Shown piece after piece: positions 1 through 64,000 of a stretch of DNA of 64,000 nt (position 1 is its first letter; each line of letters begins with the position of its first letter). Source of the DNA: Rhizophagus irregularis (taxonomy: Eukaryota > Glomeromycota > Glomeromycetes > Glomerales > Glomeraceae). The DNA lies in assembly GCF_026210795.1 (NCBI RefSeq), contig NC_089440.1, forward strand, positions 1,798,001-1,862,000, written 5' to 3'. The notes under the pieces are model-generated. The model was not told the origin of the DNA. It did not search any database and was given only the letters and a program-made list of their open reading frames with translations. The position numbers were made by a program, and so were the translations under genes.

Positions 1-365
1 CTTGAATATGATGTATTTACAGACAAAGCTCATCTGATTTATAATGTGATAGTTCTTAAATGCACTTTGCAGTTTGCATACACAAGTTGAAGGGAAAACT
101 TGGTTTGTTGTTTTTTTTAATGATTGACAAAGCGCCAAAACGTCTTCTCATCACTTGTACAGTGTGTGTTCCGAAACGGAACGCACGTGATTATTTTTCT
201 AAGACACTAAGGTGATACAAGTATGATGTGTGCAAGCAACCAGTATTACCAGTATTCTCAGGACCCAAGGTCAGCATTATTTACAGCTATTTTGGAGTCT
301 TGACTTTAGTTAAGAGAAATTAAAACCACCCACAGAAAAGATGGGATCTTGGGCTTTGGTTAAAA

Positions 366-566
366 ATGAGGTTAGGGATAAGACAAAATGTTCTGATGAA
401 GCTTTGCGAAAAAGGACAGAGATCCGAAAAGATGTATAAGCTTTTTAATAGCATAGGTAAAGAAAAAATAGCCCGAATTAGATCTATTCCCCCATCATAC
501 GTCTTAAATCTAACTATAGATGAAATCAAATATGTAATGGCTGAAATCTTAATGCATAAGGTTTGA
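366..566 (+). pseudogene. Relic of a repeated coding family (C-terminal fragment)
   Basis: A 66-codon open stretch ends in a charged segment with the motif LFNSIGKEKIARIRSIPPSY followed by a hydrophobic helix-like tail. The N-terminal part reads better in another frame (codons for KCSDEALRKR just upstream), so a frameshift lies near 430. The composition is less A+T-rich than its surroundings. I recall similar 'IGxEKIxRIxSxP' tails in repeated Rhizophagus proteins but cannot name the family. No start, intron or partner exon is visible, so I treat it as a decayed fragment. Confidence 0.25.
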
Positions 567-873
567 TGAGCTCGGACGCCCCCTCAAAAATAATTTTTTT
601 GGGGAGAAGGCAGGTAATCATAGACTTGAAAGAAAAGCTGGGGAAACATTTTTATCTTTTTTTGAATCTAGTGAGAAAAAAGACCTCAGCCATTTGAAAA
701 AAAATGTATTCTAATATTCATTCATATTAATAAAGTTCGCCCCCATTTCAGACTTATATTTTTATTTGCTTTGCGAATGTGTATGTGTAATGTATTTGGA
801 ATATGTAAACAACGTTGCGAACTACTGCGCCATAAATTATCACTTGACATACTGCACTACGCCACACGATTCA

Positions 874-1112
874 TTAGCCCGGACAAGCTTGTCCAGACTC
901 TACCACCAGAAAAAATAGATTTTCGTTCACAAACATATATCTGCAGTTCTGCACATATCGGAGTTTGTTCTACATACCACTACTGAATTCCGAACATCAG
1001 GGAAAACAATTTGCCATAATGGTTAGATTATCCCGAATTTGCCTCATCTTCTGCGCAATTTTGACGAGCCCGGATAAGTTTGTCAAGACTCTACCATCAG
1101 AAAAAATAATAT
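874..1112. repeat. Diverged direct repeat, two copies about 190 bp apart
   Basis: The segment AGCCCGGACAAGCTTGTCCA followed by GACTCTACCACCAGAAAAAA near 874-921 recurs as AGCCCGGATAAGTTTGTCAA followed by GACTCTACCATCAGAAAAAA near 1064-1112. The copies are diverged and overlap small ORFs of no recognisable character. It is probably part of an old transposon. Confidence 0.55.
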
Positions 1113-1199
1113 TTTTTTGCATGTGCATTTTATTCGTAATCATTTTCCCAAATTCCCGTTGTGCATACCCGGCTAAAGAAAAAATCTGAAATCTGATTG

Positions 1200-2930
1200 G
1201 CCGATCATCTCATGATTTACTAGAACTATCGAGGAACTGGCAGGGATTTAGGGTATATGTTGATGACGTAACATTGAATTCAACTCGGAATTATTAGTAA
1301 AAGTAATACAGAATAACAATATCAAGAAGCTTAAAGAAGTTTTTCTTCACAAAACCTTTTCCGTTACAACGAGATCGCACGAGATATCCTGCATATTGAT
1401 CTATTTTTAAAGGCTCCAATTAACTATAGTTGTCCTTCCCATTTTCCCTCTTCATTATTGGTGGATTGATAAGATTAGGTGCATGTTATGAGAGAAATAG
1501 GAGAAACTGAGTTTAATAAGTTTCTTAGTTGTATAAATGTTTCTAGATTACCGTTCGCCTATTTCAATTGCGACGTCAACGGTCAATCCCAATATTTTTT
1601 TTTTCGGATCTTTTTCTTTAAAAAAACTTTTGAATACTTTTTTTTCAATTTTAATTCTTTGTTTCAAATTCACAATCATCAAATGATCTTGAAAGAACAA
1701 TGGAACGATACAAATCACTATTTTCTGACAGCATTGATAGGTCATTTCCAGAAACTCTGTAAAGGTCCAGCCATTGGAACAGAATATGAAAATTCTAAAA
1801 TCTTTTATTGCGGAAAATTAATGTATTTAAAATCAATTTTTGGAAATGTGATTAATCTATCACATTCATCATATCCTCACCTAATATATAAAATCCATAT
1901 TATCCATTAATAGACACCACCGTAATATTATTTCAAAATATCTATAAAATCAACGAAATGTTCTGTAAACTTCCCAACTTCAAGTTACCGACCAGTGGTT
2001 CTTTGGTATAGTTGAGACAATTCGTTATACAATGTAATTAATTTGTTGTCATGTCTTTTATTAACTCGCTAGAAATATGAACGACTGGATAAATAGTCGC
2101 GCGAGAAAAAGGGTTTCCACTCGTATAAATACCAACAATATCTTTAAATCAATTTTCTCTATCAGCCAATAAAATTAATTGATCCAACGTGACGATCTAC
2201 CGATTATGAGATTGGTATTTTAGTTCCCTCATCAGTCTTCATTTGTAAGAATCGGAAACTTATCTATATGCTTGTGGCACGTTGATTCTTATCAATGTTC
2301 GTATCTTGATTTCATTTCCTTAAAAAGCGCAGATAGATAGATATTAAGACTTCACTTCGTGCTATTGATATTTTTGTCAAAAAAAATAGTCACGATGACT
2401 GTATTTCGGTATTTGTAATTAACTATATCAGTACTTAATTTAGCCTGATTAGGAAATTGACAAGAATTACTTCTTGTTCAACTAACTGAGACACATTTAC
2501 TATTGTTAGAATTCTCCATTTTGGTTAAAATTTTGTGAACGGTAATATGAATCCGGGAGCATTTACTCTACTGTCATCCGAATTTTATCTATACAATTTT
2601 TGAAATTAAAAGACGCCTTAAATTATGCAACAATTTTTTTTTTTATCATTTTATCAAAAATATTAACTTTCTGAGAAATCTAACCATTGCTAACATTGGT
2701 AATAACATTTAAATTTTATAATAATATTATTCATTTATGAGACTTATAAGCAATTAAAAAATTTTTTTTAAACCTTTAGTTGACAAAAATTGATTGATAA
2801 ACATATGAATTACCTTAATAGTCTAAATCTGACTTATAATGTAAACAATTAATAGATAAATTTGTATATTTTTCCGGAAAAACTCCAAATAAATTTCTTT
2901 TGTGATTTTGTGATTGAATTTTTTTCTTTC
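1200..2930. other. Intergenic, no supported gene
   Basis: A 143-codon open stretch (1479-1910) consists largely of Phe, Ile and Asn codons read from T-rich runs and shows no domain. Nothing else is supported. The last 200 bp hold the presumed promoter of the ZZ-finger gene; a TATA-like TGTATATTTT occurs near 2861. Confidence 0.5.
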
Positions 2931-2941
2931 ATTAAAAGAAA

Positions 2942-4067
2942 ATGGACAATTTAAGAAGAGAAGTATGTGAAAAAATGAAAGAATAAAGTCAGTAAATTAT
3001 TATTATTAACATTTTCTTTTTGAAATATTTTATTATAGGAAGAAATTATTCGAGACTTAAAGTCCAAATTATATAATTGTGAACTAGAATTAGATGGAGT
3101 TAAATCTTTGAATGAATCGCTGACAAAAAAAGTCACACTCATGACCAATAATGAAATAGAAATAACTCACTTAAAAGCGGAAAATAGTAGATTAAGGGAT
3201 GAATGTGTAAAAAGCTATCAAGAAAAAGAAGATTGTATGAGTTTGAATTATACTTTAAGTGAACAAATAAAGGATTTACAAGAAGAAGTTAATGCTTTGA
3301 AAATGAGAAGAAATACAGGTTTTGAGGGTAAGTTTGTTGTTTCTCTTTAGGTTAAAATGATTTTATTTATTTATTTATTTTCAATTATAGAATTGGTTAA
3401 GCATCCTTGCACTTGTGATTCATGTAATACTACTATAACTGGAATTCGTTATAAAGTAAGTAATCTACAAAATAACCTTTTAACCTTTTCACTTTTTTAA
3501 CAAATAATAATAATAATAATTTTATTTATCTTAGTGTGGACATTGCGCAGATTTCGACCTTTGTAGTCTTTGTATAGGGACATATCATGATTATAATCAT
3601 GTATTTTTAAAAATTCGACATCCCGTACATATTGATTCAAGAGTTGTTTTATTATCTCCTTTTAGATATTATCCTGGTGGTAAGTATTTTTTATTGAAAG
3701 AAATTATTTATATTTCTCATCTTTTATGTTAACAAATATATAAATTTTTTTTTTATAGGATCAGTTCATAATAGTGTTTATTGTGATATTTGTGGAAAAA
3801 GTCCAATTTGTGGAATTAGATATAAGGTAAAATAATATTAAATTTTACATTTTTTTATACTTTTAATTTTAAATTAAATTAAATTTCCCTTTCACTTTTT
3901 GATAGTGTGGAAATTGTCGAGATTTTGATGTTTGTGGTAAATGTGAAGTAAGCATAAGCAAATTACATGATGAATCTCATATTTTTATAAAATTAAATAG
4001 ACCAGTTTACCCTGATGTTGGATTCGAAAATACACCACTTTTACCAAATTTCATTCCTATTATTTAG
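2942..4067 (+). CDS. Coiled-coil protein with two ZZ-type zinc fingers
   Basis: Six exons fit in frame: 2942-2962, 3039-3327, 3391-3455, 3535-3679, 3759-3826 and 3906-4067, giving 249 residues. Every intron is GT-AG and 63 to 80 nt long. Residues 1 to about 103 are charged heptad-like sequence (LKAENSRLRDE, LSEQIKDLQEEVNALK), a likely coiled coil. Two Cys-rich modules follow, each split by an intron at the same place, after 'IRYK' and before 'CGxC': first CTCDSCNTTITGIRYK with CGHCADFDLCSLC, then YCDICGKSPICGIRYK with CGNCRDFDVCGKC. The C-x2-C, C-x2-C and downstream His (YHDYNH, LHDESH) spacing is that of ZZ fingers, which bind zinc and peptides, as in p62/NBR1-type proteins. The shared intron position suggests that one finger arose by exon duplication. 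No PB1 or UBA domain is present, so an autophagy-receptor role is speculative. Confidence 0.88.
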
Positions 4068-4599
4068 TGAATTAAATTGGTTTTATAGTAAAGTTATATT
4101 TATTTATAAGAGGAAGTAGAGAAAGTTGTAATAAACTTCAACCCCCCTTCCACACTAACCTTATTATGATTTAATAATGTTATAAGATTTCTATTGTTTC
4201 TGCAAGTCAGAGTGAGATCCCCTTTTTTTAATAATATCACGCAATCAATCATTACAGTATTATGTACGTCATTGAATTTTGTATTACATTGATTACATTA
4301 ATATAGCGATGATCTATTTTTTTTTTCTTTTTTTTTGAACATTTCATATTTCCACAGACACTATTATTGAATTTTTTGTTTGTTCTTTTACCATTAACAC
4401 GTGTTTTTGATAAAATACGCGTTTTTTTTTGACTAAAAAATAAAGTATGAGTAACATATTAACATTATGGATAATAAAGAACATAATTTTTATTGTTAAC
4501 TCTGAATACAAATAGATGAAAAATACTGAAAATACACAAGAAATGGCATCCTTATTCTATGAAAAGATTCTTTTTTTTATGGGAGGCGTGTTGAAACTT

Positions 4600-5210
4600 T
4601 TATTAATGAATAGGCTAAAGGGCAAGGTTCTTATATATAGTTAAGGATTGTGTTGTTTGAGAATAGAGTATTATGTCAATTTACATTTGTCTATATATAG
4701 TAGAACATAGGATACTAGGATAAAGAAAATGCAATACCCTTATATAAATACATCTTGTTAAAAGGTTGATCTTTTGCATACATTCTATCTAGAAAGTTGT
4801 TTCTACAATTTCACCTAAAACGACCTTCATTACAACTGTTGCCTGTGGCGTAGGTGTATTGTTGAATTCAAATTAATGAATGGGCTAAAGGACAAGGTTT
4901 TTACATAGTTAAGGATCATGTTGTTTAAGAAAATAGGTATAATTTAGGAAAATAGGATATTATGTCAATGTACATTTGTCTGTGATTATAGTAGAACATA
5001 TAATTCCATATCAAATAAGGATACTAGAAAAAGAAAATGCAATGTTCTTTTATAATAAATACATCTTGTTAAAGGTTAATGAACCCTGAATCTTTTGTAT
5101 ACATTCATTCTATCTAGAAAGTTGTTGCTAAAATCTCACTGACAACGGTCTTCATTACAACAGCTGCCTGTGGCATAGGTGTAAGTTTGCCACTTTTGTT
5201 GAATTCGAAA
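4600..5210. repeat. Tandem duplication of about 270-340 bp
   Basis: The segment near 4600-4870 is repeated with indels near 4873-5210. Shared landmarks in the same order are AATGAATRGGCTAAAGG, TATTATGTCAATKTACATTTGTC, AATACATCTTGTTAAA, TATCTAGAAAGTTGTT and ATTACAACWGYTGCCTGTGGC. Read on the minus strand, each unit holds the 3' end of a coding exon plus its 3' flank, so a gene end was duplicated and then decayed. Confidence 0.8.
4789..4868 (-). pseudogene. Decayed 3' exon fragment, copy 1
   Basis: The minus strand reads TPTPQATVVMKVV followed by a short tail ETTF and a TAG stop at 4791-4789. It is homologous to the longer copy at 5114-5244 but has lost about 14 nt after the EFN codons, which breaks the frame upstream. 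The parent gene is not recognised. Confidence 0.5.
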
Positions 5211-5244
5211 AGATTTACTGGTTCTCCATTAATATCAAAAGGAA
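5114..5244 (-). pseudogene. 3' exon fragment of an unrecognised gene, copy 2
   Basis: An open minus-strand stretch reads PFDINGEPVNLFEFNKSGKL, then TPMPQAAVVMKTVVSEILAT, ending in a TAG stop at 5116-5114. The amino-acid composition is balanced and unlike translated A+T-rich junk. Copy 1 shares the C-terminal residues with conservative changes, suggesting that the sequence was under selection before decay. The frame is closed by a TGA a few codons upstream; an AG before CTCAACCCAAG or TTCCTTTTGA could mark an acceptor. No upstream exon was found in 5250-5700. Confidence 0.5.
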
Positions 5245-6271
5245 CTTGGGTTGAGTTGCTTGTTGATCAACTCGAATTCCTCTATGGTTTGTTTTCTGTT
5301 TAGACGCTTTTGAATTAAATAATAAAATGTGGGTATATCATATCAGATATTATAATGATCTTATATTAAACAAATTAATGATAGATTTGTTGGCTTACCA
5401 TAAAAGAGTAATCTCAAAATTAAACCATGAAAACAAGAAAACAAAAATGTAAAACAACATTGTCTCCTAATAAATGGTATGATTACTGTGTGTGTAACCA
5501 ATCCTTATTAGTTGATTATTAGGAGAGCGCATCATAATCAACCATACATAACCTTCAATATACTGTAGTGGATTATACCTTCTAATTAATTGTACTGGAT
5601 CTTTAATTTGCTATAATTTACCATTAGATAGTACGATTATTAATACCCATAACGAGAAAAATGTGCATTATCATATTATGATAACTATTTCCGATAAACT
5701 TATACAACTAAAATAATCCGATAATAAACCAATAACAAAATAGTAAAAATAAAATTATATTAGTGTGTATAGTACGTATATTAAACATACATTTAATATA
5801 AAATAAAAAAATTGGTATTGTTTTTAACCTCATCGGGGAAAAGGCTACGCTCTTTTTGAGTTATATTTCTCCTAATTTTTTTAGTGAGGATAGTTGAAAA
5901 TAAAAATACATTTTTTACTTGAAAAAATGGTTTGTAGGAAATAGATTAATATTTATGTTTGATAATAAAGAAGTTTTAGTTGATACTACATTATATATAT
6001 ATACCTACTAAGTTAGAAATTAAAGCGTCGGTATAAACGAACAAAACGTTTAATGATACCGTTCTTTTCTTTTTTTTTAGGTTCGGGTCTTGGGAAATCA
6101 ATGCAACATCAATTTTTTTTGTGGCTTAGGCAGATGTAATCGTGTGAAATTAATATTTAGTTCAAAGTACTATAATACTACAATTAAGAACCGGATATGT
6201 AATGTAATATAATATAAATTTTTTTATTATTTGAAACTGGAAAAGTAAAGTATCTGATTTATTTATAATAA

Positions 6272-6565
6272 GGTTTAAGAAGTTCTCAATAATTGAAAAG
6301 TATAAAAGTATATATATTAACAAAATAGGATTCGAATGGATTAAAAAATAATTTTAAAAAGTTATAAACTTCTAATTTGATACTAAATACAAACTGTACT
6401 TGTCTATAGTTATAATAAAATGAAGTTTAAGAAATTCTCAACAATTGTTCAACAATTTAAAAAGTATATACTGTATGTTAAACAAAGTAGGATTTGAATG
6501 GATTAAAAGTTCATTTTAAAAAGTTTATAAATTGCTAATTTAATACTAAATACAAAACTGTACTG
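6272..6565. repeat. Tandem duplication, unit about 150 bp, two copies
   Basis: Copy 1 (about 6272-6401) and copy 2 (about 6424-6565) share, in order, GTTTAAGAARTTCTCAAYAATT, AAAGTATA, AARTAGGATTYGAATGGATTAAAA, ATTTTAAAAAGTTTATAAA and TACTAAATACAAACTGTACT. They differ by small indels. No coding potential is seen. Confidence 0.75.
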
Positions 6566-9331
6566 TGGTTTTTGATATTTTATAATATTTTAAAACTATT
6601 GATTTAAAAAAATAAACTCTTTCAAGTGGAAGATGTGCTCATAACTAGTCCTCAACTCGCAACTATTGTAAAATATTTCTTATAAATATTAATTTCCACT
6701 TATTAAATTTATTTAAAAATTGAATAATTTCTCTGCAAATATTAGATATTTGCAAATAAATCAATTTGCAACTACTATAATAATATATAATGATAATTAC
6801 TGATAAAATATTATTAAAAGATTCAAATCATAAGGCAAAAATCATAAAAAAAAAAATTTAAAAATTAAAATTAAAAGGTTATTTTAAAGAAATTACTACA
6901 TATTAGTTAAATTGAATTTTTTTTTATTACAATAATTATAATTTGCTAATTGGAGTATTCTTATAATATCCTATTAAAAAAAATAAAAAAGTTTTAGATA
7001 ATCACAAATATTTATAGTTCAAAACCTTTGAAATTTTTCAATAAATTAGAAGCTTTATTTATTTACTATAATTTTAATTTAAAGTTTATAGAATTTTTAA
7101 ACCTTTTAAACATAAAATTTGTAATTATTAATTATTAATAATACTATAATTAGAATAAGAGGATTAGAGTTAAAAAATTATATATTATATTCTTTAAAGA
7201 AGAAACAATGACAAATATTAAAATTGACAATTATAGTTTATAAAGAATTAATTTATTCTTCTACTTTTATTTTTATAGTTTATTTTAAAACATCCTTTTA
7301 AAAACTAAATCAATATTAATAAATTTTATAATAATTGTTTTTTAGAAATAATTGGTATTGATTAAAAACTTAGAAGTAGAAGTAGAAGTATTTATTTATT
7401 ACTTATTGGTTATTACATAAAAAATATTATTAAAAAATAAATGGTAATCTGATTTTTTAAATATATATAAATATAAATATATTTTAATTTTACTATTATT
7501 AATAGTTAATTAAAACAATTTAAATTTATTATACTAATTTAAATAATTATAATAAATATAATATAAAATTATATAAAAATAAAATATCAAATTATAAATA
7601 AGAATATATAATATTTTTTTTAGTTAAAGATCATATTTACTATATAATTATTAATAATTTAATATTAATATTAAAAATGTACTTTAGCCCCAATATTTTT
7701 TTTAAAAAAATATTGAATTATGGCATGGAAATATATGGAAAGAAACTCCATTATTTTATAATATATTAATATTTTAAATTTATAATATAAATTATAAATA
7801 TAAATAATATTTTAATTTATAATATAATAAGTAAATAATTACAATATTTTTTTTAATATTGTTAATTTTTTAAATAAGTAGAATTAATTTTAATATTTTT
7901 ATTTACTATTTCAAATTTTTAATTAAATATAATTATTTTAAAAATTAGCTATTATTTTTTCATTTAATAATTTAAATTATTTAATTTACTTATATTTTAC
8001 TAAATTATATTTATTAAAAAGTTCTTCAAAAACTTTAGTATTTTACTTATTGGGAGAAACTATACACCAAATTAAAGATGTTAACCTTAATTATTTTTTA
8101 AAAAATTTTGAATTATGGCTATAAGATTTTTATAGCCTTAATTAATTATGGCATATAAAAATTTTATATTACAGCACTTTTTTGAATTATGGCTAACATC
8201 TTTATACCAAATAGTGATTAAACTTGTGAAGAAAAAAAAAAATTTTTTTAAATTATATTTCTTAAATTTTTATATAGGTAAAACTTTTAAAATAGTTTAT
8301 ATCTTAGAATAATACTATAATAAAGTTATCAAATATTTTGGTTTTAAAAATGCAATTTTTTCTTTGCATTTAATTTTGCGAAAACTGAAACATTGCAAAT
8401 AAATAAAAATATGAATAAAATTTGAAAAATTCAAAATTTACTTATAATAATTTTAATAGGGTTTGTAATTAAAATTATTACTATATATAATATATTATTA
8501 TATTTATATAATTTAAAATTATCAATATAAATATATTTATTAATTTGTATATTTTTTAAAAAAAAGAAGCTTTAACTTATCATTTACTTTTACTTTATAA
8601 TAAATTATTGAGACTAATAACTTATACATGGATGCTACAGATTCATTAATTTTAAATATATCATCAATTCTTTTAAATTAATTTAGGAGTTTTTTAAAAA
8701 AAAGGATTTTTCATTGAACTGCATGCATTATTATTTATTTAAATTACTGAATTAATTATCTTTTAAAATTATATTTAACTTTATTATAAATATAAGAGTA
8801 TTGATAAATTTGACATATAAATATATCATTTTCACAAACTAATTAAACATAGTTTTTGAAAATATTTTATATTTACTGCTGAAGTTATATTAACAAATAG
8901 CTGACTGATTTATAAGTATAATAAATGATATTAAATTTAATTAAATTAGTTGTATATTATTATTGTAATATAATAGTATTTATTATTAATGAAATTCAAA
9001 TATTATACTGCAAAAAAAAGTTGCTATAAAGTTATAATTTATAATTAAAATAATCCATTATCAGATGAATTTCAGATATATCATATGATCATTTTTTTAG
9101 CAATAAGCCTTAATATTTGGAATGATGATCACAATAATTAAAGCTTAATAAAAGGGTGAATTACATCCACTAATTTTATAAATAAAAAAAAAAGTATAAT
9201 AATTAGTAAGGTTCATATAGACTATTATTAATAAATATGACTAGAAACTTATAATATGTATAATTTGAAATGTGAATCAAAACCACCATCATATAGCAAA
9301 AATGTCAGAAAAAGGTTATAAGCATGCATAC

Positions 9332-9418
9332 ATAAAGAAATAAAGTTAGCAAATATATACACAAGGGAATAAAGTTAGCAAATATAAACAAGAGAAATAA
9401 AGTTAGCAAAAAATTCTG
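9332..9418. repeat. Short tandem repeat, three copies of a 28-bp unit
   Basis: Three consecutive copies share the core AATAAAGTTAGCAAA with a variable ATATAAACAAGRG-type tail. Confidence 0.75.
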
Positions 9419-12413
9419 TTCCCCAGGCTAAAAATTAAAGTTTATGCTAAGGTTGGTCATATGACTATTTAGTTGGAATAAACTTCACGTGAAAATTTTT
9501 TCTATAATAAAGATAATCTTAAAATTAGTTATAGAAGATCGATTAACAAAATAAGACATTCAAGAAGCCAAAATTCCCTTGGAAGATTGACAATTCCGCT
9601 TACAAAAGGCTCAAATCCCGTTAATCTTTTTTAAATGAATAGATTTTAAGAATAAATGTGAAAATTGATTTTTAGTGACAAAAGAGAAATATCTGTATAC
9701 AATAATTACGCTGAAATCGCCATTTTTGCTGGTTTTGGCACAATAATCAAAAAGAACAATAAAATAAATTTAATCCTAAATAAAATTTTTTTTTTAAAAA
9801 AAAAAATTGATACGACGATAATTTTAAAAAAGATTGATTAAATTCTAGATTATCGAACTGGCTTGAACTTTAGGCGTCAGTGTTTTGGTATATCATATTT
9901 ACTATTTTAGATTTTTTTTATATTTAACGCAATTTTTTAACTATGTGAAAATTAAAAATTTTCATTTGAAACAATTGAAACAGGAGCTATAATATATTAA
10001 GTGAAATAAATTACGCGTGCTTCTAGCCCATTTACCTCAAATTTTAAGTTTAGTGTAACTTTCGACGCAATGATCGCATTTCGCACTGTAAATCAAACGA
10101 GAAATTTGAAACACCAAATTTTGATTAGCGAACAATGGACAACAATTATTCTAACACAATAATGACAAATAAAAAAAAAAGAGAGAATGCATTGTTTAGA
10201 TTTCCCAAAAAGAAAGATTTTATTTATAAACAAACAAATAAAGAAGTTTTCATGTTTTTTTATATATTGTTTGTAAATACAGTAATAGAATTATAATATT
10301 AATTTATTTAATATTTTAATATATTTTTTTTTAATTTTGAAACCTGCTTTATATAATCTTAATTATTCATCATATTTACTTTTACTATTCTTTTCCTCCA
10401 AACTAATAATATTTAACTAATAATATTATCAGTTATGCAAATACAAAGTAGTAATGTGTATTACCATCCTAGAGATGCATAAAGTACTCGGGTGATTTAA
10501 AAATTGCATGGGTACTTTGTGAAAGGTATATGTAAGTTTGACCAGAGTCAGGATTTATCGGTCCTATGTATGTAATACGTATAACACCCGAATCTTATAA
10601 CACACTTTAAGGGGAATAATTTATGCAGTGTAGATAATGATAATAAAATATGGAAACAAAAAGGAAGGTTGTGAAACTTATTATAATGGCTAATTTTTTT
10701 TTTTTTTTTAGTTTTTTTTAAATACATTATTTGCATAAACAATGTTTAGCAGGACATCTCCGAAGTATTCAGTACACATCCATTGAATTCTTGGCTTGTT
10801 ACAATTCATTGAGAATTATTAAGATGGACTATTGTCTTTTTATTAATATTTCACAAACATTCTTACAAGAAATTATCTTCTGTTGATCTAACTTGCAGTA
10901 TCAGAAACGACGCGCGTTCGATGTTCTCTGTCAAATTTAGACTATAAATTATCACGTGAAATAGAACTTTATCTTTATATCATCTCAAATATTTCGTATT
11001 TAGCGCATATATTCAGTGGCACAAAAATAGAGTTTAATTGCAATTTTAATTAAAAAGAAAATTTAACTAATACCAACAAGTGATAGATTTGCAAATTGCA
11101 ATACGTAATAATATAAATATTTATCAAGTTTTTCCGAAAAAGTTTGAATAAAATTTCTAGTAAATGAAAAAGCGAACAAAAATTTTTATTTCAATAATTT
11201 AAATTAAATGCTATAAAAATCTTCAGAACATCAATTAATCATTAATATGAAATAATAAATTTTATTCAACTCGATAATAACAGATAATAATAATAATGAC
11301 TAGCAAAGATGTTTAATAAATGGGAACACAGATACTAACTTGTTTATTTACTTATTTACAGAGCATTTACGTTACACCTGTATTACCTCGTATTATAACA
11401 CGAAGGAAAAAATTACGGAAACTTGTTAATCTTTTACCAAATTTATAAATTGGAGTTTTTAATGGATTATGGATTACTTCGAATTTTGGATTTGTGATAA
11501 TAATAATTATGCGGGGTTAAGTTTTTTATGACTAAAAATAAAATAGTTTGCCCTTAATAAATCTTATAAATCACGATTTTTTTATCAGAATTTTTTTTTT
11601 TAAAAAAAATTTTTTTTGGTTTTTTTTTTTGTTTATCGAATCCCTTTGTTTCATAAGAGGCATATTGTTTTTGTTGAGGATCACATTACTTGTACTTACA
11701 TATGTTGTACAATAAATAAATACTAATTTATACTAAAATATTAAAAAACGCCAATTCTCACAAAACTTAAAAAACAAGTTCTTAAAGAAAAAAAAAATTC
11801 CCCATTTTCCTCTTAAGTACTTTAAGTTCATAGAATCTTCCCTTTTTATATACAAATAGCATCATATTAATATTTTTCGAAGGGTTCTGCTACTTATTTA
11901 TTGAGAAAATAAGATTTGAAAGTTAATATATAAATCGACTCATTGAGAATCAACAATTTGAGCATTACATTAATTGTTATGCTCTTTTGTTTTGTTTCGA
12001 AATTGAAACCAAAAAAAATTTTATTGGATTAATAGTTTGATCTCCGTTAGTCCATCAGTTGTTTGTCAAACTTCATTATTCTACGATATCACTGTCCCTT
12101 CTGCTTTCAACTTTCAAAACAATAAGATAATCTTATCTAGTTCAGGTTATAAACGTCCTGTCAGCTGTCATGTACCTTATAATTACGAGAAAATAAGTTG
12201 TGACTAAAACAAATTACATACTGCGGTTTATACATTTGTATATAAACGTCGTTGATAATTTGTAGGTAAAATTTTTATATTCTCATTCATTTAGTCTTTT
12301 TTTCCCTTTCCCCTTTTTTTCCGTTAGCTTTAGCTGAATATTTATTAAAGAAGATTAAAAATCCTTATTATTTTTTTTATCTTCTTTTAGAATTTATTTC
12401 CTCATTTATAAAC

Positions 12414-14197
12414 ATGAATGAGTCGATAAACCCAGTATCAAATTTCATAATACCGACTTCCCATTTTTCGTTTACATTACCATCCCATTCTTCTTCTTTT
12501 TCTTCTTCCTCATCTTCATCCTTACCGAATCTCTCTTTCCAAAAGTTAACTTTCAATTCAATTTCAACTTTATCATTCCAAAATTCACGATTAAACCCAC
12601 AAAATGATCCACAAAATTCGCGTTGTCTTTTTACAATTATCCCTACAGAAACATTTATTAATATTTGTCAATTCCTAACTCCATGGGATTTAGTTTCAAT
12701 TTCACTCGTTTGTCGTAAATTTCGTGATTATTTAACATGCCCAACTTCATCTACTACCATGGATGTTTGGCGTATTTCTAGAACAAATACAATATTTTTT
12801 CCTCAATTATCTCCACCCGAAGGTTTAAATGAAAGAGATTATTGTAAAATTGTGATGTTAGAAAAAGGGTGTCAATTTTGTGCAGAAAAAAGTAATGATG
12901 TTAGAATATATTGGATCTTTCGTGTTAGATCTTGTTGGGATTGTTTAATGGAAAGAGTTGAATATATACCACAGTAAGTATAAATCTACGCGTATCATAT
13001 AAAAATTACGTAACTTTATGTGTAACTGATTAATTTTTTTTTTTTATAATTGTTTATAGAGGTCAATCGATTCCCGATTTTACCGCAGGTTTACTATTCG
13101 AAACTTTTCGAATGCATGGTATGTTCGGACCAGAATATAAAGTCTTTTGGAAATCGGACTATAAATTATCAGAAATCGAATTCTCTAAAGTGAAAGAATC
13201 TGAACGTGAGAAATGGATTGAAGAGAAAAATTTAAAATGTAAATCACTTATGGAGGATGCCTTTAAACGTAGAAAAATTGATCAAGAATCAAAAGAGATT
13301 CATAATCAAGCAAAATTAAATAAAGTTAAATCTTTTTGTCATTTAATGATGCTTGAAACGTCACATGATTCTCAATTGAATTCTTCTCCTTCGTCAGAAT
13401 TAAAATCTCGTAAACCTATTTATAGTCCTTATATACTTAGTTTATGTCCCACATTTAATGAAACTATTACCCTTCCTAATCATTTATTTGCACAAGTTAC
13501 ATTTAAATCTTGGAGGGATAAGATGTTACAAGATTACAAACAAATAGAAATGAAATATTCAATTCCTATAAGGTCTAATCAAATTTATCAAAAATTGTTA
13601 CGTACTAAATGGTTTTTTAGTCCTTTACAACATTGGATAGTTCATTGCAAGACTTATATATCACCACCATATATTAATAATGACCCAAGAATCGCATGGC
13701 CTGAGGAATTTTTAGACAGAAATATTATACGAAAAATATTTAACGAAGCAATAGAATGCGATAAGAAGGCGGACGATGCAAAATTTGCATTACGTCATGT
13801 CGAAAGTATAATTTTTCAGAAAGTTACTAATTTAAAATCCGCGATTGCATTTGGATTGGGGGGAAGTGATGATGAAAATTTTAATAAATGCGTTAATTGT
13901 AATAATAGTAATAATAATAATAACACGGGACTCGAAATTTTCCGTTGTAAAATATGTATAGAAAACACTTCCAATTATTTATTATACTCTTATCGTGGAG
14001 TTAAAAAACATTTACAAAAACATTCATCGTTAATTGTAGAAGATAATATTGAATTAGACTATAAAATAATGTGTAATTATTTTAAAGATTATTCAAATTG
14101 CTGGTTTAAAACTGGCAATTATCCTTATAAATTACCAGATGAAATCATGCAAATTTTAAAATCTCATAGAATGCCTTGGTGGAAAAATTCGAATTAA
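12414..14197 (+). CDS. F-box protein with C-terminal Cys/His-rich segment
   Basis: Two exons, 12414-12973 and 13060-14197, joined by an 86-nt GT-AG intron (GTAAGT to TATAG) give one frame of 565 residues. Residues 1-70 are Ser/Pro-rich and probably disordered. Residues 72-112 form an F-box (LFTIIPTETFINICQFLTPW, then DLVSISLVCRKFRDYL), the motif that binds Skp1 in SCF ubiquitin ligases. Cys-rich segments follow the F-box. Near residues 464-507 there is a C-x2-C, a poly-Asn stretch, another C-x2-C, and HLQKH, possibly a zinc-binding site. No WD40, LRR or kelch repeats are seen, so the substrate is unknown. The predicted role is substrate adaptor for ubiquitination. The start is the first ATG after stops in all frames. 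A possible 5'UTR acceptor (TTCTTTTAG) lies about 20 nt upstream of it. Confidence 0.9.
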
Positions 14198-14629
14198 TTT
14201 ATTTTTTTATTTTTTATTATTTTTATTCTTTTTTTTTTTTTTTTAAAAAAAAAAGGAAATTAAATTATTTTATTTAATATGATCATTAGAAATCGATTTC
14301 ATTTTTTTTTAATAATTATTGTACAGTACATCATTAGTAACATTAGTAATTGTAAAATATATATATAACCTTAGAGGGGGTTTAGTAACAAAATATGATT
14401 TTTTTAATAAGGAATTTTAATAATTTTTTAAGTATAAAAAAAAAAAAAAAAAAATATGACGAAAATTTAATTCATCTATTCATACCATCATACCGAGAAA
14501 AAAAAAGAAAGAAAAATAAATCTTAAGTTTGAAGTTTGAGGATTATTAATAATTTATTTACCAAAATCTCTCAATTAGATATTTTCATTGTTTTTAACTG
14601 CGAGATTTAGACTTCTACACAAGTCGCGA

Positions 14630-14760
14630 TTAGTTTTTTTCAGCCGCAGCCAAAAAACGTGACTTTTTTCGACCAAAGATGTATTCTAAGCTTAGAGGGT
14701 CGCGACTAAAAAAAAACATGGCTTTTTTCGACCAAGATGTATTCTTCATAAAAATGCACC
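14630..14760. repeat. Direct repeat, about 60-bp unit, two copies
   Basis: The word CTTTTTTCGACCAAAGATGTATTCT near 14663 returns near 14723 with one base missing, and flanking GCGA/CGCGACTA words are also shared. Small ORFs on both strands here are products of the repeat. It is likely a transposon scrap. Confidence 0.6.
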
Positions 14761-15225
14761 ATTGGCGGAAAATCGGAATATTTGACAAAAAAAAAGCAAA
14801 ATTTGATTTTAATATGTTAGGGTGCAGGAAATCCTTAATCTTTTCTCGCAACGATCACACACCTGTCTACTAACTACTTTTTTTCCAACATTATTATTTT
14901 ATTAAAGGTCATACAGTCCTATCAATTAATTAATACCTTCACCCCATTAGTGACCCAGTGACCCACCAGTCTGTAGTGATTATAATAATTTCAATAATTT
15001 CGCTCAACCTCCGTACGATTTTTCGCAATTCTCATGGGAATAAATTTTATTTTATCATGACTATCTCGGTTTTCTATTAATTATACGATAATGTGGCCGT
15101 TTATAGTCAAAGCCTCCCATGTAAAAAAAGTCGATCCGTTTTTTATATTCCATCTTTTTTCCATAAAAGGCTCATATTTCCGAAATTAATAACCTTATAT
15201 CACGGAATTTATCGAATTATTTACA

Positions 15226-15260
15226 GTTTCCGTGAATGCATCCGTGAATGCATCCGTGAA
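15226..15260. repeat. 12-bp tandem repeat
   Basis: Three consecutive copies of a TCCGTGAATGCA-type unit, the last one degenerate. Confidence 0.7.
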
Positions 15261-15728
15261 AGACTCGTGGCAGTCGAAATTTTATTAATTTAAATAAGTA
15301 GATAAGATATAGTCCGGCCCATAAAGAGTTAAAGTAAAGACTTACTATGTAGTTGCCCATTTCCACTATATTCTCTCAAGGAGTTTTTACAGAAATAAAG
15401 GACAAAATTTTTATAGGTCTCACCTATTAAACAATTCACAGCCCTGCCATTATATATTTCATGAAATAACATTAATAAAATTTATGTTAAAATCTTTTTT
15501 TATTAAGTTTTTTATTAAAAATCTTAACAAGAATTTGAGTAATTCTAACGTATTTAATAACGCGTGATATAGCACGTGTTATCGTAATAAAATTAAAATA
15601 TACTATAATTTCGTAATGTTTTTTTTTTAATATGCAATATGAATGTATGTTTAATTAAATGATAAATGAAATAAAAAAATGCCTTAACTATTCTACTAAA
15701 AATACTATACAAATGTGATTGATTGGTT

Positions 15729-16403
15729 TTATTCATTCTCTTTTTTAATTCTCCTTAAAACAGCTTCTTGTATTCTACCTAAATCAGTCAAGATGTTTTC
15801 AATTAATTTTCTTTGATCCATAGATTTAACTTCCTTATAATAAAATAATATTTTAGGTTGTAAATAAAATGATTCTGAAACTCTATCTACAGGATGTCCT
15901 TCACCTTTTTCCCAATATCCTAAATCCATTAAACATATCTTTATAAGTATATAAAGTGTTGGCCAATAATAAGATTGATTTGATACATTAGAATTATTAT
16001 TATTTGAAGTTATTTGAAATGATTTACTATATGTAGTTCGAGGCGTAGTTGGTGTAGTTGGTGTAGTTGGTGTTAAGGGAGACATAGGATACCTTGGAGT
16101 TGTAGGAGTACGACTTGGTGTACGGCTAGTTGTACGACTTGGTATTCTAGGTACTTTGGTACTTAAATTTTGAGTATTTATTGGAATAATAGATTTTGTT
16201 GTTGTTCTTGCAGAAAAAGAAGCTCTTCTTTTCGGTAATGATGATATAACCGAAAGTTGTTTATTTATTGAATTTATCAATTCATTTAAACAATTTCGTA
16301 TTTCACTTGTTGAACGATCACAAACTAAATTTGATGAAAGTTTTATCGCTTTTTGTAATGGAGGAAAATTTGAAAATGGAACAATATTTTCTTGTGAAGA
16401 CAT
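15729..16403 (-). CDS. Hypothetical protein with Thr-Pro repeat linker
   Basis: A single uninterrupted frame of 224 residues starts at the ATG at 16403. Residues 13-55 look helical and include conserved-looking Cys and Leu positions (SNLVCDRSTSEIRNCLNELI). Residues 58-128 are basic then Thr/Ser/Pro-rich with tandem SRTPSRTPTTP and TPTTPTTPTTPR units, giving many SP/TP sites that proline-directed kinases could use. Residues 145-224 are again ordered: WPTLYILIKICLMDLGYW, then a charged C-terminal helix. Codon use and amino-acid balance differ from the surrounding A+T desert, so I believe it is coding. I do not recognise the family. It sits alone, about 1.5 kb downstream of and convergent with the F-box gene. 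Confidence 0.65.
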   Translation of the reverse strand: MSSQENIVPFSNFPPLQKAIKLSSNLVCDRSTSEIRNCLNELINSINKQLSVISSLPKRRASFSARTTTKSIIPINTQNLSTKVPRIPSRTTSRTPSRTPTTPRYPMSPLTPTTPTTPTTPRTTYSKSFQITSNNNNSNVSNQSYYWPTLYILIKICLMDLGYWEKGEGHPVDRVSESFYLQPKILFYYKEVKSMDQRKLIENILTDLGRIQEAVLRRIKKENE

Positions 16404-16519
16404 TTTTGTTAGAAGTGAAAAAAAAATATATATTTATGCGCAGTAAACTTATAAAAAAAATATATTTCGTTTTTTTTTTTAAAAAAAATTTTTTTTTTTT
16501 TTGATCGTATAACAAAAAG

Positions 16520-19230
16520 AAATATACTGTATATATATACTATTTTTTTATGCCATGTGGTATTTAAACGATATACATATAAATAATAAAAAACCGCGGG
16601 CTTTTGTTATCTCATCATTAATCACTATTACGATTGTCATAATTATTACAAAATGATCAAAATATATTTATTACTAAAACAATACGATTATTCTAGTGGA
16701 TTATCCTTAAAAAATTAAATCCGTCATTTTAATATAAATAAATTGACAATTAGTTTAAATTGGTATAACCGAAATAACTGCGGTTCCTTATTACACAATT
16801 TGTTTACCAAAATAAAATATAAAAATAAAATAAATGTTATTGATGACCTATCAGCTGGATTGCAATTTCTGTAGTACATATTATGACATAAAATTTTATT
16901 AGCAAATATAAGGCAAGCTAACGGGAGCGTGCGTTAATCAATGATATTTTAGAAAGATAAAAGAAAATCTTTAACATATATAGAAAAATAATGCCTTGTC
17001 AAAATGTAAAATGATAATTTTGACGTTATACTAAATATAGATTAGGTCATTCATATTATAAAGAAGTACTAAACTGGTAGCGATCACAATAAAAGATGCT
17101 TCTCGAAATCTCGAAATCGGATATAGCATTCGGAATTCGGGTTTCGGAATTTAATACCGAGACTTTGAAAGAAACCAATCAAGATGTCATGCATTATGAC
17201 ATTTTGATTATTTATAAGCCGCATAACAATTTGTCCTTAAATTTTGGTAAAAAAAAATTTTTTTTTTGGTTAATTTAGTTAATTTAGCCAAAGGAAAATA
17301 TTTTCAATATCATATGAAATCCTCCTTACTTTTTTAAGATCCATTTTATATAATTGAAGAAATTTGGTTAAATATATATTAATCAAGGAAAAACTTTGTT
17401 TTTGACTTAAAATTTTACCCCTATTTTAGATCCTTAAAAAGGACAAGAAATTTTTTAAAAAAGGTAAGAATTTCTTATTTTAAGAATAAAAAAAGGTAAG
17501 GAGGAGTATTGGCTGGGTTATTGGTTAGAGTTACGAGAAAAATGGTTTTTACATATATTTTTTTTGCATTCTTACCTTTTTTTTAAGAATGCAAGTTAAA
17601 ATTAGGCAAAACAAGGTTAAATAAAAAAAATTTTATTATTTTTAAACTAACCTTAATTTATCTTAGGATTTTTTTTAAGAAAAAATTATTGAATGCAATA
17701 CCAAAATTTTTTAAGAATTAATTATTATTTATTATAATAAATTTATTATTATAATAATATTTATATATAATAATTGTTTATTACTTTTATCAAAAAATCT
17801 TATTAATTCCATTAATTCTATTAGCTTTCTATTACTTATTTTCTTTAAATCAGTTTAAATAAGATCTCAGATATTTAATATATAACTCATAACTAATTTA
17901 TACTAAAATTAATACTTTTTATATTCTTAATTTTTTACAATTATTTTAGAATCTAATGATCAGATTTAAATAAACTTTTTTATTTTATAAAATTTATTAA
18001 TAATTATAATTTAAACAAAATTTTAGTTAAATTAGATTATTGGATAATAAAATAATTATAAAAAACTGATTTTTAAATTTTTAAATTTAGTAAAATTTGC
18101 TTTTTTTTATTAGTAAAATTAAATTATAATTTATTTTAAATATACTTAAAGTTTTATTTGAACTATAATTTGGATGTTTTTAAATTAAATAAATCAATTA
18201 ACTTCAAAGTATTAAGTCAATTTTATCAGTATAATTAATTCAATTGATTTAAATTTAATAATACTATTTTATTATAATTATATCTTAAATTTTATCCCTT
18301 AAACTGTAGGGACTAAAATTAATTTTAAAAAATTTTTGAATTTTTAAAATATCTTAAGATTTAGTGATCATAAAAAGATGAAATTATATTTGTTAGATTC
18401 CTCTTATTAAGGCGCAATTAATGGTAATAAAATTATAACTCTAAAATTGATAAATAAAAAGTTATATTAATTTATAAATTTTTAGATTTTGTAAGTTATC
18501 CTATTTGTAGAAGGACAAATTTATTTCTATCAGATTCTTCTTTTAAGACACATCAAATGGTGGTAATTTTATATTTCTAGGGTTAATAGATAAAAAGATA
18601 TTTCAATTTAAAAAATTTAACTACTATTTGTTATAATTTATCAATCATTTACTTTTAAAAAATCATTAATCAAATTGAATTTTTTTTCAATTTTTACTTA
18701 GAAAATACTATAGAATTTATTACAAAAATATTGGTTTATGTAATAAAATATTTTAAGATATTTAAAAATGTCTTTAATTAAAAAATAAATTGCAAGCAAA
18801 TTCAGTTTAAAAAATAATAATATATATATACAGTATATTACTCTGATTTAAAATATATATATATATTTTTTTTTATATTTTATACTTTTAATTTTCTTAA
18901 AATTTTTAATAATAGTTATTAAAAATATTTTTTTTTTATTTAAAATAAAAAACTGATTAAATAAAATTATTATAAGATTTATATAAAAAAAGATAATATT
19001 TTAAAAAACTATAAAAAATTAAATGCTATAAAATATAATAGATTATAACTAATTTTCATCTAGAGTAATTTAACAATTTTCACTTAAGATAATTTAATAA
19101 CAATTTTTCATTTAAGGTGATTTAATAATTTTTCATTTAGGATAATTTTAACCTAATAATTTTATATAATTTATTTAGTAATATCATCTCATTTAAATTT
19201 TATTGGCTAATTAATTAATATACCAATTAT
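16520..19230. other. A+T-rich intergenic region with small inverted repeats
   Basis: No gene is supported. An inverted pair TCCTCCTTACTTTTTTA (17320-17336) and TAAAAAAAGGTAAGGAGGA (17487-17505) is followed by a perfect 9-bp-stem hairpin GCATTCTTA/TAAGAATGC at 17566-17592. This could be a decayed foldback element. A 60-codon open stretch at 17096-17278 has no recognisable features. Confidence 0.5.
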
Positions 19231-20010
19231 TTTTTATATTTATTTATTTTTTTTAAACATATTTTTTTTCTTTAGATCCTTTACTTTTTTGCATAAGCAC
19301 TCAAAATACATTTTTTTTTTTTTTATTTTGCTTCTTACATTTTGTTTTCTACTAACTTTATTTTATTTTTTTAGGTTCTTTGATTTTTTCGGGTTTGCAA
19401 TTAAGGTATATATGTTCAGCACTATATGCCTATTTTTTCTTATTTTTTATTTCATTTTTATTTTTTATTTTATTTTTATTTTTTATTTCATTTTTATAGT
19501 ATTTTATTTCTTATATTTTATATTTTACTTTTTTTAGATCTTTTGGTTTTTCATTGCAAATACTAAGATATGTTTTTTATTTTTATTTATTTATTACATG
19601 TAATTTCCATTTTCTACTAACTTTATTTTTTCTTTTATTTTATAAATTTGATTTTTACTTAATTTTCCATTTATCTTATTTTTGTTTTTTCTTCATTTTT
19701 TGTTTTCCTTTCATCTTTTTATTTCTTTTTTACTTTTTTTATTTTTCTCTTTTTTTATTTTTTCTATTATTTTTATTTTCTTTTTATCTTTTTCATTTTT
19801 TTATTCCTATTTCGCCTCTTTTTTATTTTTTCTTTATTTTTTTTCATTTTTTTATTCCTATTTTGCCTCTTTTATTTCTTTAAATTACTCTTTATTTCTT
19901 TTATTTTTATTTTATTTTTACTTCAACTTTTTTATTCCTTTATACTACCTTTCATTATTTTCATTTTTTTTCTATTTCTATTTCATCTTTTTTGTTTCTT
20001 TATAATACTA
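19230..20010. repeat. Strand-asymmetric T-rich low-complexity tract
   Basis: About 780 nt on this strand consist mostly of TTTTTATTTC-like words with very few A runs and almost no G. Internal duplication is visible: TTTTTTTATTCCTATTTYGCC occurs twice, near 19795 and 19848. The long Phe/Tyr/Leu ORFs here are artefacts of composition. Confidence 0.8.
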
Positions 20011-20600
20011 CTTTACTAAAAATGGCTAATTTTTTGAAATATTTTATAAACCTAGATATAATGGCTTTCAAAACAATTGTGCAATTATTTTAATTATTTT
20101 GTAAAATTTTTAAAAATATATTAAGATATATTTAAGGTATTTTTGAAATCAAAATATTGAAATAATATCAAAGTTAATTATATTATAATAATAAAGTCAC
20201 AGGTCAAAAGCTGACAAATCGGCTTCCAATCGGGTACCAATAGCCTTTCCTATTGGATGCTGATCATGAGCCGATTGAGGAATATTGAACTTATAGTATT
20301 TATGCTGATTGTGAAAAATCAATGGTGATAATCGGCACACAATCATGTATTGATCAGTATCAACAATTGGATTAAACCAGATTATAATAAGACCGTATTA
20401 TTTAAAGTATACAGTCGCCACTGGATATAACGAACCTGCCGTTCCAAGCGTTTTGGTTCAGTATATGGTGAATTCAATATATGATATTCATATTATATAC
20501 CGAACTGTTCGGTATATGGATTTTATCCAATTAAATTATAGCAGCATATACTGTAATATTTAAAGTTCGGATGATTACATGACTTACTATAACAGATAAC

Positions 20601-21975
20601 AGGACCCCGCTTACTTCTAATAGAGGTCTCTGAAAATATAAGGTAAAATTTATATTAAAAAAAAATTTTAGGTCTCTTAATAGATAAAGGTAAAATTATA
20701 TATATGACAAATAAAGGTCTCCGGATATGTAAGGTAAAGTTAAAATAGGTTTCCGGTTTTATAAGGTAAAATCAAATATAAGTTTACAAATGTTTCGGTA
20801 AATAATAAGGTAAAATTGTATATAAAATTTAATATTTACTTTATATATACTAATTTGAAATATTGTACAACAATTATTACAATATTTGGTAATATACGTT
20901 TTATAATTTTTTCTCAAAATAAAAAATTTATTCTCTTCTTTATACTTGTAAAAACCATTTTATATTTTTAATTTTATTTGCATTAGCACTATCTTTTTGA
21001 AAATTATTACAAAAATTAGCTTTTAAAATATAAAAATTCGTACAGCAATTAGCAACTTCAGAATTTAATTTCAGTACTTTGGTTAAATCAAATCATATTT
21101 TACTATCTAAGAAAGTTGTTTAGTAAGGTCGAACTACTTATATTTGAATTTTTATAGCAGTTGGAGTAATATTTATTGCATACGAGCATTTTTTTATTTT
21201 AATATTAACTTAAAATTTACGTTTTTTGTTTATTAAATTCGGAGCGTAATTTGGGCATTTTAGTCAAATGAAATCACCTTTTTAAGCTTAAGTAATATTG
21301 TTCGGCGAGATCGAAACTACCTGAATATTAATTTTCATAAGAATCAGTTTAATATTTACGGAATACGAGCAATTTTCGCACTTTTAATTTTTTTTTATTT
21401 TCCCGATCAGTGATTATAGGGCGTAATTTGGGCACTTTGGTCAAATGAAATCACTTTTTCATGCTTAAGTAAAGTTGTTCGGCAAGGTCGAAAATATTTA
21501 AATAAATATTTTCATAGCAGTTGGATTAATACTTATGGGGTACGAGCATTTTTTCATAATAATACCAATTACGAATTTATTTTTTTTAAAAAAAAATTAA
21601 TTAGATTTTTTTAAAGAAAGTAAGTGAATAATAGTTTCGAAGTAAAGTTAAAGATGTGTGTCTTTAAGATTTTTTTTATAGTATTTTTGTAATTCAAAGT
21701 ACTTTTTTTACTAATAAAAGTTATTTATCTTTAAAGAATAAGAATTAAACGTAAAAATAAAAAATTTTTAAAATTTATTGTAATGATTATAAAATATTTT
21801 GTTTATTTAATATTTAAAAAAATTTAGGTCTCTGAAAATCTAAGGTAAAATTTAATATAATTTTAAAAGGTCACTATATATATATGGTAAAATTATGAGA
21901 TAAGAAAGGTTGGTAAAATTACTAGTAAATCTGAAATTTTGCCCGGAGACCTTTATTAGAAGTAAGCGGGGTCCT
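20601..21975. mobile_element. hAT-like non-autonomous element A, nested in the pogo-like MITE
   Basis: A 1375-bp element with terminal inverted repeats of about 32 bp (start AGGACCCCGCTTACTTCTAA; 30 of 32 positions match) is flanked by a perfect 8-bp duplication CAGATAAC (20593-20600 and 21976-21983). An 8-bp duplication is characteristic of hAT elements. About five subterminal units with AGGTCTC...TAAGGTAAAATT lie at the left end (20622-20830) and two or three at the right (21826-21920), which are plausible transposase-binding sites. The centre holds three diverged copies of a repeat of about 175 bp. No transposase frame is present. Confidence 0.85.
21060..21562. repeat. Three tandem copies of a ~175-bp repeat inside hAT element A
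   Basis: Units begin near 21060, 21241 and 21419. Shared landmarks are TTTGGTCAAATGAAATCA, then TTGTTCGGCAAGGTCGAAA, TTTTCATAGCAGTTGGA and TACGAGCATTTTT. The first copy is the most diverged. Related copies occur at 60.5-60.9 kb in this window, so the unit is a dispersed repeat rather than specific to this element. Confidence 0.75.
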
Positions 21976-22660
21976 CAGATAACACTATGTTTTATTTAAA
22001 ATTTATGTGTTCATCGATTTTTTAAGTATTTACCAGCTATTCAAATGAAAATTTTATCTGATACTAGCAGAAATAATTTTTCCGGTAGTCCATTCTTTTA
22101 TATTACTAATTAAAGTCACGTGATAGTTTGGTATACTAAATATGTAACTGATATACTTGGGCTGGCTAAAATAAGTTCAGATGCGGTATATAGTAATTTA
22201 TTATGTGATTTCGTTATATCCAGTGCAATTAATTATAAAAAAATCGGTTCTGTGAAACTTGGTTCAATACAACAAGTTTTCGGTACAAACAGGTTCGTTA
22301 TAACCAGTGGCGACTGTATTAAACAATTGAGTGTAGCCGATTATTGTGAATGTAAACTATGTATTACAATCGGAAAGGAACTGATTTATTAATAAATGAA
22401 AATTAGATAGTAACTGATTGCTTTTTAATGAATTTATTTTTTTAACTGATTGAAATCAATTTATTCATTTATAAATAAGCGTTATTCTTAGTGGAAAATA
22501 AAAATATGCTATTATATAAAATTCACTAAATAGAATACTACGCAGTAAAAATTATCTAAATACTATTAAAGGTTATTATTGTATGAAGCTATTTAGTATA
22601 TATTCGTAAAAATTTGTAATAAAATATTTAAAAATTATTTTCTCTGTCATCCAGCATCAG

Positions 22661-25562
22661 TTAGATTTGTGGAAAAGAATCAGATGTTCTTCTATAGTAG
22701 GCCTTTTTGACTTCATTCTTAAGAGATTCTTGATAATTTCCAACTGCCTATTTTAGTGAACGGAGTGGTGCAGTTTGTTCTTTTTCGTAGAAATCATCAT
22801 CATAAACATGAGTTCATTTCTTTGGGACCTTAGAAGTTTCTGTAAACAATCGATCAATATAGTTTTGTAAAAATAACTGAAGCTATAGCAATTAATAAAT
22901 TATTAGTATATGCCAGCTAATTTCAAAAGATTAATTATTTAATAATTTTACAGTTAATGAACGCCACTTCAGTTTCTTGACGACAATATTGCATTTTCCA
23001 TTAAGATTTTCAGTATTTATCTCAGAAATTTCCAGTGAATGAAATGCAGAATTTTTTTTAATTTGTTCAAGTTCATGTACTTTAAATTTCCTAATTAAAG
23101 GATCATTGACCGCTTGTAAGTTTGTTATCATTCTGGCTCTTATCAACTGTTTCTATAATTAATGATGAAAACCACTTAATTATCAAAATTAAATCAAGTT
23201 AATGACTAATTGACTGATTTGATACTTACATCATTTTTGTGACCGTTCAAGTGTTTTCTTTGCGCTTGATTATCTTGAACAGTTACAGCTCACAATTTAT
23301 TCAGGTGCTTTTCACATTAATATTTGTGATGAGCGTGAATCATATTATATATAATAGACTCTATGACCGGATATGTATCAGAGTCTAAAGCTACCATTAC
23401 GGTTGGAATGATTGTGCCAGTTACAAGATCATGTTGTGAATCGAATGTACTGTTTATGTCCAACTGGTTTTTGGCCAGAATTCTCTCAATAATCCAAAAC
23501 AATTCTCTTTAAAATGTGATAATTAACAATATATTGTATCAATGAAATTATAAACTAAAATTCATATAAAATTCCTTATTTTCAAAGCATCCTTTAAGGT
23601 TTCTGGCATGTTTTTAACATTTAAATATTTTTGAGTTCTCTGATGTGATTGTTGACAAACAGAGGAAGATCTTTATCCAGATTTGGATCTTTGTTTAGAG
23701 AAACTTCGACCAGATTTAAAACTTCGATCTGATCTAGAAGATCTGGATTTTGAAAATCTTCGTTGAGATTTAGAACTTTGATCTGACTTAGAAGGTCTGG
23801 ATTTTAAAGATCTTCATTAAGAATTTTGATCTGACTTAGAAGGTACTGGATTCTAAAAGGTATTCAATCTGAAAAATCTTCACAAGCATCTTGGCAAGTC
23901 TGAATTTATATCTTCACTTAAAATTGTTAAGAACTTTACTTGCAGTAAGTAAGACTTCTCGCAGTTCGCATTCTTTGGAGTTAGAGTCTTGCTCAAAGTT
24001 GAAATATTCTTGTTTAGATTCACTACAGTAGTACTTTTTCTGATCCATTTTTTTACTATCTATATTGAATTCAAATAGTAATGGTAGGACCCCGAGCAAT
24101 ATATATATAGATAACAAGAAAGGTCAAAATTTTTATAATAGCTCTACGCAAGGTTTTTATTAAGATAAATAAGCAAACTCAACATGTGACTTCACAAATT
24201 ACCCAAAAATAAGCAATCTAACCATATGACTTTATAATATTATATTTTACAAAAATTATTTGATCAAATTTTCTCACATTTATGATTTACAATTTCACTT
24301 TTTTTAATAGTAATATCATCTTAGCTAAAATATCCATCTTAAAATTTTTTTCATCTCCTATTAACTTTTGCATATTAGTATAATACCATCGCTTATATAG
24401 TTAAATGTTATATAATGCATTATTAAATAATACCAAATTTACTCAAAAAATAAGCAATTGTAATATATGACTTTTCAAAAATTCTGTGAAAATAAGCAAA
24501 TGAAAAATATGACATTGGCAAAAAATATTATTAATTTTACGCAAATCTAACCTCTAACTGTGGCTAAAATAGCATGTGACTAAGCAAACAATATTGTTAC
24601 CTATACATATATTGCTCGGGATCCTGTAATGGCGGTAAGTGAAGTTTTTGAATTCGTACTGGAAGTCTTGAAGATAAAGTTATATTTTGTTTCTCTTGTG
24701 AAATGGAAGTGAATTGTCTTTCCTGTGAGATTGAAATGGAGGTGGGCTGTCTTTCCTGTGAGGGTAAAGTGAAAGTGGATTGTTTTTCTTGTAGTTCAGA
24801 AGATATGAAGGCGGATTGTTTTTCTTGTAGTTCGAAAGATGATATGGAGATGGATTGTTTTTCATGTAAAAGATCTTCTGGAATTATAAGATTGAAAGGG
24901 CCTGTAATATTATTTATATTTGAATCCTGTGAAGGTTCTTCTGAAGTTCTAAATGAATTTCCTTGTTCCATTTTCTTAGATGAACTGGTCTCTTCATTGA
25001 TCTCTCTTAATTTTCCTTGTTTGATAACTTCTCTTAAATATCAAACTTCTTCTTCTAATACAGCTATTATGAATTAAAAGAAAAAGGAAAAACAAATCAG
25101 TATGTCCCAGCTGTTATACGTACATTATCAATGACACTATCTATAATTTACCTAGGTCTTTACCTTCATTTTTATTTTTATTATGTGACTGATTATCATT
25201 TGACACTTTTTTAAAGTCGAATGACTCTGAATTCTCAGTTGATCTATCGTAAGATGGTATACGATGATGCCATTAATGGGAATATTTTTTGTCTTGTCTT
25301 AATATTATGAGATTATAAAAAATGAATGGTAATATCATTTATTAATATTTTAATTTTGAACATATTATTGCTCACCGGTTTTTATCATTTTTAATTTTTT
25401 TGTATCGTGTATTTTTTCTTCTTCGCTCATTATTTCTTGAGCGACTTCTACCCCGCTGTAACTGGAAGAATGGCTATCATTTCTTCGCTCAATATTACTT
25501 GAGCGACTTCTACTCCTGTCATAATTAGAAGAACAGTTATGTTTTTTATTATTACGAGTCAT
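22661..25562 (-). pseudogene. Broken Arg/Ser-rich multi-exon gene
   Basis: Read from 25562 leftwards, exon-like blocks are: a start ATG with an RSRSSNIERR-type N-terminus ending at a GTGAGC donor near 25374; a block reading IPSYDRSTENSESFDFKK; a block ending in Gln/Lys/Ser repeats (ELQEKQS repeated, 24971 to about 24626); its continuation at 24077-23914; an SR-rich block with SDRSFKSGRSFSKQRSKSG near 23770-23690; a block near 23502-23317; a block near 23146-22931; and a C-terminal block ending at a stop at 22661. In-frame stops lie at 25275-25273 and in the SR-rich and C-terminal blocks, each explicable as Gln or Arg codons changed by C-to-T. Hat-like element B splits the Gln-rich block. The family is unrecognised; I recall similar proteins expanded in Rhizophagus. 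Exon joins are provisional. Confidence 0.6.
24086..24625. mobile_element. hAT-like non-autonomous element B, inserted in the RS-rich pseudogene
   Basis: A 540-bp element has imperfect terminal inverted repeats (left AGGACCCCGAGCAATATATA, right end the complement of AGGATCCCGAGCAATATATG). It is flanked by an 8-bp duplication with one mismatch (GTAATGGT at 24078-24085, GTAATGGC at 24626-24633). The first nine bases of its left TIR match those of element A. Inside, the motif AAATAAGCAA followed by ATATGACTT recurs about five times, probably subterminal binding sites. Removing the element with one duplication joins two minus-strand ORFs in the same frame. Confidence 0.8.
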
Positions 25563-25849
25563 TTTTGTTATTGGGATATGATGGTAAAAAAAATCAGGGA
25601 AAAGTTTTAAAAAGTCTTAAATATTTGCAAATGATTTTAAATCTTAAAATGGCTAAGGAGGAAATAAATAAAATGATTTAAGTTTATTTATTAACTTATC
25701 ATATTAATTATATTACTAATTAGACTCATCAGAAGTCTATTTTATATCGATCGATTTGTTACATCACATTAAATAAAATAAACTTAAATTACTAATGTAT
25801 ACTGATTTATATATTGCATTCTAACTCATTCTAATTATTCATGCAAACA

Positions 25850-26900
25850 ATGAATGATTCTAATAAAGCCTGATCAATACCAACAATCGCTCACGAATCA
25901 ACTTACAAATCAACTAAAGTTAGACCAAATATATCATATCATTGTAAAAAATATAATGGCAAACTTGCCGATACAAAAACAAGAAAAAGGCACGAATTAA
26001 AAGATAAACAGTTTTGAGATTCTATATCTAAAATAAAGAAAGATAAGGGAATAGTGAGACACGACAAAATACAAGTCGATTCAGAAAAATGATCTAGATT
26101 TAATTCAGTTGAAATCCAACTAATTACTACTGGCTCGTCCCAAAATATTCATGATGATGATGATGATGATGATAATGATAACGATCACAAAGATTTAATA
26201 ACCATTGCAAAGTTGGTTAGTATCGAAAGAAAGCGAAGACGCAACTGATTTTGTATGACAGATAATACTATCATAATTTCAGATGAAGATCCTGAACAAG
26301 AAGTTGATTCATCTGGTAATGAAGGAGGTTCCCAGTCAGTTTATGATAAATCGACCTTGAAATATGATGAACTATACTTTGAAGAGGATGAGGAAATATT
26401 TGCACTCTTACTGATGATCTCAATTATAATTCAGACTAGAAGAATCTCACCACTAATACAGATATAGATGACTTGTGGATTTTCATTTGGATCTTTAAAT
26501 ATCAAAAAAGTTCAAATTTCCTGATGTTGCAATCAATTCTTTGATCGGTTTCTTTAGCCTCCTCATAAAAGATATTGATTCGCATCGGTTTAAAAAATTT
26601 TCTCTAACCGCCTATATGGCAAGGAAAGCATTAGATATCAGGAAAAAATCAAAAACATTTGCCACTTGTACCGATTGTAATAAATTGTATAACATCACGT
26701 TAATAATTCTATCAAATCTGAGTAATGAAGGATTTAAATGTACACATGTTGAATTTCTGAACCATACAATGCAGAGTCAGCGTAAATCCTGTAGTTCAGA
26801 ATTGCTCATGAAGGTTCCAGTAAATAATGGATATATCTGGCGTCCAAAACTGATGTATCCTTTACCATATTTAAAGAATCAATTATTTGTGATGTACTTG
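25850..26900 (+). pseudogene. Truncated transposase relic (Tnp2/CACTA-like N-terminal part)
   Basis: A degenerate frame starts with a Cys-containing segment (YHCKKYNGKL), continues through an acidic run coded by GAT repeats (about 26153-26175), and then a block at 26500-26890 with CTDCNKLYN, GFKCTHVEFLNH, KSCSSELLMKVPVNNGYIWRP and PLPYLKNQLFVMY. The Cys pairs and the PxLKxQL motif are what I remember from transposase-domain proteins in these fungi. At least four stops interrupt it. It ends abruptly near 26890, where helicase sequence begins in another frame, so the two were joined by insertion or deletion. Confidence 0.5.
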
Positions 26901-26904
26901 CATA

Positions 26905-29180
26905 TATTTTATCCACCCTGCAGCAGGAGAAAAATATTACCTAAGAATGTTACTTAATGTAGTTCGTGGTTCAATATCTTTTGAAAATATTCGTACAGTA
27001 AATGGAATATTTTATCATACTTTTAAAGAAGCATGTATTGCATTAAATCTGTTGCAAGATGATGAAGAGTGGAATCAATGTTTGCAAGAGGCAAGTCAAG
27101 TGCAAGGTGGAGCACAACTGCGTAAACTATTTGCAACTATTCTTTTATTTTGTGAACTAATAAGACCTGAAATACTTTGGAAAAAGCATATTTTTGCTCT
27201 TAGTGATGATATTTTACATCAAATTTATCATAATTCTAATAATATGACACTTAAACTTACAGATGATGATATACATAATAGGGCTTTACATCATTTACAA
27301 GTCATTTTAAGTAAAAATGGACGACTTCTTACTGAGTTTCCAAATATGCCTATTCCACCTGCATTTTTAATGATGAAAGTAATCGTTTAATTAGAGAAGA
27401 GCAGGAATATGATATTGAAGAACTTTTAAAACTTGCAAAAGATGATTTTTCAAGTTTAAATACAGAACAACAGGCTATTTTTGATGAAGTTATTAAGGCA
27501 GTAGAAACTAAAACTCCTGCTATTTTTTTTGTGAATGGTCCAGAAGGAACTGGAAAAACTTTTTTATATAGGTAAAAATTATTCTATCTTTTATTAGTTA
27601 ATAATTACATATATTATAGATTGATTTTAATTTTAATTATATATATATACATATATATAGCAATTTACTTGCAAAAGTCCGTTTAGAGAAGCGTATTGCT
27701 CTTGCTGTAGCATCTTCAGGTATTGCTGCTTTTCATTTACCAGGTGGTTGAACTGTATATTTCTGTTTTAAGATACCTCTTGAAATATATGAAGATTCTA
27801 CCTGTACTATAAAACATGGTTTTGATTTAGCTTCACTTTTGCAAGTTACACAGCTTATCATTTGGGATGAAGCCCCAATGGTTCATCGACATGCATTTGA
27901 AGCTGTAGATAGAATGTTAAGAGATATTATGAAAGCTGTAGATTTATCCTTAAAAAACCAACCATTTGGAGATAAAGTAGTGGTATTTGGAAGTGATTTT
28001 CGTCAGATACTTCCAGTAGTAATAAAGGGAAGTCATGAAGATATTGTAGGATCTTGCTTACGACAATTAGCATTGTGGAAATATGTGAAATTAATGACAT
28101 TAAAAACTAATATGCGTCTTCTTCGTACTGTAAATGAACCAGATGCTATTGAATAAAAAGAATTTGCCTAAGGTTGCAGGCTAAACTGGTTTTTAAATTT
28201 GGCAAAACGTTTAAACCTCAGTTTTGTCAATTTTTTTATAAAAGTTTATTATAGTTTTGTCATTTCATATGATTTTTATAGTCAAGTTTCGCCAAATTTT
28301 TATTAATATTTTAATATAGTTTTGTCAAGTTTCGCGTTTACTATAGAGTTTCGCCTGCAACCATAAATTTGCCAATTGGTTATTAAAAATTGGAGAAGGT
28401 CAAATTCCTACTATTGATGGATTAGCAAATAATATTATTCAACTTCCAAATGATATTGTTTTACAATCACAGAACATCAATGATCTTATTCAATTGATTT
28501 ATCCAAATCTATCTATTAATTCAAATCCTAAATATTTGGTTGAACGAACAATACTTACACCAAAAAATGTAGATGTATATTTGATTAATACAATTATTAT
28601 GGATCAATTTCCTGGTAAAGCAGTTGAATATCTTAGTGCTGATGCAATAGAAGAACAATCAAATTCAGAATATCAGTATCCCATTGAGTTTTTAAATTCC
28701 ATAACAATTGGTGGACTTCCACTTCATAAATTAGTATTAAAAAAAGGATCTCCAATACTATTATTACGAAATATTAGTCCATCAGATGGCCTGTGTAATA
28801 GGATAAGGTTAGTTTGTTGTTCTTTTCAGAAGAATATTATTGAGGCAGAAATTATTACTGGAAAACATGCTGGAAAACGTGCTTTTCTTCCATGTGTTAC
28901 CCTGTCTTTTACAAATGCTACTTTACCTTTTACTTTTAAGCGTCATCAATTTCTAATACAACTAGCTTTTGTAATGATTATTAATAAGTCACAGAATCAG
29001 ACATTAAATTGGGTTGAATTATATCTTCCAACTTCTGTATTTGCTCATGGACAATTTTATGTTGCTTGTTCAAGGGTAACAACAAAAAAAAATTTAAAGA
29101 TAATTACCACTAAAGATGATAATAGAAATTTAATAAATTGTACTTATAATATTGTATATCCAGAAGTTTTCAATAGTTAG
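26905..29180 (+). pseudogene. PIF1/Helitron-type helicase pseudogene (5'-truncated)
   Basis: Segments in order: HPAAGEKYYLRMLLNVVRG (26912 on) and the linker of Helitron-type PIF1 helicases (FYHTFKEACIALNLLQDDEE); a 1-nt frameshift near 27361; Walker A GPEGTGKTF near 27538; a GT-AG intron (about 27574-27660); a TGA at 27749-27751 where the family has Arg in GGRTAH; Walker B WDEAPM near 27863; FGSDFRQILPVV near 27985; a TAA at 28154-28156 where the family has Gln; a MITE at 28169-28365; then the C-terminal half to the TAG at 29178-29180 with FAHGQFYVACSRV. The Rep/HUH nuclease part of a Helitron is missing, so it is a fragment of a transposon helicase, not the cellular PIF1 gene. Confidence 0.85.
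28169..28365. mobile_element. 197-bp hAT-like MITE inside the helicase pseudogene
   Basis: Ends are TAAGGTTGCAGGC and the complement of TATGGTTGCAGGC (12 of 13 match). It is flanked by a perfect 8-bp duplication AATTTGCC (28161-28168 and 28366-28373). Removing it restores the helicase frame across KEFA-NWLLK. Internally, the motif ATAGTTTTGTCA recurs, partly followed by AGTTTCGC. Confidence 0.88.
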
Positions 29181-29518
29181 AAATTATAGTAATACTAAAA
29201 ATTGTAGAAATAAATGTAAGATGTAAATTTATTTATATAGTTTATTATTTTTTATATATAGATTTATTTTACATTATAATTATTATTATATATATAAAGT
29301 AAAGAATAGAATGTTGACGTAGTCAACAGGTACTACATTATTAAAAAGTAAGTATATTTTAATAAAATATAAAGTAAAATAAAAATTTATATAGCCTTAG
29401 TAGCTATAAATGTTTATAAAAGTATAATAAAAATATCATATAAAAGATGGTATCATAATAAATATTTTCAAACAATAAAAATAATTATTTTATGTTGGAG
29501 TTTGTATTACCATCTTTA

Positions 29519-29840
29519 AATGCAAATATATCAAGATTCACTGATCTGTTTTCTATAATTTTAGGTTTGTTGGAAAGCCCTTGTTCTGGATTTTATAGGC
29601 GAAAAAAGAGCTCGCTGATTGAATCATTAGATCCAGAAATATTTACGTTTAAAGTTGAGGTACGAACTTTTTAACATGCTTAATAAATGCAAATATCTTG
29701 GGATCCACTGATCCATTTTTTATAAATTTAAGCTCTTTGGAAAACCTTTGATCTGGTCTATATGAACGAAAAAAGAGTTTGCCAATTGGATCACTGGATC
29801 TGGAGATATTTACGTTTTAAGTTGAGATAAATTTTTAACA
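29519..29840. repeat. Tandem duplication, about 168-bp unit with inverted ends
   Basis: Copies start near 29519 and 29686 with AATGCAAATAT and each contains GCGAAAAAAGAG/ACGAAAAAAGAG, GATCCRGARATATTTACGTTT and AAGTTGAG. In the second copy the ends are inverted: AAATATCTTGGGATCCACTG matches the complement of the right side (AAATATCTCCAGATCCAGTG). The same end motif recurs at 61.5 and 62.6 kb. Confidence 0.75.
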
Positions 29841-30019
29841 TATATAGTAAATGCTAAAAATTATATTAATTTAAAAGAAATATTTACCAAATTATAGTAT
29901 AATAACATTAAATAAAAATTTTTTAATATTCATTTCCAATTTACTGTATATTATATAGTATTTTGTATAATAAAAATGTAATAAAATTAATATTTTAATT
30001 AAAGGTAAACAAATCAGCC

Positions 30020-30545
30020 TATATGTTTTTTTCATTCAACCTGTGAGTCCAGTCACATCAACACAAAGGATGAATGCCTTTTTAGTATTTACATCAAATT
30101 CCTGTAACACTGCCTTTCCACTACCTGAGCTATTATAATCATCAACTGCTTTTGCTAAATATTCAAACATCTTTTTTTCATTATGATTGCCAAGTGCAAC
30201 TTCATGATATCCTTAAAAAAGATTATGAACGTAATTATAATCAGGATTCCTTGCTCGATTTGCAAGCATTTCCAATAATTCTTAATCATTAGCAGTAGAA
30301 AGATGGAGATCATTCTGATAAAAATATAATGCAGAAGCAGGAGAATATCCATCATTAAATAGCTCCAAGAATTTTTCACGTACATCTTTCTTGATATGCT
30401 GAAAACTTAAAAATTCTGCCGAATTTATTACATGATGATTATATATGAATTTGATATTGACTTCTAATGGATGATTAGTAGATTCAATACGCCAATTCTC
30501 TAACCGAAGTTGAATATTTGCATAGCAGTATGCTTATTTTTTATT
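30020..30545 (-). pseudogene. Transposon-derived coding relic
   Basis: One minus-strand frame reads through LRLENWRIESTNHPLEVNIK, FLSFQHIKKDVREKFLELFN, GYSPASALYFYQNDLHLSTA and KAFILCVDVTGLTG. It has two internal TAA stops at likely Gln positions (AND*ELLEML and NLF*GYHEV). The sequence resembles the N-terminal half of a repeated Rhizophagus transposase family, perhaps MULE-related. No start or 3' half is found here. The assignment is from memory and weak; the coding origin is clear. Confidence 0.5.
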
Positions 30546-30667
30546 AAATAAACTAATATATTTCTTATTATACAATTAAAACTATATTCATATTAATACC
30601 ATTTTATTTTTTTATTAAATAAACTAATGTATTTCTTATCATACAATTAAAACTATATTTATATTAA
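30536..30667. repeat. Tandem duplication, about 66-bp unit
   Basis: Two copies of TTATTAAATAAACTAATRTA followed by TTTCTTATYATACAATTAAA and ACTATATTYATATTAA. Confidence 0.85.
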
Positions 30668-30736
30668 CGCTATTTAATAAATTAACGATAAATACTATTT
30701 ATCACCTGGCTACTAATTGGTATTTAGGATTTTTTC

Positions 30737-30881
30737 CGCCAGTTATAAACTGGCGGACCAATTAGTATATCTAGGATGATAAAAAAGTTATTTACTGATC
30801 TAGTTTAGTATATAAATGGGCCATCATCCTTCAGATGATAACCCATTTATATACTACTAGATTAGTAAATAACTAATACTT
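30737..30881. repeat. Two strong hairpins: CCGCCAGTT palindrome and ~39-bp foldback
   Basis: CCGCCAGTT/AACTGGCGG with a 3-nt loop lies at 30739-30759. Then 30787-30828 (GTTATTTACTGATCTAGT...) pairs with 30840-30881 over about 39 bases with few mismatches and a short loop. This is a foldback element or a recent palindrome. Confidence 0.8.
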
Positions 30882-31527
30882 AATGACTAACAAACTAAAT
30901 AAATACTGAATAAGCTATTTATTAATCTCGTTTTATTTTGATTTTTTAGAATAAATCCCATAAGTTTATATAGAATATATTCCAAATAATAAAAAATCTT
31001 GCAGACTAACCTGTGGTGTATTTCCTGTATTAATATCAGATTTATCACCTTTCATATTGTTTCACAAATTACAGTTTGTGCTGTGTAACTTCAATTAAGC
31101 AATATATAAAAAAATATATTAAGAAATAGTTTTAAAAAATTTATTGCTCGTAACGATAAAAGTAAAGTTTAAAGGTTTGAAAGGATTAAGTAACTTTGAT
31201 AAAGGATATGAAGGAGTGCAAAGAGTGTGAAGAGCGTGGGGAAAAAAATGTCAGATATGTTGATTGTTTATTGTTTATGATTTACTTTTTTATCTGATTG
31301 GTTAAAATTTATTTTTACCGAAATTAAATTTTAATTCGGGCAAATTTTAATTTCGGCCAGAATTAAACTGTGCCACATGCGCCACAGACCTGGCACACAT
31401 TTCGTTCGCTATACGGATACGTTACACCGTTACACAGACACGTAAACACGTAAAATTTCAATTTCATCACACGGATATCTGATTTCTTTTCGCTTACGTC
31501 AACTTCGCGCAACTTCGCAATAATAAA

Positions 31528-34200
31528 ATGTCCATACACGAGTATTTTAATCGTAAACATACCGAGTGGAGTATCACCGGGTTTTTAAATGAAAGTAATG
31601 AAGACCCGTTCCGGGCAAAGATTGGCTTGTACTTAAAAAGCCTTGAGACAATTTACGACTATGAACATGGAAAGAGGCAGGAGATGGCACGGTTTCTCCT
31701 CGATAAATATAGGAAGGCGAGTAAAAAAAATATTTTTTTTTATTGAATATAGTTAAAGTTGCGTGGCAGGAATCTTCAGGCTTCCTTGTCATTCACGTCT
31801 TTAGGCCGAGCAACAAAACCAACACTGGGGCACAGGTGATCTTTAGGCTCGCCTGATGTTTCAACCGAGCCAGTGCTGGACCTATTAAAGCACAGTTGAT
31901 CTTTAGGCTTAGCTGATGTTTGGATAGGATGAAAATCAGACGGAATTTTTGTGCATTAGTTGATAATATTGTTAATTACCCGAGTATTATATTGCTAGGA
32001 ACCTAAAACCGACCAAGAAATAGCAAAGAAGTGGGAGAATGAGCGTACGCATAAACAGGTCCACATCCATCAACCAACTATAAATGGTACTGTAACTGCG
32101 ATAGGAATAGTTGGAACTGGAACTATTAGCGGAGGGACTTTTGGTGTTGAAACATCAAAAAAAAAAAGAAATCAAGAGGTAGATATATTTTTAGTTGGGA
32201 GAGTGTAAATGGCAGAACTAATTATTTATATTTTAATCCTTTAGGACTATCACGAGGAGTTGCAGAGAAAACAAGCAAGAATAGACGGTGAGAATCTTCA
32301 ACCTATCTATAACGTTCAAGTCCCTCCTCCACGCGTTGTCACTCCTCCCCATCCACGGGTTCTTTCGTCTCCCAAACCGCAAGAAATGAAACTAAAAGGA
32401 ATGAACTTAGCACAGATAAGCGGGACCCTAAGAACTGTACGTTCGATGAATATGTGGACGGTGAATGTATTGATGACGATGACGTTTTTGAAGAATCTCA
32501 GCCAATCAATTGGGAGTTTGATGAACCAATGCCAACTTGGCTAAGTAAAGTAATAGAACGACAAAAGTCTTTGACCTCACAAACAGACTTATCTGCAAGA
32601 TTCAAATCGTCATTGAACTTAGTTTTTATAGATATATTATATATTGGCCTTTTTACCTTTATGACGTAATCCTGATTATTTCTTGACTAATTCCTAGCCC
32701 CATCTGGTGGCGAATAATAGATGCCTCGGATCCAAACATTGTATCAGACCTTCTGACGGAAGCAGATATGTCTGAGCTGATCGCCGTATTTTCATCTGCC
32801 CTTAATGCTGGCCATCCCACTGAAGGTTGGACAATACTAGAACCTATAGCTGAGAGGTGTTTGCAGACTCTTTCTAAGGTTAGTGTTGACAATTTAGCAT
32901 TTTTGCATTTTGTTGCATTTTATTTAATTAATGAATGTTTTGACTCCAAGCTTGATAACGATCAGCTCTGTAAGATTGGAAAAATAGTGCAACTCGAAGG
33001 AACGCACGGAGCTATCCTTGAAATTCAGAAAATGGTGAGGAATGCTGAGACACGAAGCTTGAATGTTTCTTTATTTGACGAATAAGATACGAATGATAAG
33101 GAAAAGCCGGAACTTCTTGTCAAAGAAGAAGACTACCTAAACCCTGATGTGCAATATATCTTGGACTTGATTCGATTCACGTAAGTTATTCGATGCATAT
33201 TAATTCGGAATTTTATTATTCTGCATGAGTTCTTTAACTATAACTTTAACCAGGTGTGAAATGCTCGCAAAGAACATTCCTCAGCGAAAAAATTCCGAGA
33301 GAGATATTGATATTTTCATCAAACGACATATATTTTCGTGCCTCGACAACATTCTAGACAGCCACTGTAAGTTCCGTTATTAATCATAAGAAATTTCATT
33401 GTTTGGTAATAATACTTATAATTGTTCTTAAATAAGCGGTGAAATGGTATCAAGGGCTTCCCGGGATCGTCGAGCTGTAGCGGTAGACGCCCCAGAAACC
33501 ACAGAGGGATATCATATGGACTGGATGTTCACGGTACGGTAGATTTTTGGAGGGGTCCATTGTCAATATTGCTTACCAACACTAACTTAAATCAACAGAA
33601 GCATGATCTGGCAAAAGATTTGCCGTATGGTCGCGAATTTTCACTTTGCGAGCGCACTGGCTCTAGAATCGATAATGAACGAAAGATCCTTTCGAATACC
33701 TTAAAAGCTCAGAAGACATTAAGAGACATGCATAGAACCCTAATTGAAACGATATCAGCCGAAGGTGGTGGAATGCTATCAAAACAAGTATTGAGAGCTA
33801 CCACCAAGCTTCTGATGCCCGGATTCTTATCTCATTGTTTTTTTATTCGCGCCTTCTTAGTTGTTTATATAGGAGGATTTTATTCATCAGTAAATTTGGC
33901 GGATCTTGATATTCCAACCACATATTCGGAACTTGGGTCTGTCATTAGGATTTCGCGCATTATGCTTCAAGTTAAGGTTTGTAAAATCCAAAAATCAGTA
34001 TTTAAATTATTTTATCTAATATCCCTTGCCATTTGCAGAAATTGTTGAATCTCACAGTTTGTCGCTTCAAGCTTATGAAGGATAGAGCTGAGAAGGAAAA
34101 ATTCGCTGGTGGAAGAGTAATAGTGAACGCCCGATTGCAGGAGTATCGATCACCACAAAAAGCGAAAAATAGTAAACAGGAAAGACCAGTTGGAATATAG
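31528..34200 (+). pseudogene. Multi-exon gene of an unrecognised family, apparently damaged
   Basis: Exon blocks: 31528-31720 (ATG; IHEYFNRKHTEWSITGF), about 31759-31835 (WQESSGFLVIHVF), 31999-32178, 32245 to about 32600 (acidic DGECIDDDDVFEESQ), about 32698-33180 (WWRIIDASDPNIV), 33254-33366 (IFIKRHIFSCLDNIL), 33437-33533 (RDRRAVAVDAPETTEG), 33599-33976 and 34039-34200 (stop TAG). The last two exons are perfect, with GT-AG introns and an even codon pattern. Lesions: a frame change inside the 32245 exon, a TAA at 33083-33085 between FDE and DTND, and a phase mismatch between the 33366 and 33437 junctions. The base composition is much less A+T-rich than the surroundings. I do not recognise any domain; I recall a repeated Rhizophagus family of this type. 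It could be functional if my exon joins are wrong. Confidence 0.55.
31830..31923. repeat. Short direct repeat in a putative intron
   Basis: CACAGGTGATCTTTAGGCTC followed by GCCTGATGTTT returns 60 nt later as CACAGTTGATCTTTAGGCTT followed by AGCTGATGTTT. The first copy spans the proposed donor site of the second intron. Confidence 0.7.
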
Positions 34201-34713
34201 CATTTTGTTGTAACGTATATTGACGCTTGAATTTATATTTTATTTACTCGAACAAAACAGAAAAAAGCTTATAATATATAATCACATTACCGCACTTTGT
34301 AAATAATAAACCATTTTTTAACGAAATTAATAAAGTTTGGCCACATTTGGCTTCAACTTTGTGCATGAATATATGATTTCTCTTCATATGTGGCATGGGA
34401 ATTTTTTTTGCCAAGTGATTGGCGGTCTGAGGTGATTTACTACATCTTTATCAACATCAGTACATCACGTAGACAAATGGAAGATAGTTCACCGATTTCA
34501 TCTGTGGTGAATCTTAGCGTATAATATATTCCGGATCTCTATTTATTATATATTTTAGCATAGGAACATCATGTATCATCCGATCCTTGTGTTTATTTTT
34601 TACCTCTATCAATAAAATTTTCCGGGACCGCGTGGTCTCAGAAATGTCTTGGCAAAACTTCTGCATAATTTTATTTTAATCAAACACTTAAACATTACGT
34701 AGCTAAAATAAAA

Positions 34714-35121
34714 ATGGCAGATATAGAAGAAATTATTGATATATATGCACAAGTACCCACTTTTCATCTTGACTATAAACTTATTATAGATAAAATGCCA
34801 CCAAGTTTAGTCAAAAGAGCTTTTAATCAATTACTTAATATGAGACGTGATCCTGTCTCACTAGAAGAAATTACAGAAAAAAGTGATCGGGTTGAGCAAT
34901 ATCTGCGCCATAAATTAATTGAGGGCAAATCTTATTTATACTGTAGTATGGATACTGGAATGCAGACAGAGAATATTAGTTTTTCAGATAAAGCAATACA
35001 AACTGGTTCTTTAGATAAAGCAACCCAGACAGAAGACATTGATTTTTCAGCTAAATTAGAGCAAATTAAAAAGGCTAATGCATTATTGATTAATGCAATA
35101 AGCATTTTATCTAATATTTAA
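34714..35121 (+). CDS. Hypothetical 135-aa protein with QT-rich repeats
   Basis: A single frame opens with MADIEEIIDIYAQVP and a helical region (residues 1-75), then carries short repeats (FSDKAIQTGSLDKATQTEDI, residues about 88-112), and ends in a hydrophobic helix (KANALLINAISILSNI). Lys/Glu balance and the repeats suggest a real or recently real coding sequence. The family is unknown; 'QTE/QTD' repeats occur in transposon-linked proteins of these fungi as far as I recall. It follows the damaged gene at 31.5-34.2 kb by about 500 bp on the same strand. Confidence 0.5.
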   Translation: MADIEEIIDIYAQVPTFHLDYKLIIDKMPPSLVKRAFNQLLNMRRDPVSLEEITEKSDRVEQYLRHKLIEGKSYLYCSMDTGMQTENISFSDKAIQTGSLDKATQTEDIDFSAKLEQIKKANALLINAISILSNI

Positions 35122-35214
35122 TTCTATTTCAAAGTATGTTTTTTTTTCTTTGCCTTTGAATGCATATGAAAAGGTGAGGTTTATGAGAATTCATTAAATA
35201 GGAAATGCAAAAAT

Positions 35215-35385
35215 ATGGCACAGGAAAAATTATTGCACCCTTGGAGCTGGCCAGAATGTAATGTATTTCCAGCATCATTGGCTATATATGTCTCAGATAA
35301 TGGAACCCAAACCAATAATACTACTTGGCCAGAGGCACTAAAGCATAATCATGAAAAAGAGAATAATCGCCAGGTTATGAATTAA
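35215..35385 (+). CDS. Small ORF (56 aa), hypothetical
   Basis: MAQEKLLHPWSWPECNVFPA, then a Thr/Asn-containing tail, ends at a TAA at 35383-35385. The three Trp and the balanced composition are unlike random A+T-rich DNA. A shared NGTQT-like motif hints that it belongs with the ORF just upstream (34714-35121), possibly as a second exon or ORF of the same element. No function can be proposed. Confidence 0.35.
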   Translation: MAQEKLLHPWSWPECNVFPASLAIYVSDNGTQTNNTTWPEALKHNHEKENNRQVMN

Positions 35386-35399
35386 AGTATTATTTTAGC

Positions 35400-38300
35400 A
35401 CCTGCTTGATTATAATAGACAAACTTTTGATAAATTATGCAAGACATAGAAAGGGAATATAGAGAATGGATTAGTGCGAATAAGAAATTGTGATATAAAA
35501 TGAGGATCTAAAAATAGGATGGTAATTGATAGGTTTAGGTACAAATTTATTAAAAACCTTATCTATAATAATTTTTACAATATCTCCAGACATATTTATT
35601 AATAATGTAATAATTTATATTAATTTTATTGATTTATGATTCTTTTAACCTATACTAGAAATAGTATTATAATTCAAATTTATACAAAACTATAATGTAT
35701 ATTATAAAAATTCATATTTTTCCTAGTTCTCTACCAATTTCATAATACTATTATTTTGCCAAGTTGTTTCTCAATCATAGGATAATCAATTTTATGTAGT
35801 ACTTAAGCTACTGATATTAATCACTAACACATTACTTTATAAAATGGATGCTGGAGAGTCTCTTACCATATAAAAATATGTCAACTATCAAGTGAATATA
35901 AGAAATTCATCTGTTACATAGGTCTGCATTTCAAATACTTTTAACTGTGATATATGTTCTTTTGCTAATTCTATTTACATGATTTTATTGGGTTTGAAAG
36001 TTTGAAAATATAAAAGTTTTATTAGAATTTTGATTATTGAAATTGATATGATAACCATTTATTACATTATAATTTTTATCCAAGTAAAATAAATGTTTCA
36101 ATATTGCTAATTATAAAAATATTCTAAGCTAGAAAAACAATACTTGATATTAATATAATAATTATTTTCAATCCACTTATACAATGAAATACATTATGTA
36201 AATATTGAAGGCAATGATCACACATAATTTTCAAAAATAGAAAATCTTTTTATCTATTCATTTAAAATGGGATGGTACTATTATTTTCTATTCTAAAAAG
36301 TGAAAATATAAATATTAATAAAACAATAAAGTTTGCAAATGGTATATGAAATAAAGAGCTTTCTCTGCTAAGCTACCAGAGTCTGGCAGAAACCTGATTA
36401 CACCCTGACAAATAGAGAAACTATATTTTTTCAGAATATTTGTAATTATGATCAGTAATCATAATCACATCATTAAGTAATACCAATTTAAACTTATTCT
36501 TTAAGCAAACAGAATTGCTTTTAGACTAAGCTGCGCTACCATGCCAGCTAAGAGAGATTTTATCTTTCTTTTTAATATAGTTTAAATTATGCAAGAACTT
36601 ATTTCCCATGTCATATTACCAACTGCCTAAATTGTTACATTCACATACTTCTATTTTAATTCTTCATAATTTTTCATATTTAAGCTTTGTAAATATAAAA
36701 AAAAAACAGGCAAAGCAATTATTAACTTCTATACAGATTATCATGCAATAAAAAAATACAAAATTTTTATATTTACAACTTTAAACATCAAATTCATAAA
36801 TTGAATAAACTTACAAACCTCTTTTTTATCTTTATTGATTTTTAGAACTTTGTCATATACTTAACTTTATTTATTGCTAATTCTAATATTTTTTTTTTAT
36901 TTCTCTTTTCAGTCTCTTCTAACTCTTCAAATGTATTAAATACAAATTCCGTCATTTTTTCAAAATTTAATTATCAAGTCTTCTTTTTTATGATGTGTTA
37001 AGATTCTCTTTATCACTGAGTACTTCACCTAACTTTCTTTTTGCAAAAAATTATTAATCCATCATCTAACTATTTCTTTATTAATGTTTTCCTTATTAAA
37101 AAGTGTTACTTCATAATATCAATTAAAAAATCAGTTTAAAAGTCAAATTGTTGTTTTCATAATTAATTTCATAAAAGACAAATGATGGCTTTACAAGTCA
37201 AAGTAGAGAACTCTTAAAGTGAAAGATCATACCATCATTCCTTTCCATTAATCACATTTCTATGGATAACTTTGTTCCTTACATTCTTTTTAAAATTTGG
37301 TAATAATTCAGCAGGATTTGCCTTATATTTACCATGAAATAAAAACTTTTTTAAGAAAATTTTAATATTTCTATTATGAAGTTTAACATATACAAAAGAT
37401 TTGTATTACTAAAGTCTTTGTTAATAAAAAGATGTTATTTAGCCATGAATTTTTCTATGATTTCTAAAGGAATTATAAATTCATTTTTGATAAGAATTTG
37501 TAAGCTACTTTCTCTGTGAAATTAATAAAAGGTTTGATGATTACTCCTTGTTCATTTTTATTAAAAGAAAAAGCTTATTTAATTCGCAAATAAGATTTAT
37601 GAGTAGTTCTAATATTGTTGTAATTGATAGTTTCAAAGGGTTCATATACAGTGATTACAAACATGACTTATTAAAAACTATAATCCGTTTAAACCATCTA
37701 GAGGAGATAAAAAAAGTTGAAGACAACTTTTATTTCACAAACCAGTTGAATAACATATTATAGGCTTGACATATTTAGCAAAAGTTCGTATTAAGATATA
37801 GTATGATATCAATGGAACAAATCACAGAGTGACCTGTGAGAAATATTGATAGAACAGGCATCAAGTAAAATGTCTAAAGTTAAATTAAGACTAAAATAAA
37901 AATTGGTTAAGATTTTCTTGAATATATCACAAATGTTTTGATGCACGCCATTTTTTCAAAAACACATCTAATCCTTGTTCTTCTAAGCAACTGCTTAATA
38001 CTGCTTGATATTTTTCTCAATTAACTAAGATATAATTATGTAAAGAGCTTTTTTTTACTTTTAATATGACTGATTAGAATTTAGAATGTTACTATGAGTA
38101 TACAAACATACTTATATCATCATATTGATTATTTTACCAATCACATATACTGTATATTCTAAACTTTGATTACCAATATTTTGGCAACAAGTGACTCAAT
38201 TTTGATAAATTTTTTATCATTAGAGTTATCTCATAAATCACTGAATGCCAATATATGCCTAATTTTACATTTTTATTATAAATCATTATATCAGCTAATT

Positions 38301-38440
38301 GGCTTTAGCAAGAACGATATATGCTTAACCAGGCTATAAAAATTAATAAATTTAATCTTTCAAATATTATAAAATAATATTATAAGCCTTATTATTGCTA
38401 AAATTGATATTTGTTAACTTTATATATAAATTTTAAGTAT
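35400..38440. other. A+T-rich intergenic region, no supported gene
   Basis: Only short open stretches occur, the longest credible one at 37548-37763 (71 codons, SSSNIVVIDSFKGFIYSDYK) with no recognised domain. Two tRNA-like strings near 36350-36420 and 36525-36555 lack a complete cloverleaf and are listed as rejected. Confidence 0.5.
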
Positions 38441-38449
38441 ATTTAATTA

Positions 38450-38810
38450 GTAAATTTGTGATTTTTAGAATTAAAGCTTTGAAAAAAACAATAGAATTCT
38501 TTATTGAACTCTGAAATTTTTATCATATATTAGTTAATTATTTAAGATTATAAGGTAAAAAAAATATCATTTTAATTCATCTGAAATAAAAAGTTTTCTA
38601 TGTATTATTTTTGATTAATTTTAATAAATTTGCAATTTTTAGACTTTAAAGCTTTATACAAAGTCACAAATACTTCATTGAATTTTGAAATTTTTGCTAT
38701 ATATATATTTGTTAACTATTTAAAAATATATGGTAAAAGGAGACATTCTAATTTTTTTGAAACAAAAAGTTATCTATATGCTATTTTTAGTTAATTTTAA
38801 GTAAGTTTAT
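38450..38810. repeat. Tandem duplication, about 180-bp unit, two copies plus a partial third
   Basis: Copies start near 38452 and 38627 with AAATTTGYRATTTTTAGA and share AAAGCTTT, TTGAAYTYTGAAATTTTT, TTAACTATTTAA and AAGTTWTCTATRTRYTATTTTT. A third start is visible near 38815. Confidence 0.7.
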
Positions 38811-39199
38811 TTAATAAATTTTATTTTGTTAACTATTTTAAGAATATAAGACAAAATAAAACTATTTTTATATTATATTTAGCCAATTTTCTTATAAATA
38901 AACAAAAAAATTGTTTTAGTAAAATTAAAATTCTTGCCCTACTTAAAAAAAAATATTTTTTTTAAAAAATATAGTCATTAAACATATTAAACATGAAAAA
39001 TACTTCTACTTTTTCAAATATTTGTAATTTTAATTTCATTGAATGCAATGAAATAATAAGATTAATTATTCATAACTAAATCAATTATTTCAGTTAAAAT
39101 GTATTTATGTCAAATTCATTATAATCAATTTATTTTAAATAAAATTAGAAATATTAATTATAATAAAAGTTGTGAATATTCAAAATATGATAAATATAA

Positions 39200-41970
39200 A
39201 AATTAATCAAAAAATACAAAAAAAAACTTAAAGTTCTAAAAAGACTAATTGAAGTTTTAAGATTAAATGAATCTTTAGAAATTTGTAATATATATAAATA
39301 TAGAACTGACAAAGATCCTGAATATTTATAAGATAAAAATTATAAAGCACCAATTCCAATTAAAACAAATAATTTAAATGATAATAATAATTTACAAGAT
39401 GAATCAATAAAAGCTATACAAGATGAATCAATGGAATTTATATAAAATAAATTAATAGAAACTAAACAAATAAAAGCTTGCTAACACCTAAAATATGATG
39501 AATACTCAAAAAATACAAATAAACAATTTAATAATCTTAGAAAAGTTCTAACAAGATTAATTAAAGTACTAAAATTAGATGAATTTGCAATGATTTGTAA
39601 TATATGTACAAAAAGAACTGATAAAGACTCTTAATATATACAAAATAAAAATATGAAGACCAATTTCTAGAAAAAATAATGAAAATAATATATCAAAAAT
39701 AGGAATCATACCTATTTATTTAAAAAAGATATTTTATATACTGGGGAAGAATTAAAACAAATTATCAAGAAATTATAGCACAATTAAAAATTTTAAATGA
39801 AATTAAATTAAGTAGTAAAATAATAAAAATGTCCAATATTCTTTATAATAATCAATATAAATTAAATTTAAAACCTATTTATAGTTCAATAATTTTTAAA
39901 ACTATGTTAAAAAAAACTGATAAAGATTTAATTAGATTTTTTGATAAATTATATATTAAAACTAATTCTAGTACTAAGTCTGAAATAACAAATAAAAATA
40001 ACAAAAAAAAATTAGTTTCCTTATGTTATTTTTTAGCTAGTATTAATAATAAATATATTAAGAAATTTCAGTAACAAGAAAAACAGTAAATTACAAAAAA
40101 AAATCTTATTTCAAATAAATACCAGTAAACTGTAAATGATTATTGTTTACAAAATATAGAAAATATGTTTATTCTTAATATGGATGATTACCATAATATT
40201 TATAAATGTAATCAACTAACATTGTTACAAACTCATAATATTTATTATTTTGTAACAATATTATTGAATACAAATACTAAAATTCTAAGAATACCATTTT
40301 ATTTATTAAATAATTTTTCAATACATAATCCTAAAGGAATTGATTCTGAATTAATTATTAATGGCATGAAAAATAATTTTATAGATCAATTAGGCAAAAA
40401 TTATTATATGCAAAAAGAATTATGGAAAAATTAAATTTTTTAATTGAAGATTCTTATGAAAATAAAGTTGAACTACTTAATATTTATAATTATGATGGTA
40501 GAATTCAAAATTACCATAAATTAAGATTAATGTCTAATAGCAAATTAGTACTTTATTTTACATCCTTTACATAGTACTAAGGATTATATTGAATGTTTAG
40601 ATCATGTATTTAAAGCATTTGAAAGATTAGAAAATATTAGTGAAGAAAATTATTTAAATAATTTTGTTATTTTTATAATTGCTGATTGGCCAGAATAAGT
40701 AAATATAAGAAGAGTTATAATACTTAGAATCAAGAAAGGCATTAATTCTGGAATTTCAGAACAAGTGTTAAATTTAATTCCTATGATAAGTCCACTTCAT
40801 ATTTCTTTAAATAGTAGAAAAACATTATTTCAAATATATCATTTTTTTTTTTGAAATGCTATATTATAACTTATTTAAAGATAAAAAAATATTATTTCAA
40901 AAACCAAAGCAAATAGTAATTAATCTTATTTGCATTTAACTTATCATGAATAGAAAAATATTCATGATATTGTTATAAAAAGATTTGGAAATTTAAAAGA
41001 TGCAGAATATCAAATGATGATAGATTTATTAAATAATTCTATTTCACTTACTTTAGATATATATGCAGTACTTTTTAGAAGTGGATTTTTAAAGGATATT
41101 TAGAAAATGTTGTAAAAATTTGGGTATTATTTCAAAGATTAAGAAGACATAATTATAATAAAGTACCACTTATGTTTTTAAGTAATATGTTTTATTGAAT
41201 TTTAAAAAAACATCCAATAATTAATATTTTAAAAAATAATTTACCAATTTTCAATGATTATTTTGTTGAAAATTTCTATAGCTTTTTGAGACATTAAACA
41301 GTAGAATCAAATTCAGAATTATAAATTATACAAAAAGCAAAAATTATTGATGCTAAAAGAAATAATAATTCTTTTGAAAATTTTTTTATTAATTTGAGAA
41401 ATCCAGTTAAATCTCAAATTAAAGAATTAAAATCTTTAGAAAAAAAGTTTTCATTATTTTTATTTTTAATATTTGATAAGATTTATCAAAATATAGAAAA
41501 TACAAAACAAATTAATAATAATAAGTATCCAAAATTTTACCTTCCAAATTTTAATATTGAAGTAGATGTAAAAGTACTTTCTTTAGGCTGAAATACATAA
41601 AAAATACCAGCAGATAACAAATTTTGTGATGCAGATAATTGTTTATTACCAAATAATATGGATTTATCCAATGAAATTGTTTTAATTTGTAGGCATATTT
41701 TCACTAAAAATATTTAAATATATTATATAATAATAAGTGTTATCATATTTTAATTATTTATCAACTGAAATTGAAATGAATATTAAAAGTTTAAATAAAA
41801 GATTATCTACATCATTAGAAGAAAATGAAACTCCTTTATTTGAAAATGAAAATAAGAATGATGAAGAAAATGATGATAATGAAAATATTGAAAATATATT
41901 AGAAAAAACAGAATGTGATGTAGAAAATCAATATAATATAATATATCAACAATGGTTAAATTATAATTAG
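39200..41970 (+). pseudogene. Decayed transposon-encoded protein (probable DDE transposase)
   Basis: A long reading path, broken by many TAA/TAG stops and at least one frameshift near 40560, runs from a duplicated N-terminal module (KVLKRLIEVLRLNESLEICN and KVLTRLIKVLKLDEFAMICN, each followed by a RTDKD motif) through open blocks at 39829-40074 and 40165-40434 (NMDDYHNIYKC), then FVIFIIADWPE, LKDAEYQMMIDLLNNS, a block at 41394-41591 and a C-terminal Cys-containing part (CDADNCLLPNNMD). It ends in an acidic tail at 41970. Asp-containing motifs spaced like NMDDYHN and IIADWP would suit catalytic residues, but that is inference. Nearly every stop sits where Gln would fit. Confidence 0.5.
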
Positions 41971-42047
41971 TATAATTTTAATAATATTTTTTATTAAATT
42001 GCTAAAATTTACTTTTATTAAAAAATTTAATATTAGAGTAATTTTAA

Positions 42048-42077
42048 CGCTCACCAGTGATGAAAATCACCAGTCAT
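42048..42077. repeat. CACCAGT repeat cluster, left
   Basis: CTCACCAGTGATGAAAATCA and CCAGTCATG lie just left of the FAR1/MULE-like relic. The same motif clusters at its right side (47599-47770), so these may be degenerate element ends. Confidence 0.5.
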
Positions 42078-43117
42078 GTAATTCATAAATTTTTAGTTTT
42101 TTTTAATTTTTTGTTTAAATGAAAAATATAAATTTAATAAATAATTTTTCTGCAATTTTATGTAATAATAAATGAAATATAACTTAATAATAACATGTAT
42201 AATTTTTTCTTTTTCTAATTAATATTAAATTGTAATTATATAATTAAAATTGATAAAGTTTTATTATAAGCAAATTTATACTCAAATTACATGAAAAATC
42301 ACACAAAAAAACACCACCAATTAGCTAGCAAATACTAAGTCTTTTATATAGTTTTTCACCTCATAAAAGTTTCATCACATATCAATTATTATAGTATTGC
42401 AAAATTATCTTAATTTTCTATTATAAAATTCTGTTATTACAATTTTGATTAAAGTAATTGAAACTATAAAATTCTAATATAAAAAACATACCTATTATTA
42501 TCTATTCCTTGAGTATTTTTTTTGATAGTGACCAAATTTACCATACAATAAGCATTTATGTATTATTTTATAGGCTGAATGTTATTTTTGTCAGCAATTT
42601 CTTGCATTAGAACTCTTCTTTTTGATATTTCTATTGCACTTCTTAATATTTTTTTGATGAAGCCCCTCTAACTTTAATCATATGAGGACTGGTAATTTGT
42701 TCAATTAAATTTTTTTGTAATAAAACTATATTATTATTTTCTTGATTAGACTCATTAATTTCTACTATATCATGATTAACATTATCATTATTATTTACAT
42801 TTTGTTCTCGCTTTGCTTCAATAAAATCTTTTAATAATTGAATTAATTCACAATTACTATTGGTTTCTAATGCAATATTAACAGCAGTTTTTGCTATAAA
42901 AAATGCTATTTCAAATCTATTTCGTTGATTAGTATTTTGACGAATAACTTTATTATAATCAAACTTTTGAATACAATGTAAACTTTGAATATATATAATG
43001 TAATTTGAGATAATATTTCTGAAGTATCAGTAGTTATTTCTATTGCTGTAAGAATTAGAGAGTTTTTAAGATTAATATCTAAATTAGTTAAAATACTATT
43101 TTTATACTATCTAACAA

Positions 43118-44886
43118 TAGTGCTCCGAAAAAAATCCGATCTGATCTGGATCCGCAGATTTGATCCGAGTCAGATCCGGTTCGGTTTTCAAAATTCTGAT
43201 CCGTAGATCAGATCAGATTTAAAAAAAATCTGATCTGATTAATTTCGGATCGGATCAGATCATAACACAAGAAAATCTGATCCGATCTGAACAGATTCGG
43301 ATCAGATTTTTTTTTAAATAAAAAAAAAAATTTTTTTTTTTTAAAAAACTTTTTCTGGACGAACGGACGAAGCCGGATGACCAAGATTTAAAAAAATGAA
43401 CTAGGTAAGTTCGTTTCTTTTTTTTGTTTTTTTTACTTGAGGGAACGTAATTAACAGTTCCCTTCTTTTTTAGTAGGAAGCCTGGACGAACGAAGCCTAA
43501 CGACACGACCAGGATTTAAAAAAAATGAACGAACTATGGTAAGTTCATTCCTTTTTTTATTTTTTATTTTTTATTTAAGGGAATGTAATTAACGTTCCTT
43601 CTTTTTTTTTTAGGAAACCTGGACGTGAGACGAAGGAACGACCAGGATTTAAGAGAACGAACTATGGTAAGTTCGTTTCTTTTATTTTATTTTATTTTTT
43701 TTTACTTAGGAACGTAATTAACGTTCCCTTTCTTTTTTTTTTAGGAAACCTGGACGTGAGACGAAGGAACAACCAGGATTTTAAGAGAACGAACTATGGT
43801 AAGTTCGTTTTACTTTATTTTATTTTATTTTTTTTTACTTAAAGGGAACGTAATTAACGTTCCCTTTCTTTTTTTTTTAGGAAACCTGGACGTGAGACGA
43901 AGGAACGACCAGGATTTAAGAGAACGAACTATGGTAAGTTCATTTTTTTTTTGTTTTTTTTTTTATTTTTACTTAAAGGAATGTACTAATTAACGTTCCC
44001 TTTCTTTTTTTTAGGAAACCTGGACGTGAGACGAAGCTGAACGACCAGGATTCAAAAAAAGAACGAACTATGGTAAGTTTGTTTCTTTTTTTATTTTTTT
44101 ATTTTTACTTAAGGGAACGTAATTAACGTTCCCTTTCTTTTTTAGGAAACCTGGACGTAAGACGAAGCTGAACGACCAGGATTCAAAAAAAAGAACGAAC
44201 TATGGTAAGTTCGTTTCTTTTTTTTGTTTTGTTTTTTTATTTTTACTTAAGGGAACGTACTAATTAACGTTCCCTTTCTTTTTTTTTAGGAAACCTGAAC
44301 GTGAGACGAAGCTGAACAACCAGGATTCAAAAAAAAGAACGAACTATGGTAAGTTCATTTTTTTTTTGTTTTTGTTTTTTGTTTTTACTTTAAGGGAACG
44401 TAATTAACGTTCCCTTTCTTTTTTTTTTTAGAAACCTGGACGTGAGACGAAGCTGAACGACCAGGATTCAAAAAAAAGAACGAACTATGATAAGTTCGTT
44501 TCTTTTTTTGTTTTTTTTTATTTTTACTTAAGGGAACGTAATTAACGTTCCCTTTCTTTTTTTTTTAGGAAACCTGGACGTGAGACGAAGCTGAACGACC
44601 AGGATTCAAAAAAAAGAACGAACTATGGTAAGTTCGTTTCTTTTTTTGTTTTTTTCTTTTTTACTTCGGTGAACGTAATTAACGTTCCCTTCCTTTTTTA
44701 GGACGGACCAGATCCAAACCAGATTCGGATCAGATTCAAATCGGATTCAAATGAATCTGAACCAGATTCGGATCAAATTGAACCAGATCTGATCGGATTC
44801 AGATCAGATCAGATCTATTAAAATAAAAATCAGATCAGATCAGATTTAAGCTGAATCCGGTCTGAACCGATCTGTTAGGAGCACTA
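43118..44886. mobile_element. hAT-like non-autonomous element C carrying a tandem array
   Basis: Ends TAGTGCTCC and GGAGCACTA form 9-bp terminal inverted repeats, flanked by a perfect 8-bp duplication TCTAACAA (43110-43117 and 44887-44894); both features fit hAT elements. Subterminal regions of about 180 bp on each side (43136-43310 and 44703-44870) are packed with GATCAGATC/GATCTGATC/GGATCAGATC words in both orientations, plausible transposase-binding sites. Between them lies the ~135-bp tandem array. No transposase frame exists, so it needs a helper. Confidence 0.88.
43350..44701 (+). repeat. Tandem array of ten ~135-bp units, each shaped like mini-exon plus mini-intron
   Basis: AG acceptors after long pyrimidine tracts end at 43473, 43613, 43744, 43880, 44014, 44145, 44289, 44431, 44568 and 44701 (spacing 131-144). 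Each is followed by GAAACCTGGACGTGAGACGA or a variant, then AACTATG and a GTAAGT donor (GT at 43405, 43539, 43667, 43799, 43934, 44073, 44205, 44349 and 44628; the unit near 44489 has GATAAG instead). Putative exons are 53-65 nt, introns about 70-85 nt. Two hairpins recur: AACGAACT/AGTTCGTT bracketing the donor, and GGGAACGT/ACGTTCCC just before the pyrimidine tract. Confidence 0.9.
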
Positions 44887-47598
44887 TCTAACAAATATGA
44901 TACTAATATGAAACTTTGCTGAATTTGAATATAATATTACTTTCCAGAAATGTTAGCAAATTATGCCTTTTGTAATTATTTCCAAACAAGTACAAAGTTG
45001 GGTTTCATCATCCAAAAGTATTACTATATTATATTTACATGAAAAGCCACTTATGTGTCTCATTTTCCATATTTTAATAATATTTGAAATTTCAATATCA
45101 CTTAAAAGAGACTTTAAGATTATTTGTGGTTCATCAATAATGTTTTCAATAAAATTATTACTGGTAGTTTCAATATCTAAATTCTATAAAATTTATATAA
45201 AAAAAAATCACATGAAAATATGAATTATATGATCGATTTATTAATTAGTAATGCAACTTATATAAATAATAAATATTATGAAGTTACTATTAATTTTAAT
45301 GAAATAATAGTTATCTCATTTAAAGATGATATTAAACAACCTTCATAAGTGAATGATTAAGAAATTTGAAATTTCTGCCATGATAATACAAGAGGTGTTA
45401 AAAAGTGATTAAGAACTATATCAATACTGAAAAAAAATTGGGATAATAAATATAAAAGACCAACTGTTGTTTGATAAGCTTTAAGGTTGATTAATTTACA
45501 ATACTAAAGTTTATCTTCATATTTTTTATCAATAGTATTTCCAATTTCACAAAGATTACTTGCACTATTTAATGTTTTTTTGATAATTGCATTAAATGAT
45601 TCTATACATTGTGTGGATTGAATATATGCGTTAAATTGGAATGGTGTATAGGCTTTGACCTAGCTACTTTGATTAGGATATAATACTTTAATCATATATT
45701 GATAACTTTCTGGAAATTCATTCATTATCAGTTATAGATTTTCATCATTATTTAAATAACTCTATACTTGACTTAATGTATTTCTACATATGATTACTAC
45801 AATATCAAGATTTAAGCATTAAATATCTAATATAGATAAACAAAAAAACATTATATTTTGATTAGTTTTGCGATTTAAAATTATTTATAACATCCAAATA
45901 GACCTAATAATATTATTTTAATAAAAAAAAAATTCTTATTAGTATTCTAATTAAAAAATTTTAACAAAATTTATAAATAACAAAAAATCTGGTATAATAA
46001 TCACCCTTCTAAGCTCAATAAAAGTTGTTTGTTTCATCAAATTATGGCTAAAAATAAAATAATTAATGGTTAAAAAAAGCTTTTGCTAAAAGTTTTATTG
46101 AAATCAAAAAATTTTTTTTTTATTATAAAAATTGACTTTTTGCAGTTTACACAAAAACTACCTAAATAACTACCTTTTTCAACTTAGTAAATCTTTTTCT
46201 TCTTGTAAAATTACATATATTTTTATCATTTAAATTGTATTTTACATCTACTTTTAAGTTGCATTTGGAGGAAAACTTCATTTTTAAGACAAACTTTCTT
46301 ATATATGCAAAAAAAAAAAATTATTATTACTAAAGAGGAAATGATGATGAAAATTTATAATACATATGACGAACTGTTAATTTACTTAATTTGTATAAGC
46401 GTTATATTAAGAATTTCTTTTTTTAGCTACATGATAGAATATTCAATTATGGTTACACAAAATTATTTTAATTAATGATTAGCAAGTGATCTGAAATGAC
46501 TGCTGACTGTCATTGGTATAAATCCTGTTAGGAGGGATATTCAGAAAATACCAGACAAATGACGTTTATTACCTGAATGTCGAACAAATACCTTCTAACC
46601 TGAATCTTGAATTATTTTTTCAAAAAAATTGTTAAGTAATGAACTTGTATCAGAATTTTCTTTATTTTCATTTTTACATAAATGGTATATTAAGTTATAA
46701 ACATCCTATTTATGGAATACATGTTGTGGATGTTTTTTTTTAAAAATTTCTAATTGTATAATAGATGCCACTTTGCAGTCTGTAAAAAACTTTAAATCTT
46801 ATATCATCTCATTATTAAAATGTCGATATCTAGTATTAAAATAAATGTACTATTTATATAGGATTTAATTCATGATTGTATATATCTACTAATGTTATAC
46901 ACTTTATTTTATTTTCTGTCTTTGGTAATGAAAAATTACAATACTATTCACAATTGTTTTTGCTAGAATTGCGTGAACAATGCAAATCTTGATTAATAAT
47001 CTTACAGGCTTCATAATTACCACTAGAAGAACAATAAAATGATTTGTGTTGGATAATAGAATGATTATTTGCATCTTTATCATATGAAAAACCTGATATC
47101 TAAAGCTTCTTTCTAAGCAGTTATTGTGCAAAAATGTATCAACTGATGTCCAGTCATTAAAACTATCTTCTATACAAAGATTATATTGATATGAAGAACA
47201 GTTTAAGCTGTCATTTAAACCGTTAAATAGTTCTGTAAGTTTTTCTTTTAGTTCATTAAACAAGTGTTCAGGAGAATTAGGAGGTATAATAATATTTTCT
47301 AATACATTTTCTTCTAATTCATTAAAAAAGTATTCAGGAAACTTGGAAGGTGTAATAATATCTTCTAATATACTTTTTTCATTATTTTCAATAAAAAAAT
47401 TTGTAGGTAAAATGGTGTCTTTGGGAAAATTTATAAAAAAATCCCAATTTATATCCATTATGGTAAAGGATTTGTTAGGATAAATATCACTACATTAATT
47501 ATCATTCCTTTATTTAATATATGTAGAGTACAAATATTTATTTAGTTAAAATTCATATATTTGTATAATAATTACATTATAAAACATTATGGTAAAAA

Positions 47599-47770
47599 TC
47601 ACCAGTGGTGAAACAAAGATTAAAAATTAATAAAATCACCAGTAGTGATTAAAATTTGAATTTCACCACCAGTAAATTCATTATGAAAATTACTGGTGGT
47701 GAAAATAAAATATAAAATTATTAAAATCACTAGAGATGATTAAAATTCGAATTTCACCAGTGGTGAAAAT
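47599..47770. repeat. Cluster of palindromic CACCAGTGGTG motifs
   Basis: Five exact or near copies of TCACCAGTGGTGAAA (47599-47613, about 47636-47649, 47662-47674, 47690-47705 and 47752-47768) are spaced 30-60 nt and separated by A+T-rich linkers. Together with 42048-42077 they bracket the FAR1/MULE relic and may be its eroded terminal or subterminal repeats. Confidence 0.65.
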
Positions 47771-47779
47771 TAAATAGAT

Positions 47780-48640
47780 TCTTAATATTAATTCAATTTT
47801 AATAAAATTAAAATGTTATTATTCTAAAATAATTTAAAATTATAAGTAAAATTTTAATATATATTATTTTTCAATTAGGCTAATTAACTTGATATAATAA
47901 TGTTTTATATGAAAATTATAAAAAATTGCTTCTAATAAATTATAAAAATCAATATACTATTACTTCATAATGTTATATATTAAATTTTTTTTGTTTAAGC
48001 CAATTAACTTAAAAAAATAAGCTAATAATGGTATGTGATAAGTTCGAATAAATGATTAACAAATGATCGGCAAAATTGTGATAGAATAGGGATGTTCGCT
48101 ATGTTGGGTATATACTAGGAAAGGAACCACCGTTGTAAGTCCGGAGCGAAAAACTAAAATTTGCGATTTCATTGGTGGCGATCACGTGGCGGACCAAAGA
48201 ATTCACGTGATCGATTTTTTTTTCATTAGTCGCTTCGCTCTGGACAATGAATCTGCATTGTGTAACCAAGATGACTCGGTTCGAGTTATTAGTATAATCT
48301 TGAGTTCATCTTGATATGTTTATGATACGAACATATAGGTCTATTAAGACTGGTAGGAACCATACTTTTCCAATTTGAAATGTCAAGTTGTCAATTAACA
48401 CTTTAAACAACGAGATCAAATTATGTATCACGTGACTTTGGCTAGTTGTATCAACATTAAGCTAGACGAATATTGGACAAAAAAAAAAGGGCAAAAAAAG
48501 GTTATTTGATTATTTAACTCAAAGATTATTATCCGATTAAATAAAATTTTTAATCTATTAATAGGGTTGTAAAAAAAAATTATACACTACTATAATTTTC
48601 ATCTTGTTATTATTAATTTTACATTTTGTAATAATTTCAC
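47780..48640. other. Intergenic, with three CACGTG motifs
   Basis: No gene is supported. The segment 48050-48440 is less A+T-rich and has CACGTG at about 48185, 48205 and 48428. It lies beyond the 3' end of the coatomer gene, so the motifs are not at its promoter. It may be a promoter relic or a transposon scrap. Confidence 0.4.
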
Positions 48641-48645
48641 ATAAT

Positions 48646-51600
48646 CTATACAACAGCTCCAATAACAATACGACTAATTTCTTCACTTGGGGATCGGACA
48701 GATAACTCCATCGTAACTCCCGTACTAGGAGCAAACGTCATTCGATTCTTTGCCAGTACTTTTATACCACCCAAAAATGTTCCAGAAAGCATTAAAGTGT
48801 GTACACTGGATGATGTTGGTGTTCCACTGTTTTCAACTGGACTCATTCCAAGAAGTTCAATTAAAGTTGTACAAGAATCTATAAACAAAAAAAAATCAAT
48901 TTTTTTTAGTTTAGATAATTAAATTAAAGTCTATACTTAATATCAATTGTATTTACAAAAAAAGACAATTCATATTCCTAATAAAATAATGTAACACATA
49001 CCTTTCAAACTCTTTGATGCAGTTAGAGCAAATGTTTCTACTACTTGACCTTCCTCTCCCACACTATCCCATGCACTTGAGAAGTCACTTATATAAGTTG
49101 GAAAAACATAATCACTGGTAACTATCTCAATATCTTCAACCTAATCAATTTCATAAATTAGTTAAAAAAAAAATTTTTTGTAAATCATTAATTGTTAAAA
49201 GAAAAATGGTTTGTTCATACCAGATATTCATCCTCATAACCTTCTCCTTCATCAGCTTCTCCAGTAGATGGATCACAATCTTTAACTAAAAACTTTAGAG
49301 TGTTGGAGAAACTACCTAATGTATATTCTTCGGGATTTGTTCTCTTAAATGCAACATATATAGAACTAGGTTGATCATATGGCAATTTTGTTGCCGGAAT
49401 TACAAACTCCTCCACCAAAGTACCTTCATCTGATTCTGGTTGCATTACAACAGTAACATTTTCCAATAACTGATCATTCAACGTATTAGTAACAATAAAC
49501 TATTGAAATAAAAAATTTTATTAAAGAAATTTAAGAAATTTATTAGATTTTTTTTTTTATTATATATAATAAATTCACATAAATATTATTTCATATAAAT
49601 ACCTGGAATACCATATTTTCTTTAAACATATGCTTAACGCAACTGACAACATATTCTGTTTCACTTTCTGTGAGTTCAACAGGTTTGATACTGCTCTTGA
49701 ATAAAGGTCCAAATGCAGCAATCTCTGGAATTTGTTCAAGCTGCTGAGAATAAACTTGCTGTTGATCTACTCCCGGAGTAGGTGTAGCATCTCTACTTGT
49801 AGAAACAATATTTGAATTTATTGAACCAACAGCTGAAGATGAAGTTCCAATGGTTTGCGTGGACGCAAGGTCAAAGCTTCTGGGTTTCAAATTCTCGGCT
49901 TCAGCTTGCGCTTTAGTAATCTTTGGTATGTCAGAAAGATCAAATGGTTTTTCTGATGATTCTGGATTACTAACATATTGTACAAGTTGTCTTTCAAGTG
50001 CAGCAAGTGAATATGTAGAATCTAATGAATAAAATAAAATATTAACGAAAAAGGATCAAGCTTAATTAAATTAGTGAATACAATACTTCAAAAAACAAAT
50101 TATGCGACTAACCATCTTTGACATATTTTTCAGCGCTTTCGTTATCATCTATAAGTTTCAAATATAATATAGCTCTGTCTCGAACTTCATCGTCATTGTC
50201 ATCCAAACACCTATAAATAATCAAAAAGACCGAAATTAAATAATTTTATAAATTTTTTTTTTCTTTTAATAATCTCACCTCGTGAGCAACACCTTGATAC
50301 TCTTTTTAACTTCTGGATCTTCAGCACTTACACCAAATTTAGCAAGTGCACTAACAGCAGCGGCTCTTACAATAGAATTCTCTAATATAACACGATTATA
50401 TATATAACGGATATATTTTGTAGGAGTAGGTGTCTTTGGTCCTTCAACACCGAGCAAGTGAAGAACTCGTACGGAAAGTTTGGTGAATTCACAATCTTCA
50501 ATGAATTCACACAAATGAGCCAAAGCTAAGTAAAAAAAAAGGAAGAGAATTAATTTCTAATTTACATATATGTGAATGATATTAGATTTTTAAAAAGATT
50601 TACCAGCTTCTTTTGATTCTGGAATGAATTTAACCAAATCAAATATAGCTTCAACTACAGCTCGTTTAAACTCATAACCACCCTCATCCCTCAATACTCC
50701 AGACAAGAAGCTGAGCATTACTACTTGTTTTGATGGAAATTTAAGACATAAAGAACGTATCGCGTCAACAACAATCACCTTGAATTCATCTGAAATTTCA
50801 GACATAAATCCTGTGATTTGTTTCATTAGACGGTCAACACTAGCTTCATTGCCTGTCTAAATAATTTAATTATAAAAGATAATATGAATTAAATAAAAGA
50901 TTAAATAAAAGATTAAATAAAATTTTAAAAAAGCTTTTTTATAAAAATAAATTGCCTTCAGTAAAGTAGTTATAGCAAAAGTTGCTACACTTCTATTTTG
51001 ATCAGTGATCAAATTTTCCATATCCAAATTACAAGATTGAACAGCAGTTGGTTGAGTCATGGCCAATTTATTGAGTGTACGAATTGCGGCAAAGCGAAGA
51101 GTAGATTTTGGAGAGGATAGGAAAAGTTGTAAAACTAAAATTTTACAAAAGATTTATTAGGAAAGAAACTAATAATATTTACCAAAATCAGAAAAATATC
51201 ATAGAAAAAAATACTTTACCGTTAACAGCTGGATATAATTCTTTACTTGTTACATCCTTGATATTACATATCGCTTTTGCTGCTTCGAAATTTACAATAT
51301 CACTCTTATGGCGTAACCATACCTCCAAAAGGTCATACATTTGTTGTCGCGAACTAAAAAAAAAAATATTAATTAAAAAAAATTTAAAAAATAAACATGA
51401 ATTTAAAGGTAATTATAAACAAAATTTTCTTACTTTGGGTCTTCATCTAAAATTTTAGCAGCGTATCTGATCAACAAACAATATGCAAAAGAATTGCGTA
51501 AAATTCCACTTGAGGAACCAAAAGTTCCTCGACTACTACCAGCCAATTGTTGAATTAATTTTGTTACAGCCATACGATCATGTTGTCGAATCATATATAT

Positions 51601-52781
51601 GAGACCCAATGCATGATATTGATTAATATTACTTGTTGATGATGGTTGTGAATTATAAGAAGATCCACTTGATGAAAAGGATGTTAAATATGAAGATGCA
51701 GTACCAACAATTGAAGATGGTTTAGAATTAATAGCTTCATTAACCTCATTGGCCCATCGTTTAATCACATCTTTACCAGCAGGAAATAGATGATAACTAG
51801 AAACCATTGCAGAGGATGATATTGATGGAGTTTTATCAACAATAGCGGCTTTAAGAAAACGTTCAACACTTGGAAGCATTGATGCCTAAGTTAAGTAATA
51901 AAATAATTTAATTAAACTTTTTACTTATTATTTGATTAATAATAATAAATAATAATTACATCAATAATTTTACAAAGTGCTCTTATAGCATTTGCTCGGT
52001 AGATGACTTCAGATTTTGGTTGCATATCCTTCATCAAACTACTAGTAACCATAATAACATCTTCAGCAACGGTTGATAGCTCCTTAATTACCAAGTAAAC
52101 CATTTGTCGAAGAGCGGTCTATGAAATTCATAATAAAAATTTTAAAATTTTACGAAATATATTAATAATTTATTTTAAAGATTATTATATTTTTTTTATT
52201 CATTTTGTAAAAAAAAAAAAGCGAGAGGGAAAATTTTTTTTTGATCTATTTAAAAAAAAACTTACATCTTTGGATTGAAATAGTTTAGTAACACTAAAGA
52301 ATAATTCTGTAGCTTCAGTGGTAGCCATCGGCTCACCGAGATATAATAAATATATGATCTTTGTGAGTAAAAGACGACATTTTCTTGGAACTATTGGAGA
52401 CTCATTAAAAACGCGAGCTTCTTGAAGTACGGTAGTCTTATCGAGGTGATAAAAGACACCCAAGTCTCCTGTCAAAAAATAATGTATAACAAAACTAAAC
52501 TACATTAATTGATAAAATCACCAATAATAATAATTTCTATCAAACGATTATAATCCACCCATCCAATTAAATCCCAATATTTTGATTCAATAAAACCTAA
52601 AAATGTTTAAATCACCAAACACTAAAAAAATTCTCTAAACTCTAAAAAAACTATCTAGAATGTTTCAATCTAAAGCTTTAGAAAATACATCTTGACGGGA
52701 TTTTAATCGTAATTAGAAATATTGTATATAAAAAAAGGAATGATAATCACCTGAATCTTCGTCCTTTTTTGATAAATTCAT
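48646..52781 (-). CDS. SEC21: Coatomer subunit gamma (COPI coat)
   Basis: Thirteen exons, from the 5' end: 52781-52751, 52468-52266, 52118-51960, 51885-51434, 51353-51220, 51134-50956, 50856-50604, 50525-50279, 50210-50113, 50021-49603, 49499-49221, 49140-49002 and 48878-48646. The phases all agree and give 941 residues, close to the family length. Residues 1 to about 560 form the adaptin-type helical solenoid ([53 protein letters not shown]). A linker follows, and from about 690 the appendage domain ([20 protein letters not shown]). A Ser-rich insert lies within exon 4 before [19 protein letters not shown]. Gamma-COP is part of the heptameric coat that buds Golgi-to-ER vesicles. The intron at 50955-50857 begins GC; the others begin GT. 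Confidence 0.97.
50857..50955 (-). other. SEC21: GC-AG intron in the coatomer gamma gene
   Basis: On the minus strand the exon ends CTGAAG and the intron starts GCAATT and ends TTAG. Joining there gives the conserved LLKTGNEAS in frame. No GT lies within reach that would keep the frame. GC-AG is the main minor class of U2 introns; here the donor lacks the usual GCAAGT consensus. Confidence 0.8.
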
Positions 52782-52799
52782 TAAATTAAGTGAAACTTT

Positions 52800-53334
52800 T
52801 TTAAAGTCTAATCTATTTGAAAAATTTTGTTTTTTTTTGGAAGAAACGAAAAAATATTTGATGATCGTCCGTGTAACAATCTGTAAATAACGTGTTTGTT
52901 AATCATTTGATAGGATAAAAAAAAAAAGTATGATGTCGTATATATCGTATCACGGGAACATTCTTTTGATTAAAGTTTTTGATTTTTGGAGAAGAGTTTA
53001 TTATTATAACAAAGTTTACTAAAATTGTACAATAACTTTTACAATAGGTAACTTTTACAATATGAAGAACATAAATAAATCATTCTATTAAAATTTTAAT
53101 TAATAATCTTATTTATATAACTATATAAGTAAAACTGAATATAAAAATTACGCGTTCCCCTCTTAACTATCTAAAGATTGTAACGTTATAGAATAATCAT
53201 TAATAATACCTTCACGTTTATGATCTTCTTGATATCGGTTATTACCGGTCCAATGCGAAGATTAAATATGGAAGAGAGGATTTCTGAATAATAATAATTT
53301 ATCGATTAACAATAACAAATCTTTTATTTTTTCT

Positions 53335-53365
<31 letters not shown>

Positions 53366-56300
53366 AAAGGAATGTGTTACATTTTACGTATTACATGATT
53401 ATGCTGTAACATTTTGGACGTATTTGTATCAAAATTCTTTTGAATTTAGAAAATTTTTTCTTTATGAATCGGAATCAAAATCCGTTATTTTTCGAAATAT
53501 CTTATAATAGTTTTTTTATTGGTTTCATGTATAAATAATAATTTGAACCATAAAACGTGCAAAATGTTCGTAAATCTGTAAATCTCGCATATTTCACTAA
53601 TAATAGGAAAAAATTTCTAACATAAAAAAAGATAAATGAAAACAATTAATTGAGATATATAACAGATAATAGATTAAAATAATTTCATTTTTTTTAAAAA
53701 AAAAAATAAAAAATAAATTATGTAATAACCGAACTACCGAAGAAAGAAACATGTTTCACAATAATTCATTCCTTTTTAATCTTCAAGCTCTTTTGTGTTT
53801 CGTAAAGTTTCATCTTATTTTTAATCCGACGTCAGGGTCCATTGTTATCCTTTTTCAAAATACAATTACTTATATATGGGATTACCAAAATTGGAGTTAA
53901 TCACGCAATCACGTGACATTACAAGAATTGTTTTGAAATGTTTCGAATATACAACATGGGAATTTTTGTCCATTTGAATATTTTTAGATACCACAACAAA
54001 GTCTCCTGTTTTCCTGTTTGAATTTTATTATAATTATTGTATGACGCGATACTTGATGCAATTTCTCGAGCATTATTGCATTATTAATAAATTTCCTTCA
54101 TATTATGCAGATAATTTAACAAACACTCTTGGTTTTAGAAGATCAATACATTGAGCATTATTTCACTTTATGTATAAATATGTATAGAAAATCGGGAATT
54201 TTTATAAAACGGACCCCAAAATATTAAAAAAAAAAAAATAACTATAATTAAATTTTTATATAACTAATATTTGATCGCTTAGCATTGTTATGTATTAAAT
54301 AATATCGTTTCGGTATAAAAGATTACATATTAAGAAATTTATTATATCCCGAAATGAAATGATAAGGTTTAATGATAACGAGGTTTGAAGAAGATTGCAC
54401 GACATTTAGTTATGATTAAGAGCGAACTTGTAAATCAATAAATCAAACAAATTAAATGATTGGAAAAGCATATAGATAAATGCATTCCCTAAAATCGGAA
54501 ATTTGGTCCGACGAAAAAATTGTTGGCGTAAAAATTATCTTTTACACAAATATAAGAAAAAAGTTCATAAAAAAAAAAATTATTTCCCAAAAAGCAAACA
54601 ACGGTGAGTTTTTGTACCACGAAATGAGGAATTTAATTGGCTAACTTTATTTAGTGATGATCCAAAAAATCTTTATTCTTTTTGATTAAAATTTCGTAAA
54701 AAAGATGGTAAATTCTGATTCTGTTATAAAAATATAGAATACAGTAAATTAATTAATAATATTTATGGTAAGTTTTGTATATTTATTATTTAGGTACACT
54801 GATGGGATCGAATGACAAAACTTCATTAAAATGGTTTAATTTAAAAACGGGAAGTTCTGTTTTTGAATCCAAGAATGTAAATCCAAATTTATGTTGGGGA
54901 AGGGTAAAAAATGTATCATATGAAAAATTACATGGTTACTAAAATTATAATTAAAAGAATTAATTAAATTAACGCGTGACAAAATACTAAAATTGTTTCT
55001 TGATTTTTCTTTTGGACAAAGATCTCGGCCTTTTGCTTTAGTTTGTTTTTTAAAAAATTGATTGGTTCCTTGAAAAAAAAAATAGATAAATAAAAATACA
55101 AAAACATGCAATGATAAACGATTGATTTGGGAAAAAAAAAAATGTACATATCAAGTATAAACAAATTGGTACAAAAAAAGAAGAATGATAAATTTTTTTT
55201 ATATTATACTATTTCTTATTGTACAAACCTTTAATGGTTTACCATTTTTTATATTCTCGCTGGTATTAAATTAAGTTTGATATAATTAAAAAAAACATTT
55301 TTGGAATGAATGGTGGAAAATTTTCATAGATTAGCGAATAATATACTGAAATTATATGTTACAGTACAGTACATCTTATCATTTATATCATCAACATTAT
55401 ATATGAAGATTTAGTATTATAAAACAAATTTGGAACCAACGTTGTTTTTTAAAATATTTTCTATATATTATTTATATTATTTATATTATATTATATTATA
55501 TATTTATATATATATTTATATATATATATGTGTGTGAGTGTATATATATATGTATATATATTTTTCTAATATTGTTGTCAACTATCAACTTATTATATAA
55601 TATATATATACTGTATATATTATACGTGTTAATTTTGATTTATGATTGGCGTTATCTTTTTTTGACTTCAAAAACTGAACTACCCGAAACTTATTTAACT
55701 TATTTTAAAATCAACATCCGAATTTATAAGAATATTTTCCCGATTGTATCTAATCAAATGGAAAAAAAGGTCAAATGAGTTACTCATACTCCATTTTGTG
55801 AAATTTTTGATCAAATCAAATGAAAAAATGGTTAGTCACTTTCACTTTTTTTGGTAAAAAAAAAAAAAACAAAAGAATTTTTTTTTTTATTTTTCAAATA
55901 TAAAAAATTCTTTTGTTCTTTTTAGATTAAACTTTATAATAAGGTTAGATGATACCAAGTGCGATAAGTAACTAAATCTTTTTTTTTTTTTGAAAGTTAC
56001 CCTTCCTACAAATTATTTTTTAAGTAACAAAGAAATCGCGAAACAAGTACAAATAAAAATTAGGTTAGCATAATCTTTGAATAGAAACGCGCTATATTTG
56101 GGTTATATATATTTATATATATTAATTTTTAACGCGCATATATTGTTATCTATCCTTCAATCATCTTCATTTCCGAATAGCCGAGTGTCACTTGATGAAA
56201 CAGAGGACCAGAAATATTTCTTGAATTATAAAAAGGGGCTGAGATGGATTCCCAACATCTTGGAAAAGTTCAAAAAAAATAATAAAAATTTTAAAAATTA

Positions 56301-56600
56301 TTATCATTACAGCTTCTTTAAACCCAAAAAAAACCCCCCAGAAAATTATTAAAAAAAAATTAAAAACAAAAATCCACATTTTTTTTTTTGAAATTTTTCC
56401 CATTTTTTTATATATAAACCCATCCTGTTTTTTTTTTCTTTTTTTTTAAAAAAAAATAAATAAATAAATAAATATAAAAATATCTATACCTTTTTTCTTT
56501 CATTTTTTTTTTCGTTTTCTTTTTTAAAAAAAAAATTATTTTCTTTTTTTTAAAAAAAAATTGCATTTTTTTTTATTTATTTATTTTTATACTACTAAAA
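52800..56600. other. Intergenic region between divergent genes (coatomer gamma and HMG-box)
   Basis: Shared upstream region of about 3.8 kb. It contains an A-rich tract with AAAAAAAG words (53330-53370), CACGTG near 53910, a TA-rich microsatellite (listed separately) and alternating poly-T/poly-A blocks at 56370-56580 just before the HMG-box start, perhaps its 5' leader. A short exon-like stretch near 54795-54910 is open but unrecognised. No gene is supported. Confidence 0.5.
55460..55632. repeat. TA-rich microsatellite
   Basis: Runs of TATATTTATATATA with a TGTGTGTGAGTGTA interruption near 55530, continuing with TATATATATA to 55632. Confidence 0.85.
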
Positions 56601-56609
56601 AAAAACAAG

Positions 56610-57644
56610 ATGAATTTGATATTTCACGATGAATTGATTTCATCTCAAGAGTTGCATCCTTTATTGCGATGCCCTCCATACGACCTTACGTTGTCCGTTG
56701 CGGAATTAACCACCCCGAAAACTCCAAAAGAGAGGCAAATAAACGATAATTCAACCCGTGTTACGGATCCTGAAGAGGATGTGATTATTCCTAGACCACA
56801 TAATGCTTTCATAATCTTTCGTAATGATTATGCCGCAAGAATGAAAACCTCTCCCGAAAAAAAAGTTTCTATACGTTTAATTTCTCAAATGGCTTCCAAC
56901 CAATGGAAGCAACAAACCGACGCTGTCAAATTGTTTTTTAAGATATTGGCTGACATGTATCAGCACAAGCATAGAATCCTTTATCCTGATTACAAATATT
57001 CGCCGAGATTTAATTCGGCTAGAAAATCCAGGAGGAGGAAAATTGCAAAAGCAAAAAAAGATGACTTGAAAAACAAAAAGAAGGGTAGAATAATTACGTG
57101 GTATATCCACGATAATACTGATAAAGATCTCCAAACTGATAAGAAGAATGATAATTTTCGATATACGGACTTAAACATCAGTAATCCCCGAGATACAAAG
57201 ATTGAAACTTTGGGTGAATCCCCCTTTAAACAAAGGAATTATCCTCCGGCTACTTTCATTAATTATACCGCGACACCAACCACCCCGTTAGTCCTTCATT
57301 CGACCACCACAACCTGTTCACAACCAATATTGCCTCCAATCAATTTCCATCCTTACGGTATCAATAATGGGAATTCCTTACCATTCTACGATATTATTAA
57401 TAATAATATCAGTAATGACAATAACGATAATGGTAGCGATAGCGCTTCATCATATTATGATGACAATGCGTTATCTCCAATGAGTTTCATTCCAATAGAA
57501 CCAATGGAAACCTTGTCTCCACGTTCTTCTCCTCCCTCCGATGAATGCTTGTTCTGGACGGAACATCCTAATAATAATGAAAGGGAGATTCCAACATCAC
57601 CTTTCGGTACTTTATTCGATAACCAACCCATTTTCGATATTTAA
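56610..57644 (+). CDS. MATA_HMG-type HMG-box transcription factor
   Basis: An intronless frame of 344 residues. Residues 60-132 form an HMG box of the sequence-specific MATA type: IPRPHNAFIIFRNDYAARMK, VSIRLISQMASNQWKQQTDA, FFKILADMYQHKHRILYPDY. The proline-rich start, the SNQWK motif with its Trp and the YP-YKY end are hallmarks. A basic stretch follows (RKSRRRKIAKAKKDDLKNKK, 138-157), a likely nuclear localisation signal. The C-terminal half is Asn/Ser/Pro-rich and likely disordered or activating. Such factors bind the minor groove and bend DNA; in fungi they include mating-type regulators, and in R. irregularis the family is greatly expanded, so membership says little about mating. The start is the only ATG after the T/A-block leader. 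The intronless form contrasts with the multi-exon neighbour. Confidence 0.93.
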   Translation: MNLIFHDELISSQELHPLLRCPPYDLTLSVAELTTPKTPKERQINDNSTRVTDPEEDVIIPRPHNAFIIFRNDYAARMKTSPEKKVSIRLISQMASNQWKQQTDAVKLFFKILADMYQHKHRILYPDYKYSPRFNSARKSRRRKIAKAKKDDLKNKKKGRIITWYIHDNTDKDLQTDKKNDNFRYTDLNISNPRDTKIETLGESPFKQRNYPPATFINYTATPTTPLVLHSTTTTCSQPILPPINFHPYGINNGNSLPFYDIINNNISNDNNDNGSDSASSYYDDNALSPMSFIPIEPMETLSPRSSPPSDECLFWTEHPNNNEREIPTSPFGTLFDNQPIFDI

Positions 57645-57659
57645 ATTATTAAGGCTGGT

Positions 57660-60540
57660 CCTTATAAAACTTTGCGTAAAAATTATGGATATCATCTGGG
57701 GTTTTTTTTGGGTTTTTCTTCTTCTTCTTATTATATATGACATAACTTAAGTCTGCTAAAGTATTAAATTACATTTCCTATCCGATCAAACTTTTATACA
57801 CAATTCCATAAGAATTTTTTTATTAAGATTTACTTTTTTTTTATGATCAAATTTTTTTTTTATGCAGACTTTATTTATTTTATTACAATCTTTTGGGTAC
57901 ATTAAAAAATGATTAAAAGCATGTCAATTATTTTATAGTAAACTTAAAATTAAAAAAAAATATTTTTTCATTTTTTTTTTGTTAAAAAAAAAAACTCTTG
58001 TACGTTTTCGTTTTAAAGTTAATATCTTATCGTATAATCGCTTTATTCATATCGTTATAAAAATTACAATAAAGAAAGAGAAATATTTTTCTATCTAAAA
58101 TTTATAAAATTTATCTAATTTATTTTCATGATTTTTGTTATATAATTTATTTAATTGCAAAATTGTAAGAAGCTGCGCCATACTGTATGTACTACAAAAA
58201 AAGAAAGTGCGGTTTAGCTTCGCTTAAAATATTTAATTCATAAGAGTTTGGTTTTGACAATTATTAATGCCATAATTAAGGCAAGGAAAGACATTGGATA
58301 GAGGCAAATGTGAAGTGTTATTGGACGTGGACGAGTACTGTGACGATTTTCATATTTTCATAATAATGAGACCATAATGAGGTTGAGGTAGTTCTGTGTA
58401 TTTGGGTGCTCGCTTTTTAGATTATATGCAATCTGCTTATCTGGTTCAACTGGTAAATATATGATAATGGTATGAGTGGTGTGAATACTTAACCGAACTT
58501 ATAATTTGTTTTTTTTTAATTTCAGAAAAGAAAGGAAGAAAGGAACGTTATAAGGTAATTAAGGAATGGAGGATATCTTACATATGTTCATTTATTTATT
58601 CGGGGTAGCTTAAGACTGAAATTATTAACATATGATTTTTTTTTTATTTTTTTTTTTATATTTTTTTTTATTTTTTATTTTTTTATGAAAAAGAATTAAT
58701 TCGAGAGGCCATTTATATAAATAATTTAGGTATTGATATTTGATAAACATAACACCGTATTCATCTTTTTTTATTTTTATATTTTTACATAATTTGGACT
58801 CCTTTACTTTTTATAGTTCGGAATCTTCGAAGACCTTAACTTTGATTTTAGAAAAAAGTTTATGGAAGGATCATGCGTAACTGTGTCTAATGACTGTTAC
58901 ATACCTTACAGGTAAAAAAACAAACGCGTAAATTTGATCTTTTCTTTTTTTTGATAACATTCAAAATGGTTTAAATATATATTCATAACATTCTAACCAT
59001 TTTTAGATTACCTAGAAATTTATTTGTTTTGGTAATATATAATTTTTATTTAAATTTTGTTATAATTAACGTTTAAAATGAAAATTAATTAATCGATTTT
59101 TATTTCTTTTATATCTTTATATACGCGCGATTTCAAGATAATTCATTGCTTAATGTCTCCTTTCATCAAGGTAAAAAAGGTAAAAAAATTTGTAGTAAAT
59201 ATATACTTTCTTCTAGACGTGTATTTGTTATTCCTTGTTTATCAACAATTGACAGAGATCTTGATCCACTCTTGTAACACAAACTGGATCCAGAGAAAGT
59301 TTATCGTACATGTAACATTATGATTTTCATGGTCCATTATTGTTATTAGACAATATGAAAAACGTTATGACAATACTTAGAAGACTAAAGAATTTTTTCT
59401 CAATTCTAAATTACGAACAAAGTCGAATGTTGAGGTGATCGACCAATTAGAAATCGTGAGACAATTGTGACATTGTACGCGTCGTTGATCGAAATTCGAA
59501 ATATGTTAAGTATCATAAAAAATTTATTACAAATTTAAATTCTAAGTCTCTATCTCTTTTATAATAGGTCCAAATAATGACATGTTAGATATTAAATAAT
59601 ATTTTAAACTAAGAATTTGGGCAGACTTCTTTCATCGGTCAGTTCAGTAGTTCAGTACCAGTTCAGTACCACTAAAAATTATCATTATTTCCCGTCATCA
59701 CATAATATCATAATTAAATTTTTTAAGTAATTACCTAAATGACAACAGGTACGATTATTACATGGATAATAAATCTGAAATTTGATTTGATCTATCCGGA
59801 TATTTAAAATTAACCAGATTTAAATTCGATCGGTCTATGGCCTAATCGTATAATTTGGTCACTTGATTTTTGAAAATCCAGCTCGAATCCGTAAATCTCC
59901 TAGATACGGTATACTGTAAACTATTTACGGATATAATGAGGTTTAATATAGCAATTTTATTAAGTATTTGTAACATGCAGTAGAGTGCTGGGCAATTTTT
60001 TTATTTTTTTTTGAACGTTTAACCACATTGTCTTCTCATCCAGTAACCATGAACCAAAACTCATTAGATCTGCAACAATGAAGAGCAATTCGGCATCGAA
60101 TGGTATAGTATTTTCATATCAATATATATAAGGAGTTAAGGAGTTATTCTTTAAACAATTAAATACTAATAATTTTTCATATATCAATGCTAGACATAAA
60201 AATGCTACCAACAAATACTCATTCTAACAAGTTATGGCTCATAACTAAATGAGAACTGAAGTTAAACGTTTAAAAGAATAAACTGCTCAGTGACTTTTTG
60301 ATACCCACTATAAATAAGAATTTTAATTATATAAGGTAATTTTAAGATATTATCAGTTTTTTTTATTAAAATTTTTCACAGATTGGCAAATTATAACTAT
60401 TAGGCAATATATATGATTTTTCAAAACTCTAATTTATTTTTTTTTTTAATGATTTTTTCTTATTTTTTCTTATTTTTTTATTTCTTATAGATACAGTTTC
60501 TTTTTGCAAATGTTAAAAAATTCGTAGATACATGGAAGAG
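57660..60540. other. Intergenic, no supported gene
   Basis: Low-complexity T tracts (57830-57990 and 58630-58690) and scattered mixed sequence. A short direct repeat AGTTCAGTACC lies near 59641-59672. No open stretch of credible coding character. Confidence 0.5.
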
Positions 60541-60551
60541 TCAAATATGAA

Positions 60552-60900
60552 TTTTTGAAAGTTATTATTATGAAAAATGTAAGTTTCTCTATATGTATTA
60601 TACCTATACCCATGAAAATTAATATACAAGTAATTTTGACTTTGCTGAACAATTTAAAATTTTTTTTCTGTTTACTAACTTCAGCACATAATTTTACCAC
60701 TTTAGTCAAATGAAATTGACTTTCTAAATTAATTGAACATTGTTTAGCAAGGTCAAAACTACTTGTATATTAATTTTCATAGGTGTAGGTACAATATATA
60801 TGGAGAAACCTACATTTTTCATAATGGTACTAACTTTTGAATTTTTTTTCTGTTTACTAACTTCAGCGCATAATTTCACCACTTTAGTCAAATAAAATCA
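60552..60900. repeat. Head-to-head copies of the ~175-bp dispersed repeat
   Basis: The segment 60552-60655 is an inverted copy of 60732-60843 (arms of about 100 bp; shared words TTAATATACAAGTA and its complement, and TATGGAGAAACCTACATTTTTC). A further direct copy starts near 60860 (TTCAGCGCATAATTTCACCA). The unit matches the three copies inside hAT-like element A at 21.1-21.6 kb (TTTAGTCAAATGAAAT, AGCAAGGTCAAAACTACTTG, TTTTCATAG). Confidence 0.75.
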
Positions 60901-61530
60901 AGATTAATATCTTTCTTTAAGCCAAAATATAATGAGAATAATTCTTAGAAATATTGAAAAATATCCATTATAATACCACTTTTTATACAATAACTTTTAG
61001 ATTTTTTTGTGTAAAAATTGAAATTATATATATTTACAGTTAGTTTGAATATAAAAAGTTCCTATATTGTACAATTATATAAATGAAAATTAACCATATA
61101 TTTCAAAAATATAAAAATTCAAAAAATTTATTAAACTTATTAGAAGAAAAAATTTCAAATAATATTTATTGAACCTTAAAATACTTTTATAAATATTCAT
61201 GACTATTAAATTTTTATTTTCATTTTAAAATATACTTACTTGCTAATAATATACATTAAAATATTATATAGGTAAAAAATAGAGTTTTTGTTAGCAAAAT
61301 AGGTTTTTTTGCATTTCTTTTATATTTAATAATTTAAGTTTTACAAATGTAAATTTTTATTTAACTTATTATTTAATCAAATAATTGTTTTAACAGGCGT
61401 GCCAGAAATCAGCTGATTTTTCTCAATTAGTAGCCTTAATCCCCACCCCTATCTGATTGAAATCTGATTGGCTAAAAAAATTATTACTATTAAATATTAA
61501 ATATTATACATAATATAATATTATATAATT

Positions 61531-61821
61531 ATCTTGGCTTCTAGTGATTCAATTTGAACAAACTTTTTTTTGTTTTGTGAAGCTAGATTTATAGAACTAA
61601 ATGAGAGCTATAAATTAAAAAAAAAGTTTATTAAAATTGGATCACTAGAGGTCAAGATAATTGTATTATAATAATTATTATAATGTAAATACAAATATCT
61701 TGGCTTCTAGTGATTCAATTGAACAAACTTTTTTTGTTTTATAAAGCTAGATTTGTAGAGCTAAATGAGAGCTATAAATTAAAAAAAAGTTTATTAAAAT
61801 TGGATCACTAGAAGTCAAGAT
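61531..61821. repeat. Tandem pair of palindromic ~127-bp repeats
   Basis: Copies at 61531-61658 and 61697-61821 are over 90% alike by eye. Each folds back: ATCTTGGCTTCTAGTGATTC at the left pairs with GGATCACTAGARGTCAAGAT at the right, extended by CAATT and by AAACTTTTTTT/AAAAAAAGTTT. They look like MITEs or foldback repeats duplicated in tandem. Confidence 0.88.
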
Positions 61822-61829
61822 AATTGCAT

Positions 61830-63350
61830 TATAATAATTATATAAAAATAATTTAATTGCCGATTCGTCTAAGAACAGCACTGCGTTACTAATAAAATTT
61901 GGGGTTAAATTTGCTGATTTTGTGCTAGAACACAATCTTCGGAAAAGGATATTTTCATAGATGACATATTAACTATAAATAAAGTCATTTGATATACTGA
62001 AAAAATACTTGAAAAAAAAGAATTTGCAAAAAAAAATTATACATTCATATGTAATTGGTTAAATTTTAACTTAAAAATAGGTGTAAAAATAATATATTTT
62101 ACCAAATATTAAAATTTATACTTTTCTAATTTAGTATTAATTTTTAACCTGACTCTTATAACTTTTTGCTCCAACAATTGGTTAGAAAGTATTATATGAT
62201 TAAGTAGATTATATGATGCATTAAGTTATTTAAACAAATTAATTATAAAGAGATTTTTAATTATTTTAAATGAAATTTTTATTACTATTCATACTTTTAA
62301 AACAGTCTTATCAATTTTATTTTATTCATATATTAATGCATAAGTACCAATCACCAGGTGCACAAAAATAATAGATCAATATCAGCTGATGTAAATAAAA
62401 TTGATCGTCATATGATTTTTTATTTTTTTTAATATAACATCAATAAAATTTAAAAAATCAAAATAAAATTATTGTGATAAAATTTTAAATAACTTGACGT
62501 ATATGTATGCTAAACAGATAAATTTATATTCATTTGAAAGAGAAAACAAAAGCCTATCTAATGAATCTAAAATTACATCAAATCACTGATTGTTGAGTAA
62601 ATGCGTTTAGTATAATTATTTTTAATTTTTAACTTTAATCGTTAATATCTCCACATCTAGTAATTCAATTTGAATGATCTTTAATTACTAAGATAGAGTA
62701 CGTTCCCATCTTTCGAATGAATATAAAATTATTTGATTAACATATATGGATGCTGAGATATTAACGAACATGTAAATTGCATAAAACCTGATATAAATAA
62801 ATTTTTAAAGTTACATTTTCTTACCAAAAAATTATTTTCACAAGAGATCTTGAATAATTGTTGTCTATTTAACGATAATTATTCATTATTTAAAGTTTTA
62901 ATTGAATAAAACTATTAAAATAAATATCAAAAAATAGAAGACAATTAGTATAAAATTAGTTTAATAAAAAATAAAAAAAAAACTTTTAAAAATCCTATAT
63001 CATAGATTATATTTTAATTTAATATATATTTTACAGAAAAAAAGAGAGGAACTAAAGTTAAAAACAAATAAAAAATCATTTTTCTTATAAATAAAAAATA
63101 TTTATTTATTTTTTCTTTTACTTACTATTTAAAAATAACCACTTTATATATTTACAAACTTTTTTAACTCATTTAATGAAAAAGTGATTGAAGAAAGAAG
63201 CAGTCATTATCATTGTTTTTGAATATAATTTAAAAAAAAATTTTTATTTTCTGATAAATTCAGATCATCTGAACATGTAACACATATTTAATTTAAATTT
63301 GTAAAACACAATTCTTATTAAACGAATAAATTTTTACAAAAATCTTAATT
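61830..63350. other. A+T-rich intergenic tail with no supported gene
   Basis: Apart from the foldback repeat at 62640-62766, nothing coding or structural can be supported. A 62-codon minus-strand stretch at 61747-61935 lies partly inside the palindromic repeat and is not coding. Confidence 0.5.
62640..62766. repeat. Foldback repeat related to the 61.5-kb pair
   Basis: CGTTAATATCTCCACATCTA (62640-62659) pairs imperfectly with the complement of the right end (TATATGGATGCTGAGATATTAACG, 62743-62766). The adjacent GTAATTCAATTTGAA matches the AGTGATTCAATTTGAAC of the 61.5-kb copies. Confidence 0.6.
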
Positions 63351-63364
63351 TTAACTAATTCCAC

Positions 63365-63610
63365 AGATCGGCAGATATGAAAGGTTTAATTAATTCATTA
63401 TAATCAGATTGCTTTAAATTAGAACCTTTTGTATTATCAGTTCTTTTATAATTTCTAATTTTATTTGCAAGTGAATTTTACCACTGAATAATAACTAATA
63501 AAATGTGTCTTCATTTTATCTGAATGTCTATGCTTCTAATGCTTTAGACAGTAATTACAAGTTACATTCTGATATTTATGCGTATCAGGATCACTAATTT
63601 TACAATAATT
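63365..63610 (-). pseudogene. BED-finger relic of a hAT-type transposase
   Basis: The minus strand reads KISDPDTHKYQNVTCNYCLK, a stop, KHRHSDKMKTHF and, in another frame, a Lys/Asn-rich tail with YNELIKPFISADLWN before a TAG. CxxC followed by H and K-x-H at the spacing of a BED zinc finger is the DNA-binding module of hAT transposases. Only the N-terminal part is present, with a stop and a frameshift, so it is dead. It shows that hAT transposases once existed in this region. Confidence 0.5.
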
Positions 63611-64000
63611 TTAAATCTATTCTCTAGGTTGACTTCTAGCTTGTCATTTATATTTTTCATTGTGACACTAATGTCTGGTATTTTTCAGAATGTGTATCAA
63701 CTTGAGATAATGTGATTAAAAATATATTTGAATCTTTAGTTATTTAATAAATTATAAAATAAAAATATAATGAAAATTTATAAAAAAAAATTATTATAAG
63801 ATATATTTACATATAAATTTAGTTTATTTAAATATGTTTCATATAGAAATATTAATTTATTTAAATGTATTTTATATATAAAAGCTTATTTTAACTTTTA
63901 AAATAGGTTTTAACAAGCTATTATTTAAACTTTATTATGACATTTAACAATTATAATAAAAAGCTGAAAACTAAAATACAAAATGTTTAAACTAATCCAT

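What the first reader, a model, noticed from the sequence alone, without database searches (positions are those of the whole stretch)
43350..44701. Tandem array in which nearly every unit is bracketed by consensus splice sites
Ten units of 131-144 bp alternate a conserved 53-65-nt block with a 70-85-nt T-rich spacer. The block is preceded by a long pyrimidine tract plus AG and followed by GTAAGT; all but one donor (near 44489) is intact despite other sequence drift. Homopolymer lengths vary but splice signals are kept. If transcribed on the plus strand, the array would be a chain of mini-exons. Exon lengths are not multiples of three (65, 53, 54, 53, 58, 59, 59, 59), so it would not give one long repeat protein; it could instead shed many small introns, act as an exon trap, or alter transcripts of genes the element lands in. 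The alternative is a satellite amplified from one exon-intron junction, with conservation due only to recent amplification.
Basis: partly seen in the sequence, partly recalled or inferred. Interest (0 to 1): 0.75.

Follow-up and report, generated by a model that had tools for sequence, protein, structure and literature searches.

The report
hAT transposon carrying intron-like tandem repeats
The array is the inside of a short jumping gene that has copied itself across a soil fungus's chromosomes; each repeat looks like a small exon plus intron, but those splice-like signals decay about as fast as comparable bases around them, so there is no sign yet that they are used.

Summary
The array is the interior of a 1,769-bp transposon at 43118-44886 with 9-bp inverted ends (TAGTGCTCC) and a perfect 8-bp target duplication, TCTAACAA. 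Two related genomic copies of the interrupted sequence show the empty site. Of 47 distinct loci, 37 have both ends; 29 of those 37 have identical 8-bp duplications, with an nTnnnnAn tendency. A hAT transposase copy in the same genome (L049) shares both ends. It is a non-autonomous hAT element with an internal minisatellite.

Across 374 full units, donor bases first look conserved (P=0.005), but not against sites with the same trinucleotide: 50 terminal and 11 internal changes versus 59 and 13 expected, P=0.18 and 0.36. The unit's hairpins show no covariation; no spliced, reintegrated copy was found. Here the array lies antisense to the reading frame of the gene family it interrupts. The signals are best explained as inherited with the unit and carried by transposition. 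Splicing itself could not be tested: no RNA data.

The parts
43118..44886 (+). non-autonomous hAT-type transposon, 1,769 bp
   Evidence: 9-bp perfect terminal inverted repeats TAGTGCTCC/GGAGCACTA and 8-bp TSD; empty site in two paralogous copies
43110..43117 (.). left target-site duplication TCTAACAA
   Evidence: identical to right copy
44887..44894 (.). right target-site duplication TCTAACAA
   Evidence: identical to left copy
43118..43320 (+). left terminal region with AGATC/GATCT subterminal repeats
   Evidence: 4 AGATC and 4 GATCT here, none in the array; a search with 43118-43300 gave 60 matches, 40 of 97 candidates scored
43355..44701 (+). tandem array of ten units (start-to-start 131-144 bp for the full ones), each an exon-like block plus an intron-like T-rich spacer
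43405..43410 (+). first of nine intact GTAAGT donor-like hexamers (others start 43539, 43667, 43799, 43934, 44073, 44205, 44349, 44628)
44490..44495 (+). the one damaged donor, ATAAGT
44569..44701 (+). last complete unit; holds three inverted repeats: CCTGGACG..ACGACCAGG, AACGAACT-ATGGTA-AGTTCGTT (overlaps the donor), and a GGGAACGT..ACGTTCCC-type repeat, imperfect in this unit
   Evidence: fold of 44563-44703, z -3.25 plus strand, -5.58 minus strand; no covariation across units
44702..44886 (+). right terminal region with AGATC/GATCT subterminal repeats
   Evidence: 7 AGATC and 3 GATCT; a search with 44703-44886 gave 40 matches, 40 of 119 candidates scored
42643..43026 (-). ORF remnant of a multicopy gene family; the element sits 91 bp beyond its upstream end, antisense to it
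   Evidence: 50 matches genome-wide; L077 (89%) and L078 (75%) align straight through the insertion point; in L078 a 305-aa open frame on the minus strand crosses the site, while the window copy and L077 have no long frame there

Best explanation
The array is the internal minisatellite of a non-autonomous hAT DNA transposon in what is very probably the Rhizophagus irregularis DAOM197198 genome. Shown: inverted ends, 8-bp target duplications, an empty site, dozens of dispersed copies (2-16 unit hits per locus), and a hAT transposase copy with the same two ends. Inferred: a transposase supplied in trans binds the AGATC-rich subterminal repeats and cuts and pastes the whole element. The unit arose once, possibly from a captured exon-intron junction, and was tandemly multiplied in an ancestral element. 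It then spread by transposition, with unit number changing by unequal exchange or slippage. The GTAAGT, branch-like TTAAC and Y-tract AG came with that founding unit and now decay at about the rate of comparable bases; no function was detected.
For: Ends and TSD: 37 of 47 distinct loci have both ends, 29 of 37 with identical 8-bp TSDs and 35 of 37 with at most 2 mismatches; T at position 2 in 23 of 35 and A at position 7 in 24 of 35, like the nTnnnnAn preference reported for Hermes (PMC10368747, passages). Empty site in two paralogs. Transposase: L049 has both ends, PF05699 (E 8.1e-25) and PF14372 (1.4e-6); L051 has zf-BED (3.2e-6) but only a right end in the fetched stretch. Array spread by transposition: the nearest relative of a unit lies in another element for 352 of 374 units, at a correlated relative position (r=0.66). 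Decay: splice sites 50 terminal and 11 internal changes versus 59 and 13 expected from same-trinucleotide sites, P=0.18 and 0.36.
Against: Before trinucleotide matching the donor looked conserved: 30 terminal changes versus 55 expected, P=0.005, and P below 0.001 with alignment-clean controls; internal branches P=0.08 and 0.12. Trinucleotide controls are few (1-8 per site), so weak constraint in the lineage that transposes is not excluded. The donor and the branch-like region are among the least changed six-base windows (donor sixth of 106; AATTAA, TAATTA first and second). A splice-like unit is unlikely by chance (about 1%), so an ancestral exon-intron source is plausible but was not found. 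Units of one element are each other's nearest relatives more often than chance (22 of 374, 5.9% against 1.8%; half of these in L061 and L070).
Confidence: 0.82

Rival explanations
1. The plus strand is transcribed and the spliceosome removes the mini-introns, so the element acts as an exon trap or lets a host transcript survive its insertion.
For: Complete-looking introns of 69-85 nt; GT kept in 354 and AG in 347 of 374 units, and 22 of 56 loci keep GT and AG in every full unit; raw donor conservation P=0.005. Two composite copies (L061, L070) carry the array in sense orientation just after an exon-1-like ORF that ends at a GTAAGT.
Against: No significant excess conservation against same-trinucleotide sites; the exon's last G changes fast; the donor region can fold into a hairpin; no exon-exon junction copy in the genome with up to 3 mismatches; in this window the array is antisense to the frame of the gene family it interrupts.
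Confidence: 0.12
2. The unit is kept for its hairpins (three inverted repeats per unit) acting in RNA or single-stranded DNA.
For: One window unit folds better than all 200 shuffles on both strands (z -3.25 and -5.58).
Against: 27 column pairs (one an A-A mismatch) tested over 313 units: none shows significantly more double changes than independence predicts (lowest Fisher P 0.16).
Confidence: 0.05
3. The units are introner-like: single intron-sized elements that insert into genes and create introns.
For: Units have intron signals and are high-copy (329 donor sites within 2 mismatches genome-wide); among introner families 49 of 130 show TSDs and 72 of 177 show TIRs (PMC9860276, passages).
Against: 307 of those 329 sites lie in loci retrieved, and each of 57 loci holds at least two unit hits; TSDs bracket whole elements, not units. 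Caveat: loci were picked by best unit or end match, which favours arrays, and the other 22 sites were not all examined.
Confidence: 0.02

Closest known systems
Ac/Ds family of maize (non-autonomous hAT; Ds1, Ds2, Ds-like)
   Same: 8-bp TSD, short TIRs shared with an autonomous element, repeated subterminal motifs, heterogeneous interiors; some Ds-like elements hold captured sequence with GT-AG introns (PMC3260210, passages). Ds1 acting as an intron is the title of a paper in that reference list, and Ds1 exonization is studied (PMC5432752, abstract start in listing)
   Different: Here the interior is a tandem array of about ten intron-like units; no transcript or splicing evidence is available
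Small transposons with an internal minisatellite or satellite (Xenopus miDNA4-MITE, bivalve pearl/CvA, Porphyromonas MITE, Drosophila Tetris)
   Same: TIR element carrying or seeding tandem repeats (PMC9659126, passages; PMC4596501 and PMC4079207, listing only)
   Different: In what I saw of those papers no unit resembles an exon plus intron; this element is longer than the 1-kb limit used for MITEs in this species
Introners / introner-like elements of fungi and algae
   Same: Mobile DNA that makes introns, part of it with TIRs and TSDs (PMC9860276, passages)
   Different: An introner is one intron per insertion; here many donors and acceptors sit inside one element and the element ends are not splice sites

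Membership tests
hAT superfamily (non-autonomous member) | 8-bp target-site duplication | tested here: met
   window copy perfect; 29 of 37 two-ended loci identical, 35 of 37 with at most 2 mismatches; exceptions L004 and L041 with 6 mismatches each. Three of nine later loci checked by motif: L064, L065 identical, L068 two mismatches
hAT superfamily (non-autonomous member) | short terminal inverted repeats beginning T/C-A-G/A-N-G (consensus recalled) | tested here: met
   TAGTGCTCC/GGAGCACTA
hAT superfamily (non-autonomous member) | hAT transposase gene with matching ends in the same genome | tested here: met
   L049 has both ends, PF05699 and PF14372; zf-BED in L051, right end only in the stretch. 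Only the outermost 29 (one mismatch) and 18 bases match closely
hAT superfamily (non-autonomous member) | mobilisation by that transposase | not testable with these tools
   needs an excision assay
MITE in the R. irregularis catalogue | TIR element of 50 bp-1 kb without transposase (definition in PMC11075540) | tested here: not met
   window copy is 1,769 bp; some copies with fewer units are under 1 kb (L021 787, L045 962)
Transposon with internal minisatellite | tandem array between the TIRs, unit number varying between copies | tested here: met
   3 to 12 unit hits in the 37 two-ended loci
Introner | one mobile unit makes one intron, inserted in coding sequence and spliced in its sense | tested here: not met
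   units occur in arrays of at least two in 57 of 57 loci, TSDs flank whole elements; window copy antisense to the interrupted family's frame
Spliceosomal introns in use | spliced transcripts | not testable with these tools
   no RNA data
Spliceosomal introns in use | splice positions change more slowly than comparable sites | tested here: inconclusive
   seen with base-matched controls (P=0.005 for the donor), lost with trinucleotide-matched controls (P=0.18/0.36)

The most novel reading that the evidence does not exclude
Some copies are transcribed on the plus strand and spliced at many of their units, making the element a mobile chain of ready-made introns: a hAT transposon that supplies up to ten donors and acceptors to whatever transcript it lands in, and so can be hidden from, or exonized into, host messages.
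Probability: 0.12. Interest if true: 0.72.

Novelty: new variant of a known kind. Interest (0 to 1): 0.3.

Why it matters
It identifies the array as the interior of a dispersed hAT family in a genome where, by one paper's account, two-thirds of transposable elements were unclassified (PMC11075540). It also gives a natural test set, several hundred copies of one intron-like unit, for asking when spliceosomes use intron-shaped DNA. If spliced, it would be a new route for transposons to deliver introns. If not, it warns that splice-like repeats can be inherited baggage and that apparent conservation can come from mutation context.

Tried and rejected
Rfam: no match in the window at gathering scores. 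Autonomous parent among long copies: of L039-L042 I looked at frames only; the extra DNA interrupts or replaces array units, and no family search was run on it. Unit in the hAT transposase copies L049-L051, in L048 or in the nine short elements with the same ends: no profile match at 15 bits or more, so the unit's source was not found. Open frames across the empty sites of 35 elements: at least 80 aa in 4 of 35 (L009 and L014 plus, L015 and L031 minus), too few for an orientation test. Pfam on the interrupted ORF, two neighbouring ORFs and one ORF of L076 gave nothing over a curated cut-off. Hairpin covariation not found. The first conservation counts (313 units) and the base-matched tests were followed by the trinucleotide-matched one because G or C sites in AGG/CCT, AGT/ACT and GGT/ACC contexts tend to change less elsewhere in the unit too; all are reported.

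Rows dropped: L022 was left out of unit counts because it lies inside L040; 90 of 464 unit hits that were partial or lay at array edges were left out of the 374; alignment columns with more than 7% gaps (5%) were left out of change counts.

Full report
Where it is. The window is 64 kb of contig 12 of a 146.7-Mb, 32-contig genome. Contig C13 is 5,085,394 bases long, exactly the scaffold N50 (L50 13) printed for the 32-chromosome assembly of Rhizophagus irregularis DAOM197198 (PMC10234402, passages). I take that as the organism by inference.

The observation. The spliced chain is closed in all three frames. A splice-like pair arises in 0.5-1.4% of shuffled units, so the founding unit is unlikely to be pure chance; but as the units are copies of one another, this is one event.

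What carries it. The array is framed by AGATC-rich regions and 9-bp inverted ends, with TCTAACAA on both sides: a 1,769-bp element at 43118-44886. A unit search returned 302 matches with 40 of 106 candidates scored; searches with the left and right terminal regions scored 40 of 97 and 40 of 119 candidates, so all counts are lower bounds. I fetched L001-L047; L022 lies inside L040, so with the window there are 47 distinct loci. Of these, 37 have both ends, 29 of 37 with identical 8-bp duplications and 35 of 37 with at most two mismatches. The two exceptions are L004, whose left end abuts another element's end, and L041. Position 2 is T in 23 of 35 and position 7 is A in 24 of 35, like the nTnnnnAn of the hAT transposon Hermes (PMC10368747, passages). 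Two paralogous copies of the interrupted sequence align straight through the insertion point (L077 89%, L078 75%). The neighbouring minus-strand ORF has 50 matches in the genome, and in L078 a 305-aa minus-strand frame crosses the site; in the window copy and in L077 no long frame crosses it, so the element went into, or now sits in, a decayed copy. A 167-aa plus-strand frame also crosses the site in L078. I read the family as minus-strand, which makes the splice-like signals antisense here.

Who moves it. Exact searches for the end sequences gave 56 left-end and 65 right-end matches. Among the 13 places I fetched from these are nine 670-789-bp elements with no array (L052-L060), a 3.9-kb element (L048), and hAT transposase copies (L049-L051; L050 and L051 show only a right end in the fetched stretch). 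L049 carries PF05699 (E 8.1e-25) and PF14372 (1.4e-6); L051 carries zf-BED (3.2e-6). The window element and L049 share the first 19 bases and, after one mismatch, nine more at the left end, and the last 18 at the right end. That such a transposase moves the array element is inferred.

How the array evolved. In 374 full units from 56 loci, the closest relative of a unit is in another locus in 352 cases, at a correlated relative position (r=0.66); within- and between-locus distances are 0.110 and 0.119. Same-locus relatives (22 of 374, 5.9%) still exceed chance (1.8%), half of them in L061 and L070. So the array is mostly older than the dispersal and travels whole, with some local turnover. Unit number differs: 3-12 unit hits in two-ended loci, 2-16 over 57 loci. 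L061 and L070 lie just after an exon-1-like ORF found at nine places, in a composite repeated at C4 and C28.

Are the splice signals kept? GT is present in 354 and AG in 347 of 374 units, GTAAGT in 321, and 22 of 56 loci have GT and AG in all full units. Changes were counted by parsimony on a unit tree. With controls matched for base and homopolymer membership, splice sites had 50 terminal and 11 internal changes versus 79 and 18.8 expected (P 0.003 and 0.089). The donor accounted for this (30 and 6 versus 55 and 13, P 0.005 and 0.080); the acceptor did not (P 0.26 and 0.56). With alignment-clean controls the donor's terminal P fell below 0.001, internal 0.116; the branch-like TAATTAAC behaved likewise (terminal P below 0.001, internal 0.335). 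The effect being stronger on terminal branches, where copies should be drifting, points to mutation context. With controls sharing the same trinucleotide the expectation is 59 and 13 against 50 and 11 (P 0.18 and 0.36). The branch-like stretch was not retested that way. The controls are few per site, so weak constraint remains possible.

Other tests. The unit has three inverted repeats and one window unit folds well on both strands, but paired positions change independently. A pattern for the exon-exon junction found no place in the genome with up to 3 mismatches, while the reversed control found 2: no trace of a spliced, reintegrated copy, though this is a weak test. 307 of the 329 near-exact donor sites of the genome lie in loci retrieved, where arrays of at least two units are the rule; the choice of loci favours arrays.

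Literature. Transposons that carry or seed tandem arrays are known (PMC9659126, passages), hAT elements with captured introns are known (PMC3260210, passages), and Ds1 is studied for exonization (PMC5432752, listing). In the passages I saw of the R. irregularis transposon paper (PMC11075540) no such element is described; its supplements were not looked at. Among the titles and abstract starts listed I saw no intron-like minisatellite in a transposon; that is the reach of those searches only.

Verdict. A well-supported non-autonomous hAT family with an unusual intron-shaped minisatellite; the functional splicing reading is possible but unsupported.

Noticed in passing
L061 (C4:1721500-1725500) and L070 (C28:1878800-1884600): Composite repeat: an exon-1-like ORF (MRKSRLSTTKPFSLREG..., nine places in the genome) ending at GTAAGT, followed in sense by a longer, locally homogenised array (in L061 with a 53-bp piece of the hAT left region in between). 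Downstream ORFs of related loci reminded me of Plavaka-type transposases (recalled; the one ORF scanned had no Pfam match).
   Followed up: partly
L052-L060: Nine 670-789-bp elements with the same ends as the array element and no array; 8 of 9 have identical 8-bp duplications.
   Followed up: partly
L039: An array copy interrupted by about 3.7 kb of other DNA with ORFs of up to 251 aa.
   Followed up: no
L056: A short hAT element sits inside an ORF that resembles a LINE reverse transcriptase (resemblance recalled, not searched).
   Followed up: no
all units: C and G sites change several times as often as A and T sites, most of all at CpG; cytosine-methylation decay is a possible cause (inference).
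   Followed up: partly
window 61523-61845 and 29517-29841: Two further tandem duplications, about 163 bp x 2 (92% matches) and 167 bp x 2 (77% matches).
   Followed up: no
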